Positions 1 to 64,000 of a stretch of DNA of 64,000 nt are shown here, piece after piece. Position numbers and translations under genes: made by a program. Under the pieces are notes generated by a model. It searched no databases. It worked only from the letters and a program-made list of their open reading frames with translations, and was not told the DNA's origin. The DNA is taken from assembly GCF_900104805.1 (NCBI RefSeq), contig NZ_LT629751.1, forward strand, positions 496,001 through 560,000, written 5' to 3'. The stretch is from Pseudomonas oryzae. Lineage in GTDB: Bacteria; Pseudomonadota; Gammaproteobacteria; Pseudomonadales; Pseudomonadaceae. How positions within the stretch are numbered: the first letter of the stretch is position 1; each line of letters starts with the position of its first letter.

Positions 1-68
1 GGGTGTTTGACATGTCTGAGGGTTTGCCCTAGTTTTTTCTCACTGCCACTGCTCAAGTGTCGACAATC

Positions 69-776
69 ATGTCTGAAGTGCTGGAAGAAAGCCTGGTCGC
101 CGACGACGAGTCCGCCACCCTCTCCGATCACGTGTTCCGGCGGATCCAGGCCGCCATCGTGCGCGGCGAGATCGCCCCGGGCAGCAAGATCTCCGAGCCG
201 GAGTTGGCGCGCGCCTACGGCATCAGCCGTGGCCCGCTGCGCGAAGCCATCCGCCGTCTGGAAGGGCAGCGCCTGCTGGTGCGCGTGCCGCATGCCGGGG
301 CGCGTGTGGTGTCGCTGACGCCCGTCGAGCTGCTCGAACTGTACGAAATCCGCGAGTCGCTGGAGGGCATGGCCTGTCGCCTGGCCGCCGAGCGCATGAG
401 CGAGGCGGAGATCGACGAGCTGCGCCGGGTGCTGGATACCCACGAGCGCGACGAGGCGTTCAAGGCCGGACGCGGCTACTACCAGCAGGAAGGCGACTTC
501 GACTTCCACTACCGGATCATCCAGGGCAGCGGCAACCGCACCCTCAGCAACCTGCTGTGCAACGAGCTGTACCAGCTGGTGCGCATGTACCGCATCCAGT
601 TCTCCGCCACGCCGAACCGGCCGCACCAGGCCTTCGCCGAGCACCACCGCATTCTCGATGCCATCGCCGACCGTGACGGTGAACTGGCCGAGCTGCTGAT
701 GCGCCGCCATATCGCGGCATCCAAGCGCAACGTCGAGCGTCACTATCGCGACGCTTTCAACCAGAACGCCAAGTAA
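69..776 (+). CDS. GntR/FCD-family transcriptional regulator of the methylcitrate operon
   Basis: A 235-residue regulator with an N-terminal winged helix (about residues 18-85, with [16 protein letters not shown] as the recognition part) and a C-terminal all-helical FCD ligand-binding domain (about 95-220). It lies 11 bp before prpB on the same strand, so it is probably the local repressor of propionate catabolism, sensing a cycle intermediate such as 2-methylcitrate; that ligand is inferred from position. ATG at 69 is preferred; a GTG at 57 would add four residues, and neither has a clear Shine-Dalgarno. It is not the sigma54-type PrpR of enterobacteria. Confidence 0.9.
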
Positions 777-787
777 CGAGGTTTGCC

Positions 788-1696
788 ATGACCCAGAAGA
801 CTCCCGGCCAGAAGTTCCGCGACGCCGTCGCCAGCGAGAATCCGCTGCAGATCGTCGGTGCCATCACTGCCTACGCGGGACGCATGGCCGAAGCCACCGG
901 CTTCAAGGCGCTGTACATCTCCGGTGGCGGCGTGGCTGCCAACTCGCTGGGCATTCCCGACCTGGGCATCAGCACCATGGAAGACGTGCTGACCGACGCC
1001 CGTCGCCTGACCGACGCCACCACCCTGCCGGTGCTGGTCGACATCGATACCGGCTGGGGCGGCGCCTTCAACATCGCGCGCACCATACGCTCGTTCGAGA
1101 AGGTCGGCGTGGCCGCCGTGCACATCGAGGATCAGGTCGGCACCAAGCGCTGCGGCCACCGTCCGGGCAAGGAAGTGGTGAGCACCGAGGAGATGGTCGA
1201 CCGCATCAAGGCCGCCGTCGACGCCCGCCAGGACGACAGCTTCGTGATCATGGCGCGTACCGACGCCCTGGCCGGCGAGGGCCTGCAGGCCGCCATCGAC
1301 CGCGCCTGCGCCTACGTCGAGGCCGGTGCCGACATGATCTTCCCCGAGGCGATGACCGAGCTGCCGATGTACAAGCAGTTCCGCACCGCGGTGAACGTGC
1401 CGATCCTCGCCAACATCACCGAGTTCGGCCACACCCCGCTGTTCACCTGCGACGAGCTGGCCTCGGTCGACGTGGACATGGTGCTGTACTGCTGCGGCGC
1501 CTACCGCGCGATGAACGCCGCCGCGCTGAAGGTCTACCAGGCGATCCGCGAGCAGGGCACCCAGAAGAACGTGGTCGAGATCATGCAGACCCGTGCCGAT
1601 CTGTACAAATATCTCGGCTACCACGCCTACGAGGACAAGCTCGACGAGCTGTTCGCCCAGAAGAAGCAGGAAAAGATCCAACCGCGGGAATGCTAA
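788..1696 (+). CDS. prpB: 2-methylisocitrate lyase
   Basis: Cleaves 2-methylisocitrate to pyruvate and succinate, the last step of the 2-methylcitrate cycle. The 302-residue length is normal for PrpB. The isocitrate-lyase superfamily TIM barrel is visible, with the metal-binding DIDTGWGG stretch near residues 85-92 and the active-site loop KRCGH at 120-124 containing catalytic Cys122. An AACGAGG ribosome site precedes the ATG. Second gene of the prp operon, followed by 93 bp and then prpC. PrpB is distinguished from isocitrate lyase by its shorter length and by its neighbours. Confidence 0.96.
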
Positions 1697-1789
1697 CTAA
1701 AGCAGCATGGAAGGATTCGAGTCTCCCGTTTGAGACTCCTGTTGTTGGTTGCTGTATCCGTCTAAAAATTCAATAAGAGGAACAACGCA

Positions 1790-2917
1790 ATGGCTGAAGC
1801 AAAAGTACTGAGTGGCGCTGGTCTGCGCGGTCAGATCGCCGGACAGACTGCCCTGTCCACCGTCGGCAAGGAAGGTGCCGGCCTGACCTACCGCGGCTAC
1901 GACGTGCGCGAGCTGGCCAAGGACTGCCTGTTCGAGGAAGTCGCCTACCTGCTGTTCTACGGCGAGCTGCCCACCCAGGCCCAGCTGGACGCCTACCTGA
2001 GCCAGCTGCAGACCCAGCGCGACCTGCCGCAGGCGCTCAAGGAAGTGCTCGAGCGCATTCCGGCCAGCGCCCACCCGATGGACGTGATGCGTACCGGCTG
2101 CTCCATGCTCGGCAACCTGGAGCCGGAGGAGAGCTTCGCGCAGCAGCTGGAGAAGGCCAACCGCCTGATGGCGGCCTTCCCGGCGATCATGTGCTACTGG
2201 TACCGCTTCAGCCACGAAGGCGTGCGCATCGAGTGCACCTCGGATGCCCCGGATCTGGGCAGCCACTTCCTGACCCTGCTGCACGGCAAGGCCCCGAGCG
2301 AGCTGCACCGCAAGGTGATGAACGTGTCGCTGATCCTCTACGCGGAGCACGAGTTCAACGCCTCGACCTTCACCGCGCGCGTCTGCGCCTCGACCCTGTC
2401 CGACCTGTTCTCCTGCATCACCGGCGCCATCGGCTCGCTGCGCGGTCCGCTGCACGGCGGCGCCAACGAGGCGGCGATGGAGATGATCGAGAAGTTCGCC
2501 ACCCCGGAAGAGGCCACCGAAGGCACTCTGGCCATGCTGGCGCGCAAGGACAAGATCATGGGCTTCGGTCACGCCATCTACAGCGTTTCCGACCCGCGCA
2601 ACGAGGTGATCAAGGGCTGGTCCAAGCTGCTGGCCGAGGAAGTCGGTGACACCGTGCTGTTCCCGGTTTCCGAGGCCATCGACAAGGTCATGTGGGAGCA
2701 GAAGAAGCTGTTCCCCAACGCCGACTTCTACCATGCGTCCGCCTACAACTTCATGGGCATCCCGACCAAGCTGTTCACCCCGATCTTCGTCTGCTCGCGG
2801 GTCACCGGCTGGGCCTCCCATGTGTTCGAGCAGCGCTCCAACAACCGCATCATCCGCCCGAGCGCCGAGTACATCGGCGTCGAGCCGCGCGCCGTGCCGC
2901 CGCTGGCGCAGCGCTGA
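1790..2917 (+). CDS. prpC: 2-methylcitrate synthase
   Basis: Condenses propionyl-CoA with oxaloacetate to 2-methylcitrate. The 375-residue protein carries the citrate-synthase fold with its two catalytic histidine regions (GPLHGGANEAAME and GFGHAIYS) and the late Asp region NADFYHASAYNFMG. It is shorter than the type II housekeeping citrate synthase and sits between prpB and acnD, which supports the methylcitrate-specific isoform. An AGAGGAA ribosome site lies before the ATG. A strong hairpin follows the stop codon. Confidence 0.95.
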   Translation: MAEAKVLSGAGLRGQIAGQTALSTVGKEGAGLTYRGYDVRELAKDCLFEEVAYLLFYGELPTQAQLDAYLSQLQTQRDLPQALKEVLERIPASAHPMDVMRTGCSMLGNLEPEESFAQQLEKANRLMAAFPAIMCYWYRFSHEGVRIECTSDAPDLGSHFLTLLHGKAPSELHRKVMNVSLILYAEHEFNASTFTARVCASTLSDLFSCITGAIGSLRGPLHGGANEAAMEMIEKFATPEEATEGTLAMLARKDKIMGFGHAIYSVSDPRNEVIKGWSKLLAEEVGDTVLFPVSEAIDKVMWEQKKLFPNADFYHASAYNFMGIPTKLFTPIFVCSRVTGWASHVFEQRSNNRIIRPSAEYIGVEPRAVPPLAQR

Positions 2918-2926
2918 TCTGGAACG

Positions 2927-2951
2927 GGGGAGTCCCTACGAGGGGCTCCCC
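2927..2951 (+). promoter_or_regulatory. intra-operon hairpin between prpC and acnD
   Basis: GGGGAGTCCCT and AGGGGCTCCCC form an 11-bp stem (one T-G wobble) with a 3-nt loop. There is no T tract, so it is more likely an RNA processing or stability element, or a weak attenuator, than a full terminator. Confidence 0.6.
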
Positions 2952-2995
2952 TGCCGGTTCCACAAACGATCGTTAACCGATTGAGTCTCCGCCCC

Positions 2996-5599
2996 ATGAA
3001 TACTGAATATCGCAAGCAACTGGCCGGTACCGCCCTGGACTATTTCGACACCCGCGCGGCCGTCGAGGCGATCCAGCCCGGTGCCTACGACAAGCTGCCG
3101 TACACCTCGCGTGTGCTGGCCGAGCAACTGGTGCGCCGCTGCGAGCCGGCCATGCTGACCGACTCGCTGAAGCAGATCATCGAGCGCAAGCGTGATCTGG
3201 ACTTCCCGTGGTATCCGGCCCGTGTGGTCTGCCACGACATCCTCGGTCAGACCGCACTGGTCGACCTGGCTGGTCTGCGCGATGCGATTGCCGAACAGGG
3301 CGGCGACCCCTCCAAGGTCAACCCGGTGGTGCCGACCCAGCTGATCGTCGACCACTCGCTGGCCGTGGAGGCCCCCGGCTTCGACCCGGACGCCTTCGAG
3401 AAGAACCGCGCCATCGAAGACCGCCGTAACGAAGACCGTTTCCACTTCATCGAGTGGACCAAGACCGCGTTCAAGAACGTCGATGTGATCCCGGCCGGCA
3501 ACGGCATCATGCACCAGATCAACCTGGAGAAGATGTCGCCTGTGATCCAGGCCCGCGGCGGTGTGGCCTTCCCGGACACCTGCGTGGGTACCGACTCGCA
3601 CACCCCGCACGTCGATGCCCTCGGCGTGATCGCCATCGGTGTCGGCGGCCTGGAAGCCGAGACCGTGATGCTCGGCCATCCGTCGATGATGCGCCTGCCC
3701 GACATCGTCGGCGTCAAGCTTACCGGCAAGCGTCAGCCGGGCATCACCGCCACCGACATCGTCCTGGCGCTGACCGAGTTCCTGCGCAAGGAGCGCGTGG
3801 TGGGTGCCTACGTCGAGTTCTTCGGCGAGGGTGCCGACAGCCTGTCGATCGGCGACCGCGCCACCATCTCCAACATGTGCCCGGAATACGGCGCCACCGC
3901 GGCGATGTTCTACATCGACCAGCAGACCATCGACTACCTCAAGCTGACCGGTCGCGAGCCGGAGCAGGTGGCGCTGGTCGAGCAGTACGCCAAGGAAACC
4001 GGCCTGTGGGCTTCGGCTTTGGAAGGTGCCGAGTACGAGCGCGTGCTCGAGTTCGACCTGTCCAGCGTGGTGCGCAACATGGCCGGCCCGTCCAACCCGC
4101 ACAAGCGTCTGCCGACTTCCGCCCTGCACGAGCGCGGCATCGCCGACGAGGCCAAGCTGGCCGCAGCCCGCGCCGAGGAAGCCGAAGGCCTGCTGCCGGA
4201 TGGCGCGGTGATCATCGCCGCCATCACCAGCTGCACCAACACCTCCAACCCGCGCAACGTGGTCGCCGCCGGTCTGCTGGCGAAGAAGGCCAACGAGCTG
4301 GGCCTGGTGCGCAAGCCGTGGGTCAAGACCTCCTTCGCCCCGGGCTCCAAGGTCGCCAAGCTGTACCTGGAAGAAGCCGGCCTGCTGACCGAGCTGGAAA
4401 AGCTGGGCTTCGGCATCGTCGCCTACGCCTGCACCACCTGCAACGGCATGTCCGGTGCGCTGGATCCGGTGATCCAGCAGGAAATCATCGACCGCGACCT
4501 GTACGCCACCGCCGTGCTGTCCGGCAACCGCAACTTCGACGGCCGTATCCACCCGTACGCCAAGCAGGCCTTCCTGGCCTCGCCGCCGCTGGTAGTCGCC
4601 TACGCCATCGCCGGTACCGTGCGTTTCGATATCGAGCAGGACGTGCTGGGTACCGACAGTCAAGGCAACCCGATCACCCTGAAGGACCTGTGGCCGTCCG
4701 ACGAGGAAATCGACGCTATCGTCGCTGCCTCGGTGAAGCCGGAGCAGTTCAAGCAGATCTACATCCCGATGTTCGATCTGGGCACCGTGGAAGAGGCCAA
4801 GTCGCCGCTGTACGACTGGCGTCCGATGTCCACCTACATCCGCCGTCCGCCGTACTGGGAAGGCGCGCTGGCCGGCGAGCGTACCCTCAAGGGCATGCGC
4901 CCGCTGGCGATCCTGCCGGACAACATCACCACCGATCACCTGTCGCCGTCCAACGCCATCCTGCCGGACTCGGCCGCCGGCGAGTACCTGGCCAAGATGG
5001 GCCTGCCGGAGGAGGACTTCAACTCCTACGCCACCCACCGCGGCGACCACCTGACTGCCCAGCGTGCCACCTTCGCCAACCCGCAGCTGGTCAACGAGAT
5101 GTGCGTGGTCGACGGCAAGGTGCAGAAGGGTTCGCTGGCGCGTGTCGAGCCGGAAGGCCAGGTCATGCGCATGTGGGAAGCCATCGAAACCTACATGAAC
5201 CGCAAGCAGAACCTGATCATCGTCGCCGGTGCCGACTACGGTCAGGGTTCCTCGCGTGACTGGGCTGCCAAGGGTGTGCGCCTGGCCGGCGTGGAAGTGA
5301 TCGTCGCCGAAGGCTTCGAGCGCATCCACCGTACCAACCTGGTCGGCATGGGCGTGCTGCCGGTCGAGTTCAAGCCGGGCACCACCCGCCTGACCCTGCA
5401 GCTCGACGGTACCGAGACCTACGACATCGAAGGCGCACTGTCGCCGCGCTGCGACCTGACCCTGGTCATCCATCGCAAGAACGGCGAAGTGACCAAGGTG
5501 CCGGTGACCTGCCGCCTCGACACCGCCGCCGAAGTCAGCGTGTACCAGGCCGGTGGCGTGCTGCAGCGCTTCGCCAAGGACTTCCTCGGTCAGGCCTGA
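2996..5599 (+). CDS. acnD: Fe-S-dependent 2-methylcitrate dehydratase AcnD
   Basis: Aconitase-family enzyme that dehydrates 2-methylcitrate to 2-methylaconitate in species using the AcnD/PrpF branch. 867 residues from ATG 2996; an upstream TTG at 2981 would add five residues but is less plausible. The three cluster-binding cysteines are visible: Cys413 in the SCTNTS motif and Cys479/Cys482 in the CTTCNG motif. The aconitase C-terminal swivel domain follows a linker near residue 640. Adjacency to prpF separates AcnD from housekeeping AcnA. Confidence 0.95.
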   Translation: MNTEYRKQLAGTALDYFDTRAAVEAIQPGAYDKLPYTSRVLAEQLVRRCEPAMLTDSLKQIIERKRDLDFPWYPARVVCHDILGQTALVDLAGLRDAIAEQGGDPSKVNPVVPTQLIVDHSLAVEAPGFDPDAFEKNRAIEDRRNEDRFHFIEWTKTAFKNVDVIPAGNGIMHQINLEKMSPVIQARGGVAFPDTCVGTDSHTPHVDALGVIAIGVGGLEAETVMLGHPSMMRLPDIVGVKLTGKRQPGITATDIVLALTEFLRKERVVGAYVEFFGEGADSLSIGDRATISNMCPEYGATAAMFYIDQQTIDYLKLTGREPEQVALVEQYAKETGLWASALEGAEYERVLEFDLSSVVRNMAGPSNPHKRLPTSALHERGIADEAKLAAARAEEAEGLLPDGAVIIAAITSCTNTSNPRNVVAAGLLAKKANELGLVRKPWVKTSFAPGSKVAKLYLEEAGLLTELEKLGFGIVAYACTTCNGMSGALDPVIQQEIIDRDLYATAVLSGNRNFDGRIHPYAKQAFLASPPLVVAYAIAGTVRFDIEQDVLGTDSQGNPITLKDLWPSDEEIDAIVAASVKPEQFKQIYIPMFDLGTVEEAKSPLYDWRPMSTYIRRPPYWEGALAGERTLKGMRPLAILPDNITTDHLSPSNAILPDSAAGEYLAKMGLPEEDFNSYATHRGDHLTAQRATFANPQLVNEMCVVDGKVQKGSLARVEPEGQVMRMWEAIETYMNRKQNLIIVAGADYGQGSSRDWAAKGVRLAGVEVIVAEGFERIHRTNLVGMGVLPVEFKPGTTRLTLQLDGTETYDIEGALSPRCDLTLVIHRKNGEVTKVPVTCRLDTAAEVSVYQAGGVLQRFAKDFLGQA

Positions 5600-5705
5600 T
5601 CGGGCGTGCCGGCCCGGACCGCGTGAGGCGCCCGGGTCGGCAGTCCGCGCATTTCCATATCCGCGCTGCCGTCCGGCGGCGCGGTCTCATGAGGACGAGA
5701 TTCCC

Positions 5706-6884
5706 ATGGCTCACCAACCCCAGATCAAGATTCCCGCCACCTACATCCGCGGCGGCACCAGCAAGGGCGTGTTCTTCCGCCTGCAGGATCTGCCCGAGCG
5801 CTGCCAGGTGCCGGGCGAGGCCCGCGACCAGCTGCTACTGCGGGTGATCGGCAGCCCCGACCCGTACGGCCAGCAGATCGACGGCATGGGCGGCGCGACC
5901 TCCAGCACCTCCAAGACCGTGATCGTCGCCAAGAGCGAGCAGCCGGAGCATGACGTCGACTACCTGTTCGGTCAGGTGGCGATCAACAAGGCGTTCGTCG
6001 ACTGGTCCGGCAACTGCGGCAACCTGACCGCGGCGGTCGGCGCCTTCGCGATTTCCGGCGGCCTGGTGGATCCGGCTCGGATTCCCGACAACGGCATCTG
6101 CACCGTGCGCATCTGGCAGAAGAACATCGGCAAGACCATCATCGCCCACGTGCCGATCACCAACGGTGAGGTGCAGGAAACCGGCGACTTCGAGCTGGAC
6201 GGCGTGACCTTCCCGGCCGCCGAGGTGGTCATCGAGTTCATGGATCCGGCCGACGGCGAAGGCTCGATGTTCCCTACCGGCAACGTGGTGGACGACCTGG
6301 AGGTGCCGGGCGTCGGCACCTTCAAGGCCACCATGATCAACTCCGGCATCCCGACCATCTTCGTCAACGCCGCCGACATCGGCTACACCGGCACCGAGTT
6401 GCAGAAGGACATCAACTCCGACGCCGAGGCGCTGGCCCGCTTCGAGACCATGCGTGCCTACGGCGCGCTGAAGATGGGCCTGATTGCCGACATCGCCGAA
6501 GCCGCGGCCCGCCAGCACACGCCGAAGATCGCCTTCGTCGCCCCGGCCACCGACTACGTGGCTTCCAGCGGCAAGACCGTGGCCGCCGGCGACATCGACT
6601 GCTGCGTGCGCGCGCTGTCGATGGGCAAGCTGCACCACGCCATGATGGGCACCGCGTCGGTGGCCATCGCCACCGCCGCGGCGGTGCCGGGCACCCTGGT
6701 CAACCTGGCCGCCGGTGGCGGCCAGCGCGAGGCGGTCACCTTCGGTCATCCGTCCGGCACCCTGCGCGTCGGTGCCGCGGCCGAGATCGTGGGCGGCGAG
6801 TGGACCGCGACCAAGGCGGTGATGAGCCGCAGCGCCCGTGTCCTGATGGAGGGCTTCGTCCGCGTACCGGGCGACGCCTTCTGA
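5706..6884 (+). CDS. prpF: 2-methylaconitate isomerase PrpF
   Basis: PrpF isomerises the 2-methylaconitate made by AcnD, allowing AcnD to replace PrpD. The 392-residue protein starts with the conserved N-terminal region containing [11 protein letters not shown] (about residues 12-22) and has the two-lobed diaminopimelate-epimerase-like fold of the PrpF/DUF453 family. The ATG at 5706 is chosen because family similarity begins there. It follows acnD by about 105 bp, the usual pairing. Confidence 0.94.
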
Positions 6885-6909
6885 GGTCCGCCGGCGCCGA
6901 GCCAACCCG

Positions 6910-6947
6910 CGCCCCCGTTGCCGACCGGCAGCGGGGGCGTTGCGTTT
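6910..6947 (+). terminator. hairpin between prpF and prpD
   Basis: A 13-bp stem (arms 6910-6922 and 6927-6939, one G-T wobble) with a GACC loop is followed by TTGCGTTT. It looks like a leaky terminator or attenuator that could lower prpD expression relative to the upstream genes. Confidence 0.55.
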
Positions 6948-6990
6948 CCGGCGGCTAAGCTTTCTTCCGGCCATGCTGGAGGAAGCCCCG

Positions 6991-8475
6991 ATGTCCGCCA
7001 CCTTCGATCTCAACGTCCGCCCCGACTACGACCGGGTCCTGCAGGACATCGCCGACTACGTGCTGGACTACCGGGCCTTCTCCGCCGAGGCGCTCGATAC
7101 CGCGCGTCTCTGCCTGATGGACAGCCTTGGCTGCGGCCTGCTGGCGCTGCGCTTTCCCGAGTGCATCAAGCACCTCGGGCCGCTGGTGGAGGGTACGGTG
7201 GTGCCGCACGGCGCCCGCGTACCGGGCACCAGCTTCCGTCTCGATCCGGTCAAGGCCGCCTGGGACATCGGCGCCATGGTGCGCTGGCTGGACTACAACG
7301 ACACCTGGCTGGCTGCCGAGTGGGGCCATCCGTCGGACAACCTCGGCGGCATCCTTGCCGTCGCCGACCACCTGTCGCAGTTGCGCCTGTCGCGTGGCGA
7401 GGGGGCGCTGAGCATGCGCACGGTGCTGGAGGCCATGATCATGGCCCACGAGATCCAGGGCGTGCTGGCGCTGGAGAACTCCTTCAACCGCGTCGGCCTC
7501 GACCATGTGATCCTGGTCAAGGTCGCCTCCACGGCGGTCTGCGCTAGGCTGATGGGCGCAGACCGCGCGCAGTTGCTCGCCGCGCTGTCGCACGCCTTCG
7601 TCGACGGTCAGGCCCTGCGCACCTACCGCCATGCGCCCAACACCGGCTCGCGCAAGTCCTGGGCGGCGGGCGACGCCAGCAGCCGCGGCGTGCGCCTGGC
7701 CGACATCGCCCTGCGTGGCGAGATGGGCATTCCCGGTGTGCTGAGCGCGCCGCAGTGGGGCTTCTACGACGTGCTGTTCAGCCATACCAACAAGGATCTG
7801 GCGACCAAGCCGGTGGAGCTGCGGCAGTTCAGCCTGCCGCAGCCCTTCGGTAGCTACGTGATGGAGAACGTCCTGTTCAAGATCAGCTTCCCGGCCGAGT
7901 TCCATGCACAGACCGCCTGCGAGGCGGCGCTCAGGCTGCATCCGCAGGTCAGGGATCGTCTGCACGAAATCGAGCGTATCGTCATCACCACCCACGAGTC
8001 GGCGATCCGCATCATCTCCAAGGTCGGACCGCTGGCCAATCCGGCCGACCGCGACCACTGTCTGCAGTACATGACCGCGGTGCCGCTGGCCTTCGGCAGC
8101 CTGGTGGCCGAGCACTACGAGGACGACTTCCACGCCGCCCATCCGCTCATCGACGAGCTGCGCGCCAAGATGGCGGTGGTCGAGGACGCGCGCTACAGCC
8201 GCGAATACCTGGAGGCCGACAAGCGCTCGATCGCCAACGCGGTGCAGGTGTTCTTCAGCGACGGCAGCTCGACCGGGCAGGTGGCGGTTGAGTACCCGCT
8301 CGGTCATCGGCGCCGCCGCGCGGAGGGCATCCCGCTGCTGGAGGAGAAGTTCCGGGCCAACCTGGCGAGCCGTTTCCCGGCGCCGCGCTGCGCGCGGATT
8401 CTCGCCCTGTGTCGCGATCAGGCGCGTCTTGAGGCCGCCGCGGTCGATCGCTTCATGGAGTTGTTGGTGATCTGA
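6991..8475 (+). CDS. prpD: 2-methylcitrate dehydratase PrpD
   Basis: MmgE/PrpD-family dehydratase of 494 residues, catalysing the cofactor-free dehydration of 2-methylcitrate. Family landmarks include [34 protein letters not shown] and [20 protein letters not shown] 6991 is preferred over an upstream in-frame start because CTGGAGGAAG lies just before it and PrpD proteins begin with the [13 protein letters not shown] region. Its presence beside acnD-prpF means both dehydration routes are encoded, as in other pseudomonads. Last gene of the operon. Confidence 0.95.
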
Positions 8476-8477
8476 GC

Positions 8478-8499
8478 ACGGCCGCGAAGCCGCGGCCGT
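8478..8499. terminator. hairpin between convergent prpD and the LysE-family gene
   Basis: ACGGCCGCG and CGCGGCCGT form a 9-bp perfect stem with loop AAGC. It sits between the prpD stop and the end of the opposing gene. It has no T tract, so termination strength is uncertain. Confidence 0.5.
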
Positions 8500-9146
8500 C
8501 AGTGGTTGCTGACGCCGATCAGCGCGCCGCCGGCGCCGATGAAGAAGGTGCCGGTGGTCTTGTTCAGGCGGCTGACGCCCTTGGCGGTTCTAACCAGGCG
8601 GCGGATCTGCATGCCGAACAGCGAATAGGCCAGCGAGCCGACGCACAGCTCCATCAGCAGGTAGGTGCTGCCCAGGTAGAGGAATTGCTCTGCAGTGGGT
8701 TGGTCCGGCCGGATGAACTGCGGAAAGATGGCGGCGAACAGCAGGATGGCCTTGGGGTTGCTCATGCCGACCAGGAACTCGTTGCGCATCAGGCGCAGGA
8801 TCGGCGCCTTGCGGCGGCCGGAGCCCTCGGCCGACTCCGGCTGCGCTTCCAGGCCGCTGAATTCGCTGCTGCGCCAGGTCTTGATGCCCAGGTAGACCAG
8901 GTACAGGGCGCCGGCCCACTTGATCGCGGTGAAGGCCTGCTCCGAGGCGAGCAGCATGGCGCCCAGGCCGACGGCCGAGATGAACAGGAAGATGGCATAC
9001 GACGCCAGGCGCCCGAAGGTCGCCAGCAGGGCGGCACGGACGCCGTAGTTGATGCCGTTGTTCAACGCGCAGAAGTTGTTCGGCCCCGGCCCGAGGGCGA
9101 TCAGGGCGGCAATCGGAGCGAAGAGTACGGCGTCCATCAGCGTCAT
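8499..9146 (-). CDS. LysE/RhtB-family amino-acid exporter
   Basis: A 215-residue integral membrane protein beginning MTLMDAVLF, with about five or six hydrophobic helices and the family's GPGPNN signature near residues 20-25. LysE/RhtB transporters export amino acids or related small metabolites; the substrate cannot be read from sequence. The start at 9146 is chosen because upstream residues are hydrophilic and unlike the family. It is convergent with prpD and lies 23 bp downstream of ppsR on the same strand. Confidence 0.88.
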   Translation of the reverse strand: MTLMDAVLFAPIAALIALGPGPNNFCALNNGINYGVRAALLATFGRLASYAIFLFISAVGLGAMLLASEQAFTAIKWAGALYLVYLGIKTWRSSEFSGLEAQPESAEGSGRRKAPILRLMRNEFLVGMSNPKAILLFAAIFPQFIRPDQPTAEQFLYLGSTYLLMELCVGSLAYSLFGMQIRRLVRTAKGVSRLNKTTGTFFIGAGGALIGVSNH

Positions 9147-9169
9147 GGTGGTCACCAGGGGGGCGAGGG

Positions 9170-9988
9170 TTATTTCAAGCGGCGTTCGACACCCTTTTCC
9201 ACCAGGATCTTGGCGGCGATCTCCTCCACGGAGAAGTGCGTGGAGTTGATGAAGGGGATGTTTTCGCGACGGAACAGGTTTTCCACCTCGCGCACTTCGA
9301 ACTCGCACTGGGCGTAGCTGGCGTAGCGGCTGTTGGGCTTGCGCTCGTTGCGGATCGCCGCCAGGCGGTCGGGGTCGATGGTCAGGCCGAACAGCTTGCC
9401 CTTGTGCGTCTTGAGCGGCAGGGGCAGCTTCAGCTGCTCCATGTCGTCCTCGGTCAGCGGGTAGTTGGCGGCGCGGATGCCATACTGCAGGGCCATGTAC
9501 AGGCAGGTCGGCGTCTTGCCGCAGCGCGACACCCCGACCAGGATCAGGTCGGCCTTGTCGTAGTAGTGGGTGCGGGCGCCGTCGTCGTTGTCGAGGGCGA
9601 AGTGCACCGAGTCGATGCGCTCCATGTAGTTGGGGTTGTGCGCGATCGAGTGCGACTTGCCCACCGAGTAGGAAGAGTGCGCCGACAGTTCCTGCTCCAG
9701 CGGCGACAGGAAGGTGGAGAAGATGTCGACCATGAAGCCGTTGCAGTGGGCCAGTACGTCGCGGATTTCACTGTTGACGATGGTGTCGAAGATGATCGGT
9801 CGCACGCCGTCCGCCTCGGCAGCAGCGTTGATTTGCTGTACCATCGCACGGGCTTTTTCCACGGTATCGATGTACGGTCGGGTCAGCTTGTGGAAGTTGA
9901 TGTTCTCGAACTGAGCGAGCAGGCTCTGACCCAGCGTCTCGGCAGTGATGCCGGTACCATCGGAGATGAAGAAAGCGGTGCGTTTCAT
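9170..9988 (-). CDS. ppsR: PEP synthase regulatory kinase/pyrophosphorylase PpsR
   Basis: DUF299-family bifunctional enzyme that inactivates PEP synthase by ADP-dependent phosphorylation and reactivates it by phosphorolysis. The 272 residues start [17 protein letters not shown], the conserved family N terminus. The P-loop GVSRCGKT is at about residues 152-159. It is divergent from its target ppsA with a 160-bp shared promoter region, the arrangement seen in Pseudomonas. Confidence 0.95.
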
Positions 9989-10148
9989 GGGCGCCCTGGC
10001 CTTGGGGGAGTGATTCCCGGCGAGCATGGGCGAGCCATCGCACACCCAGTGCCGTTTGCCGGCATTGTTACTGATTTTGCCGGGCCCGGCCACAAGCACG
10101 GGTCCGACCGAGAAGCTGTATCCGCACACACATAGGGGAGAGGTCACC
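9989..10148. promoter_or_regulatory. shared intergenic region between divergent ppsR and ppsA
   Basis: 160 bp that must hold the promoters for both genes. A purine-rich GGGGAGAGG ribosome site for ppsA lies at its right end. I could not assign -10/-35 elements with confidence. Confidence 0.5.
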
Positions 10149-12515
<2,367 letters not shown>

Positions 12516-12546
12516 TCCAGAGCCTGAGCTGATGCGGTGAAACGAG

Positions 12547-12571
12547 AGGGCGGGGCAATCCCGCCCTTTTT
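12547..12571 (+). terminator. rho-independent terminator of ppsA
   Basis: AGGGCGGG and CCCGCCCT form an 8-bp stem with loop GCAAT, followed directly by TTTTT. It lies 32 bp after the ppsA stop and 22 bp before the next start codon. Confidence 0.9.
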
Positions 12572-12593
12572 GTGCGTCCAGAAAAAGAACGGC

Positions 12594-13577
12594 ATGCAAA
12601 GCAGTAGCAAACTCTTTCCCGTCGCGCTGATCAGTGCGGAACTGCGCGGCGATCTCACCGAGGACGTCTATCTCCTCAAGCCCAACAACAGTCCAGACAG
12701 CTCGGTCGAACTGGCGCTGACCCGCCTGGGCCGCGCCGATGCCCCGTCACGCGCCGTGCCGCTGGTGCTGGTGCATGGCGGTTTCGCCAACCGACGCTTC
12801 TGGTACACCAGCAACGGCCACGGTCTGGGCGCCTGGCTGGCGCGCGCCGGTTTCGATGTGTGGCTGGCGGAGATGCGTGGCCACGGCCTGTCGCCGCGCA
12901 ACCGCGGCTATCGGCACAACAGCGTGGTCGACTACGCACGCCATGATCTGCCTGCGATCGCTGCATTCGTCGGTGAGCAGTGCGGGCAGCCGGTGCACTG
13001 GCTGGGGCACTCGCTGGGGGGGCTGTCTCTGGTTGCTGCACTCGCCGGCGGCCATCTGGCCGCTGATGGGGTCGCCTCGCTGACCCTGGCGTGTTGTCAG
13101 GTCAGCCGCCTGCACTGGGCGCTCAAGGTGCCGCCGCTGAACTGGGCGGTTCGTCTGAGACTCTTGCGCGCGGAGGCGGTCGCCCCGGGGTGGCTGGGGC
13201 AGGGGCCCGAGGAGGAGGCGGTTGGCGTGGTGCGCGAGGCGCTGCGCTGGTTCGGTCTGTTCGGCCGCTTCGGCGGCGGCGGACAGGACTGGTCCGCCGG
13301 CCTGGCCGCGGTCGAAGTGCCGGTGCTGGCGCTCGCCGGCGGCGGCGACCTCACCGCTCCGCCCGGCGCCTGCCGGCAGTTGCTCGAGCGTTTCGGTTCG
13401 TCGCGGCGCGAGTTCGTCCGGCTTGGCCGGGCGGAAGGTTTTGCCGAGGACTATGGTCACGTCGAGTTCCTGCAGGGCAAGAATGCCCAGCGCGAGGTCT
13501 GGCCGCTGCTGGAGGGCTGGCTGCGACATGGCCGCCTGGACCTTCCGCGGGCGGAGCTTGCCCCTACGTTTGCCTAG
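12594..13577 (+). CDS. alpha/beta-hydrolase, probable esterase/lipase
   Basis: A 327-residue alpha/beta-hydrolase. The oxyanion-side motif LVLVHGGFANRRFW is near residue 57, the nucleophile elbow GHSLGG puts the serine at about 140, and the C terminus has a DYGHVEF segment that would supply the histidine. No signal peptide is evident. It occupies the position of the P. aeruginosa esterase gene between ppsA and rraA; the substrate is unknown. ATG 12594 is used because the preceding codons overlap the ppsA terminator. Confidence 0.85.
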   Translation: MQSSSKLFPVALISAELRGDLTEDVYLLKPNNSPDSSVELALTRLGRADAPSRAVPLVLVHGGFANRRFWYTSNGHGLGAWLARAGFDVWLAEMRGHGLSPRNRGYRHNSVVDYARHDLPAIAAFVGEQCGQPVHWLGHSLGGLSLVAALAGGHLAADGVASLTLACCQVSRLHWALKVPPLNWAVRLRLLRAEAVAPGWLGQGPEEEAVGVVREALRWFGLFGRFGGGGQDWSAGLAAVEVPVLALAGGGDLTAPPGACRQLLERFGSSRREFVRLGRAEGFAEDYGHVEFLQGKNAQREVWPLLEGWLRHGRLDLPRAELAPTFA

Positions 13578-13773
13578 TTTCCCGTCGGTCGGCTTGCGGC
13601 TAGGATCAATGACGCGACGAAGCTGTGCGTCGTGCTGCCGGGCGGCAGGCGCGCGGTCTCGCGGAATGGCAGTGCCGGGCGTGCTTCCGGTGCTGTCTGT
13701 GCGCCGCTGATATGGCGGTCGCGGCTTCGCCGCGGCCACTCCGGCGCCGACCTCCAACTGCAAGGAACCTGAC

Positions 13774-14259
13774 ATGCAATACGTTACCCCCGATCTGTGC
13801 GATGCCTACCCCTACGTCGACGTGGTCGAGCCGATGTTCAGCAACTTCGGCGGCCGCGACTCCTTCGGTGGCCAGATCGTCACCATCAAGTGCTTCGAGG
13901 ACAACTCGCTGGTCAAGGAGCAGGTCGAGCAGGATGGTCGCGGCAAGGTGCTGGTGGTCGATGGCGGCGGTTCGCTGCGTCGCGCCCTGCTCGGCGACAT
14001 GCTGGCCGAGAAGGCGGCGAAGAACGGTTGGGAAGGCATCGTGGTGTATGGCTGCATCCGCGACGTCGACGTGATCGCCCAGACCGATCTCGGTGTGCAG
14101 GCGCTGGCGGCCCATCCGATGAAAACCGAGAAGCGCGGTATCGGCGACCTCAACATCCCGGTTACCTTCGGTGGCGTGACCTTCGTGCCGGGCGAATACC
14201 TGTATGCCGACAACAATGGCATCATCGTCTCCCGCGAAGAGCTGAAGATGCCCGAGTGA
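13774..14259 (+). CDS. rraA: RraA-family protein (regulator of RNase E activity or related aldolase)
   Basis: 161 residues, the standard RraA length. The family core is clear: [19 protein letters not shown], then GCIRDVD and the C-terminal YADNNGIIV. In E. coli RraA binds RNase E and dampens mRNA decay; related proteins act as 4-hydroxy-4-methyl-2-oxoglutarate aldolases, and this sequence alone cannot exclude that. An AAGGA ribosome site precedes the ATG. Confidence 0.9.
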
Positions 14260-14330
14260 CGGGCCTGCGCAGCCGTCCGACCGTTGCCGGTCTGGCGGCT
14301 GCGCATCGCGGATTGCGGACGGGGCTGGGA

Positions 14331-15329
14331 ATGCAGGCGTACGAAGACGACAACGAGCGCGGCCTGGTCTATGGCTTCGTTCTGGATGGCGAGGGGCGGG
14401 CGCGCAGGATCCAGCGCAACGAGCTGGAGGTTCTCGATCTGCGTCCCGGGGAGTGTCTCTGGCTGCACTGGGATCGCAGCGTTCCGCCGGCGCGCCAGTG
14501 GCTGCGTGAGCTCAGCGGGCTCAACGCCTTCGCCTGCGATCTGCTGCTGGAGGAGGCGACCCGCCCGCGGCTGGTGTCGTTGGGCAAGGATCGTCTTCTG
14601 CTGTTCCTGCGCGGGGTCAATCTCAATCCCGGCGCGGACCCCGAGGACATGGTGGCGTTGCGCATCTATGCCGATGAACGGCGGGTCATCTCCCTGCGCA
14701 TGCGCCCGGTCCGGGCGGCCGGTGCCCTGTGCGAAGCCTTCGAGCGGGGCGAGGGGCCGAAGACCGCCTCGGAGCTCGTGCTGTTTCTCGCCGATGCGCT
14801 GACCGACGGCGTCGACCGGCTGGTGGCGGAGCTTGCCGAGCAGATCGACGAGCAGGAGGAGTTGCTCGACCTCAGCGAGAAGCGCACGCCGAGTCGGCAG
14901 CTGCTGCTCGCCATGCGGCGGAGGGCGGCCAGCCTGCGCCGGTACCTGGCGCCGCAGCGGGAGATCTATGCCCAGCTCGGGCGCAGTCCGTTGCCCTGGT
15001 TCGCGGGCGACGACACCGACTACTGGAACGAGCTGTTCAATCGCCTGACGCGGAATCTCGAGGAGCTCGACCTGGCGCGCGAGCGGATCAGCTTGCTGCA
15101 GGAGGCCGAGCACCGTCGCATCACCGAGCGGATGAATCGCACCATGTACATGCTGGCGATCATCACCGGTTTCTTCATGCCGATGAGCTTCGTCACCGGC
15201 TTGCTCGGCATCAATCTCGGCGGTATCCCCGGCGCCGAGCATCCCTACGGTTTTGCCCTGGCCTGTCTGCTGATGGGGGCGATCGCACTGTTCCAGTGGT
15301 GGTTGTTCCGGCGCTTGCGCTGGTTGTGA
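14331..15329 (+). CDS. cmaX: CorA/ZntB-family divalent-cation transporter (CmaX)
   Basis: A 332-residue cation channel/transporter of the CorA superfamily. A large cytoplasmic N-terminal domain with a long helical segment (about 150-265) precedes two C-terminal membrane helices. The pore-loop signature after the first helix is GIN (TGLLGINLGG), as in ZntB, rather than the GMN of CorA. The start is uncertain: a GTG at 14256, overlapping the rraA stop, would add 25 residues. Located upstream of crfX-cmpX-sigX-oprF as in P. aeruginosa. Confidence 0.85.
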   Translation: MQAYEDDNERGLVYGFVLDGEGRARRIQRNELEVLDLRPGECLWLHWDRSVPPARQWLRELSGLNAFACDLLLEEATRPRLVSLGKDRLLLFLRGVNLNPGADPEDMVALRIYADERRVISLRMRPVRAAGALCEAFERGEGPKTASELVLFLADALTDGVDRLVAELAEQIDEQEELLDLSEKRTPSRQLLLAMRRRAASLRRYLAPQREIYAQLGRSPLPWFAGDDTDYWNELFNRLTRNLEELDLARERISLLQEAEHRRITERMNRTMYMLAIITGFFMPMSFVTGLLGINLGGIPGAEHPYGFALACLLMGAIALFQWWLFRRLRWL

Positions 15330-15383
15330 TGTGACCCGCCGGCGTGCCGGCGCGTCTCGGAGTTAGACACCGCGGAGGCTGGT

Positions 15384-15632
15384 ATGCACGATCCCTTCGA
15401 AGAATCACTGCGTGACCTGCTCAGGGGCGCTCCGACCGAAACGGCCGACAGCGCGCGCCTGGATCGCGTGCTCAAGGCGGCCAATCGCCAGGTGGGTGCT
15501 GGCGATCTGTTCAATCTGCTCGGACACTGGTTCGAGGCCCTGATGATCGGCCTCGAGAGCGGTGCCGTCCGCAAGGTGCCCGTCACCCGTCGACTGAATC
15601 CCGCTGCGCGGCGCGCGCATGAGGCTGACTAA
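15384..15632 (+). CDS. crfX: small conserved protein CrfX
   Basis: An 82-residue soluble protein in the conserved cmaX-crfX-cmpX-sigX-oprF order of Pseudomonas. GCGGAGG is a good ribosome site. Nothing catalytic is visible; the C terminus is basic. Its stop is 2 bp before the cmpX ATG, so the two are probably translationally coupled. In P. aeruginosa this group is linked to SigX and envelope stress. Confidence 0.85.
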   Translation: MHDPFEESLRDLLRGAPTETADSARLDRVLKAANRQVGAGDLFNLLGHWFEALMIGLESGAVRKVPVTRRLNPAARRAHEAD

Positions 15633-15634
15633 GC

Positions 15635-16459
15635 ATGGAATTCGATATCTGGACGCAAAGTCTGCTGACGGCCATGAGCACCCTGTGGGGCAAGCTGGCT
15701 GGCTTCATTCCCAACCTGCTCGGCGCGCTGGTGGTCGTGCTGCTGGGCTTCGTGGTTGCCAAGCTGCTCGATACGCTGCTCTCCAAGCTGCTGGCCAAGC
15801 TCGGTCTGGATCGCCTGATGAGCGGGGCCGGCCTGACGCGCCTGCTGGAGCGCGGCGGGGTTCGCGTGCCGGTGTCGACGTTGGTGGGCAAGATCGTCTA
15901 CTGGTTCGTCCTGCTGGTATTTCTGGTGTCGGCGGCTGAATCGCTCGGCCTGCAGCGCGTCTCGGGGACGCTCGATCTGCTCGCCCTGTATCTGCCCAAG
16001 GTCTTCGGTGCGGCGCTGGTGCTGCTGGCCGGTGTGTTGCTTGCCCAACTGGCCAATGGCCTGGTGCGGGGGGCCGCCGATGGGGTCGGCCTCGAGTACG
16101 GCGGCAGCCTGGGGCGGATCGCGCAGGGGCTGGTGATCATCATCAGCATCTCGGTGGCCATCGGCCAGCTCGAGGTGAAGACCGATCTGCTCAATACCGT
16201 CATCGCCATCGTGCTGGCCTCGGTCGGTCTGGCGCTGGCGCTGGCGCTGGGGCTGGGCAGTCGCGAGGTGGTCGGGCAGATCATTGCGGGCATCTACCTG
16301 CGAGAGCTCTACGAGGTCGGGCAGCAGGTCCGCATCGGTGAGGTCGAGGGGGTGATCGAGGAGATCGGCACGGTGAAGACCATACTGCTCACCGAGGATG
16401 GCGAGCTGGTGACGCTGTGCAATCGCCTGCTGCTGACTCGTCGGGTCACTAGTCGCTGA
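15635..16459 (+). CDS. cmpX: mechanosensitive-channel-like membrane protein CmpX
   Basis: A 274-residue membrane protein with several hydrophobic helices (about 20-45, 80-105, 115-140, 165-185 and 190-210) and a short C-terminal soluble domain beginning near EVGQQVRIGEVEGV, which resembles the MscS beta domain. It belongs to the conserved-TM-helix MscS-like group. In P. aeruginosa loss of CmpX activates SigX, suggesting a role in membrane tension or envelope sensing. It starts 2 bp after crfX. Confidence 0.88.
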   Translation: MEFDIWTQSLLTAMSTLWGKLAGFIPNLLGALVVVLLGFVVAKLLDTLLSKLLAKLGLDRLMSGAGLTRLLERGGVRVPVSTLVGKIVYWFVLLVFLVSAAESLGLQRVSGTLDLLALYLPKVFGAALVLLAGVLLAQLANGLVRGAADGVGLEYGGSLGRIAQGLVIIISISVAIGQLEVKTDLLNTVIAIVLASVGLALALALGLGSREVVGQIIAGIYLRELYEVGQQVRIGEVEGVIEEIGTVKTILLTEDGELVTLCNRLLLTRRVTSR

Positions 16460-16565
16460 GGCGGGGCTTTCCCGCGCGGTTTCTGCTAGATTATCCGGTC
16501 ATCTTCGCAGGCTGCGTGTTGCGCAGTCTGCTTCCCTCTATCCGATCGCGATCGGTCTGCCTCGC

Positions 16566-17156
16566 TTGAACAAGCCGCACTCACTGCCCCAGCGCTACGA
16601 TCCGCACGAGCTTACCGACGAGCAGTTGGTGGAGCGGGCGCACGTTGAGCTCTTTCATGTCACGCGTGCCTACGAAGAATTGATGCGTCGCTACCAGCGC
16701 ACGCTGTTCAACGTCTGTGCGCGCTATCTGGGCAACGATCGGGATGCGGATGATGTCTGCCAGGAAGTCATGCTCAAGGTGCTCTATGGTTTGAAGAACT
16801 TCGAGGGCAAGTCGAAGTTCAAGACCTGGCTGTACAGCATCACCTACAACGAATGCATCACCCAGTACCGCAAGGATCGGCGCAAGCGGCGCCTGATCGA
16901 TGCGCTCAGCCTCGACCCTCAGGAGGAGGCCTCCGAAGAGAGAGCGCCGAAAGTCGAGGAGCGCGGGGGGTTGGATCGCTGGCTGGTGCACGTGAATCCG
17001 ATCGACCGGGAAATTCTGGTGCTGCGCTTCGTGGCGGAGCTGGAGTTCCAGGAGATCGCCGACATCATGCACATGGGGCTGAGTGCCACCAAGATGCGCT
17101 ACAAGCGGGCGCTTGACCGCTTGCGTGAGAAGTTCGCTGATCCAAATGTGGACTGA
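16566..17156 (+). CDS. sigX: ECF sigma factor SigX
   Basis: A 196-residue extracytoplasmic-function sigma factor. Region 2 spans about residues 32-95 (YQRTLFNVCARYLGND, then the -10 recognition stretch ending FKTWLYSITYNECI) and region 4 about 135-190 (FQEIADIMHMGLSATKM helix-turn-helix). The initiator is TTG at 16566, giving the conserved MNKPHSL-type N terminus. No anti-sigma gene is adjacent; control through CmpX has been proposed in P. aeruginosa. It lies directly upstream of its best-known target, oprF. Confidence 0.95.
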   Translation: MNKPHSLPQRYDPHELTDEQLVERAHVELFHVTRAYEELMRRYQRTLFNVCARYLGNDRDADDVCQEVMLKVLYGLKNFEGKSKFKTWLYSITYNECITQYRKDRRKRRLIDALSLDPQEEASEERAPKVEERGGLDRWLVHVNPIDREILVLRFVAELEFQEIADIMHMGLSATKMRYKRALDRLREKFADPNVD

Positions 17157-17262
17157 TTCTCGCCGGAAATGTCTGGCTCGGTGGTCTTGTGTTAAACTTT
17201 TGGTCTAGCTGCATGTCCAATGTAACGCTGCAGCTAAACTTTTCTTGCTGGGGATTTAACGG
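17157..17262 (+). promoter_or_regulatory. oprF promoter/leader region
   Basis: AT-rich 106-bp gap between sigX and oprF. It contains an AGCTGCA/TGCAGCT inverted repeat at 17207-17213 and 17229-17235 with TGTAACG between the arms, a plausible ECF -35-like element. In P. aeruginosa oprF has both housekeeping and SigX promoters here; exact elements were not resolved. Confidence 0.45.
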
Positions 17263-18249
17263 ATGAAACTGAAAAACACCTTGGGCTTTGTCATCGGCTC
17301 CATCGTTGCCGCTTCCTCTTTCAGTGCGCTGGCGCAAGGCCAGGGTGCGGTCGAGGTCGAGGCTTTCGGCAAGCATTACCTGAGCGACAGCCAGCGTGGC
17401 TTCGAGGATGAGGGTGAGCTGTACGGTGCTGGTATCGGCTACTTCCTGACCGACGACGTTTCGCTGTCCCTGTCGCACGGCGTCTACAGCGATGTGACCT
17501 CCGATGATCCGGTGGGTGCCGATGGTCACAAGGACATCAAGGGCAGCCTGACTTCCCTGGATGCCGCCTATCACTTCGGCGCGCCGGGTGTCGGCCTGCG
17601 TCCCTACGTTTCCGGCGGCGTTGCGCACCAGAGCATCGGTCAGGCTGACCGCAGCGGCCGTAACAACAGCACCTTCGCCAACGTCGGTACCGGTCTGAAG
17701 TACTACTTCACCGAGAACGTCTTCGCCAAGGCCAGCGTCGATGGCATGTACAACATCGATCAGGGTGATTCCGAGTGGATGGCTGGCGTTGGTGTCGGTC
17801 TGAACTTCGGTGGCGGCAGCGCTCCGGCTCCGGCCCCGGTTGCCGAGCCGGCTCCGGTCGTCGAGCCCGCTCCGGTTGCTGAGCCGGTGCCGGAAGTCGT
17901 GCGCGTCGAGCTGGATGTAAAGTTCGACTTCGACAAGGCCCAGGTCAAGTCGGAAAGCTACGGTGATATCAAGAACCTGGCTGACTTCATGAACCAGTAC
18001 CCGCAGACCTCCACTACTGTCGAGGGTCACACCGACTCCGTCGGTACCGACGCCTACAACCAGAAGCTGTCCGAGCGCCGCGCTGCTGCCGTGCGTGACG
18101 TGCTGGTCAATCAGTACGGTGTTGCCGCCGGTCGCGTGAGCTCCGTTGGTTACGGTGAGTCCCAGCCGGTGGCCGACAACGCTACCGAAGCCGGTCGCGC
18201 CGTGAACCGTCGCGTCGAGGCTGAAGTGGAAGCCCAGATCCAGCAGTAA
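17263..18249 (+). CDS. oprF: major outer-membrane porin OprF
   Basis: 328 residues with a signal peptide ending near ALAQG (about residue 25), an N-terminal eight-stranded barrel (about 28-185), an Ala-Pro-Glu-Val-rich linker (about 188-210) and a C-terminal OmpA domain that binds peptidoglycan (TTVEGHTDSVG and LSERRAAAVRDVL). It is both a nonspecific porin and a structural anchor. Unlike P. aeruginosa OprF, no cysteines are present, so the linker disulphide loops are replaced by the proline-rich repeat. A strong terminator follows. Confidence 0.96.
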   Translation: MKLKNTLGFVIGSIVAASSFSALAQGQGAVEVEAFGKHYLSDSQRGFEDEGELYGAGIGYFLTDDVSLSLSHGVYSDVTSDDPVGADGHKDIKGSLTSLDAAYHFGAPGVGLRPYVSGGVAHQSIGQADRSGRNNSTFANVGTGLKYYFTENVFAKASVDGMYNIDQGDSEWMAGVGVGLNFGGGSAPAPAPVAEPAPVVEPAPVAEPVPEVVRVELDVKFDFDKAQVKSESYGDIKNLADFMNQYPQTSTTVEGHTDSVGTDAYNQKLSERRAAAVRDVLVNQYGVAAGRVSSVGYGESQPVADNATEAGRAVNRRVEAEVEAQIQQ

Positions 18250-18269
18250 GCTGCTGCGGTCTGTCCAAG

Positions 18270-18301
18270 AAAAACCCGGCGAAAGCCGGGTTTTTCTTTT
18301 T
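18270..18301. terminator. bidirectional terminator between oprF and folD
   Basis: AAAACCCGGC, GAAA loop, GCCGGGTTTT: a 10-bp stem with T-rich tails on both strands, suitable for ending both oprF (plus) and folD (minus). Confidence 0.92.
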
Positions 18302-18336
18302 CTGTGCGCGCTGTTTGCGTCGGCTGAGTGGGTATC

Positions 18337-19191
18337 TCAGTCGTGCAGTTTTTCCGCGGCGTACAGGGTGTTTTCCAGCAGGCAGGCGCGGGTCATCGGG
18401 CCGACGCCGCCGGGTACCGGGGTGATCCAGCTGGCGCGCGCGGCTGCCGGCTCGAACTCGACATCGCCTACCAGGCGGCCGTCGGCCAGGCGATTGATGC
18501 CGACGTCGATCACGATGGCGCCGTCCTTGATCCATTCGCCCTTGACCAGTCCGGGCTTGCCGACGGCGACCACCACGATGTCGGCCTGGCGCACGTGGCC
18601 GGGCAGGTCACGGGTGAATCGATGGGTCACGGTGGTGGTGCAGCCGGCCAGCAGCAGTTCGAGGGCCATCGGGCGGCCGACGATGTTGGATGCGCCGACG
18701 ACCACTGCGTGCAGGCCGTGGAGATCTTTCCCGGTGCTGTGCAGCAGGGTCATGATGCCCTTCGGAGTGCAGGGCTGGAGGACAGGCATGCGCTGCGCCA
18801 GGCGACCGATGTTGAACGGATGGAAGCCATCCACATCCTTGTCCGGGTGGATGCGCTCGAGCAGCTGGGAGGCGTCCAGGTGCGCGGGCAGGGGGAGCTG
18901 GACGAGGATGCCGTCAACCGTCGGGTCCGCATTGAGGTTGTCGATCAGGCTCAGCAATTCGCTCTGCGAGGTATTGCTGTCGAGGTCGTAGGCGCGGGAG
19001 ATGAAGCCGACTTCCTCGCAGTCCTTGCGCTTGTGGGCGACGTAAACCTGAGAGGCGGGGTCGCTGCCGACCAGAATGACGGCCAGGCCGGGGATGCGCT
19101 GCCCCTGCTGGCGACGTTCGGCCACGCGCTGGGCTATCTGTTGGCGGAGGCGGGCGGCGATGGCTTTGCCGTCGATCAGTTGTGCGGTCAT
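18337..19191 (-). CDS. folD: methylenetetrahydrofolate dehydrogenase/cyclohydrolase
   Basis: Bifunctional one-carbon enzyme interconverting 5,10-methylene-, methenyl- and 10-formyl-tetrahydrofolate with NADP. The 284-residue length is typical. Visible signatures are [14 protein letters not shown] with the catalytic lysine, [10 protein letters not shown], and the Rossmann segment [13 protein letters not shown]. It is convergent with oprF and shares its terminator. Confidence 0.96.
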
Positions 19192-19322
19192 GACGCTTGG
19201 AGAACCGTAAGAGTCAGTTAGGAAGGTGCGCTATTCTCGCACGGGGCGGCAGTGGGGCAAAGGCGGGCACCGGGCAAATCCGCTCGAGCGTCCTATGTGT
19301 TTGAAAATTTTCAGAAAAAAGG

Positions 19323-19351
19323 TTGACGGCTGCTTCGGCTATCAATAACAT
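19323..19351 (+). promoter_or_regulatory. sigma70 promoter of the tRNA cluster
   Basis: TTGACG (-35, 19323-19328), 17-bp spacer, TAACAT (-10, 19346-19351), about 120 bp before the first tRNA. It lies in the 284-bp gap between folD and tRNA-Arg, which otherwise shows no gene. Confidence 0.65.
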
Positions 19352-19475
19352 GTGCCTCGCTTGACCGGCACAGCCCAGGCAGCGATAGCTGAGCAAGGTT
19401 GGTTCGGTGGTTGGCCAACTTGCAGGCGATCGACAGATCGCTTCGAGATCCGGCTAGAGGGTTGCAGCCACAAAC

Positions 19476-19552
19476 GCGCCCGTAGCTCAGCTGGATAGAG
19501 CATCCGCCTTCTAAGCGGATGGTCGCAGGTTCGAGTCCTGCCGGGCGCGCCA
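19476..19552 (+). tRNA. tRNA-Arg (anticodon TCT)
   Basis: A 77-nt cloverleaf with 7-bp acceptor GCGCCCG/CGGGCGC, D-arm AGCTCAGCTGGATAGAGC, anticodon loop CTTCTAA (TCT) on an ATCCGC/GCGGAT stem, T-loop GGTTCGAGTCC and an encoded CCA end. It reads AGA codons, rare in this genome. Confidence 0.97.
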
Positions 19553-19580
19553 GTACGGCGCTTTGGCAAGCATAAAATAT

Positions 19581-19657
19581 GGTGGGCGTAGCTCAGTTGG
19601 TAGAGCACAGGATTGTGGCTCCTGGTGTCGTGGGTTCGATTCCCATCGTCCACCCCA
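19581..19657 (+). tRNA. tRNA-His (anticodon GTG)
   Basis: Cloverleaf with acceptor GTGGGCG/CGTCCAC, an extra G at -1 facing C73 (the histidine identity pair), anticodon loop containing GTG, T-arm GGGTTCGATTCCC and encoded CCA. It lies 28 bp after tRNA-Arg, so the two are probably co-transcribed. Confidence 0.97.
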
Positions 19658-19667
19658 TATTCCGAAT

Positions 19668-19695
19668 CGCCAGGCCTAGCCTGGCGTTTTCGTTT
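19668..19695 (+). terminator. terminator between tRNA-His and tRNA-Leu
   Basis: CGCCAGGC and GCCTGGCG form an 8-bp stem with loop CTA, followed by TTTTCGTTT. It probably ends the Arg-His transcript at least partly; the downstream tRNA-Leu may rely on read-through or its own promoter. Confidence 0.75.
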
Positions 19696-19708
19696 CTGCA
19701 CCGGTCGC

Positions 19709-19793
19709 GCGGACGTGGTGAAATTGGTAGACACGCTGGATTTAGGTTCCAGTGCCGCAAGGTGTGAGAGTTCGAGTCTCTCCGTCCGCACCA
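19709..19793 (+). tRNA. tRNA-Leu (anticodon TAG)
   Basis: An 85-nt class II tRNA with a long variable arm (GTGCCGCAAGGTGT), acceptor GCGGACG/CGTCCGC, anticodon loop TTTAGGT (TAG) on a CTGGA/TCCAG stem, T-arm GAGTTCGAGTCTC and encoded CCA. Confidence 0.97.
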
Positions 19794-19989
19794 TCTCTCG
19801 TTGAAAGTGCTTCCTCTTGTTGAGCGTCGGTCTCGCCTCGCGAGCTCTGCGTTCGTTCTGTCCGCATCCGTTTTTCGGCAGGGTCTTTTCTGTCGCCGGG
19901 CGGGTGACTTCTCCGGAATCCCCTACTAGAATGCACGCCTTATTTGTGGGCCGGTAGGGCCGGCTTTGTCTGTGCAACGAGGATTACCC

Positions 19990-21300
19990 ATGCAAGTTTC
20001 TGTTGAAACCACCTCCGCTCTTGAGCGTCGCATGACCGTTGGCGTGCCTGCCGAGCGCATCGAGACCGAAGTCAACAAGCGTCTGCAGCAGACTGCCCGT
20101 CGTGCCAAGATCCCTGGCTTCCGTCCTGGCAAGGTGCCGATGAGCGTCATCCGTCAGCGCTACGAGGATTCCGCTCGCCAGGAGGCTCTGGGCGACCTGA
20201 TCCAGGCGACCTTCTACGAAGCCGTGGTGCAAGAGAAGCTGAATCCGGCAGGCGCGCCTTCCGTTGAGCCGAAGGTGTTCGAGAAGGGCCAGGCGCTGGA
20301 GTACGTCGCCACCTTCGAGGTCTTCCCCGAGTTCCAGGTGGCTGGCTTCGAATCGATCGCCGTCGAGCGTTTGCAGGCCGAAGTGTCTGACGCCGATGTC
20401 GACAACATGCTCGAGATCCTGCGCAAGCAGAACACCCGTTTCGAGGCGGTCGAGCGTGAAGCGCAGAATGGCGATCAGCTGAACATCGATTTCGTCGGCA
20501 AGATCGACGGTGAAGCCTTTGCCGGCGGCAGCGCCAAGGGCACCCTGCTGGTGCTGGGCTCCGGTCGCATGATTCCCGGCTTCGAAGATGGCCTGGTCGG
20601 TGCCAAGGCGGGTGAGGAGCGCGTGCTGAACGTGACCTTCCCCGAGGACTATCAGAACCTGGATCTGGCCGGCAAGGCTGCCGAGTTCGCCGTGACCGTC
20701 AATGCGGTCGCCGAAGCCAAGCTGCCCGAGCTGAACGAGGAGTTCTTCGCCCTGTTCGGCGTCAAGGAAGGTGGTGCCGAGGGCTTCCGCGCTGAAGTGC
20801 GCAAGAACATGGAGCGCGAGCTGCGTCAGGCTGTCAAGTCCAAGGTCAAGAACCAGGTGATGGAAGGCCTGCTGGCCAGCAACCCGGTCGAGGCTCCGAA
20901 GGCACTGATCGGCAACGAAGTGAATCGTCTGCGCGTGCAGGCCGTCCAGCAGTTCGGTGGCAACATCAAGCCCGACCAACTGCCGGCCGAGCTGTTCGAG
21001 GAACAGGCCAAGCGTCGCGTCCTGCTGGGCCTGGTCGTGGCCGAAGTGGTCAAGCAGTTCGAGATCAAGCCGGACGAGGCGCGCGTGCGTGCCATGATCG
21101 AGGAAATGGCTTCTGCCTACCAGGAGCCGGAGCAGGTTGTGGCCTGGTACTACAAGAATCCGCAACAACTGGATGAGGTTCGTTCGGTTGTTCTGGAAGA
21201 ACAAGTCGTGGATACTGTCCTGCAAAAGGCTAATGTCACGGACAAGCAGGTCTCCTACGAGGAAGCGGTCAAGCCGGCAGAAGCACCCAAAGCCGAGTAA
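19990..21300 (+). CDS. tig: trigger factor
   Basis: Ribosome-associated chaperone and prolyl isomerase of 436 residues: N-terminal ribosome-binding domain with the [13 protein letters not shown] signature (about 44-56), FKBP-type domain (about 150-245) and helical C-terminal chaperone domain. ATG 19990 gives the conserved MQVSVETTS start. It heads the tig-clpP-clpX-lon chromosomal block of proteobacteria. Confidence 0.97.
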
Positions 21301-21324
21301 AGACTTCCTACTTGATAGGGTCCT

Positions 21325-21353
21325 ACATAAGCCAGCCTCGTGCTGGCTTATGT
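21325..21353 (+). terminator. hairpin between tig and clpP
   Basis: ACATAAGCCAGC and GCTGGCTTATGT form a perfect 12-bp stem with loop CTCGT. The following GTCTCAGG is not T-rich, so it may be a processing or stability element, or a weak terminator. It is 35 bp before clpP. Confidence 0.6.
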
Positions 21354-21387
21354 GTCTCAGGACATAATTAATGGGGAGTGACCAGGA

Positions 21388-22026
21388 ATGTTCCGTAATT
21401 CGTTCGATTCTAAGCTCGATGTGCAGGCCGCTGGCGGCCTGGTGCCCATGGTGATCGAGCAGTCTGCGCGCGGTGAGCGTGCATTCGACATCTACTCGCG
21501 GTTGCTCAAAGAGCGGGTGATTTTCCTGGTTGGTCCGGTCGAGGACTACATGGCCAACCTCGTGGTGGCCCAGTTGCTGTTCCTCGAGGCGGAGAACCCG
21601 GACAAGGACATTCATCTGTACATCAACTCGCCGGGTGGCTCGGTCACTGCCGGCATGTCGATCTACGACACCATGCAGTTCATCAAGCCCGATGTGTCGA
21701 CCATCTGCATCGGTCAGGCCTGCAGCATGGGCGCGCTGTTGCTGGCTGGCGGCGCCGCCGGCAAGCGCTACTGCCTGCCGCATTCGCGCATGATGATTCA
21801 CCAGCCGCTGGGCGGCTTCCAGGGTCAGGCTTCGGACATCGAGATCCATGCCCGCGAGATCCTCACCATTCGCGAGCGTCTGAATCGCATCCTGGCCGCC
21901 CATACCGGTCAGCCGATCGACGTGATCGCCCGTGATACCGATCGCGACAATTTCATGAGTGGCGAGGAGGCGGTCAACTATCGTCTCATCGACCAGGTGC
22001 TGAGCAAGCGCCAGCTGCCCGTCTGA
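21388..22026 (+). CDS. clpP: ATP-dependent Clp protease proteolytic subunit
   Basis: Serine protease core of ClpXP and ClpAP. 212 residues with the nucleophile in CSMGA (Ser113), His138 in MMIHQPLGG and the Asp in the DTDRDN segment near residue 187. The usual N-terminal propeptide is present. Its partner clpX follows 102 bp downstream, with a hairpin in the gap. Confidence 0.97.
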
Positions 22027-22060
22027 CCACCCGCATTACCCGGCCGGCGTCGCCGGCCTG

Positions 22061-22084
22061 TCGCGGGGTTGAAAAACCCCGCGA
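22061..22084 (+). promoter_or_regulatory. GAAA-capped hairpin between clpP and clpX
   Basis: TCGCGGGGTT, GAAA, AACCCCGCGA: perfect 10-bp stem with a GNRA tetraloop, preceded by a second small GC hairpin at 22042-22058. No T tract follows, so mRNA stabilisation or processing is more likely than termination. Confidence 0.55.
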
Positions 22085-22128
22085 TAGCCTTCATCTTGTG
22101 TTCATGCCTACCGGATTGGATTGATCGA

Positions 22129-23409
<1,281 letters not shown>

Positions 23410-23417
23410 GCATCTTC

Positions 23418-23438
23418 AAGGGGCCCTCGGGCCCCTTT
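23418..23438 (+). terminator. terminator of clpX
   Basis: AAGGGGCCC, loop TC, GGGCCCCTT then TGTTCTTT: 9-bp stem 9 bp after the clpX stop. Confidence 0.8.
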
Positions 23439-23547
23439 GTTCTTTCTGTGCGCCGCAAAAGCTTGTTTTTTCCGGGCGCGCCCCCCATCTTGGATCCATG
23501 TCCAACGCCCGTGCGTGGTTAATGCGGGCCCTGCAAGAGTTGAAAGC

Positions 23548-25944
23548 ATGAAGACGATCATCGAGTTGCCCCTTTTGCCGCTGCGCGATGTGGTGGTCTA
23601 TCCGCACATGGTCATCCCGCTGTTCGTCGGGCGCGAAAAGTCCATCGAGGCTCTCGAGAACGCCATGGCTGCCGACAAGCGGATCCTGCTGCTTGCCCAG
23701 AAGAACCCGGCCGACGACGATCCGGGACAGGATGCCCTCTACCAGATGGGGACCGTGGCCAGTGTGCTGCAGCTGCTGAAGCTGCCGGACGGTACGGTGA
23801 AGGTGCTCGTCGAGGGTGGGCAGCGTGGCCAGGTGACACGTTTCATCGACGCTGGCAGTCACGCGCGCGCCGAGGTCGAGCTGATCGAGGAGGGCGGGAT
23901 TCCCGAGCGGGAGTCGGAGGTGTTCTGCCGCAGCCTGCTCAATCAGTTCGAGCAATACGTCCAGCTGGGCAAGAAGGTGCCGGCCGAGGTGCTCGGCTCG
24001 CTGAGCGGCATCGACGAGCCGGCGCGATTGGTGGATACCATGGCCGCCCACATGGCGCTGCGTATCGAGCAGAAGCAGGAGATCCTCGAGATCACCGACC
24101 TGCCTGCGCGTATCGAGCACGTGCTCGGCCTGCTGGATGCCGAAATCGACCTGTTGCAGGTTGAAAAGCGCATTCGTGGTCGGGTCAAGAAGCAGATGGA
24201 GCGCAGCCAGCGCGAGTACTATCTGAACGAGCAGATGAAGGCCATCCAGAAGGAGCTGGGTGAAGGCGAGGAGGGCCACAGCGAGGTCGATGAGCTGAAG
24301 CGGCGGATCGACAGCGCCGGGATGACCAAGGAGGCACTGCAGAAGGCCAATGCCGAGCTGAACAAGCTCAAGCAGATGTCGCCGATGTCGGCCGAAGCCA
24401 CGGTGGTGCGTTCCTACATCGAATGGCTGACCAACGTGCCGTGGCAGGCCGAGAGCAAGGTGCGCCTGGATCTGAAGCGCGCGGAGGAGATTCTCGATGC
24501 CGACCACTATGGCCTGGACGAGGTCAAGGAGCGCATCCTTGAGTTCCTCGCCGTGCAGAAGCGCGTCAAGAAGCTCAAGGGGCCGGTGCTCTGCCTGGTC
24601 GGCCCGCCTGGCGTGGGCAAGACCTCGCTGGCCGAATCCATCGCCCGCGCGACCAATCGCAAGTACGTGCGCATGGCCTTGGGCGGCGTGCGTGACGAGG
24701 CCGAGATCCGCGGGCACCGGCGTACCTACATCGGCTCCATGCCTGGTCGCCTGATCCAGAAGATGACCAAGGTCGGCGTGCGCAACCCGCTGTTCCTGCT
24801 CGACGAGATCGACAAGCTGGGCAGCGACATGCGCGGCGATCCGGCTTCGGCCCTGCTCGAGGTGCTGGACCCGGAGCAGAACCACAATTTCAACGACCAT
24901 TACCTGGAAGTCGACTACGACCTGTCCAACGTGATGTTCCTGTGCACGGCGAACTCGATGAATATTCCGGCGCCGCTGCTCGATCGCATGGAGGTCATCC
25001 GTCTGCCCGGCTATACCGAGGCCGAGAAGATCAGCATCGCCACCAAGTATCTGGTGCCCAAGCAGGCGGCGGCCAACGGCCTGAAGAAGACCGAGCTGAG
25101 TGTCGAAGAGGACAGCCTGCGCGACATCATCCGCTTCTACACCCGCGAGGCCGGTGTGCGCAGCCTGGAGCGCGAGATCGCCAAGGTGTGCCGCAAGGTG
25201 GTCAAGGAGCACGCCCGCGAGAAGAGCTTCCACGTCACCGTCAGTCCCGACGACCTCGAGCACTACCTGGGCGTGAAGAAGTTCCGTTACGGCAAGGCCG
25301 AGCTGCAGGATCAGGTGGGGCAGGTGACTGGCCTGGCCTGGACCCAGGTGGGTGGCGAGCTGCTGACCATCGAGGCTGCGGTCGTGCCGGGCAAGGGGCA
25401 GCTGATCAAGACCGGTTCGCTGGGCGACGTGATGGGCGAGTCGATCACCGCCGCGCTGACCGTGGTGCGCAGTCGTGCCAAGAGCCTGGGGATTGCCCAG
25501 GACTTCCACGAGAAGCGCGACATCCATATCCATGTGCCCGAGGGGGCCACGCCCAAGGATGGTCCGAGCGCGGGCATTGGCATGTGCACAGCGCTGGTTT
25601 CGGCGGTGACCGGGATTCCGGTGCGTGCGGATGTGGCCATGACCGGCGAGATCACCCTGCGTGGCCAGGTACTGGCCATCGGCGGTCTGAAGGAAAAGCT
25701 TCTGGCGGCTCACCGCGGTGGTATTACCACGGTGATCATCCCCGAAGAGAACGTGCGTGATCTCAAGGAAATCCCGGAAAATATTAAGCAGGATTTGCAG
25801 ATCAAACCGGTCAAATGGATTGACGAGGTCCTGCAGATTGCGCTGCAATACAAGCCTGAGCCCTTGTCTGACGCGGCCCCCGAGCGAGTGGGCGCGGATG
25901 ACAAGCGGGATGCTGAGGCCCAGGAGCGAATCAGCACGCACTAG
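23548..25944 (+). CDS. lon: ATP-dependent protease Lon
   Basis: 798-residue Lon protease: N-terminal substrate-binding LAN domain (about 10-205), AAA+ domain with Walker A GPPGVGKT and Walker [10 protein letters not shown], and C-terminal protease domain with catalytic Ser674 (PKDGPSAG) and Lys717 (GGLKEK). It degrades misfolded and regulatory proteins. The ATG at 23548 gives the usual [17 protein letters not shown] start. Confidence 0.97.
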
Positions 25945-25957
25945 CTAAGAGGCTTCC

Positions 25958-25987
25958 TTGACACTGTTTTCGAGCGCTTGCTATAAA
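25958..25987 (+). promoter_or_regulatory. hupB promoter
   Basis: TTGACA (25958-25963) and TATAAA (25982-25987) with an 18-bp spacer; consensus-like sigma70 promoter about 100 bp before the hupB start. Confidence 0.8.
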
Positions 25988-26085
25988 GCGGCCCTTACGT
26001 GTCGGCAAGCCCAGACGTACGCAGAATTAGCTGTAGTGAATTCAGATACGAAATACGAACTCAACAGGAATCAAGGGGACTTAGA

Positions 26086-26358
26086 GTGAACAAGTCGGAA
26101 CTGATCGATGCCATCGCCGCATCTGCTGATATCCCGAAAGCTGTTGCCGGCCGAGCGCTGGATGCCGTGATCGACTCCATCACTGGTGCCCTGAAGGACG
26201 GTGATTCGGTCGTGCTGGTCGGCTTCGGCACCTTCGCCGTCAAGGAGCGCGCTGCCCGTACCGGCCGCAACCCGCAGACCGGCAAGCCGATCGAGATCGA
26301 AGCGGCCAAGATCCCTGGCTTCAAGGCCGGCAAAGCCCTCAAGGATGCCGTCAACTAA
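26086..26358 (+). CDS. hupB: nucleoid protein HU, beta subunit
   Basis: 90-residue HU-family DNA-bending protein starting at GTG 26086 ([11 protein letters not shown]), with the dimer core [21 protein letters not shown] that forms the DNA-clasping arms. Follows lon, as in most gammaproteobacteria. Transcribed from its own strong promoter and ended by the terminator at 26489. Confidence 0.97.
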
Positions 26359-26488
26359 GCGTCTTTCTGGCTTGTGTTCCCGGATCGCAGGGCGATCCGG
26401 TTGCGGAGCGAGTGGGAGAGGCCGAACTGGCATTCCCGCCTGCCAAGGAGAGGGAACGAGATTCCCGCTCCATCCGCCAGTTCTCAAG

Positions 26489-26522
26489 AAGGCGCATCCT
26501 CGGATGCGCCTTTGTTTTATTT
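26489..26522 (+). terminator. terminator of hupB
   Basis: AAGGCGCATCC, loop TC, GGATGCGCCTT then TGTTTTATTT: 11-bp perfect stem with a T-rich tail. Confidence 0.9.
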
Positions 26523-26584
26523 CACTGCCATAAACCCACGCTGGTACTTGCCTGGGTAGGGTGCCGGCCACGCTGGGGGGCTGC

Positions 26585-28459
26585 ATGCTTCAATCTATCA
26601 GGGACAATTCGCAGGGGTGGATCGCCAAGACCATCATCGGCGTGATCATCGTACTCATGGCGTTGACCGGTTTCGACGCCATCATGAATGCCACCAGCAA
26701 TAAGGAAGATGCGGCCGAGGTCAACGGCGAGAGTGTCAGCAATGCCGAACTCAACCGCGCCGTCGACATGCAGCGGCGGCAACTGGCCCAGCAGCTGGGT
26801 GGTCAGTTCGATGCCTCCCTGCTGGATGACAAGCGTCTGCGCGAGGGCGCGCTCAAGGCTCTGATCGACCGCAAGCTGCTTCTGCAGGGGGCGGACGATG
26901 CCGGTTTCGGTTTCTCCCAGCAGGCGCTCGACCAGTTGATCCTGCTCACCCCCGAGTTCCAGCAGGACGGCAAGTTCAGTCCTGACCGTTTCGATCAGGT
27001 GATCCGCCAGATGGGTTACAACCGTCTGCAGTTCCGCGAGCTGCTGCAGCAGGAGATGCTGATCGGCCAACTGCGCGCCGGTCTGTCCGGCAGCGGTTTC
27101 GTCACCGATGCGGAGGTGCGTGCCTTTGCCGCCCTGGAGCGCCAGACCCGTGACTTCGCGATGCTGTCGATCAAGGCTCGTCCGGAGCAGATCGAGGTCA
27201 GCGACGAGCAGCTCAAGGCCTACTACGACCAGCATGCCGGCGAATTCATGACGCCCGAGCAGGTGGTGGTCGAATACGTCGAGCTGAAGAAGGAGGCCTT
27301 CTTCGACCAGGTCAAGGTGTCCGACGAGGACATCCAGGCCGAGTACGAGAAGCAGATCGCCAACCTCGGCGAGCAGCGCAAGGCTTCGCACATACTGCTG
27401 GAGACCGGCGACAAGCTGAGCGACGAGCAGGCCAAGGCCAAGCTCGAAGAGCTGGCCGGGCGCATTGCCAAGGGTGAAGACTTCGCCGCGCTGGCCAAGG
27501 AATTCTCCAACGACCCGGGCTCTGCGGCCAGCGGTGGCGATCTCGGCTTCGCCGGCAAGGGTGTCTACGATCCGGCGTTCGAGGAGGCCCTGTTTGCCCT
27601 CAAGGCCGGTGAAGTATCGGCCCCGGTCAAGAGCCAGTTCGGCTGGCACCTGATCCGCCTGGACGACGTGCAGGCTGCCGAGATCCCGGCGCTTGACAGC
27701 ATGCGTCCGCAGCTGGAGCGCGATCTCAAGGCCCAGCAGGTCGAGCAGCGTTTCGTCGAAGTGAGCAAGGAGCTCGAGGACGCTGCCTTCGAAGCGGCAG
27801 ACCTGAGCCAGCCGGCCCAGGAGCTGGGGCTGGAGGTCAAGCAGACCGCGGCCTTCGGACGTGAAGGCGGCGAGGGCGTGGCGGCCAATCGCCAGTTCAT
27901 CCAGGCGGCCTTCAGCCCGGAAGTGCTGACCGAGGGAGCCAACAGCAACGCACTGGAGCTGGATCCGGACACCGTGGTGGTGCTGCGCGTCAAGGAGCAC
28001 CGCAAGCCGCAGCAGCAGTCCCTGGAGCAGCTGGCGGACAACTTGCGCGAGCGGATCCGCCAGGAGAAGGCCGGCGAGGCCGCCAAGGCGCGTGGCGAGG
28101 CACTGCTGGCCGAGCTGCGTCAGGGCAAGACTCCGGTGATGCAGGCCGAGTCGGGTGAGTCCTGGCAGGTGATCGAGGCGGCCACGCGCAGTCAGGACGA
28201 CGTCGATCCGCAGGTGCTGCAGGTGCTGTTCCGCATGCCCAAGCCGAGCGCCGCCGACAAGCCGACCTTTGCCGGTCTGTCGCTGCCTGGCGGCGACTAT
28301 CAGGTCCTGCGCCTGAACGGCGTGAGCGCGTCTGAGGCCGAACTGTCGACCGAGGAGCTGGCCATGTACCGCCGCTTCCTCGCCTCGCGCAGTGGTCAGC
28401 AGGATTTCCAGTCCTTCATGCGCCAGTTGCAGGCCGGGGCTAAGATCGAGCGCTTCTGA
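26585..28459 (+). CDS. ppiD: periplasmic folding chaperone / parvulin-type isomerase PpiD
   Basis: 624 residues. One N-terminal membrane anchor (about 13-32, IAKTIIGVIIVLMALTGF), a SurA-like chaperone region, and a parvulin domain (about 265-360: ASHILL, GGDLGFAGKG and FGWHLIRLDD). It acts at the periplasmic face of the Sec translocon on emerging outer-membrane proteins. ATG 26585 is chosen since the anchor follows directly. Confidence 0.95.
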   Translation: MLQSIRDNSQGWIAKTIIGVIIVLMALTGFDAIMNATSNKEDAAEVNGESVSNAELNRAVDMQRRQLAQQLGGQFDASLLDDKRLREGALKALIDRKLLLQGADDAGFGFSQQALDQLILLTPEFQQDGKFSPDRFDQVIRQMGYNRLQFRELLQQEMLIGQLRAGLSGSGFVTDAEVRAFAALERQTRDFAMLSIKARPEQIEVSDEQLKAYYDQHAGEFMTPEQVVVEYVELKKEAFFDQVKVSDEDIQAEYEKQIANLGEQRKASHILLETGDKLSDEQAKAKLEELAGRIAKGEDFAALAKEFSNDPGSAASGGDLGFAGKGVYDPAFEEALFALKAGEVSAPVKSQFGWHLIRLDDVQAAEIPALDSMRPQLERDLKAQQVEQRFVEVSKELEDAAFEAADLSQPAQELGLEVKQTAAFGREGGEGVAANRQFIQAAFSPEVLTEGANSNALELDPDTVVVLRVKEHRKPQQQSLEQLADNLRERIRQEKAGEAAKARGEALLAELRQGKTPVMQAESGESWQVIEAATRSQDDVDPQVLQVLFRMPKPSAADKPTFAGLSLPGGDYQVLRLNGVSASEAELSTEELAMYRRFLASRSGQQDFQSFMRQLQAGAKIERF

Positions 28460-28484
28460 TTCGCGCGGTCGAGCCGGTATGACG

Positions 28485-28508
28485 CAACGCCTCCGCAAGG
28501 GGGCGTTG
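28485..28508. terminator. hairpin between convergent ppiD and fabI
   Basis: CAACGCCTCC, GCAA, GGGGGCGTTG: 10-bp stem with one wobble and a GNRA loop. Suitable as a shared 3-prime element for both convergent genes; T tract is weak. Confidence 0.55.
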
Positions 28509-28584
28509 TGCATTTCGGTTCGGGGAAAGTGAGCAGCGGGGAGGAGGGGGCCGACCCGCGCCCAGGCGGGTCGGCGAGGAGCGC

Positions 28585-29379
28585 TTATTCTTCCAGCGCA
28601 CCCATGGCGGTGGTGTTGAAGCCACCGTCGACGTACATGATTTCGCCGCTGATACCCGAGGCCAGGTCCGAGCACAGGAAGGCCGCGGCGTTGCCGACTT
28701 CCTCGATGGTCACGTTACGGCGCAGCGGGGTCTGGCGCTCGTTGGCGGCCAGCATCTTGCGGAAGCTGGCGATGCCGCTGGCGGCCAGGGTGCGGATCGG
28801 GCCAGCGGAGATGCAGTTGACGCGGGTGCCTTCCGGACCGAGGCTGCCGGCGAGGTAGCGCACTCCGGCCTCCAGCGAGGCCTTGGCCATGCCCATCACG
28901 TTGTAGTTGGGCATGGTGCGCTCGGCGCCCAGGTAGGACAGGGTCAGCAGGCTGCCGTTGCGGCCCTTCATCATCTCGCGGCCGGCCTTGGCCAGGGCGA
29001 CGAAGCTGTAGGCGCTGATGTCGTGGGCGATCTTGAAGCCCTCGCGGGTGGTGACTTCGGTGAAGTCGCCGTTGAGCTGGTCGCCCGGGGCGAAGCCGAC
29101 CGAGTGGACGATGCAGTCCAGGCCGTCCCACTTCTTGCCCAGCTCCTCGAACACGCGGACGATGTCGTCATCGTTGGCGACGTCGCAGGGGAAGCACATC
29201 TCGGCGCTGGAACCCCAGCCGGCAGCGAACTCCTCGACGCGGCCCTTGAGCTTGTCGTTCTGGTAGGTGAAGGCCAGTTCAGCGCCTTCGCGGTGCATCG
29301 CGGCGGCGATGCCGGAGGCGATGGACAGCTTGCTGGCGACGCCGACGATCAGCACGCGCTTGCCGGTCATGAAACCCAT
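28585..29379 (-). CDS. fabI: enoyl-[acyl-carrier-protein] reductase FabI
   Basis: 264-residue NADH-dependent enoyl-ACP reductase, final step of fatty-acid elongation and target of triclosan. Short-chain dehydrogenase fold with the modified glycine motif [13 protein letters not shown] at the N terminus and the catalytic Tyr149/Tyr159/Lys166 set (Tyr-x6-Lys). It starts only 20 bp after the end of nppD on the same strand, so it may receive read-through from the transporter operon. Confidence 0.96.
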
Positions 29380-29399
29380 TGTGTACTTCCTCTTGCTGG

Positions 29400-31004
<1,605 letters not shown>

Positions 31005-31008
31005 CGCC

Positions 31009-32028
31009 TCACTTCCTCGGGTCGAAGGCATCGCGCGCGGCCTCGCCGATGAACACCAGCAGGGTCAGCATCAGCGCCAGCACGGCGAAGGCGCTGATAC
31101 CCAGCCAGGGCGCCTGCAGGTTGGACTTGCCCTGGGCGACCAGCTCGCCCAGCGACGGCGAGCCGGGCGGCAGGCCGAAACCGAGGAAGTCCAGCGCGGT
31201 GAGGGTGCCGATGGCGCCGGTGAGGATGAACGGCATGAAGGTCATGGTCGAGACCATGGCGTTGGGCAGGATGTGGCGGTACATGATGGCGCCGTTGCCC
31301 ATGCCGAGGGCGCGGGCGGCGCGCACGTACTCGAGGTTGCGCCCGCGCAGGAACTCGGCGCGCACCACGTCGACCAGGCTCATCCAGGAAAACAGCAGCA
31401 TGATGCCCAGCAGCCACCAGAAGTTCGGCTCGACGAAGCTGGCGAGGATGATCAGCAGGTAGAGCACCGGCAGGCCCGACCAGATCTCCAGGAAACGCTG
31501 GCCAACCAGGTCGACCCAGCCGCCGTAGAAGCCCTGCAGGGCACCGGCGGCGACGCCGATGAGCGAGCTGGCCAGGGTCAGGGTCAGGGCGAACAGCACC
31601 GAGATGCGGAAGCCGTAGATCACCCTGGCCAGCACGTCGCGGCCCTGGTCGTCGGTACCCAGCCAGTTTTCGGCCGAGGGTGGCGCCGGTGCCGGTACCT
31701 TGAGCTCGAAGTTGATGCTGTCGTAGCTGAAGGGAATGATGGGCCAGAGCATCCAGCCATCCTTGGTCGCGATCAGTTCGCGCATGTACGGGCTCTTGTA
31801 GTCGGCCTCCAGCGGGAATTCGCCGCCGAAGGCGGTTTCCGGATAGCGCTTGAGCACCGGTACGTACCATTCGCCGTCGTATTTGATCAGCAGCGGTTTG
31901 TCGTTGGCGATCAGCTCGGCGCCGAGGCTCAGGGCGAACAGGCCGAGGAACAGCCACAGGCTGTACCAGCCGCGCTTGTGCGCCTTGAACAGGGCGAAGC
32001 GGCGTCGGTTGATGGGCGAGAGGGCCAT
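31009..32028 (-). CDS. nppC: ABC transporter permease (YejE/NppC type)
   Basis: 339-residue permease: an N-terminal helix, a periplasmic segment, and a C-terminal binding-protein-dependent transport domain with about five helices and the EAA-like loop RGRNLEYVRAARALGMGN contacting the ATPase. It ends 4 bp before nppD and begins 3 bp after nppB, so the genes are tightly coupled. Confidence 0.92.
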   Translation of the reverse strand: MALSPINRRRFALFKAHKRGWYSLWLFLGLFALSLGAELIANDKPLLIKYDGEWYVPVLKRYPETAFGGEFPLEADYKSPYMRELIATKDGWMLWPIIPFSYDSINFELKVPAPAPPSAENWLGTDDQGRDVLARVIYGFRISVLFALTLTLASSLIGVAAGALQGFYGGWVDLVGQRFLEIWSGLPVLYLLIILASFVEPNFWWLLGIMLLFSWMSLVDVVRAEFLRGRNLEYVRAARALGMGNGAIMYRHILPNAMVSTMTFMPFILTGAIGTLTALDFLGFGLPPGSPSLGELVAQGKSNLQAPWLGISAFAVLALMLTLLVFIGEAARDAFDPRK

Positions 32029-32031
32029 CGC

Positions 32032-33117
32032 TCAACCCTCCCGGCTTTCGAAGTCGATCCGTGGATCGACCAGGGTATAGGTCAGGTCGCCGATCAGTTT
32101 CACGATCAGTCCCAGCAGGGTGAAGATGAACAGGGTGCCGAACACCACCGGATAGTCACGGTTGATCGCCGACTCGAAGCTGAGCAGGCCGAGGCCGTCG
32201 AGGGAGAAGATCACCTCGATCAGCAGGGAGCCGGTGAAGAAGATGCCGATGAACGCCGAGGGGAAGCCGGCGATGATGATCAGCATGGCGTTGCGGAACA
32301 CGTGGCCGTAGAGCACGCGGTTCTCCGACAGGCCCTTGGCGCGTGCGGTGATCACGTACTGCTTGCCGATCTCGTCGAGGAAGCTGTTCTTGGTCAGCAG
32401 GGTCAGGGTGGCGAAGTTGCCGATCACCAGCGCGGTCACCGGCAGCGCCAGGTGCCAGAAGTAGTCGGTGAGCTTGCCCCACAGGCTCAGCTCGTCGAAG
32501 TTGTTCGAGGTCAGGCCGCGCAGCGGGAACCAGTCGAAGTAGCTGCCGCCGGCGAACAGCACGATCAGCAGGATGGCGAACAGGAAGGCGGGGATGGCGT
32601 AGCCGACGATGATCGCCGTGCTGGTCCACACGTCGAAGTGGCTGCCGTGGCGCATGGCCTTGGCGATGCCCAGCGGGATGGATACCAGATACATGATCAG
32701 CGTGCTCCACAGCCCCAGCGAGATCGACACCGGCATCTTCTCGGCGATCAGTTCGATCACGGTGGCGTCGCGGAAGAAGCTCTGGCCGAAGTCGAAGTGC
32801 AGGTAGTTCTGGATCATGATCCAGAAGCGCTCGCTGGCCGGCTTGTCGAAGCCATACATGCGCTCGATTTCCTTGATCAGTTCGGGATCCAGGCCCTGGG
32901 CGCCGCGGTAGGCGTTGCCGGCCGCCGCCACTTCGGCGCCGCCGCCGGCGATGCGGCCTGTGGCGCCACCGGCGGCGGCATCGAAGCCTTCCAGCTTGGC
33001 GATCATCTGCTCCACCGGACCGCCGGGGGCGGCCTGGATGATGATGAAGTTGATCAGCAGGATGCCGAACAGGGTCGGCACGATCAGCAGCAGGCGCCGC
33101 AGGATATAGGCCAGCAT
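32032..33117 (-). CDS. nppB: ABC transporter permease (YejB/NppB type)
   Basis: 361-residue permease with the N-terminal [19 protein letters not shown] helix typical of the Dpp/Opp/Yej B subunits, a periplasmic loop rich in Gly/Ala (about 45-80) and a C-terminal transport domain with loop [18 protein letters not shown]. Pairs with NppC. Sits 6 bp downstream of the second binding-protein gene. Confidence 0.92.
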
Positions 33118-33123
33118 CCGGCG

Positions 33124-34953
33124 TTACTCCTTCTGTCCGGCGTCAGCCGCGGACGCTGCGGCGGCGGGCTTGGCCCACCAGGTGTACAGGCCGATGTCGT
33201 ACAGTGGCGCCACCTGCGGATGCTCGAAGTGGTTCCAGCGCGCCACCCGCCAGGTCTTGATGTGCCAGTTGGGGATCACGTAATGGCCCCACAGCAGCAC
33301 GCGATCCAGGGCGCGGGTATGGGTGATCAGGCTATGCCGGCTGTCGGCATTGATCAGCCCTTCCACCAGTGCATCGATCACCGGGTCCTTGAGGCCGATC
33401 AGGTTGCGGCTGCCGGGGTTGTCGGCGCTGCTGGAGTGCCAGTACTCGCGCTGTTCGTTGCCCGGAGAACTGGACTGGCTGAAGCCGCCGACGATCAGGT
33501 CGAAGTCGCGCGAGCGCAGGCGGTTGATGTACTGCGAGACGTCGGCGCGGCGGATCTGCAGCTCGATGCCGAGGCTGGCCAGATTGCGCTTGAACGGCAG
33601 CAGCACGCGCTCGAACTCGACCTGGGCGAGCAGGAACTCGATGGTCACCGGCTTGCCGCTGGCATCGAGCATGCGGTCCTTGTCCAGGCGCCAGCCGGCC
33701 TGCTGCAGCAGCTCGAAGGCGCGCCGGCGCTGGTCGCGGATCACTCCGCTGCCGTCGCTCTGCGGCGGCTGATACTCGCTGGTGAACAGCTGCGGCGGCA
33801 GGCGCTCGCGCCAGGGCTCGAGCAGCTTGAGTTCGGCCTTTGATGGCAGGCCGCTGGAGGCCAGCTCGGAGTTTTCGAAGTAGCTGCGCGTGCGGGTGTA
33901 GGCGCCGTAGAACAGCTGACGGTTGGTCCACTCGAAGTCGAACAGCAGCCCGAGCGCCTCGCGTACGCGCGCGTCCTGGAACAGCGGACGGCGCAGGTTG
34001 AAGATGAAGCCCTGCATGCCGGCCGGATTGTGGTTGGCGATCTCCTCCTTGAGCAGGCGGCCTTCCTTGATCGCCGGCGAGTCATAGGCGGTGGCCCAGT
34101 TCTTCGCGCTGCTTTCCACCCAGAAATCGAACTGACCGGCCTTGAGCGCCTCGAGCGCAACTGTGTTGTCGCGGTAGTAGTCGACCACCATGTTGTCGAA
34201 ATTGTACTGGCCGCGATTGACCGGCAGGTCCTTGGCCCACCAGTCCCTGACCCGCTCGTAGCGGATGCTGCGGCCGGCCTGCACTTCGGCGACCCGGTAC
34301 GGACCGCTGCCCAGCGGCGGCTCCAGACTGGTACGGGCGAACTCCCGGCCTTGCCAGGCATGTTTCGGCAGTACCGGCAGCTGGCCGACGATCAGCGGCA
34401 GCTCGCGATTGCCGTTGTGGCGGAACACGAAGCGCACGCGATGCTCGCCTTCGGCCACGGCCTTTTCCACATCGGCATAGTAGGCCTTGTACTGCGGCGC
34501 GCCGTCCTTCATCAGGGTATCGAAGCTGAACACCACGTCTTCGGCGGTCACCGGATGGCCGTCGTGGAAGCGCGCAGCGCGGCGCAGGGTGAAGCGCACC
34601 CAGCGGTTGTCCGGCGCCTTCTCGATCTTCTCGGCCAGCAGCCCGTATTCGGTGAACGGCTCGTCCAGGCTGCGCCGGGTCAGGGTGTCGTAGACCAGGC
34701 CGATCTCGTCGGCGGCCACGCCCTTGTTGATGAACGGGTTGAGACTGTCGAAACCGCCGAAGCCGGCCTGGCGCAGGGTGCCGCCCTTGGGCGCGTCGGG
34801 GTTGACGTAGTCGAAGTGCTGGAAGCCCGCCGGATACTTGGGCGGCTCGTCGTACAGAGTCACCGCATGGCGCGGGGCGGCCACGGCCTGGCCGGCGAGG
34901 CTGATCAGCAGGGCGCCGGCGGTCAGACGGGCGCTGCGCAGGAGAGCAGTCAT
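33124..34953 (-). CDS. nppA2: peptide ABC transporter substrate-binding protein 2 (NppA2/YejA type)
   Basis: 609-residue periplasmic binding protein of the SBP family 5. Signal peptide about residues 1-24, ending GQAVAA. Family features: YVNPDAPKGG near residue 45 and PVTAEDVVFSF near 120. Its start ATG overlaps the stop of the upstream paralogue (ATGA at 34950-34953), implying translational coupling. Tandem binding proteins sharing one permease suggest a broadened substrate range. Confidence 0.92.
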   Translation of the reverse strand: MTALLRSARLTAGALLISLAGQAVAAPRHAVTLYDEPPKYPAGFQHFDYVNPDAPKGGTLRQAGFGGFDSLNPFINKGVAADEIGLVYDTLTRRSLDEPFTEYGLLAEKIEKAPDNRWVRFTLRRAARFHDGHPVTAEDVVFSFDTLMKDGAPQYKAYYADVEKAVAEGEHRVRFVFRHNGNRELPLIVGQLPVLPKHAWQGREFARTSLEPPLGSGPYRVAEVQAGRSIRYERVRDWWAKDLPVNRGQYNFDNMVVDYYRDNTVALEALKAGQFDFWVESSAKNWATAYDSPAIKEGRLLKEEIANHNPAGMQGFIFNLRRPLFQDARVREALGLLFDFEWTNRQLFYGAYTRTRSYFENSELASSGLPSKAELKLLEPWRERLPPQLFTSEYQPPQSDGSGVIRDQRRRAFELLQQAGWRLDKDRMLDASGKPVTIEFLLAQVEFERVLLPFKRNLASLGIELQIRRADVSQYINRLRSRDFDLIVGGFSQSSSPGNEQREYWHSSSADNPGSRNLIGLKDPVIDALVEGLINADSRHSLITHTRALDRVLLWGHYVIPNWHIKTWRVARWNHFEHPQVAPLYDIGLYTWWAKPAAAASAADAGQKE

Positions 34954-36779
34954 CGTGGAGCCTCCGAGGTCTTGAGCCACCAGGCACGCAGGCCCAGGGT
35001 ATAGGGCGGTGTGGTGGCGTGCGCGAAGCGGTTGCGCCAGGCCAGGCGATGGCGGTCGATGTACCAGTTGGGGATGCTGTAGTGCTGCGCCAGCAGCACC
35101 CGGTCGATGGCGCGCGCGGCCGCCACCTGCTGGTTGCGGGTCTGCGCGGCGAGCAGCTTGTCGAGCAGCGCATCGATCACCGGGCTTTTCACCCCTGCAT
35201 AGTTCTTGCCGCCGCGGACATCGGCCTGGCTGGAGTGGAAGTACTGCCACTGCTCGAGACCGGGGCTGAGGGTCTGCGGCAGGGTCATCAGGATCATGTC
35301 GTAGTCGTAGCCGTCGATGCGCTGCTTGTACTGGGCGCGATCGACGGTGCGCAGGCTGGCCTGCACGCCGATGCGCGCCAGGTTGTCGCGGTAGGGCTGC
35401 AGGATGCGCTCGAGGCTGGGGTTGACCAGCAGGATCTCGAAGCGCAGCGGCTGGCCGCGACCATTGACCAGGCCCTCGGCGGTGAGTCTCCAGCCCGCGG
35501 CGGCGAGCAGGTCGAGCGCGCGGCGCAGGGTCCGCCGCGGCAGGCCGTGGCCATCGGTGACCGGCATCTGCGGCGGCCGGGTGAACAGCTCAGCCGGCAG
35601 GTCCTTGCGGTGCGCCGACAGCAGCAGCCACTCCTCACCCTCCGGCAGGCCGGTGGCGGCGAACTCGCTGTTGGGGTAGTAGCTGGCGGAGCGGGTGTAG
35701 GCATTGTTGAACAGGGTGCGGTTGCTCCACTCGAAGTCGAACAGCAGCCCCATGGCCTCGCGTACCCGCACGTCGCTGAAATGGCCGCGGCGGCTGTTCA
35801 TGAACAGCGCCTGAGTCTGCGTCGGGATACGGTGAGGGAGCTCAGCCTTGACGATCTCGCCGCGCGCCACGGCCGGTATGTCGTAGCCGTTGGCCCAGTT
35901 CTTCGCCTGGTTCTCGAGATAGAAGTCGAACTCGCCGGCCTTGAACGCCTCGAAGGCCACATGGTTGTCGCGGTAGAACTCCACCTCGACGCGGTCGAAG
36001 TTGTACTTGCCGCGATTGACCGCCAGATCCTTGCCCCACCAGTCCTTGACCCGCTCGAACACCAGGCGTCGTCCAGGGGCCACTTCCTTGATCCGATAGG
36101 GGCCGCTGCCCAGCGGCGGCTCGTAGGTGGTGGCCTTGAAGTCGCGCCCGCGCCAGTAGTGCTCCGGCAGCACCGGCAGTTCGCCCAGCCGCAGGATCAG
36201 CAGCGGGTTGCCGCTGCGCCTGAGCACGAAGCGGATGCGCTGCGGCGAGAGAATGTCGACGCGCTCGACCTCCTGCAGGGAGGTGCGGTACTGCGGATGG
36301 CCGTCGCGGATCAGCACGCGGTAGGAAAAGGCCACGTCGCTGGCGGTGATCGGGTGGCCGTCGTGGAAGCGCGCCTCGGGGCGCAGGTTGAACACCACCC
36401 AGCTGCGATCCTTGCTGTATTCCACCGACGCGGCGATCAGGCCGTAGCTGGAGGTGGGTTCGTCGCCCGACGGATCGTAGGCGCCGGTGCCGACCATCAG
36501 CGGCGCATTCAGCTCGGTGATGCCGTACTGCAGGAAGTTGGCGGTACCGCTGGGGCTGGTGCCCTTGAGCGTATAGGGGTTGAGGGTGTCGAAGGTGCCC
36601 GAGGCCATCAGGCGAACGCTGCCGCCCTTGGGGGCATCCGGGTTGACCCAGTCGAAATGACTGAAGTTGGCCGGATACTTGAGGGAACCGAACTGGGCAT
36701 AGCCATGCCGTTCCATGACGGCGGCAGCGGCCGGCAGGCAGGCAGCCAGACCGAGCAGCAAGGCGAGGAGACGACTCAT
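34950..36779 (-). CDS. nppA1: peptide ABC transporter substrate-binding protein 1 (NppA1/YejA type)
   Basis: 609-residue binding protein and first gene of the npp operon. Signal peptide about 1-20 (MSRLLALLLGLAACLPAAAA). Closely similar in layout to the following gene (WVNPDAPKGG, HPITASDVAFSY, PLGSGPYRI), so the pair arose by duplication. Substrate is inferred as oligopeptides or peptide-like antibiotics from the P. aeruginosa Npp and E. coli Yej systems. Confidence 0.92.
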   Translation of the reverse strand: MSRLLALLLGLAACLPAAAAVMERHGYAQFGSLKYPANFSHFDWVNPDAPKGGSVRLMASGTFDTLNPYTLKGTSPSGTANFLQYGITELNAPLMVGTGAYDPSGDEPTSSYGLIAASVEYSKDRSWVVFNLRPEARFHDGHPITASDVAFSYRVLIRDGHPQYRTSLQEVERVDILSPQRIRFVLRRSGNPLLILRLGELPVLPEHYWRGRDFKATTYEPPLGSGPYRIKEVAPGRRLVFERVKDWWGKDLAVNRGKYNFDRVEVEFYRDNHVAFEAFKAGEFDFYLENQAKNWANGYDIPAVARGEIVKAELPHRIPTQTQALFMNSRRGHFSDVRVREAMGLLFDFEWSNRTLFNNAYTRSASYYPNSEFAATGLPEGEEWLLLSAHRKDLPAELFTRPPQMPVTDGHGLPRRTLRRALDLLAAAGWRLTAEGLVNGRGQPLRFEILLVNPSLERILQPYRDNLARIGVQASLRTVDRAQYKQRIDGYDYDMILMTLPQTLSPGLEQWQYFHSSQADVRGGKNYAGVKSPVIDALLDKLLAAQTRNQQVAAARAIDRVLLAQHYSIPNWYIDRHRLAWRNRFAHATTPPYTLGLRAWWLKTSEAPR

Positions 36780-36879
36780 CGGGCGAGGGTCCGGTCCGTG
36801 GCGATCTTTTAGATTGAGAAACCTACAGTAACAGCTTGTATCCGCAGGAAAAAGGGCAGGCTGGGAGGTGCGTCGCAGC

Positions 36880-38469
36880 TCAGCGACGCCCGAGGTACAG
36901 CGTGAGGGTCTGGCCCGCCTTGAGCGTCTTGCCGAGGCTGGGATTCCACTGCTTCAGGTGGTGGGTACCGACCGAAAAGCGGCGGGCAATGACCGATAGC
37001 GAGTCACCGCGGCGCACCTTGTAATAGGTGACCGCTTCGCGCCCCTTGCTGCCGGTGGAGGGCGCTTGCGCGCCACCCCGGATGGTCAGGACCTGGCCGG
37101 CATGCAGGGCCTTGCCCTTGATGTTGTTCCAGCGCTGCAGATCGGCCATGGTCACGTCATGGCGCTTGGCGATATCCCACAGGGTATCGCCACGGCGCAC
37201 GCGGTAGCTGCGCGCGGCCGCCTCGGCGCGGGGCGCCGGGGCGGCCGCGAGGGGCGGCGCGCTGCGTTCGTACAGGGGGCCGGCGGGCAGGCTGCCCGAG
37301 GTCTGCGGGATCAGCAGGGTCTGGCCGACGCGCACGCTGTTGCTCGGCAGCTTGTTGATATCGCGCAGGGTGTTGACCGTGACGTGGTGACGGTTGGCGA
37401 TGCCATGCAGGCTGTCGCCGCTGCGCACCTGGTAGCGCTGCCACTGCACCAGGCTGGCCGGGTCGAGGCGGGACAGGCTCTCGTTCAGCTCGTCGGCCTT
37501 GTCGACCGGCACCAGCAGGTGGCGGGGGCCGTCGAGGGTGATGCCGCGCTTGAAGGCAGGATTGAGCTGGTACAGTTCGTCCTTGTCGACGTCGGCCATG
37601 TCGGCTACCCGCGCGAGGTCGAGCTGGTGGCGGATGACGACCTTCTCGAAGTAGGGCTCGTTGGCGATCGGCGCCAGGGTCACGCCGTAGGCGGTCGGGC
37701 TCTGCACGATCTGCGATACCGCCAGCAGCTTGGGTACATAGTCCTGGGTTTCCCGCGGCAGCGGCAGGTTCCAGTAGTCGGTCGGCAGGCCCTGGCGCTG
37801 GTTGCGCTCGATGGCGCGGCTGACCGTGCCTTCGCCGGCGTTGTAGGCCGCCAGGGCGAGCAGCCAGTCGCCGTTGAACATGTCGTGCAGGCGCTGCAGA
37901 TACTTGATCGCCGCACCGGTGGAGGCGGTGATGTCGCGACGACCGTCGTACCAGTTGGTCTGGCGCAGGTTGTACAGACGGCCGGTGGAGGGGATGAATT
38001 GCCAGAGTCCGGCGGCCTGGGCGGGCGAATAGGCCAGCGGGTTGTAGGAGCTCTCGATCATCGGCAGCAGGGCCAGCTCCAGCGGCATGCCATGCTCTTC
38101 CAGCTGCTCGACGATGTAGTGGATGTAGGGGCTGCTGCGTTCGGCGATCTGCTGGATCGATGCCGGGCGGCTGGCGAAGCTGAAGCGCTGGCGCTCGATG
38201 CGCGGATTGGTGCCGATCTGGTCCTGCAGCTTGTAGCCGGCACGGATGCGCTCCCAGATATCTTCGTGGCGCTCTTCCTTGGGCGCCTGCAGCTCCTGGT
38301 TCCACTCGATCTGCTTGCCGACGCTGACGGCGCGGTCGGTGTCGCGCTCGGTATCGCCGCCACCGCGGGTCTGACAACCCGCGACAACCAGCAGCAAACT
38401 CACCAGAACGAGCCGGCAGGCGCGCGTCAAAACGTCTGGAGCGGGGCTCGGTGGCGTCGGCTGGGGCAT
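36880..38469 (-). CDS. mltD: membrane-bound lytic murein transglycosylase D
   Basis: 529-residue lipoprotein that cleaves peptidoglycan. Lipobox LLVVAGC near residue 32, SLT domain with catalytic Glu in MIESSYNPLAYS (about 145), then three LysM peptidoglycan-binding repeats starting YQVRSGDSL, YRVRRGDTL and YKVRRGDSL (about 345, 425 and 485). gloB lies upstream on the same strand, separated by a terminator. Confidence 0.95.
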   Translation of the reverse strand: MPQPTPPSPAPDVLTRACRLVLVSLLLVVAGCQTRGGGDTERDTDRAVSVGKQIEWNQELQAPKEERHEDIWERIRAGYKLQDQIGTNPRIERQRFSFASRPASIQQIAERSSPYIHYIVEQLEEHGMPLELALLPMIESSYNPLAYSPAQAAGLWQFIPSTGRLYNLRQTNWYDGRRDITASTGAAIKYLQRLHDMFNGDWLLALAAYNAGEGTVSRAIERNQRQGLPTDYWNLPLPRETQDYVPKLLAVSQIVQSPTAYGVTLAPIANEPYFEKVVIRHQLDLARVADMADVDKDELYQLNPAFKRGITLDGPRHLLVPVDKADELNESLSRLDPASLVQWQRYQVRSGDSLHGIANRHHVTVNTLRDINKLPSNSVRVGQTLLIPQTSGSLPAGPLYERSAPPLAAAPAPRAEAAARSYRVRRGDTLWDIAKRHDVTMADLQRWNNIKGKALHAGQVLTIRGGAQAPSTGSKGREAVTYYKVRRGDSLSVIARRFSVGTHHLKQWNPSLGKTLKAGQTLTLYLGRR

Positions 38470-38490
38470 CGGCTGGTGACTTTCTCGGAT

Positions 38491-38527
38491 AAAAAGTCGG
38501 GGGATTCTAGGAATCGAGGTCCCGACT
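38491..38527 (-). terminator. terminator of gloB (minus strand)
   Basis: Read on the minus strand, AGTCGGG pairs with CCCGACT around an inner GATTC/GAATC stem and is followed by TTTTTATCC. It separates gloB from mltD. Confidence 0.8.
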
Positions 38528-38554
38528 GGTCAAGTTTTCGCCAGCCGACATTTG

Positions 38555-39340
38555 TTACCGAAATGTGTCCTTCCAGCTACGCAATGCCGCGAACACTGCG
38601 CTGGGCGTGGCCAGCGGGACACCCGCATGTCCGGCGCACTGGTCGCGGACGGTCGACTCGCTCACCCGCAGGAACGGGTTGGTCGCCAGCTCCAGGGCCA
38701 GGTTGGAAGGCAGGGTCGGCAGATTGCGTTCGCGCAGGGCGCTGGCCTCGGCCTGGCGCTGCCGCAGCGCAGGGTTGTCCGGTTCGACCGTCAGGGCGAA
38801 GCGCAGGTTGCTCAGGGTGTATTCGTGAGTGCAATAGATACGGGTCTGCTCGGGCAGTCTGGCCAGGCGCTGCAGAGAGGCGTGCATCTGCTCGGCGGTG
38901 CCCTCGAACAGGCGACCGCAACCGGCGGCGAACAGGGTATCGCCGCAGAACAATACCGGCGTGCTGCCATCCGGTTCGCCGAACAGGGCGATGTGGCCCG
39001 CGGTGTGCCCGGGAACGTGCAGCACCTGCCAGTCGCAGCCGAGGAGGGTGATCGACTGGCCGTCCTCGAGGGCGACTTCGCGGGCGGGAATGCTCTCGAG
39101 GGCCGGGCCGAGCACCCGGGCGCCGGTCCGCTGCTTGAGCTCGTCGATCCCGCCGGTATGGTCCGGGTGATGGTGGGTCACCAGGATGTCGCTGAGCTGC
39201 CAGCCGGGATGGGCATCCAGCCAGGCCAGCACCGGGGCGCTGTCGCCGGGGTCGACCACCGCGCAGCGGCGGGCAGAGAGGTCCTGCAACAGCCAGATAT
39301 AGTTGTCGGTGAAAGCGCGCAGGGCATCGATCTGTATCAT
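38555..39340 (-). CDS. gloB: hydroxyacylglutathione hydrolase (glyoxalase II)
   Basis: 261-residue metallo-beta-lactamase-fold enzyme hydrolysing S-lactoylglutathione to lactate and glutathione in methylglyoxal detoxification. The metal motif [10 protein letters not shown] is near residue 53, with further ligands in [13 protein letters not shown] and [17 protein letters not shown]. The start at 39340 ([10 protein letters not shown]) matches the family. Divergent from the methyltransferase-rnhA pair. Confidence 0.95.
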
Positions 39341-39420
39341 GGGCGGATGAGCCGTTATGCTGAAGTGATCGGCCATATTAGGGCGCCAGTCGCGTGTGGC
39401 GCCAGATGAGGGGAGGAGTC

Positions 39421-40188
39421 ATGAGCGAGCAGTCGTTCGGGGCCGCCACCGGGGCCTGGCTGACCTTGCAGCGAGATGCCCGGGCCTGGTTCGCCGGCCC
39501 CTTGGGTCGCCAGTTGCTGGATTGCCAGCAGGAGCTCCTCGCCGAGCAGCTCGACAAACTGTTCGGCAGCTTCCTCCTCCACTACGGCATTGCCGCTCCC
39601 GCATTGCCGCCCCTGCAGCAGATCAGCCACAGTGTCTGCCTGGGGCCGCCGCTGCCGGGGGTGGAGATCGCCTGCGAGGAGGGGGCCTGGCCGGTCCTCG
39701 AGCATGCCGCCGATGTGGTCCTGCTGCAGCATGCCCTGGACTTCGCCCACTCGCCGCATCAGCTGCTGCGCGAAGCCGCGCGCTGCGTGCGGCCGGGCGG
39801 ACACTTGCTGGTGGTCGGCATCCATCCCTGGAGCCTGTGGGGGCTGCGCCGCTACCTGGCGGGCGACGTGCTGGCGCAGGCGCGTTGCATTTCGCCGTCG
39901 CGCCTTGGCGACTGGCTGCACCTGCTGGGCTTCGCGCTGGAGAAACGACGGTTCGGATGCTATTGTCCGCCGCTTTCCTCGCCGCGCTGGCAGGAACGCT
40001 TGCGGGGCGTCGAACCTTGGGCCGAGAGCCTGCAGTTGCCTGGCGGCGGCATTTACCTGCTCGCAGCGCGCAAGCTGGTTGCCGGACTGCGGCCGCTGCC
40101 GCAGCCCAGGCGAGCGGCGGTGACCCAGCTGCGACCGGTTCCCGTGGCCAAGGTCGGCCGTCATCCAGGCAGCAAGAAAGAAACATGA
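39421..40188 (+). CDS. class I SAM-dependent methyltransferase
   Basis: 255-residue protein with a partial class I methyltransferase fold: an acidic stretch [20 protein letters not shown] (about 81-100), then the post-motif [20 protein letters not shown]. It overlaps rnhA by 4 bp (ATGA), so it is probably translated together with it. The homologue sits beside gloB and rnhA in P. aeruginosa. Substrate unknown. Confidence 0.8.
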
Positions 40189-40640
40189 CTGATAGTGTCG
40201 AGATCTATACCGATGGCGCCTGCAAGGGCAATCCCGGTCCCGGTGGCTGGGGCGCCCTGCTGATCTACAAGGGCGTCGAGCGCGAGCTGTGGGGCGGCGA
40301 GCCCGACACCACCAACAATCGCATGGAGCTGACCGCGGCGATCCGTGCGCTGGAGATCCTCAATCGCCACTGCCGGGTGCAGCTGACCACCGACTCCGAG
40401 TATGTGATGAAGGGCATCAAGGAGTGGCTGCCGAACTGGAAGAAGCGCGGCTGGAAGACCGCGGCGCGCCAGCCGGTGAAGAATGCCGATCTCTGGCAGG
40501 CGCTGGATGCCCAGGTCAGTCGTCACGAGGTGCATTGGCACTGGGTGCGTGGGCACAATGGCCACCCCGGCAACGAGCGTGCCGATCAGTTGGCCAACCG
40601 CGGTGTGGCCGAGGTCAACGGCGCGCGCCGGGCCGTGTAA
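40185..40640 (+). CDS. rnhA: ribonuclease HI
   Basis: 151-residue RNase HI degrading RNA in RNA-DNA hybrids. All four carboxylates are present at the canonical positions Asp10, Glu48, Asp70 and Asp134, plus the [11 protein letters not shown] histidine loop. Coupled to the upstream methyltransferase by a 4-bp overlap. In related genomes dnaQ follows; here an accessory region begins instead. Confidence 0.97.
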
Positions 40641-41246
40641 GCCAGCCCTCTATTTTCTTGGATCCATTTGCAGGCCATTTCCCATGCGTTTTGTCATGTT
40701 GTTCTGCCCACTTGTCAGCAGTGTAAACGGGCATCGAGTGAGTGAGTGACAGGCCTCAAGGCTTGATGTAGTGGGGCTTTGCAGTCTAGGTGGGGGCTGA
40801 GTCTTGATTCCTCATGATGCCAAGGTGTAAACGGTGAGCTGTTTTGGGCCTCCACCGTTTACATCTTGAAATCAGGACGTGTTTGATGGGGCGAGACGCT
40901 GACCGCCGCTGTCTCAAGTCTCGACCAGATACAGCGAATCCCCAGAGAGGAGACCGAGGCGCTGCACTATGTCGGCAGACAGGTGCGAGGCAGGTATGTT
41001 ATCCCTGTCTGCGGTCGACTGATGGGCATGATTGCCTCTCGCTCACTGGTGGGCATGAGGTGTGCTCGGGGGCATGATGGCATTTCTTCAAGTTGCTGAA
41101 TTTTGAACTGGATGGCAGCTTTCGGCCAATAGCGGCCCTTGGCTGCGGGCGCGCGGTACGCGACTCGGTAGCGATACAGTCGAATCGCACCTACCATGAC
41201 GCACTAGAATCAGTAGATTGGTTTCCGCTAGACAAGGAGGGTCGAA
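40641..41246. other. 606-bp gene-poor junction between the core genome and the accessory region
   Basis: No credible coding sequence is seen. The stretch holds GTGTAAACGG at 40721-40730, a hairpin made of related sequence at 40822-40867, short repeats of GGGCATGA around 41020-41085, and the promoter/leader of the next gene with a strong AAGGAGG ribosome site at 41234-41240. It marks the point where rnhA-dnaQ synteny is lost. Confidence 0.7.
40822..40867. repeat. long inverted repeat with TGTAAACGGTG core
   Basis: AAGGTGTAAACGGTG (40822-40836) and CACCGTTTACATCTT (40853-40867) pair over 15 bp with one mismatch and a 16-nt loop. A third copy of GTGTAAACGG lies 100 bp upstream. Could be a transposable-element end, a protein-binding site or a terminator-like structure. 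Confidence 0.6.
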
Positions 41247-43118
41247 GTGCATCTTGTGCGTGTTCGCGTCCGGAACTTCAGAGGCATCGCCTACGGTGAG
41301 GTCCACCTCGATGGACACACTGCTTTTATCGGTGACAACAACGCCGGCAAGTCCACATTGCTGGAAGCGGTGGACTTGGTACTTGGCCCGGAGCGCCTGA
41401 GTCGTCGCCCTGTAATCGATGAGCACGATTTCTATGCCGGTACGTACGTAGACCCGGCCAAGAACGAGGTCGTCCCGATCCAGGTCGAGGTTATTGTCGC
41501 GGGACTCTCTGATGAGCAACTGCGGCATTTCCGGGACCATATCGAGTGGTGGGATACACAGACCAAGGCATTGCTTGTAGGGGCCCCCCCGGAGGGAACA
41601 GACGCGCCCCATGTCGGAGCGGCAATACGCGTCTTCTTCAACGGTTGGTATGACGTAGACGAGGACGACTTCGCTGGGGATACCTATTACGCCACTCCCG
41701 AAATGCCGGATGGCTCCTACCCCCGGTTCTCTGCGCCCGACAAACGAAAATGCGGTTTTCTTTATCTGCGCACGCTGCGGACCGGAGCTCGCGCACTCAG
41801 CCTGGAACGAGGCTCTTTGTTGGACGTGATCCTTCGGCTGAAGGAAACACGACTGACTATGTGGGAGGATTTGCTCGACCAGCTGAGGGCACTGCCAGTT
41901 GGAGAGACCGAGGACATCGGCGAATTGCTTGTCGCAGTCCAAGATGCAGTACGGCACTACGTACCATCCGACTGGGCAGAGCAACCCCACATGCGGGTTT
42001 CGGACCTCACTCGCGACATGCTCCGTCGAACCCTGACCGTCTTCATGGGTACTGGAGCGAAAAGGCCGGACGGCTCAGTCTATTCCGCCCCATATCAGCA
42101 CCAAGGCACTGGCACGATTAACACGCTGGTATTGGCTTTGCTTTCGATCATCGCCGAACTCAAGCAAAGCGTGATCTTCGCGATGGAAGAGCCAGAGATC
42201 GCGCTTCCGCCGCACACCCAGAAACGAATCATCAATTCGCTGCGCCAGAAGTCGGCACAGGCCATCTTCACCTCCCACTCACCGTACGTGCTGGAGGAGT
42301 TCGAGCCTGCCCAGGTAGTGGTTCTCAAGCGCACGGCCGGTGTTATGACCGGGGTTCCCGCTACATATCCGCCAGCAGTCAAGCCCAAGGCCTATCGCAC
42401 AGAATTCAAAGCACGGTTCTGCGAAGCCCTGCTGGCCCGCTACGTACTTGTACTTGAGGGCCGTACGGAGTTCGACGCATTGCCTGCCGCTGCCCGCCGG
42501 CTCGCCGAGCTGGATCCCACGCGATTCAAATCGCTCGAAAACCTAGGAGTGGCTATCGTCGACGCCCGCGGCGAGACCAATGTCGCGCCACTGGGTGCAT
42601 TCTTCCGCTCACTCGGCAAGGTCGTGTTCGCCGTATTTGACAAGCAAACGCCGGAGGCGCTCGCAACCATCACTGCCTCGGTCGATCATGCCTATGAGTC
42701 TGCGACTAAGGGCTTTGAAAACCTTGTCTTGTATGGTGCCTCTGAGGTGGCGCTCCGCAGCTATGCTGCTGTTGTGGTTGTTGGCGGTGATTGGCCGCAG
42801 CATCTCGCGGCATACACACCAACACCCGCAACGCCTCTGGCCAATCTGCAGGTAGCTCTGTCGCACTATTTTGGCTGGGCCAAAGGCGGTGGCGACGCCG
42901 GCGACTTGCTCGCCTCCTGTCCAACCGCCAATGACATGCCCGAATACGTGAGAACCACGCTGGCAGCCATCAAGAACGTCATTGAGCCACCTCAGCTGCC
43001 TCCATTACCTCCCCAGCTAGCCGGCGTGCCTCCTCTCCCAGAGGCTGCAACCAAGCCACCGCCATTGGCAGCAGCCTATGGGAAGTTCCAACCGTCCCCG
43101 CCCCAGCCTCTGGCATGA
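41247..43118 (+). CDS. gajA: Gabija-type GajA: OLD-family ATPase/TOPRIM nuclease
   Basis: 623 residues. N-terminal ABC-type ATPase with Walker A GDNNAGKS (29-36), Walker B IFAMEEPEIAL (about 310-320) and H-loop FTSHSPYVL (about 340); then a TOPRIM segment opened by VLVLEGRTE (about 400) and VAIVDARGETN (about 440). This is the OLD/GajA architecture of the Gabija antiphage system, where GajA nicks DNA when nucleotides are depleted. Starts at GTG 41247 with AAGGAGG 6 nt upstream. It overlaps the helicase gene by 4 bp (ATGA). Odd points: the usual D-x-D TOPRIM element reads VFDKQ, and the last 65 residues are very Pro-rich. Base composition is lower in GC than the core. Confidence 0.88.
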   Translation: MHLVRVRVRNFRGIAYGEVHLDGHTAFIGDNNAGKSTLLEAVDLVLGPERLSRRPVIDEHDFYAGTYVDPAKNEVVPIQVEVIVAGLSDEQLRHFRDHIEWWDTQTKALLVGAPPEGTDAPHVGAAIRVFFNGWYDVDEDDFAGDTYYATPEMPDGSYPRFSAPDKRKCGFLYLRTLRTGARALSLERGSLLDVILRLKETRLTMWEDLLDQLRALPVGETEDIGELLVAVQDAVRHYVPSDWAEQPHMRVSDLTRDMLRRTLTVFMGTGAKRPDGSVYSAPYQHQGTGTINTLVLALLSIIAELKQSVIFAMEEPEIALPPHTQKRIINSLRQKSAQAIFTSHSPYVLEEFEPAQVVVLKRTAGVMTGVPATYPPAVKPKAYRTEFKARFCEALLARYVLVLEGRTEFDALPAAARRLAELDPTRFKSLENLGVAIVDARGETNVAPLGAFFRSLGKVVFAVFDKQTPEALATITASVDHAYESATKGFENLVLYGASEVALRSYAAVVVVGGDWPQHLAAYTPTPATPLANLQVALSHYFGWAKGGGDAGDLLASCPTANDMPEYVRTTLAAIKNVIEPPQLPPLPPQLAGVPPLPEAATKPPPLAAAYGKFQPSPPQPLA

Positions 43119-44826
43119 CGGAAGTGTGGAGCGATCAGAAGCGCGGCTTCCTGGCGTGCGCCGGGCACACCTTGGCGCTAGGTGGTCCTGGTGCAGGCAA
43201 AACACACGTCGCGCTGGTCAAAGCTCGTGATGAGATTCGCTCAGGGGTACTCAAGCCAGGCCAGAAGATCCTCTTCTTGAGCTTCGCCAGGCCTACCGTA
43301 GCGCGCATCATCGAAAAGGCTTCTGAGCTGATTTCTCGCGAGGACCTGAAGCAACTTGAGGTCAGCACGTACCACGGTTTCGCTTGGAGCATTCTCCGAA
43401 GCCACGCCTATCTGTTGAATGGCAGGCCGAGCTTGCAGCTTCTGCCACCACCCGAGGCAGCAGCGCATTTGGCAGATATCGATAAGGCCCAGCACGAAAA
43501 TGAGAAGCGACGCCTATTCGAGCACGAGGGCCGCCTGCATTTCGACTTGTTCGCAAGCTTGGTCAGCGAACTGCTGAGCCGCAGTGACCGGCTAAGCGCC
43601 ATCTTCTCCGACGCCTATCCCATTATCATCCTCGACGAGTTTCAGGACACAAACAGTGATGAATGGGCTCTGATCCAGCAGCTTGGAAAGCGTAGTCGCC
43701 TCATTGCTCTGGCCGACCCTGAACAGCGGATCTATGAGTTTCGAGGCGCTGATCCTAGGCGGGTTGGCGAGTTTCTGGAGATCTTCGGCGCCGTCCACTT
43801 CGATTTCGCTGGTGAAAACCACCGCAGCAGCGGTACCGATATCACGACCTATGGGAATGACCTGCTCACTGGCGCAAACAAGGGCAAGGTCTATCAGCAG
43901 GTAAAAATCACGCGTTACGGCTTCATGTATGGAAAGAGCCTGCACTTCAATGCCAAGGCCGCAGTGCTCTCGGCGTTGGATCGTCTCAAGGCAATACCGG
44001 ACAAATCGATCGCGATCTTGGTGCCATCCAAGCGGCTGATGCTCGAGCTTTCTGATTACCTTTCTTCTGCAGCTGATGGTCTGCCAGAGCTACATCACGA
44101 CGTTGCAATGGATGCTGAACCGCCGGCTCTCGCCGCTGGCGTTATCGCCACGTTACTGGAGGGGGGGCGGCTGGCGATGTGGCGAGCCGCATGCTTGGTG
44201 CACTTCACTCGCACATTCGTGGACGCCGCGGAGGCAAGCCTACCCCCCAGTCCGAGCTGGACCTGGCAGGTGCTCTTAGCGGATTCCTCTCCTCGGGAAA
44301 GATCCGCGGTGCCAAACGCCAGCTGATTGTCAGCGAAGTTCAGCGTATCGCAGAGTTGCGGCAGCAACTGCAATTAACGGGCGACCCTGCGGAGGACTGG
44401 TTGCAGCTGCGCGGCCTGTTGCAATCATCCGCTGCGGTAGCCTTGAAGCAAGTAGCAACAGATGCTCGCTACCTTCGACTTCTTCATCGTGGCTCGGTAC
44501 TGCGGGCTAACTTGGGTGCGCTGTGGCGTGCCCAGGGAGAGTACAAGGGGGCTGAAGAAGCAGTCCGCAGTGCCTTGATGCAGGAGCATTTCGCTGCAGC
44601 TCAAAAGGACTGGCGCGGCATCCACCTAATGACGATACATAAGTCCAAAGGGAAGGAGTTCGACGAGGTCATCATCTACGACGGCCTATACCAGCGCATT
44701 GCCAAAGCCCCGCAGGATCCAAAAATCTGCGCTCAGGATCTTTTAGTGCTGCGGGTGGGAGTGACTCGGGCGATACGTCGAACCACCATTCTGACTCCGA
44801 AGCGCGATACCTGCCCTTTCCTGTGA
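43115..44826 (+). pseudogene. gajB: Gabija-type GajB: UvrD-like helicase split by a frameshift
   Basis: Two overlapping frames together encode one UvrD/PcrA-type superfamily 1 helicase of about 570 residues. The first (43115-44326) has motif I GGPGAGKTHVA, Q-like N terminus, motif II IILDEFQDT and motif III ALADPEQRIYEFRG. The second (through 44826) carries LMTIHKSKGKEFDEVI (motif V region) and RVGVTRAIRR (motif VI). The shift of -1 falls at or near a G7 run at 44161-44167; restoring one base there joins the frames cleanly. So all helicase motifs survive but no single frame contains them. Options: recent inactivation, phase-variable tract, ribosomal -1 slippage, or sequencing error. Coupled to gajA by ATGA. 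Confidence 0.83.
44161..44167 (+). repeat. G7 homopolymer at the gajB frameshift
   Basis: Seven consecutive G bases inside gajB, with a further GCGG after one C. The reading frame changes from that of the N-terminal half to that of the C-terminal half here, equivalent to loss of one base. Confidence 0.85.
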
Positions 44827-45055
44827 ATCAAGACGTCCCCTGCTTACACCTCTCCCTATTGATCCGGCCGCAGCTGAAAGCGGTCGTAGGCGCGCCTATC
44901 TGAAGAGGTAAAGAGCTTCTCAGTCTCAAAATTGCTAGCACAGAATGGTTCACGTTAAGTCCGCTTTTGGCCGATCTCTGCCGTTCCCCACCAGCAACCT
45001 CGGGTCGGATAGCGATGGTCTAGAGTCGACCGTCGCAGATAGGGGGCACACCTCA
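44827..45055. other. gap between gajB and the IS66 element
   Basis: No gene seen. It contains GCTTTTGGCCGATCTCTGCC around 44963-44982, a relative of GCTTTCGGCCAATAGCGGCC near 41118-41137 on the other side of the Gabija pair. Confidence 0.6.
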
Positions 45056-45099
45056 GTAACCGTCCGGGCATCCCGTCTGGTTTGACCCCGCCAAGCTAA

Positions 45100-45136
45100 G
45101 AGATGGTGTCCACCTATTTATCGTGGACACCATCTC
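45100..45136 (+). repeat. perfect 14-bp hairpin upstream of IS66 tnpA
   Basis: GAGATGGTGTCCAC (45100-45113) and GTGGACACCATCTC (45123-45136) with a 9-nt loop, inside the left end of the IS and 21 bp before tnpA. It could block read-through transcription or limit tnpA translation. Confidence 0.75.
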
Positions 45137-45157
45137 AAGGCTTTCAAGCGGGAAATC

Positions 45158-45490
45158 ATGCAGCGACGTTCTTATTCCAAGGCCTTCAAGGCGCAAGTCG
45201 TGCAGGAGTGCAGCCTGCCTGGCAACTCGGTTGCCAGCGTGGCTCTGAGCCACGGCATCAACACCAACGTGGTTCATCGATGGCGAAGACTGGCGGCGGC
45301 CTGCCCATCGTCGACCGAAACACTGCCCGCATTTCTCCCGGTGATGCTGGAGCCGCCCGCTCAATCGGTGGTTTCCAATCAGGCAGAGATCCGCATTGAG
45401 ATTCCCCATCGCCGCACGACCGTGACCATGCACTGGCCGGCGGCAGATGCCGAAGGCTGTGCCCGGTTCATGCGTGAGCTTTTGCAATGA
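45158..45490 (+). CDS. tnpA: IS66 TnpA (helix-turn-helix accessory protein)
   Basis: 110-residue protein with an N-terminal helix-turn-helix (YSKAFKAQVVQECSLPGNSV, then VASVALSHGINTNVVHRW). Needed with TnpB for IS66 transposition. Its stop overlaps the tnpB start by 4 bp (ATGA), implying coupled translation. Confidence 0.92.
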   Translation: MQRRSYSKAFKAQVVQECSLPGNSVASVALSHGINTNVVHRWRRLAAACPSSTETLPAFLPVMLEPPAQSVVSNQAEIRIEIPHRRTTVTMHWPAADAEGCARFMRELLQ

Positions 45491-45822
45491 TCCGCATTGA
45501 TCGCATCTGGCTGGCCACCGAACCTCTGGACATGCGCGCCGGAACGGAAACGGCTCTGGCCAGGGTGGTGGCGGTCTTCGGTGCGGCGCAGCCGCACTGC
45601 GCATATCTGTTCGCCAACAAGCGGGCCAACCGCATGAAGGTGCTGGTGCATGACGGCTTCGGCGTCTGGCTGGCCTCGCGCCGGCTGAATCAGGGCCGTT
45701 TTGTCTGGCCGGGCAACTGGCAGGGCACACAGATGGAGTTGAATCCCGAGCAACTTCAGGCGCTGGTGGTCGGACTGCCGTGGCAGCGGGTCGGTGCCGG
45801 AGCCGAAATCCGCCTTCTGTAG
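45487..45822 (+). CDS. tnpB: IS66 TnpB (Orf2) accessory protein
   Basis: 111-residue IS66 Orf2-like protein with the family core (PLDMRAGTETALA, YLFANKRANRMKVLVHDG and WLASRRLNQGRFVWP). The exact role in transposition is unknown but the gene is essential in studied elements. Starts within the end of tnpA. Confidence 0.92.
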   Translation: MIRIDRIWLATEPLDMRAGTETALARVVAVFGAAQPHCAYLFANKRANRMKVLVHDGFGVWLASRRLNQGRFVWPGNWQGTQMELNPEQLQALVVGLPWQRVGAGAEIRLL

Positions 45823-45903
45823 TGAGTCCTGCGGTGGTGCTTGCTGCGCAATTGACCGAACGACCTATCGTCGGTCGCCGTCGAGGCCGGCACAATCACG
45901 GCC

Positions 45904-47436
45904 ATGGCTTCTTCTGCTTTCGACCACCTCACTCCCGAGCAACTGCGCGTACTGGCGGCGCAGTTGACGGAGCGTGTCGCCAGCCTCGACCAGCAAGTCC
46001 AGTATCACCGGACGCGCAACGAGCAGCTGGCTCACGAGATTGCCATCCTCAAACGCCACAAGTTTGCCCGGCGCAGCGAGCAGCTCAGCCCTGACCAGAT
46101 CAGCCTGCTGGACGATCTGCTCGACACCGACATCGCGGCCATCGAGGCCGAACTCAAGGCGCTGAATCCCGCGCCGGCACCCGCCGAACCCCGCCAGCAA
46201 CCCAAGCGCACCGCCTTGCCGGCGCAGTTTCCGCGCACCCTGATCCATCACGAGCCGGATACCACGCAGTGTGCCTGCGGCTGTCAGCTCAAGCGCATCG
46301 GCGAGGATGTCAGCGAAAAGCTCGACTACACCCCGGGCGTCTTCACGGTGGAGCGGCATATCCGCGGCAAATGGGTCTGCGCGCAGTGCGAAACGCTGAT
46401 CCAGGCACCGGTACCGCCCCAGGTGATCGACAAGGGCATCCCGACCGCCGGCCTGCTGGCCCAGGTCATGGTGGCCAAGTACGCCGACCATCTGCCGCTG
46501 TACCGCCAGGAAAAGATCTTCGGCCGCGCTGGCCTGGCCATCCCGCGCTCGACCCTGGCGCAGTGGGTCGGCGGCTGTGGCGTACAGCTGCAACCGCTGG
46601 TCGATGCGCTGCGGGACATCGTGCTGGAACAGCGCATCGTCCATGCCGACGAAACCCCGGTGCAGATGCTGGCTCCGGGGATGATAAAGACCCAGCGCGC
46701 CTATGTCTGGGCCTACGTTCCCAGCCCGTTCGCTGATCTGCGTGCGGCGGTCTACGACTTCAGCCCCAGCCGTGCCGGCGAGCATGCCCGCGCCTTCCTG
46801 GGCGACTGGAAAGGCCAACTGGTCTGCGACGACTTCGCCGGCTACAAGGCCTGCTTCGAGCAGGGCGTGACCGAAATCGGCTGCATGGCCCATGCCCGCC
46901 GCAAGTTCTACGACCTGCATGTCGCCAACAAGAGCCAACTGGCCGAACAGGCCCTGCGCCACATCGGTCAGCTATACGACATCGAGCGCGAGGTACGCGA
47001 TCTGCTGCCCGATGAGCGACAGCGAATACGCCAGGAAAAAGCCAAGCCCATCGCCGCCGCCCTGCACACCTGGATGCTCGCCCAGCGCCAGTTGGTGCAC
47101 GAAGGCACGGCCATCGCCAAGGCGCTCGACTACAGCCTCAAGCGCTGGACGGCCCTGGTGCGCTATCTCGATGACGGCATGGTGGCCATCGACAACAACT
47201 GGTGCGAAAACCAGATCCGCCCGTGGGCCATCGGCCGCTCGAACTGGCTGTTCGCCGGCTCGCTACGCAGCGGCAAGCGTGCGGCTGCGCTGATGACGCT
47301 GATCCAGTCGGCGCGACTGAACGGGCATGATCCGTATGCCTACCTGAAGGACGTGCTGACTCGGCTACCGACGCAGAAGGCCAGTGAACTCAGCGAGCTG
47401 CTGCCGCACAACTGGATCCCCACCAGCAAGGTGTGA
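45904..47436 (+). CDS. tnpC: IS66 transposase TnpC
   Basis: 510-residue DDE transposase. N-terminal leucine-zipper-like region (about 20-60), zinc-finger-like CACGC...CAQC segment (about 120-160), then DDE catalytic core with HADETPVQML (Asp), LVCDDFAGYKACFEQG (Asp) and a C-terminal NNWCENQIRPWAIGR (Glu). Appears intact and full length. Confidence 0.95.
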   Translation: MASSAFDHLTPEQLRVLAAQLTERVASLDQQVQYHRTRNEQLAHEIAILKRHKFARRSEQLSPDQISLLDDLLDTDIAAIEAELKALNPAPAPAEPRQQPKRTALPAQFPRTLIHHEPDTTQCACGCQLKRIGEDVSEKLDYTPGVFTVERHIRGKWVCAQCETLIQAPVPPQVIDKGIPTAGLLAQVMVAKYADHLPLYRQEKIFGRAGLAIPRSTLAQWVGGCGVQLQPLVDALRDIVLEQRIVHADETPVQMLAPGMIKTQRAYVWAYVPSPFADLRAAVYDFSPSRAGEHARAFLGDWKGQLVCDDFAGYKACFEQGVTEIGCMAHARRKFYDLHVANKSQLAEQALRHIGQLYDIEREVRDLLPDERQRIRQEKAKPIAAALHTWMLAQRQLVHEGTAIAKALDYSLKRWTALVRYLDDGMVAIDNNWCENQIRPWAIGRSNWLFAGSLRSGKRAAALMTLIQSARLNGHDPYAYLKDVLTRLPTQKASELSELLPHNWIPTSKV

Positions 47437-47451
47437 TGCCCGCTCGCTTAC

Positions 47452-47573
47452 GAATTATCGCCCTCAGCCGCCAGTTTCATGAGGCGCGCCTTGCGAGCCG
47501 TGACCAGCGCGATTTCGGACATGGCGAAGAGGCCGTTCAGTACGACCAGACCGATCAGAATCAGGATTTCCAT
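47452..47573 (-). pseudogene. CNNM/DUF21 (CorC-HlyC family) transporter fragment, truncated by IS66
   Basis: Only the first 40 residues remain, starting MEILILIGLVVLNGLFAMSE at 47573, the N-terminal membrane helix of the CNNM/DUF21 hemolysin-like Mg/Co transporter family (normally about 430 residues). The frame runs into the IS66 right end at 47451. The remainder is not found on the other side of the IS, so material was deleted. Confidence 0.82.
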
Positions 47574-47945
47574 TGCTGGCCCCGAGCGTTGGCAGAGAGG
47601 GGAAGACGTGCACACCTGGAGGCCAACGGGTGTTTGCCGAGAGCAGTGGTGTGGGAGGTACAGCAGGGAGGGAAAACGGTGAGCGCGACTGACGGCGAAT
47701 GGGTTCGCCAACTATGACTGTCCATAAATGAGCCGGGAATGCCCGGATGCTCCTCGCATGACAAAGGGCCATCATCCTACAAATAGGGCGAAATAGCGTC
47801 AAACCACTTCATTTGGGCAGCTGGTTGCCAGTTGTTTCTGTTCGACTGAGGGGCTGTGTCCTGCTCTCGCCTCATGGACGCCAGAGCGAAGCCTAACTGA
47901 CTCCGACACCCGCACGCCCAGGACGGTCATCCTGCTTCGCTCGAC
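47574..47945. other. 372-bp gap upstream of the truncated CNNM/DUF21 gene
   Basis: Nothing coding is convincing. It must contain the promoter/leader of the truncated minus-strand gene; a magnesium-type leader is possible but no structure was recognised. Confidence 0.5.
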
Positions 47946-48389
47946 TCATAACCACTGCAACCCACCCAGGGTTAGTCCTGTCAGAACCAAATAGCGGCCA
48001 GCCTTGGCCACGGTAACGATGGCGAGAAAGCTCCAGAAAGGCTCTTTCATCACGCCCGCCATCACAGTCAGTGGATCACCAATGACTGGAACCCAGCTCA
48101 GCAGCAGAGACCAGCGCCCGTATCGGTGATAACCAGCTTGGGCCTTGGCCAGCTTTTGCGGACTCACCGGAAACCAGCGTCGATGACGCCAATGCTCGAT
48201 GTAGGTGCCCAGCCACCAGTTGACGGCTGAGCCGAGCACATTCCCGAGGGTCGCGATGACCAGCAACGCTGCAACGGAATACTCGGCCTGAAGCAGCAGG
48301 CCAACCAGTACGGCTTCGGATTGCAGAGGCAGCAAAGTCGCTGCGCCGAAAGCCGAGAGGAACAGCCCGGCAAATGCCATCAACTCCAT
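47946..48389 (-). CDS. YqaA/DedA-like (SNARE-associated VTT) membrane protein
   Basis: 147-residue membrane protein with four hydrophobic stretches and the YqaA/DedA-family segment RWSLLLSWVPVIGDPLTVMAG (about 93-112). DedA relatives are linked to lipid-carrier or membrane homeostasis; function here is unknown. It lies 16 bp downstream of the DUF3147-like gene and is probably co-transcribed. Confidence 0.82.
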   Translation of the reverse strand: MELMAFAGLFLSAFGAATLLPLQSEAVLVGLLLQAEYSVAALLVIATLGNVLGSAVNWWLGTYIEHWRHRRWFPVSPQKLAKAQAGYHRYGRWSLLLSWVPVIGDPLTVMAGVMKEPFWSFLAIVTVAKAGRYLVLTGLTLGGLQWL

Positions 48390-48405
48390 TTAACAGTCGG
48401 CCAGA

Positions 48406-48756
48406 TCACAGTAGCTCGATGCCGAAGCGACGCACCGCAAGCGCGAACAGGCCGAAGCAGACGACCGTGATGACCACGCAGGCCAGCAGTGTCAGCCAGA
48501 AACCCAGGCGCGGCAGCAGCGCCGGGAAGGCCAGGAACATCGGCAAGGTCGGCAGCACGTACCAGAAGGTGTACCAGGCGTGGTTGGCGATCTTCTCCGG
48601 CGATTGCTTTTCCAGATAGAGCCAGATCAGCGTCAGTACCGTGATCATCGGCAGGGCAGCGATCAGTCCGCCAAGCCTGTCGCTGCGCTTGGCGATTTCC
48701 GATACCAGCACCACAACGGCGGCGGTCAGTGCGTATTTGGTGATGATCCAGGTCAT
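48406..48756 (-). CDS. DUF3147-like small membrane protein
   Basis: 116 residues with four predicted membrane helices (about 5-22, 32-48, 63-82 and 88-108), a layout typical of DUF3147. No function is known. The C5AG4 box immediately before its start also overlaps its ribosome site, suggesting metal-dependent control shared with the sensor gene at 51187. Confidence 0.78.
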   Translation of the reverse strand: MTWIITKYALTAAVVVLVSEIAKRSDRLGGLIAALPMITVLTLIWLYLEKQSPEKIANHAWYTFWYVLPTLPMFLAFPALLPRLGFWLTLLACVVITVVCFGLFALAVRRFGIELL

Positions 48757-48757
48757 G

Positions 48758-48776
48758 GATTCCCCCAGGGGGCAGG
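48758..48776 (-). promoter_or_regulatory. C5AG4 box upstream of the DUF3147-like gene
   Basis: GATTCCCCCAGGGGGCAGG directly before the start codon at 48756. It shares TCCCCCAGGGG and a following AGG with the box at 51129. On the minus strand the GGGGGA half also acts as ribosome site. Confidence 0.45.
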
Positions 48777-48923
48777 CCTCAATGGCGGTAGCGCAATTGC
48801 GCTGGAGCTTTCCCGCTCTCCTTCGGACAGGCCAGCCCTGGCGGGCTGGCCGTCGCCAGATAGACGACCAGAGACCCTTGGCACTTTCAGGTATCTCGTT
48901 ATCTGCTATCCGGTCGTTTCCAG

Positions 48924-49160
48924 TTAGTCGTGCGAATGCCCATGGCTGTGGCCATGACCGTAGTCGAGACCGTTGCTTTGGTTCTGGCTGCTCGATTGGA
49001 CTTCCTTGGCGTCCTTGACCTCTGTTACTTCCTTGGTTTCGACGGCTACGTTGGACGCTTTGCCTTCAACGGCTTTTTCGCTTTCAGCAGCGTAGGCCGA
49101 AAGAGGGCCCAGCAGGCAGGTCATCAGCAGGGCGCGGCCCAGGGTAGTGGTGGTTTTCAT
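48924..49160 (-). CDS. small secreted His-rich protein
   Basis: 78 residues from the ATG at 49160. Signal peptide about 1-24 (LLMTCLLGPLSAYAA), a charged Glu/Lys/Val middle and a C-terminal histidine tail HGHSHGHSHD. Probably a periplasmic metal-binding protein; the His tail fits nickel, cobalt or zinc. The nearby HupE gene and His-rich regulator support a metal module. No family was recognised. Confidence 0.72.
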   Translation of the reverse strand: MKTTTTLGRALLMTCLLGPLSAYAAESEKAVEGKASNVAVETKEVTEVKDAKEVQSSSQNQSNGLDYGHGHSHGHSHD

Positions 49161-49206
49161 TGGATAGTCCTCAATCGTTGAATTCATGGTGGGGGTGAAG
49201 CAAATG

Positions 49207-49230
49207 CCCTCCCACCGCGTGGTGGGAGGG
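49207..49230. terminator. hairpin downstream of the membrane-anchored protein gene
   Basis: CCCTCCCACC, loop GCGT, GGTGGGAGGG: 10-bp perfect stem just after the stop of the minus-strand gene ending at 49240. No T tract is seen, so terminator or stability element. Confidence 0.5.
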
Positions 49231-49239
49231 GCGGAGCTC

Positions 49240-49908
49240 TTACATCATTCGTTTGAAGCTCAGGTACTCGCCTGTGGTCTTCAGGGTGATGGTCACGTCC
49301 TGATTGCTGCGGTTGCGCCAGAACCAGCCGTGAGTACCGTCAAAGATGGCACTGAACTCCCCCTTGTCGCCTTTCACCTGCTTGCCTTTGCTGTAGCTGT
49401 GGAAATAGCCGTTGGGGCCGTTATAGGGCTCGCCGTGGGTGTCGTGATTGACCGGCACGCCGTTGGTCGACCACTCATAGCTGACCGTTGCCTTGTTCAG
49501 CATTTCCAGCTTGACCTCGCTGGCCTCGCCCGGTTTCAGGGTCAGCGTCAGCTCGTCGGACTTCAGCGTTGGTTTGGCTTCTGCAACCGGCTCGGCAACA
49601 GGTTCTGCCACTGAGACAGCCGCGACCTGCTGTTGAGGGGCTTGCTGCACCGGGGCTTGGGCAGGGGTGGTCGCGACCGGTTGAGCCGCTTCCTCTGCCG
49701 CAGCTTCCTGCGCCAGGGTTGCCTTCAGCTCACCCATTTGCGTCAGCCCGAGGACACGACCGACGCCCGTGGGGTCGAGAGCGTATTCCGACGGCATGAC
49801 CACGGTGACCAGCAGGACGCCGGCAGTGATCAGGGCGATGACGGTGGAGCGCAGCAACTGGGTGGTGCTGGGCAGATCGTTGGTATCAGGGCGTTGGTTA
49901 TTGAACAT
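49240..49908 (-). CDS. membrane-anchored periplasmic protein of the metal module
   Basis: 222 residues: one N-terminal membrane helix (about 21-40), an Ala/Pro/Gln/Val-rich linker (about 70-115), then a C-terminal soluble domain (about 120-222) with several His, Trp and Tyr residues (NHDTHGEPYNG, GYFHSY, THGWFWRN). The topology suggests a periplasmic domain facing metal. It lies 12 bp downstream of hupE and is probably in the same operon. No enzyme motif was recognised. Confidence 0.75.
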   Translation of the reverse strand: MFNNQRPDTNDLPSTTQLLRSTVIALITAGVLLVTVVMPSEYALDPTGVGRVLGLTQMGELKATLAQEAAAEEAAQPVATTPAQAPVQQAPQQQVAAVSVAEPVAEPVAEAKPTLKSDELTLTLKPGEASEVKLEMLNKATVSYEWSTNGVPVNHDTHGEPYNGPNGYFHSYSKGKQVKGDKGEFSAIFDGTHGWFWRNRSNQDVTITLKTTGEYLSFKRMM

Positions 49909-49920
49909 GAAGAAAATTCC

Positions 49921-50655
49921 TTACTGGGACACGATCAGGCCGGTGAGCTGGTAACCCATCAACAGGAAACCGGCGCTCATCATGGCGACGTTGGCGGTGT
50001 AGGCGTGGCGCCAGAAGCCGGCGGTGCGCCGCCAGTAGCCCATGGCGATCAGAATGGCGCTAAGGGCCAGCAGCTGGCCGATCTCGACGCCGACATTGAA
50101 GGCGATCAGGTTGGGGATCAGGCCATCGGCGGCGATCTGGTAGTCGAGGATCTTGGTGGCCAGGCCGAAGCCGTGGATCAGGCCGAACACCAGGGTGGCC
50201 GTGCGGGTATCCGGCTGGTAGCCGAACCAGCGCTGGAAGGCGCCCAGGTTGTCGAGCGCCTTGTACACCACCGAGAAGCCGATGATGGCGTCGATGACGT
50301 AGGCACTGACACTGATCTCCATCAGCACGCCGAGCAGCAGGGTGACCGAGTGGCCGACCGCGAACAGGGTGACGTACAGGCCCACGTCCTTGAGCCGGTA
50401 GAGGAAGAAGATCACCCCGAAGAGGAACAGCAGGTGATCGTAGCCGGTGATCATGTGCTTGGCGCCCAAGTAGATGAACGGCAGCAGCATCACCCCGGAG
50501 CTTTCCTGGATGAAGCCCTTGTCGCCCTCGGCCACGCCATGGGCCAAGGCTTCGGGGGCGGCCAGGAACAACAGGGCGCTGAGCACGGGCAGCAGCAACG
50601 AGCGACGCAGGCGCGCGACGAGCGCACCTACCCCGCGCAGGGATTGCGAATGCAT
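49921..50655 (-). CDS. hupE: HupE/UreJ-family nickel/cobalt permease
   Basis: 244 residues with a signal-like N-terminal segment, the HGVAEGDKGF loop containing the metal-binding His, and six or so helices carrying GYDHLLFLFGVIFFL and HGFGLA, both hallmark HupE/UreJ motifs. These proteins move nickel (or cobalt). No hydrogenase or urease genes lie nearby, so supply or detoxification for a distant enzyme is inferred. Confidence 0.85.
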   Translation of the reverse strand: MHSQSLRGVGALVARLRRSLLLPVLSALLFLAAPEALAHGVAEGDKGFIQESSGVMLLPFIYLGAKHMITGYDHLLFLFGVIFFLYRLKDVGLYVTLFAVGHSVTLLLGVLMEISVSAYVIDAIIGFSVVYKALDNLGAFQRWFGYQPDTRTATLVFGLIHGFGLATKILDYQIAADGLIPNLIAFNVGVEIGQLLALSAILIAMGYWRRTAGFWRHAYTANVAMMSAGFLLMGYQLTGLIVSQ

Positions 50656-50706
50656 GGATAAGTCCTAAGTTGCAGTGGTCTTGGGCCGCCGTGGGGGCGG
50701 CCGATG

Positions 50707-51075
50707 TCAGAGCACGAAGCTCGGACGTGGTGGGCGCTCGATCAGAAAGACCGGGCTAGCGGGCAGGAAATGGTGAAGTGCGACTAGCGGTTGGCTGCGC
50801 TCAGCCAATGTGTGCACCTTGATCAGCGAGGTTGGGTATGGCGTTTCGTGCAGATGGTCGGCATTCAGCGGGGAGTGCTCATGCTGCAACTGGCACAGGG
50901 CGCAAGCACCGACTTGCTCATCGCCCGCATATTCATGCTGGTGGTGATGGTCGGTAGGCTCGAACGCAGGATGAGACGAGTCCGTCAGCCAGGCAGCCGC
51001 ATGCCCACCCCATGCCACGACCATGGCCAGGAGCAGCGCAACCACCAGCTTGATCTTGAGGGCTTGGCTGAACAT
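50707..51075 (-). CDS. secreted His/Cys-containing small protein (DUF2946-like)
   Basis: 122 residues with an N-terminal hydrophobic segment (about 8-28, signal or anchor), then DHHHQHEY and a ACALCQLQHEHSP motif typical of DUF2946-type metal-associated proteins. Likely binds metal in the periplasm. First gene of the minus-strand operon that continues into hupE, with the C5AG4 palindrome just upstream. Confidence 0.7.
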   Translation of the reverse strand: MFSQALKIKLVVALLLAMVVAWGGHAAAWLTDSSHPAFEPTDHHHQHEYAGDEQVGACALCQLQHEHSPLNADHLHETPYPTSLIKVHTLAERSQPLVALHHFLPASPVFLIERPPRPSFVL

Positions 51076-51128
51076 ATCAATCTCGGAACGCCTGGAGGCA
51101 GCATGTGGGCCATTAAGCGGCTTTGAAC

Positions 51129-51152
51129 CATCCTCCCCCAGGGGATAGGATG
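51129..51152. promoter_or_regulatory. putative CsoR/RcnR-type operator between divergent genes
   Basis: A palindrome with a CCCCCAGGGG core flanked by CATCCT and AGGATG, in the 111-bp gap between the minus-strand gene at 51075 and the regulator at 51187. Members of this regulator family bind G/C tracts flanked by A/T inverted repeats. Confidence 0.65.
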
Positions 51153-51186
51153 CAAGCCTAGATCATACGGACAGTGGGCTCAAGTC

Positions 51187-51468
51187 ATGCATGAAGGCCA
51201 TCACCACCATGAGAGTCACGGCGACATCATCAAACGGCTCAAACGCGCCGAGGGCCACCTGCGCAGCGTCATCGCCATGATCGAGGATGGCCGTGCCTGC
51301 GTGGATATTGCCCAGCAGCTGCATGCGGTGGAAAAAGCCGTTTGCCAAGCCAAGCGCACCCTGATTCAGGATCACATCGACCATTGCCTGGCACACACGT
51401 TGAATGACGTCCCGGACGTTGGACATGTTTCGCTGGACGAGTTCAAACAGATCACCCGGTATTTGTAG
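51187..51468 (+). CDS. CsoR/RcnR/FrmR-family metal-sensing repressor (InrS-like ligand set)
   Basis: 93-residue all-helical repressor. The N terminus is His-rich (GHHHHESH). Ligand positions in the family alignment are His6, Cys38, His63 and Cys67: spacings of 32, 25 and 4 match the H-C-H-C pattern of the nickel sensor InrS, whereas RcnR has H-C-H-H. Divergent from the operon that encodes HupE and the His-rich proteins and probably represses it through the palindrome at 51129. Nickel is the most likely effector but copper or cobalt cannot be excluded. Confidence 0.85.
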   Translation: MHEGHHHHESHGDIIKRLKRAEGHLRSVIAMIEDGRACVDIAQQLHAVEKAVCQAKRTLIQDHIDHCLAHTLNDVPDVGHVSLDEFKQITRYL

Positions 51469-51688
51469 ACCGGGTCATCCTGAGCCTCGGCAAGCAAGCC
51501 GAAAATAGGACAAGGGCGGGGGAAGCCTACTGCCATGGTACGAGTCACGTATGGCGCGCTTTCATCTCCCCCCAATCGATTGTGGTTGGCTATAGCCATG
51601 TTTTGGGGAGCGCTACAACTCCTGCTGGTGGTCGGGACAGGGATAGCCCGCAGGATTTGGAGAAAATCGTACGCTCAGCTCAGGCGCG

Positions 51689-52921
51689 TCATCCCTCCCG
51701 TTGCGTGTGAGCGTTCTCAGGAGCATCTACCGCGTAATGTCGGAAGCCACGCCAGAGCGCCAGGTCATAGGCGATCTTGAGCAGGCCGCATGCCACCAGC
51801 GGCACGGCCAGCCAGCCGGCGGCGAACAGTGCCCCGCCAATGGCCGGGCTCGCCGCCGCCGCAAGGCTCCTGGGCACCGCGGTGAAGCTCGCGGCGGCGG
51901 CGCGTTCGGCCGGCGTCACCACTGCCATCACGAAGGCTGAGCGCGTCGGCACGTCCATCTGCGACAGCGCGCTACGAAGGAACAGCAGCGAGAGCGCCAC
52001 TGGCAGGCTGTCGGCGAAAGCGGCGAGGATAAGGCAGATGCTCGACGGGATATGGGTGAACACCATCGTGTTGACAAGGCCGATGTGGCGCGCCACCCAT
52101 GGCGCGGCGAGCTGGGAGCCGGCCGACAGCAGCCCGGCCCAGAAGAAGAACTGACCGGCGGCGGCGAGCGAAAGCTCGAAGCGCTCGAACAGCCAGAGCG
52201 CGAGCAAGGTGTTGACGATCAGCCCGCCGGCGAAGGCGTCGATCGAGAACAGCGCGGCGAGACGGACGACGATGCCGCGCGAGGACCCCAGGGGCGTGGG
52301 TGGCGTCATCTGCTGAGGTAGGGTGTGATCCGGCAGGGCGCGATACAGGAAGAAGATCGCCACGCCGGTGATCCCATAGGCAACGAACATCAGGCGCAGC
52401 GCGTCGAGCTGTGCCATGCCGGCGTCCGTCAGGGCTTGCGGGATGGCCGTCGCCAGCGCACCTACTGCGGCACAAAGGGCGCCGACGAAGGTGTAGCGCG
52501 CGAAGAGGTAGGTGCGCGCCTCGCCTTGTGCCGCCTCGGCCAGCCGGCCATGTTCCAGCGGCAGGAAGACGCTGACGTCGCCGGAGCTGGGATTCATCGT
52601 GCCGACGAAGGCGACGAGCAGTAGCGGCCAGAATCCGCCAAGGCCGGCCAGCAGTAGGCCGGTCAGGCACATCAGGCAGGCGGCAGCCAGCAGCAGCCGG
52701 CGCTGAGGGAAGCGATGCCCCCAATAGCCGACCGCCAGGGTCATCAGCGCCGAGCCGAGCAGCGTTGCCGTGCTGATCAGCCCGACCTCCCACTTGCCAA
52801 AACCGATGGCCAGCAGATAGATCGGCAGCAGGATGGCCACAAATCCGTCGGTAAAGGCCCGCAGTGCCCGGCCGATCAGCAGCAGGCGTGCTTCGGGCTC
52901 GACACCGGCGGGCAGCAGCAT
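51689..52921 (-). CDS. MFS transporter of the chromate cluster
   Basis: 410-residue major-facilitator protein with about twelve hydrophobic segments and the loop GYWGHRFPQRRLL (motif A-like) near residue 72. Its ATG overlaps the preceding stop (TGATG at 52923-52919), so it is translated with the ChrB-domain gene. MFS genes occur in some chr operons; substrate unknown, possibly chromate or sulfate-related. Confidence 0.85.
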   Translation of the reverse strand: MLLPAGVEPEARLLLIGRALRAFTDGFVAILLPIYLLAIGFGKWEVGLISTATLLGSALMTLAVGYWGHRFPQRRLLLAAACLMCLTGLLLAGLGGFWPLLLVAFVGTMNPSSGDVSVFLPLEHGRLAEAAQGEARTYLFARYTFVGALCAAVGALATAIPQALTDAGMAQLDALRLMFVAYGITGVAIFFLYRALPDHTLPQQMTPPTPLGSSRGIVVRLAALFSIDAFAGGLIVNTLLALWLFERFELSLAAAGQFFFWAGLLSAGSQLAAPWVARHIGLVNTMVFTHIPSSICLILAAFADSLPVALSLLFLRSALSQMDVPTRSAFVMAVVTPAERAAAASFTAVPRSLAAAASPAIGGALFAAGWLAVPLVACGLLKIAYDLALWRGFRHYAVDAPENAHTQREG

Positions 52922-53376
52922 CACTTCATACCAGGCAGGCGCTCGACCTTCTTCAGCGGTGTGTCGGCGCACCAGGCGTAGAGCGCGTCGTACACCACCA
53001 TGCCTGCCTTCAGCATCTCGTGGTCGTCTGCGAAGTTGAGCGATAGCCCTTTCGAGATAGCGAGCAGGCCAGCTGCCTCCTTCGCTAGTTGCGGCTGGCT
53101 GCAGTCGGCGGCCCGCACGATCAGCGCCAGCTTGTTCAAGGCCGGATCGTCGAGTTTGTATTTCTCGATGAAGGCATCGAAGCTGCAGCGGTCGCCGTGG
53201 TGGCCAAGTTCGACATTGGGCACATCGTAGGGGATCGCGCCGGTGTCGGTGGCGACCTTCAGGACGTCGTCAGCCGGCACGTAGAGGAACTCGGGGTCCT
53301 CATCGATGAAGCGCGCCACCAGCCAGGGGCAGGCGATGCGGTCGATCTTGGGCCGTTCGCGGGTGACCCATTTCAT
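52921..53376 (-). CDS. ChrB-domain chromate resistance protein
   Basis: 151 residues corresponding to the C-terminal half of ChrB (RERPKIDRIACPWLVARFID, then FDAFIEKYKLDDPAL). Found as a separate gene in several chr operons; role in resistance is unclear. Begins 3 bp after the SOD stop. Confidence 0.85.
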   Translation of the reverse strand: MKWVTRERPKIDRIACPWLVARFIDEDPEFLYVPADDVLKVATDTGAIPYDVPNVELGHHGDRCSFDAFIEKYKLDDPALNKLALIVRAADCSQPQLAKEAAGLLAISKGLSLNFADDHEMLKAGMVVYDALYAWCADTPLKKVERLPGMK

Positions 53377-53378
53377 GG

Positions 53379-53972
53379 TCAGCCCTCCACTTTGACAAAT
53401 GCAGCTTCGGCAGCCGCCCAGGACAGGTTCTGCATGAAGGCGTCCACATAGGCCGCAGCTTTGGCCCCGAAGTCCATGTGGTAGCTGTGTTCGTACATGT
53501 CGAGGGCGATGAGCGGCGTGGCGCTGGCGAGATTGTGCGCGTGGTCGGCGGCCCAAGCGTTCACAAGACGCCCTCTGCGCTGGCTCCAAACCAGCACGGT
53601 CCATCCGGAGCCGCCGCCTTGGGCCTTGCCCATGGCCGTGAACTCGGTACGCCAAGCGTCCATGGAGCCGAAGTCCCGCTCGATGGCCCGCTTCAGCGCC
53701 CCGCCGGGGTCGCCTCCCGTGCTGCCGAGAGAATCGAAGTACACCTCGTGCAGGATCATTGAGCCGCTGGCGATCATCTCCTCGCGCTTGAGTCCGTTGA
53801 TCTCGAACACCGGGGCGCTGGCCCAGTTCAGTTCGGCCAGGCGTTGCTCGATGGCATTTAGGCGCTTTACCGCCCCGCCGTAGTTATTTTCCCAGTGGCT
53901 GACGAGCAGCCGCTCGGACAGGCCATTCAGCTTCGCCGGATCGAAAGCAAGGGGTTTCACTTGGTAGGGCAT
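53379..53972 (-). CDS. Fe/Mn-type superoxide dismutase (ChrC-like)
   Basis: 197-residue superoxide dismutase. Ligand segments: HWENNYGGAVKRL near the N terminus and the late DMYEHSYHMDFG (Asp and His ligands). In chr operons this enzyme is called ChrC and removes superoxide formed during chromate reduction. The start at 53972 (MPYQVKPLAF) is used. It lies between chrA and the ChrB-domain gene. Confidence 0.88.
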   Translation of the reverse strand: MPYQVKPLAFDPAKLNGLSERLLVSHWENNYGGAVKRLNAIEQRLAELNWASAPVFEINGLKREEMIASGSMILHEVYFDSLGSTGGDPGGALKRAIERDFGSMDAWRTEFTAMGKAQGGGSGWTVLVWSQRRGRLVNAWAADHAHNLASATPLIALDMYEHSYHMDFGAKAAAYVDAFMQNLSWAAAEAAFVKVEG

Positions 53973-53982
53973 GGCTCTCTCC

Positions 53983-55329
53983 TCACGCGAGGTAGGTGTA
54001 AACAAGGCCGATGACGGCGCAGGCGCCGATTACTTTCATGATGTCCTGCTTGTACTTCCACAGAGCAATGAAGGCCACCACAGAGACCAATGCGTAGAAC
54101 CACTCGAAGCCGCCGGAGAATGGCGCGGTCTCGGTCGCCCTCGGGAAGATCACATGCCAGCCGAAGAACAGGGCTAGGTTGAGCACCACGCCCACCACGG
54201 CGGCGGTGATGCCGGTCAGCGGCGCGGTGAACTTCAGGTCGCCGTGGGTGGACTCCACCAAGGGTGCCCCGGCCAGGATGAAGACGAAGCTGGGCAGGAA
54301 GGTGAAGAAGGTAGCCACCGAGGCACCGGCGAAGCCGGCGAGCAGGAGCGCATCCGGGCCGAAGACTTCCTTGGTCCAGGCACCGACGAAGCCGACAAAG
54401 GACACCACCATGATGAGCGGCCCCGGCGTGGTTTCCCCCAGCGCCAGGCCGTCGATCATCTGCGTGCCGGTCAGCCAGCCGTAGGTCTCGACGCCGCCCT
54501 GATAGACATAGGGCAGCACGGCGTAGGCGCCACCGAAGGTCATGAGTGCCGCCTTGGTGAAGAACTCGCCCATGTCCCTCAATACCGGGTTATCCAGCAA
54601 GGCCATGGCCGCGCCCCAGAGCGCCAGCGCCACCAGCACGAGGGTGATGAGATAGGGCCAGCGGAAGCGGGTATGGGCGATGGGCGGGGTGTCGTCGTCG
54701 ATCAGGGCGGGCCCGTAGCTCTTGTCCGAGGCGCCATGCCCGCCGCCTACCCTGAACTTGTCAGGCATCAGCTTGCCGCCGATAAAGCCGAGGATGCCGG
54801 CTGCCAGGACGATGTAGGGGAAAGGCACATTGAACACAAAGATCGCCGTGAAGGAGGCCGCCGCCAGTGCCCAAAGGACGTTGTTCTTCAAGGCCCGCGA
54901 GCCGATACGCCAGGCGGCGAAGACGACGATGGCCACCACCGCCGGCTTGATGCCGTTGAACACACCCTGCACGAAGGTCAGGTCGCCGAAGGCCAGGTAG
55001 ACGTAGGTGAGCGCTGCGAGGATGAAGAGGGACGGCAGCACGAATAGCACGCCGGCGACTATGCCGCCCCAGGTGCGGTGGAGCAGCCAGCCGATGTAGA
55101 TGGCGAGCTGCTGCGCTTCCGGGCCGGGCAGCAGCATGCAGTAGTTGAGTGCGTGTAGGAAACGGTGCTCGGAGATCCAACGGCGTTTCTCCACCAGCTC
55201 CTGGTGCATGATGGCGATCTGCCCGGCGGGGCCGCCGAAGCTGATGAAGCCGAGCTTTAGCCAGTAAACGAAGGCCTCCCAGAACGAGGGATGGGCGGGC
55301 CGCAGCTGCGGCGGGGTCTGGGCGTTCAT
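53983..55329 (-). CDS. chrA: chromate efflux transporter ChrA
   Basis: 448-residue, two-domain CHR transporter exporting chromate. Signatures FISFGGPAGQIAIMHQE (about 32-48) and PGPEAQQLAIYIGWLLHRTWGG in the first half, and TKAALMTFGGAYAVLPYVYQ in the second. Overlaps the chrB end by 4 bp (ATGA), so they are coupled. Confidence 0.95.
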   Translation of the reverse strand: MNAQTPPQLRPAHPSFWEAFVYWLKLGFISFGGPAGQIAIMHQELVEKRRWISEHRFLHALNYCMLLPGPEAQQLAIYIGWLLHRTWGGIVAGVLFVLPSLFILAALTYVYLAFGDLTFVQGVFNGIKPAVVAIVVFAAWRIGSRALKNNVLWALAAASFTAIFVFNVPFPYIVLAAGILGFIGGKLMPDKFRVGGGHGASDKSYGPALIDDDTPPIAHTRFRWPYLITLVLVALALWGAAMALLDNPVLRDMGEFFTKAALMTFGGAYAVLPYVYQGGVETYGWLTGTQMIDGLALGETTPGPLIMVVSFVGFVGAWTKEVFGPDALLLAGFAGASVATFFTFLPSFVFILAGAPLVESTHGDLKFTAPLTGITAAVVGVVLNLALFFGWHVIFPRATETAPFSGGFEWFYALVSVVAFIALWKYKQDIMKVIGACAVIGLVYTYLA

Positions 55330-56270
55330 GTCGTTTTGTCCTCGTAACTCTTCAGTAGCCAGTCAAAGACTTCGCACGCGCGGGCGAGCAGCGTGTCATC
55401 GTCGGGTTCGGATTCGCGCAGGCCGGCGAGCAGGGACTCAATGCCCGGCGCCTGTGCCACAGGCAGTCCACCCACATCCAGGCAATGCACGAGCTCGCCC
55501 AGGCGCACCAGTGCAGGGGCCGACTCCAGACCAAAGCTCGCCAGCAGGGTCTCGAAGGTGACCTTGGTGCCGACGTGGCTGAACGCTGCACCATCGAAAT
55601 CGAAGCCGAGCCAATCGGCTTTGCAGTCGGAGGGACTCGCCAGCCAGACGATGCGGGCATCCGGGTCGATGAACCGCCGGATCAGCCAGGCCGAGGCGAG
55701 CCGGTCCACCCAAGGACGTGCCCGCGTGGCCCAGACGCGGCCCTGATAGTCGTCGCGCGCCAGTCTGGGAATGTCGGCCTGTCGGGCAGTCGGTTCGTCG
55801 GGAGACATGCGGCGGGTGAGCGCGTCGCGCAGTTCGTCCAGCAGGCCCAAGGTCTGCCGCTGCGCCTCGCCGGGGAAGAAATCGATGCGCACCACCTGCT
55901 CGAAGCGCCGTACGAGCGGTTGGAGTTTGCGCGCAGCGGCTGCGCCATCCAGGGATGCCAGGCTCCGTCCAAGCTCCTTGATCTCCTCGGCGAGGCCGGC
56001 GTATTCCTCGCCCCGGTCGAATAGGGCGCGTAGCGTAGCCTCTTGGGCATCATCACAGCCCGACAGGCGATAGACCTCGCCGCTGCCTCCGGCCTCCGCC
56101 GCTTGCGCCGCCACTTCGCCCAGCGTCGCAGCGCTGTTGGCCGAGTCGGGTAGCAGATAGACCCCGTCGCGTAGCGTCGCGCAGCCCAGCGCCTTGACGG
56201 AGCGCCAGACACGCATGCGGCCGGTCGATGCCTTGGTGGGCAGACTCACGAAAAGAGCGAGAAAGCTCAA
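55326..56270 (-). CDS. chrB: chromate-responsive regulator ChrB
   Basis: 314-residue ChrB, first gene of the chr operon. N-terminal half with LFVSLPTKASTGRMRVWRS and LRDGVYLLPDS, C-terminal half with ARPWVDRLASAWLIRRFIDP. ChrB acts as a chromate-sensing regulator in studied operons. The start is TTG 56270 with AGGAG 8 nt upstream. An inverted repeat at 56301 is a likely operator. Confidence 0.9.
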   Translation of the reverse strand: MSFLALFVSLPTKASTGRMRVWRSVKALGCATLRDGVYLLPDSANSAATLGEVAAQAAEAGGSGEVYRLSGCDDAQEATLRALFDRGEEYAGLAEEIKELGRSLASLDGAAAARKLQPLVRRFEQVVRIDFFPGEAQRQTLGLLDELRDALTRRMSPDEPTARQADIPRLARDDYQGRVWATRARPWVDRLASAWLIRRFIDPDARIVWLASPSDCKADWLGFDFDGAAFSHVGTKVTFETLLASFGLESAPALVRLGELVHCLDVGGLPVAQAPGIESLLAGLRESEPDDDTLLARACEVFDWLLKSYEDKTT

Positions 56271-56300
56271 GTGCGGGCTCCTTGGTCAGCAAGAGATTGT

Positions 56301-56322
56301 CTGTGTAATAGATAATACACAG
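56301..56322. promoter_or_regulatory. inverted repeat in the chr promoter
   Basis: CTGTGTA and TACACAG arms separated by 8 nt, 31 bp upstream of chrB in an AT-rich stretch. Probable operator for the chr regulator. Confidence 0.5.
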
Positions 56323-56380
56323 CGTTATAGATAAAACTTCAATCGCATGCAATCACATGTGGCTAGTCAATTTGAGGCAT

Positions 56381-56485
56381 ACCCTATCCATACACGCCGG
56401 AAGCCCACTCCCGAGTGTATGGATAGGGTCATTTTCTGCATTGTTTGACATATGTCCAGCAGCTCTTTAAGGTTCATCCATACAC
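56381..56485. other. res-like recombination region of the Tn3-family resolvase
   Basis: ACCCTATCCATACAC (56381-56395) and its exact inverse GTGTATGGATAGGGT (56415-56429), and a third partial copy ATCCATACAC at 56476-56485. Spacing and location just before tnpR fit resolvase-binding subsites, which usually overlap the tnpR promoter. Confidence 0.6.
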
Positions 56486-56503
56486 ATTAACCCTGGAGGC
56501 GGC

Positions 56504-57064
56504 ATGCACGGACAGCGTATCGGCTACATCCGGGTCAGCACCCTCGACCAGAATCCTGATCGACAGCTCGAAGGCGTCCAGGTAAGCAAGGTGTTCACCG
56601 ACAAGGCCTCCGGCAAGGTCATCCAGCGTCCCCAACTCGACGCGCTGCTCGGTTACATCCGCGAGGGTGACACCCTAGTGGTGCACAGCATGGATCGTCT
56701 CGCCCGTAACCTGGATGACCTGCGCCGCCTGGTGCAACAGCTCACCGGTCGCGGTGTGCGCATCGAGTTTGTTAAGGAAGGGCTGACCTTCACCGGCGAG
56801 GATTCGCCGATGGCCAACCTGCTGCTGAACGTCATGGGTGCCTTCGCCGAGTTCGAGCGCGAGCTGATCCGCGAGCGGCAGCGCGAGGGAATTGCCTTGG
56901 CCAAGCAGCGCGGCGCCTATCGCGGCCGAAAGCCAGCCTTGAACAGCACCCAGGTCGCCGAGCTGCGCCGACGAGCTGAGGCCCGCGAGCCGAAGGCTGC
57001 CCTGGCCCGCGAGTTCGGCATCAGCCGGGCCACCCTCTATGAGTACCTGCGCGCCGGCGAGTAG
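56504..57064 (+). CDS. tnpR: Tn3-family serine resolvase TnpR
   Basis: 186-residue serine recombinase with catalytic Ser12 in GYIRVSTLDQN, the RLARNLDD and FEREL(I)RERQREGI motifs and a C-terminal helix-turn-helix (AREFGISRATLYEYL). ATG at 56504 has a CTGGAGG ribosome site. It would resolve cointegrates through the upstream res region. No transposase tnpA is present in the window, so the transposon is a remnant. Confidence 0.92.
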   Translation: MHGQRIGYIRVSTLDQNPDRQLEGVQVSKVFTDKASGKVIQRPQLDALLGYIREGDTLVVHSMDRLARNLDDLRRLVQQLTGRGVRIEFVKEGLTFTGEDSPMANLLLNVMGAFAEFERELIRERQREGIALAKQRGAYRGRKPALNSTQVAELRRRAEAREPKAALAREFGISRATLYEYLRAGE

Positions 57065-57110
57065 GTGTCCGCATCCAATTTGATTTCGTTACAAAACCAA
57101 AGGAGATGAA

Positions 57111-57476
57111 ATGTCCAAACTTGCCGAATTTCGCCGCGTCGAGCGTGAGCTGCAGGAACAGCTGGCCCTGCTGGAGAAGCTCCAGGCAGACGCCGGCCTG
57201 CAGAGCGAAATGGAGTTCGAAGAGAAGCTGAAGGCGCTCATGGATGAGTACGGCCTGGATCTGGCGAAGGTGGTAGCCATCCTCAATCCGCAGCCGGTCG
57301 AGCTTGAGCCGGTTGCCCCGGCTTCCGTGACGCAGCGCCGCCCCCGCCAGGTGAAGGTGTATGTGCAGCCGGTTACCGGCAAGCGCATCGAGACCAAGGG
57401 TGCAAACCATGCCCAGCTCAAGGCCTGGAAGGCTGAGTTTGGGGCTGAGGTCGTCGAGGGGTGGCGGCAGGACTGA
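57111..57476 (+). CDS. MvaT/MvaU-type H-NS-like silencer
   Basis: 121 residues. N-terminal coiled-coil oligomerisation region (about 3-60, EFRRVERELQEQLALLEKL), linker, and C-terminal DNA-binding domain (about 77-118, RRPRQVKVYVQPVTGKRI then KGANHAQLKAW) with the AT-pincer motif of MvaT. Pseudomonads carry MvaT in the core genome; island or plasmid copies such as Pmr exist. It follows tnpR by 46 bp on the same strand. Confidence 0.88.
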   Translation: MSKLAEFRRVERELQEQLALLEKLQADAGLQSEMEFEEKLKALMDEYGLDLAKVVAILNPQPVELEPVAPASVTQRRPRQVKVYVQPVTGKRIETKGANHAQLKAWKAEFGAEVVEGWRQD

Positions 57477-57545
57477 TGGTGGGTCTTGGTGGGTAAACAA
57501 ATGAGTCTACCTACCAAGGCAATTGCTGAGTATCTGACTGCACGC

Positions 57546-57869
57546 CTAGGCTGAGCTCTGTGCAGGTGGCTTGGGGGGAGCCTCCCTCTGGCTGAGCTCA
57601 GTGCGAATACGGGAGAAAAGCTCATCCAGCGTGAGCTTCTCATCCAGGAGCAGGTAGCAGTCAGCAAGGATCGTCAGGGGATGCACGTCCATGGCAGAGG
57701 CTATAGCGTCGAGCTTTTCAAGTGTCGGCCTTTTGGCGCCGCCCTCCAGCATGCTCAGGTAGGTCTGGCTGCTGACGCCTGCCAGGTCCTCTTGGCTGAG
57801 CTGCTTGGATTTCCTTGCCCTTCTCAGGGCCATGCCGAGCGCCGTCTTCAGCTCCATCTTTTTCATCAT
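57546..57869 (-). CDS. XRE-family helix-turn-helix regulator
   Basis: 107 residues. Helix-turn-helix about residues 9-64 (LRRARKSKQLSQEDLAG and TYLSMLEGGAKRPTLEKL), then a C-terminal tail. Divergent from the gene at 57948; the perfect palindrome at 57914 between them is the probable operator. Start MMKKMELK at 57869. Confidence 0.85.
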   Translation of the reverse strand: MMKKMELKTALGMALRRARKSKQLSQEDLAGVSSQTYLSMLEGGAKRPTLEKLDAIASAMDVHPLTILADCYLLLDEKLTLDELFSRIRTELSQREAPPKPPAQSSA

Positions 57870-57913
57870 CCCCGGAAAAGAGATGATGAAGCCGTCTTGA
57901 ACGTCGGATCGCC

Positions 57914-57929
57914 ATTAACTATAGTTAAT
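57914..57929. promoter_or_regulatory. perfect 16-bp palindrome, probable XRE operator
   Basis: ATTAACTATAGTTAAT in the 78-bp gap between two divergent starts. Such short AT-rich palindromes are typical of XRE repressor sites. Confidence 0.65.
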
Positions 57930-57947
57930 ATTTTTGCAGGAAAAGCC

Positions 57948-58397
57948 ATGTTCATGACGTATCGACACGCGGAGCTGCCTCTGGGCACGCTTTTTGGTGA
58001 CACCCGCGTGCAGCATTGGCAGTTCGTCGAGCAAGACGTCCACTGGCCGTGGTTTTACATAGAGTTCATCCGGGAAGTGGGTGACGACAGGATAAGCAGC
58101 ATGCTGATGATTCCATCAGTACCAGCGCTTCAGCGCTTGCTCGACGAGCAAGATGATCGCTCTTGGTTGGCACAGGCATTGCTGGTCACGCCGGGGCACT
58201 TGAATGGCAGTCAACGCTGGCTGATGGAGCCCTTGGTGGAGGTGAGCGTGGCTTCAGATGAGAAAGACAACCAACTAGGCTATGTCTACAGAGTTGAAGG
58301 GGGGCGAAGCTACAGTACCCATCCCTATGCAGAGGATGCCGACCTGCAAACCTCTCACGTCATATTTTCCGCAGGCGAGCATCTTCGCAGCAGCTGA
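57948..58397 (+). CDS. unrecognised 149-residue protein
   Basis: A soluble protein with no family recognised. It starts MFMTYRHAELPLG with AGGAAAAG before the ATG. Rich in Trp/Tyr/Phe in the first third (QHWQFVEQDVHWPWFYIEF), no signal peptide or membrane segment. First gene rightward from the XRE operator and 15 bp before the Hfq-like gene, so they probably form one transcript. Confidence 0.75.
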   Translation: MFMTYRHAELPLGTLFGDTRVQHWQFVEQDVHWPWFYIEFIREVGDDRISSMLMIPSVPALQRLLDEQDDRSWLAQALLVTPGHLNGSQRWLMEPLVEVSVASDEKDNQLGYVYRVEGGRSYSTHPYAEDADLQTSHVIFSAGEHLRSS

Positions 58398-58412
58398 ACC
58401 GCGAGAGTTTTC

Positions 58413-58742
58413 ATGGAAGAGTTGTGCCGTAAAATAGATCGCTCAGTCATTGAGCAGAATAGATTTCTGGATCATTGTCTGGCACATGGAAAGCAATTGA
58501 CAGTTTTCCTTGAATCAGGGGTGCAGTTCATCGGTATCGTGCGCGAGCATGATCGAAAATCAATCCTGCTCAGTGGGCGAAGCCGGAACAAAGAGCCACG
58601 GATGATCCTCAAGAGCTGCGTTGCTTATATTCGAGCCGAAGATAACCTCGAACTTTTCCTGCCATACAGAGGGTTGGGGACGGCGCTGCAGAGGCGGAGG
58701 CGTAGACGTTTACAGCTTCGGAGCCCAAGGAAAGGAGTTTGA
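58413..58742 (+). CDS. divergent Hfq/Sm-like RNA-binding protein
   Basis: 109 residues. The segment from about 18 to 75 aligns by eye with Hfq: FLDHCLAHGKQLTVFLESGV resembles the Sm1 helix and first strands, with the conserved Gly after the turn and an ILLSG strand. The usual Sm2 YKHA motif is replaced by MILKSCVAYI, and an Arg-rich tail (RRRRRRL, about 93-99) is added. RNA binding is inferred, not proven. It is accessory: core Hfq is encoded elsewhere in pseudomonads. Confidence 0.7.
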   Translation: MEELCRKIDRSVIEQNRFLDHCLAHGKQLTVFLESGVQFIGIVREHDRKSILLSGRSRNKEPRMILKSCVAYIRAEDNLELFLPYRGLGTALQRRRRRRLQLRSPRKGV

Positions 58743-58791
58743 CAGCGCACACTGACTCTTTTCAGGAAGGAGTATCTCGAGCTGAGCGGGA

Positions 58792-58995
58792 TTGCAGGCA
58801 ATCCGGACGCAGAGAAAGGCCTGTCGGCTTTCTCAGGATGCACTCGCGCTGGCCTGCAGCATCGACCGCAGCTATATAGGGCTCATCGAGCGTGGCGATG
58901 TGAACATCACCGTCGAGAAGCTGTACCGCATCGCCAGCCTGCTGAGCTGCGATCCAGCTTCCCTCCTGCCTCCAGTGTCGGAGATACAGGGCTAA
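58792..58995 (+). CDS. small XRE-type helix-turn-helix protein
   Basis: 67 residues that are almost entirely one helix-turn-helix (IRTQRKACRLSQDALALAC and GLIERGDVNITVEKLYRI). Start is TTG 58792; an in-frame stop lies at 58783, so no longer version exists. AGGAAGGAG lies about 20 nt upstream. It converges with the next gene and their stop codons overlap (TAA/TAG). Confidence 0.75.
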   Translation: MQAIRTQRKACRLSQDALALACSIDRSYIGLIERGDVNITVEKLYRIASLLSCDPASLLPPVSEIQG

Positions 58996-59210
58996 TCGAT
59001 CCTGGAGCTCAGGAAAACCCACGGCAGGCCGTCTCCGCGCTGCTCCTCCATCTTCCCGGCAAGCAGCACTTCATCGGCGGCCGGGTAATGGCGCAACAGG
59101 CGACGCGCCTCAGTGCGCACCGCCTCAGGTAGCGCCTGGTCACGAGACAGGTCGACCAGAAACTCTCGGGTTTGAATGATTGCGCGGGTGCGCTCACTCG
59201 GCATCGTCAT
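58992..59210 (-). CDS. BPSL0761-like small protein
   Basis: 72 residues matching the small conserved BPSL0761 group (SERTRAIIQTREFLVDL then RLLRHYPAADEVLLAGK). No function known. It is last in the minus-strand run hsdS-hsdR-DUF6088 and its stop overlaps that of the XRE gene. Alternative ATG at 59204. Confidence 0.72.
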   Translation of the reverse strand: MTMPSERTRAIIQTREFLVDLSRDQALPEAVRTEARRLLRHYPAADEVLLAGKMEEQRGDGLPWVFLSSRID

Positions 59211-59273
59211 TCCGTTCTCCTTGTATCAATCTCATCTGGCCAAAGTGCTCTGCCTGACCATGTGTGCATGGAG

Positions 59274-59864
59274 TCAGACCGGCGGAGGGCCGGCCAGAGC
59301 CTTGCTCATCCAGGCGGGCATTTTGCAGGCTGCCAACTGCTTGAGTTCGGCCGGGGTCAGCTCGCTCTTGATCTTCGCCACAGAAGTCGGATTCACGCCA
59401 TTCCTGCCCAGGTAGAAAAGCGCTACTAGGGCCAGTCCCACCTTGCTTCCGGCATGCTGCAACTTTCCTGGGGAAACGTGCCGGAGCCGTATCGTCAGGG
59501 CTCCGATTCGAATCTCTCGACTGGAGCCGCTCGTATACAGCACGGGCTGTGTTTGCATCTGGGTGCTCAAATGAAATGCCCTTGCAGCCTCGGCACCATG
59601 CACCTGGATCGTTTCGTGATTCTGCTTGGCGATGACCCGGATCACGGCCAAGGCACTGGGGCGGACACGGCCGACATGCGGACTGATCTTCGGCCGCATG
59701 TAGATCCCGCGCGTGACCCGCTCCAGCTCGCCAGCGCTCACCAGCCGGGCTATCGCCTTGCCGACAGCAGAGCGTGACCCCAGCCCTGCAAAACGTCGAG
59801 AGCTGAACGGTCGCCCCTTGGGCAGGTATTTCACCTGTTGCCAGAGGGTGGAGGCTATGGACAT
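59274..59864 (-). CDS. DUF6088/AbiEi-like helix-turn-helix protein
   Basis: 196 residues with an N-terminal winged helix (about 15-60, FSSRRFAGLGSRSAVGKAI and VTRGIYMRP) and a C-terminal domain like AbiEi antitoxins (type IV toxin-antitoxin). No AbiEii nucleotidyltransferase toxin lies next to it, so it is an orphan antitoxin-like protein or a regulator of the restriction locus. 51 bp after hsdR. Confidence 0.78.
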   Translation of the reverse strand: MSIASTLWQQVKYLPKGRPFSSRRFAGLGSRSAVGKAIARLVSAGELERVTRGIYMRPKISPHVGRVRPSALAVIRVIAKQNHETIQVHGAEAARAFHLSTQMQTQPVLYTSGSSREIRIGALTIRLRHVSPGKLQHAGSKVGLALVALFYLGRNGVNPTSVAKIKSELTPAELKQLAACKMPAWMSKALAGPPPV

Positions 59865-59915
59865 GGTGCATTCGTGCCATCAGAAAGCGTGCGGCTCATG
59901 GGGGGCCAACCGACG

Positions 59916-62900
59916 CTACATACCAAACTTGCCGGTGTTGTCGCCGCCGCCCAACCCTCCCGCCGTCGTCAGCAGCTTGTAGATCACCCTGGCGAACGCC
60001 CGGCTCTTGACCACGTTGTCGAGCACTTCCAGCGACAGCTTTTCGTGGTCGGTCATGGCGTCGAGCACGATGTCCTCCACGCGCTTGGGGAACAGGCCGT
60101 GCATCACCTGTTCGGCGGGTTGGCTGTTGACCTGGGCCATGACGTCTTCCTCGCGGCTGATGCGCTGGGCGATGCCGGTGAGGAAGTGCAGCTGGTCCTC
60201 GTCGCTGACTTCGGCGCCGAAGATGTCGTTGAGCGCCTCGATGATTTCCGAGAGCTGTTTCTTTTCCGGGTCGTGGGGCTTACCGCTGCCCACCGCGCTG
60301 GCCGGGTCGAGGCTGTAGTCGCCCTGTTCATCGCTCAGGTGCAGGTCATGCTCGGCACGTTTGGTCAGGCGGTAGTGGGTCAGTTGCAGTTCGCTGACGT
60401 CCACGTCGTCCCGATCCAGGCGGTCGACACGCAGCAGCGGGTGCAAGTGCTTGGCGAACACGCAGAGCTGCTCCAGCTCGCGATCCTCGTAGGCGACGAT
60501 CTGCGACAAGAACTCGTACAGGCGCACGAAGCTCAGCAGGTTCTTCCTGAACAGGTCGAGCTGGTCGATCTGCTCGCCGGCCTCCTTGAGGGCATGCTCG
60601 GCCTTCTTCAGGCCGGCGCTGTCGCCGTTCTGCTCGGCCGTGCGCTTGAACTCCAGCGCCTGGCGGCGCGCTTCCTGGCCGAACTGGTAACGCTTAGCGA
60701 AGCGCTCGCGGGCCGGCTTGCTGTAGTAGCTCAGCTTGCTGGCTGGTGCCTTGGGATCGAAGAACGCGGTGGCGAAGGCCTCGACCTCTTCCCAGTGGTA
60801 GATACCCTCGGCGTCCAGCTTCTTCTGCACGTCGTAGACGATCTGCGGATCGGTGACATCGCTCAGCTCGGCCTTGGTGTAGTAGGGCAGGAAGGCGTCG
60901 AGGATGTCCTGGGCGTCGTTGAAGAAGTCGAGGATGAAGGTTTCCTTGCCGGGGAAGGTGCGGTTCAGCCGCGACAGGGTCTGCACGCAGTCCACGCCCT
61001 GGAGCTTCTTGTCCACGTACATGGCGCACAGCTTGGGCTGGTCGAAGCCGGTCTGGTACTTGTTGGCGGCGATCATCACGTTGAAGTCCGGGCTGTCGAG
61101 CGCCTCGGCCAGGTCGCGACCATTCACGCCGGCATTCAACAGGCTGCTGCTCTCGGTCACTTCCTCGGGGATCACCGCGTCCGGCAACACGCTGCCGGAG
61201 AAGGCCACCAGCGGATGCACGTCCTGGTAACCCTGGGCCTTGATGTAGTCCTTCATTGCCAGCTGGTAGCGCACCGCCTCCTGGCGGCTGCTGGTGACCA
61301 CCATGGCCTTGGCCTGCCCGCCGAGCAGATGGCGGATATGGGCGCGGAAATGCTCGACGATGATCTCGACCTTGCGGTCGATGTTGTACGGATGCAGGCG
61401 CACCCAGCGGGCCAGCGCCTGGCGAGCCTTCTTGCTGTCCACTTCCTCGTCGGCGCCGTCCGGGTGGGCGATCTTCCAGGCCGTGCTGTAGGTGGTGTAA
61501 TTGCGCAGCACGTCGAGGATGAAGCCTTCCTCGATGGCCTGGCGCATGGAATACAGATGGAACGCCTCGGGCTTGTTGCTCGCGCTGGCCGGCAGCTCCG
61601 GCTCGGGGCGGCGGCCGAAAAGCTCCAGAGTCTTGGCCTTGGGCGTGGCGGTGAAGGCGTAGTAGCTGATGCGCTGGTTCGGCTGGCGGGCGGCCACGGC
61701 GGCATCCAGCAGCAGTTCGGCGCTGATTTCCTCGCCCTCGTCCGGCGCGTCGCTGCCGAGGATGGCCTTGAGCTTGCTGGCCGAGGAGCCGGTCTGCGAC
61801 GAGTGCGCCTCGTCGGCGATCACCGCATAGCGACCGCTGGCCAGCTTGGGATGCTTGTCCAAGGTATCGAACAGCGCCGGGAAGGTCTGGATGGTGACGA
61901 TGATGATGCGCGTCTGCGCGGCCAGGGCCTCGGCCAGTTGCTCGGACTTGCTCTGGCTGCCGATGTCGCGAGTGATCGGCCGCACCACGCCCTGGGCGTG
62001 CTCGAACTGGTAGATGGTGTTCTGCAATTGGCTGTCGAGCACGGTGCGGTCGGTGATGACGATCACCGAGTTGAACAGCTTGTTGCCGTCCGCGTCGTAC
62101 AGCGCTGCCAGTTGGTGCGCGGTCCAGGCGATGGAGTTGGACTTGCCAGAGCCGGCACTGTGCTGGATCAGGTAGCGCTGACCGGGGCCTTCGCTGCGGG
62201 TGCTGTCGATCAGCGTGTTGACCACTTCCCACTGGTGAAAGCGCGGGAAGATCAGGGTTTCCCTGGTGGTCAGCTGGCCGTCGAAGCCCTCGCTGGTCTT
62301 GCGTTGCAGGTGCAGGAAGCGGCCCAGCACCTTGAGCCAGGCATCCGGCTGGAACACCCGCTGCCACAGGTAGCCGGTGGCGTACTGGCTGTCGTCGGCC
62401 GGCAGCGGGTTACCGGCGCCGCCTTCCTCGCTGCCCATGTTGAAGGGCAGGAAGAAGGTGTCCTTGCCGGCCAGCTGGGTGGTCATCGCCACCTCTTCCT
62501 GGCTGACGGCGAAATGGACCAGCGCGCCGCGCTTGAAGGTCAGCAGCGGCTCGGGCTTGCGGGTCAGCGGGTCTTTCAGCGGGCGGTCGTGGCGGTACTG
62601 CTGCTTGGCCTTCTCCACCGACTGCTTGAACTCGCTCTTCAGCTCCAGGGTCGCCACCGGCAGGCCGTTGACGAACAGCACCAGATCCAGACGGGGGTTA
62701 TAGTTCTTGCCAGAATCCTGGACGTGCGGCGAATAAGACACTTCAGCCACCACGCGCAGGCGGTTGCACTGGTAACGGTGCAGGGAATCCGGGTTCATGC
62801 CGTGGTCGGGCTGGAAGCTGCACAGCTCGACCTTCACCCCCGGCAGCTTGAAGCCGTGACGCAGCACCTCCAGGGTGCCGTCCTGCTCCAGGGCGCGCAC

Positions 62901-63116
62901 CACCTTCTGTACCAGCACGCCGTCCGGGTCGTTGGGGTTGGCCTTGGCGAACTTGTCCCAGCGCTCCGGCCAGGCCTCCTTGAAGTAGGCCAGCAGGTCT
63001 TCGGTGTACAGCGCACTGCGCCGGTCGTAACCGCTGGCCGGGCCGGTGAGCCAGCCCTGGGCGGTCATGGCCTTGATGATGTCCTGTTGGAATTGAGCTT
63101 CCTTGCTGTCGGCCAT
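59916..63116 (-). CDS. hsdR: type I restriction enzyme, R subunit (HsdR)
   Basis: 1066 residues. N-terminal PD-(D/E)xK nuclease (about 145-160, LDLVLFVNG then ATLELKSE), DEAD-type translocase with Walker A HSAGSGKS (about 317-324) and motif II IADEAHSS (about 434), then a helical C terminus (about 830 to 1050) for complex assembly. Cuts DNA after ATP-driven translocation with HsdM-HsdS. Its start overlaps the hsdS stop by one base (TAATG). Confidence 0.95.
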   Translation of the reverse strand: MADSKEAQFQQDIIKAMTAQGWLTGPASGYDRRSALYTEDLLAYFKEAWPERWDKFAKANPNDPDGVLVQKVVRALEQDGTLEVLRHGFKLPGVKVELCSFQPDHGMNPDSLHRYQCNRLRVVAEVSYSPHVQDSGKNYNPRLDLVLFVNGLPVATLELKSEFKQSVEKAKQQYRHDRPLKDPLTRKPEPLLTFKRGALVHFAVSQEEVAMTTQLAGKDTFFLPFNMGSEEGGAGNPLPADDSQYATGYLWQRVFQPDAWLKVLGRFLHLQRKTSEGFDGQLTTRETLIFPRFHQWEVVNTLIDSTRSEGPGQRYLIQHSAGSGKSNSIAWTAHQLAALYDADGNKLFNSVIVITDRTVLDSQLQNTIYQFEHAQGVVRPITRDIGSQSKSEQLAEALAAQTRIIIVTIQTFPALFDTLDKHPKLASGRYAVIADEAHSSQTGSSASKLKAILGSDAPDEGEEISAELLLDAAVAARQPNQRISYYAFTATPKAKTLELFGRRPEPELPASASNKPEAFHLYSMRQAIEEGFILDVLRNYTTYSTAWKIAHPDGADEEVDSKKARQALARWVRLHPYNIDRKVEIIVEHFRAHIRHLLGGQAKAMVVTSSRQEAVRYQLAMKDYIKAQGYQDVHPLVAFSGSVLPDAVIPEEVTESSSLLNAGVNGRDLAEALDSPDFNVMIAANKYQTGFDQPKLCAMYVDKKLQGVDCVQTLSRLNRTFPGKETFILDFFNDAQDILDAFLPYYTKAELSDVTDPQIVYDVQKKLDAEGIYHWEEVEAFATAFFDPKAPASKLSYYSKPARERFAKRYQFGQEARRQALEFKRTAEQNGDSAGLKKAEHALKEAGEQIDQLDLFRKNLLSFVRLYEFLSQIVAYEDRELEQLCVFAKHLHPLLRVDRLDRDDVDVSELQLTHYRLTKRAEHDLHLSDEQGDYSLDPASAVGSGKPHDPEKKQLSEIIEALNDIFGAEVSDEDQLHFLTGIAQRISREEDVMAQVNSQPAEQVMHGLFPKRVEDIVLDAMTDHEKLSLEVLDNVVKSRAFARVIYKLLTTAGGLGGGDNTGKFGM

Positions 63117-64000
63117 TACGCGGTCTCTTGTACTCGGATGGGGTCGGGCGTGCTGGCTGGCGGTTGCCAGCCGCGCAGGTCGATCTTGCCGGTGACGGCG
63201 GCGGAGATCAGGGCGGAGCGGCGTTCTTGGAGCAGGGCGTTAGTTTTCTCAGCCTCGCCTAGCAATTCATCAAACTGAACACTTGCGTCAGCCACATAAG
63301 CGGCAATCTGAACCTGTTCGTTAACCGGCGGCAGCACAATCTTCATTTGGCTGAGATGTGTCGGCCCAAAATGCTGGATTGTCGAGCCTGCCTTTAACAA
63401 ATCAATCTGAGCATAGAATTGGTACGAGCCAACCACCGACCGAATAAAATCCCGAACCGAGATTTTCGCTCTAGGCTTGAGCTTTATCAGCCCCGTATAG
63501 GCCACCGCTCCGGCAACATCCTCTCCCACTTCACTAACCAAGCCCATACTGGCACTTCCACTTATGATCAAATCCCCCTTGTCCAGCCGGAAGTGGGCCC
63601 ACTTTCCCTGTACTTTAGATGGCTCTAAATAATTGCATCCATCTAGCGTCACCCATCTACCTTGGATGCCGGAGATTCTAATTAGGGGGACGCCCTCATC
63701 CCTAAAATCGACCGCCATGATGCCGGGGCCTTCCTGATATTCAAAAGCGAGTCCAAATGGGACGACTGGCCAATGCGCCGGCACCTCACCCAGCCACTCC
63801 ACCCCGGAATCTTTCATCGGCACGCTCGGGTCGAGGCCCTTGGTCACGGCATGGGAGATCACCGTCTGACGCTTTTCCTTGAGCAGTTCGATCAGGCGCT
63901 GCTGCTCCTCGATCAGCGCGTCGATGCGGGCGGTTTCGTGGTCGAGGAAGCGAGCAATCTGGATTTGCTCCTCACACGATGGCAATGCCACAGCAAGGCC
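63116..64000 (-). CDS. hsdS: type I restriction specificity subunit HsdS (partial, N terminus beyond window)
   Basis: About 295 C-terminal residues. The conserved spacer with EEQIQIARFLDHETARID and a long helix lies near the window edge, followed by the second target-recognition domain (about GEVPAHWPVVPFGL to LPPVNEQVQIAAYV) and the final coiled-coil (RRSALISAAVTGKIDLRGW). The first recognition domain and hsdM are expected to the right. The second half contains lower-GC, island-like sequence, typical of recombining recognition domains. Confidence 0.93.
   Translation of the reverse strand, partial: GLAVALPSCEEQIQIARFLDHETARIDALIEEQQRLIELLKEKRQTVISHAVTKGLDPSVPMKDSGVEWLGEVPAHWPVVPFGLAFEYQEGPGIMAVDFRDEGVPLIRISGIQGRWVTLDGCNYLEPSKVQGKWAHFRLDKGDLIISGSASMGLVSEVGEDVAGAVAYTGLIKLKPRAKISVRDFIRSVVGSYQFYAQIDLLKAGSTIQHFGPTHLSQMKIVLPPVNEQVQIAAYVADASVQFDELLGEAEKTNALLQERRSALISAAVTGKIDLRGWQPPASTPDPIRVQETA

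Follow-up and report, generated by a model that had tools for sequence, protein, structure and literature searches.

We conclude that the Gabija locus in the window, a 64,000-nt stretch of the 4.64-Mb single-contig genome of Pseudomonas oryzae (GCF_900104805.1, NZ_LT629751.1), was acquired horizontally and that its helicase gene, gajB, has probably since been inactivated by the loss of one base at the 3′ edge of a pre-existing run of seven G residues (G7). Gabija systems are characterized by a 4:4 complex of GajA and GajB and by resistance to phages. The locus described here is an ordinary, recently broken member of this known system, and a switch operated by the G run is not supported.

Gabija genes in the window

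The first gene of the locus, gajA (41247..43118, + strand), starts with GTG, encodes 623 aa and is intact, with no internal stop in its reading frame; its 3′ end overlaps gajB by 4 bases. The product, an OLD-family ABC ATPase with a TOPRIM nuclease, covers residues 1–596 of the 600 in the PADLOC GajA profile PDLC00086 (E 1.8e-268) and contains the Pfam domains AAA_15 and OLD-like_TOPRIM, in keeping with the OLD-type ATPase plus TOPRIM architecture and the length of about 580–620 aa expected of a Gabija GajA. Directly 3′ of it, gajB is read in two pieces. The N-terminal ORF (43115..44326, +) encodes 403 aa, of which ~349 are GajB residues and the last ~54 form an out-of-frame tail that occupies, with its stop, 44168..44326 (+). 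The C-terminal piece (44179..44826, +) comprises 215 codons from a GTG, with a further in-frame ATG at 44191. A GajB helicase divided between two frames, as an initial annotation of this DNA had described, is confirmed by profile matches: the two pieces correspond to adjoining parts of the 574-residue PADLOC profile PDLC00104, residues 3–358 (E 1.9e-156) and 358–572 (E 3.2e-78), and the C-terminal frame is offset by 2 mod 3, that is −1, relative to the N-terminal ORF. Pfam finds a UvrD-helicase N-terminal domain in the first and UvrD_C in the second. Both pieces are free of internal stops when read in their respective frames. Together they represent residues 3–572 of the profile, and hence the UvrD-like helicase that should follow gajA in Gabija; a single polypeptide carrying motifs I–VI is not encoded, since the two frames are offset by −1. 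From these domain halves we take the N-terminal piece to hold helicase motifs I–III and the C-terminal piece motifs V and VI. One net shift at a single spot of a well-conserved gajB is far from chance. A search of the genome with the GajB profile found no second gajB: the remaining matches have E 2.9e-28 or worse, one of these weaker matches being recB and the others presumably UvrD/Rep-type helicases.

The order gajA then gajB is that of the Gabija systems of Bacillus cereus VD045 and Pseudomonas aeruginosa PA14, with which the window also shares the OLD-type ATPase/TOPRIM nuclease and the UvrD-like helicase (PADLOC, Pfam). Matches to the solved proteins are weak, with E about 2e-4 for GajA and about 1.3e-4 for the GajB chains. 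The N-terminal GajB piece is remote from solved GajB, its matches to Rep, UvrD and PcrA scoring higher, and the C-terminal piece found no match among solved helicase chains. Unlike in VD045 and PA14, gajB of the window lies in two frames, and a working helicase is not expected from it.

Position of the missing base

The G7 run (44161..44167, +) is read GAG GGG GGG CGG in the N-terminal ORF, and the frame breaks at its 3′ edge. Scans with the N-terminal gajB piece retrieved 20 loci from genome_contigs and 1 from viral_contigs, and gajB occupies a single frame of 556–579 codons from the match start in all 21. The nearest relatives, Pseudomonas protegens FD6 (L003), Stutzerimonas stutzeri SD25545 (L004) and an IMG/VR contig (L027), represent three separate contigs with ~99% DNA identity to the window over gajB. 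Each has an unbroken gajB of 570 codons with seven G, as in the window, and the only gap in the alignment of their gajB with that of the window measures one base and falls at the 3′ edge of the G run. Across the nine relatives best aligned in DNA, the frame runs through in every case, and at least seven have an extra base at 44167–44168 (a count that excludes L007 and L008), which bears out the earlier placement of the frame switch at 44161–44167. Their G runs measure 7, 7, 7, 6, 6, 3, 3, 3 and 3 bases.

These alignments correct the initial annotation on the nature of the break. Loss of one base had been said to join the two frames; because the window already lacks a base, this claim has the wrong sign, and a −1 re-reading of one base, which had also been proposed, is the sole way to link them. 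G8 in all homologues had been named as a sign of assembly error, and none of the nine has G8. Because the nearest unbroken relatives also have G7 and yet are in frame, and G8 occurs in none, the frame difference of gajB is not one of run length. Judged by the alignments, the base missing from the window does not come from the G run itself.

A transferred cassette

The two genes lie in a 3.9-kb cassette (41116–44982) that is ~98% identical to the P. protegens and S. stutzeri loci, whereas core DNA of this genome, compared over one 5-kb stretch, is 77–78% identical to the genomes of these species; the disparity indicates that the cassette was transferred. The cassettes of L003, L004 and L027 resemble that of the window in gene order and ends, with ~98% identity throughout, but their gajB is unbroken and their flanking DNA is unrelated. 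The left end is marked by TCGGCCAATAGCGGCC (41122..41137, +) and the right end by its inverted counterpart TCGGCCAAAAGCGGAC (44959..44974, −). The end motif TCGGCCAAWAGCGGMC has three exact copies in the genome, two of which are the cassette ends, in opposite orientation, and the only genes identified between them are gajA and gajB. In six contigs (the window, L003, L004, L005, L014 and L027) the similarity breaks off at the same ends or close to them, and a flank-against-flank comparison among these six loci gave no match between loci. Within L004 the left flank is an inverted copy of the right one (148 bases at 100%), and L003 shows the same arrangement less exactly (288 bases at 81%). Sites like the cassette ends occur in 90 viral_contigs stretches, which suggests that recombination or insertion may commonly target the ends.

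In the window the cassette adjoins the genes of an IS66-type insertion element (45158..47436, +), identified by Pfam as HTH_Tnp_1 (45158–45490), TnpB_IS66 (45487–45822) and DDE_Tnp_IS66 (45904–47436). Cassette and element sit in an insertion of ~36 kb that extends from an RNase H gene, which ends at 40640, to the next conserved gene, 12.8 kb past the window; in the sister species G006, less than 0.1 kb separates these two genes. The broken gajB allele had no exact match in viral_contigs. Gabija matches in phage records were all below 60% identity, the ten matches listed lying at 24–33%.

Age of the break and accuracy of the assembly

Between the window and L003, synonymous and nonsynonymous codon differences number 23 and 4 in gajA, 7 and 2 in the N-terminal gajB piece and 8 and 1 in the C-terminal piece. 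In a set of six sequences, the codon changes found in the window alone are likewise mostly synonymous (11 and 3 in gajA, 4 and 1 in the N-terminal and 1 and 0 in the C-terminal gajB piece), and they are so few that the selection test has low power. The substitutions in gajB are thus mainly synonymous, with no apparent spread of decay so far, and this implies that the break is either recent or not real.

That it is not real, the strain having an unbroken gajB and the one-base gap being a consensus mistake at a G-rich spot, was among the readings offered by the initial annotation. A lone one-base gap at the edge of G7 in an otherwise well-kept gajB is what such an error would leave, and both gajB pieces still look to be under purifying selection, as is also expected if the protein is still made. 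Run-length mistakes, however, alter the number of G, and the count here is seven, the same as in the unbroken relatives; moreover, the assembly is a single contig with a completeness rating of 100%. As a proxy for the error rate, corresponding 400-kb stretches of this genome and of G006 were compared in a strict DNA census of G006 frames that had at least 75% identity and at least 12 mismatches, at least 60% of these at codon position 3. The census covered 134 gene-like frames (122.8 kb), some of which may be antisense shadow frames, and left out 12 frames covered to less than 80%. Nine frames were flagged in this genome, and none of the nine proved to be a break inside one of its genes. Seven flags (64, 88, 642, 649, 685, 835 and 897) are gaps upstream of the real start or intergenic; at flag 1080 a third species, G003, matches this genome; at flag 701 G006 is two bases shorter, and the frame of this genome was judged sound by eye from codon positions, the search for a G003 counterpart giving no match. 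The reverse direction yielded four raw flags. With none of the nine flags confirmed and an unchanged G count, we favour a real mutation as the probable cause and regard a base-calling error as unlikely.

Two further censuses were set aside. One based on coding potential over 460 kb gave 136 candidates, apparently mostly antisense shadows and gene junctions, and did not pick up the gajB break itself; it was discarded. A protein census against G006 matched 111 of 241 model genes at 75% identity or more; a full single-frame match was obtained for 101 of these, 2 raised a flag and 8 matched partially and were left unjudged, with 2 of 110 flagged in reverse. It was not relied on owing to contamination by shadow frames, 12 of the 101 full frames having stops in this genome.

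Broken Gabija genes at other loci

A gajB of this kind (E 1e-70 or better) is present in 8 of the 398 sampled genomes of the family, this one included. For a wider tally, GajA and the two GajB pieces were compared with the window itself and with 40 further loci, of which 20 came from genome_contigs, 1 was viral, 14 lay on plasmids and 5 came from other genomes; plasmid hits H4, H5 and those after H16, as well as the partial match G199, lie outside this set. The 41 loci are not independent, as they include two near-identical groups, one formed by the window with L003, L004 and L027 and the other by L005 and L014; one of the 41 (L010), whose contig ends inside gajA with most of the gene missing, was not judged for gajA. 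One or both genes are broken in 7 of the 41, the window included, and some of these broken loci may be assembly errors too.

Of the 40 other loci, 38 have both gajB pieces in a single continuous frame, and at L214 gajA and gajB even share a single open frame. The two exceptions are L201 (G730), where a TAG interrupts the aligned reading at about codon 332, and L200 (Sinorhizobium meliloti plasmid pSme442-208), with a frame break near residues 71–76. Six loci have a broken or cut gajA: L006 has a stop, L022, L200 and L210 have frame changes, gajA of L201 is interrupted by roughly 0.85 kb, and that of L094 (P. aeruginosa plasmid pF068) begins to match at residue 235 only, annotated IS21-type transposase genes lying directly upstream of the remnant. 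The window resembles these six loci in having a broken Gabija gene, but they are hit in gajA, at other sites, whereas in the window only gajB is hit. Broken defence genes were met in other surveys too (PMC11514479 and PMC12322248). In two surveys of Streptococcus thermophilus, restriction-modification genes were frameshifted and pseudogene-bearing systems were excluded from counts.

Slippage, phase variation and a split helicase

The run at the break forms a slippery heptamer, G GGG GGG in X XXY YYZ register (GAG GGG GGG, 44159–44167), and some full-length GajB may be made because this is a perfect −1 heptamer in register. Accidental −1 slippage by the ribosome could then leave Gabija weakened rather than dead, and a review (PMC5009743) describes an indel-bearing viral gene with G7 for which very low frameshifting suffices. 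We consider such a rescue improbable. The RNA 3′ of the run folds no better than chance: for the 93 bases 44168–44260, z is 0.35 and a fold as good or better was reached by 126 of 200 shuffles, in a model that excludes pseudoknots. Nor is the run conserved: it is missing from six of the nine aligned relatives, although L016 keeps G GGG GGC, which is formally slippery as well, and it is also present in unbroken relatives. In a more elaborate version, to which we give a still smaller chance, the in-frame G7 would slip at a low rate and provide a trickle of full-length GajB over a truncated pool that perhaps binds GajA; a strong and potentially self-harmful Gabija would be dose-limited by the indel, and the break tolerated or favoured. 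Programmed −1 slippage as a conserved device, one reading of the initial annotation, fares poorly. Of the features of a programmed −1 gene, the slippery heptamer in register is present, the downstream structure is not (z as above), and arrangement and site are not conserved, 38 of 40 loci being single-frame and seven G occurring in 3 of 9 relatives. The three nearest relatives, all unbroken, carry this heptamer in the same frame, and in them slippage would abolish the product. RNA polymerase slippage on the G run is unlikely, since insertions within runs in Escherichia coli and Buchnera were all in A or T runs, according to PMC5574713.

The initial annotation also raised reversible on/off control of gajB through changes in the length of the G run. 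A G7 run does lie at a frame break, and G or C runs of at least seven are uncommon but present in this genome (22 in 400 kb). Seven G are nevertheless short for a phase switch, and run length does not differ between unbroken and broken alleles: it explains the frame in none of the nine aligned relatives, the unbroken ones having G7 too and none G8. A second change, inside the run, would be needed after the one observed. Phase variation is therefore very improbable, and our search of the literature on Gabija with phase variation or frameshifting, as far as the retrieved texts extend, found no phase-variable Gabija or gajB frame switch. Least credible of all is that the C-terminal piece is translated alone, from GTG 44179 or ATG 44191, and assembles with the N-terminal piece. 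A GGAGG at 44158–44162, 16 bases 5′ of GTG 44179, does resemble a ribosome-binding site, but no other locus among the 40 has a designed-looking two-piece gajB; beyond the single-frame majority, the remaining two are broken elsewhere, with gajA broken as well, and the single open frame of L214 runs counter to a split.

Discussion

Recent decay, which the initial annotation had listed among its readings, accords best with a gajB that is one base short, with unbroken relatives at ~99% identity, with mainly synonymous changes and with broken genes at 7 of 41 Gabija loci. The cassette would have arrived by horizontal transfer, and one base would then have been lost at the 3′ edge of the old G7, breaking the gajB frame. 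The ribosome would now produce a 403-aa truncated GajB comprising the ATP-binding half (motifs I–III) and lacking motifs V and VI. This protein probably retains the part that docks onto GajA and may still bind it. Lacking motifs V and VI, it would do no helicase work, so that phage defence by the GajA–GajB complex would be slight or absent; Gabija has probably been turned off at this locus. The broken allele would be young, probably carried because loss of Gabija is cheap, or even briefly favoured, in the absence of its phages.

In solved Gabija, GajA tetramers contact GajB through its helicase 1B subdomain, and in B. cereus formation of the complex is required for defence (PMC10781630). In P. 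aeruginosa PA14 both Gabija genes and the ATPase residues of GajB are required, as stated in a preprint (PMC12407980). The assumption of the initial annotation that Gabija needs both proteins therefore holds for PA14 and B. cereus. We also considered loss of RecBCD, which makes Gabija harmful according to the same preprint (PMC12407980); a check of recB spoke against it, this gene being present at full length in the genome.

If low-level slippage at the G7 were true, the locus would show a defence system being tuned in nature through errors of translation. The comparison with unbroken relatives illustrates that a homopolymer can mark a frame break without having caused it. Because both pieces score highly against the GajB profile, annotation by profile can take a locus like this one for a functional Gabija. 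On the reading that we favour, the locus illustrates cleanly how quickly one gene of a defence system can be lost after transfer.

Other Gabija loci and the surrounding insertion

The window locus lies in an insertion of ~36 kb that extends from the RNase H gene to the next conserved gene, from 40640 to beyond 64000 in the window (536640 to ~572760 in the genome); at the matching site, the sister species G006 has <0.1 kb. Damage to Gabija genes is also seen in other loci. In L201, carried by genome G730, gajB is again broken, with a stop at approximately codon 332, and gajA is interrupted by ~0.85 kb. The break in the window gajB falls at approximately codon 349, in the same middle stretch of the gene, and the nearness of the two sites may be due to chance. 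In L094, on the P. aeruginosa plasmid pF068, gajA is cut, ISPst3 transposase genes lie immediately upstream, and two annotated integrases adjoin gajB. A different arrangement occurs on plasmid p3 of Robbsia andropogonis (L214), where one continuous open frame (1162-4740) spans gajA and gajB and is annotated as a single helicase gene of 3579 bases; it appears to be a natural GajA–GajB fusion.

Limits and flanks of the gajA-gajB cassette

Short inverted repeats, TCGGCCAAWAGCGGMC, are found at or near the limits of the gajA-gajB cassette in six contigs (the window, P. protegens FD6, S. stutzeri SD25545, an IMG/VR contig, and loci L005 and L014). In the window, the left-end copy occupies 41122-41137 on the plus strand and its inverted counterpart 44959-44974 on the minus strand. 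The right-end copy in L005 was not recovered by a scan allowing two mismatches. In S. stutzeri SD25545, the 148 bases adjoining the cassette on each side are perfect inverted copies of each other, a sequence arrangement that looks as if two insertion elements exactly abutted the cassette ends. The flanks in P. protegens FD6 contain a 288-base stretch that is inverted-repeated at 81%. Among the six contigs the cassette flanks are unrelated, and the only genes identified between the cassette ends are gajA and gajB. The gajA-gajB unit may be a defence cassette that is mobilised in trans at a commonly occurring palindromic site.
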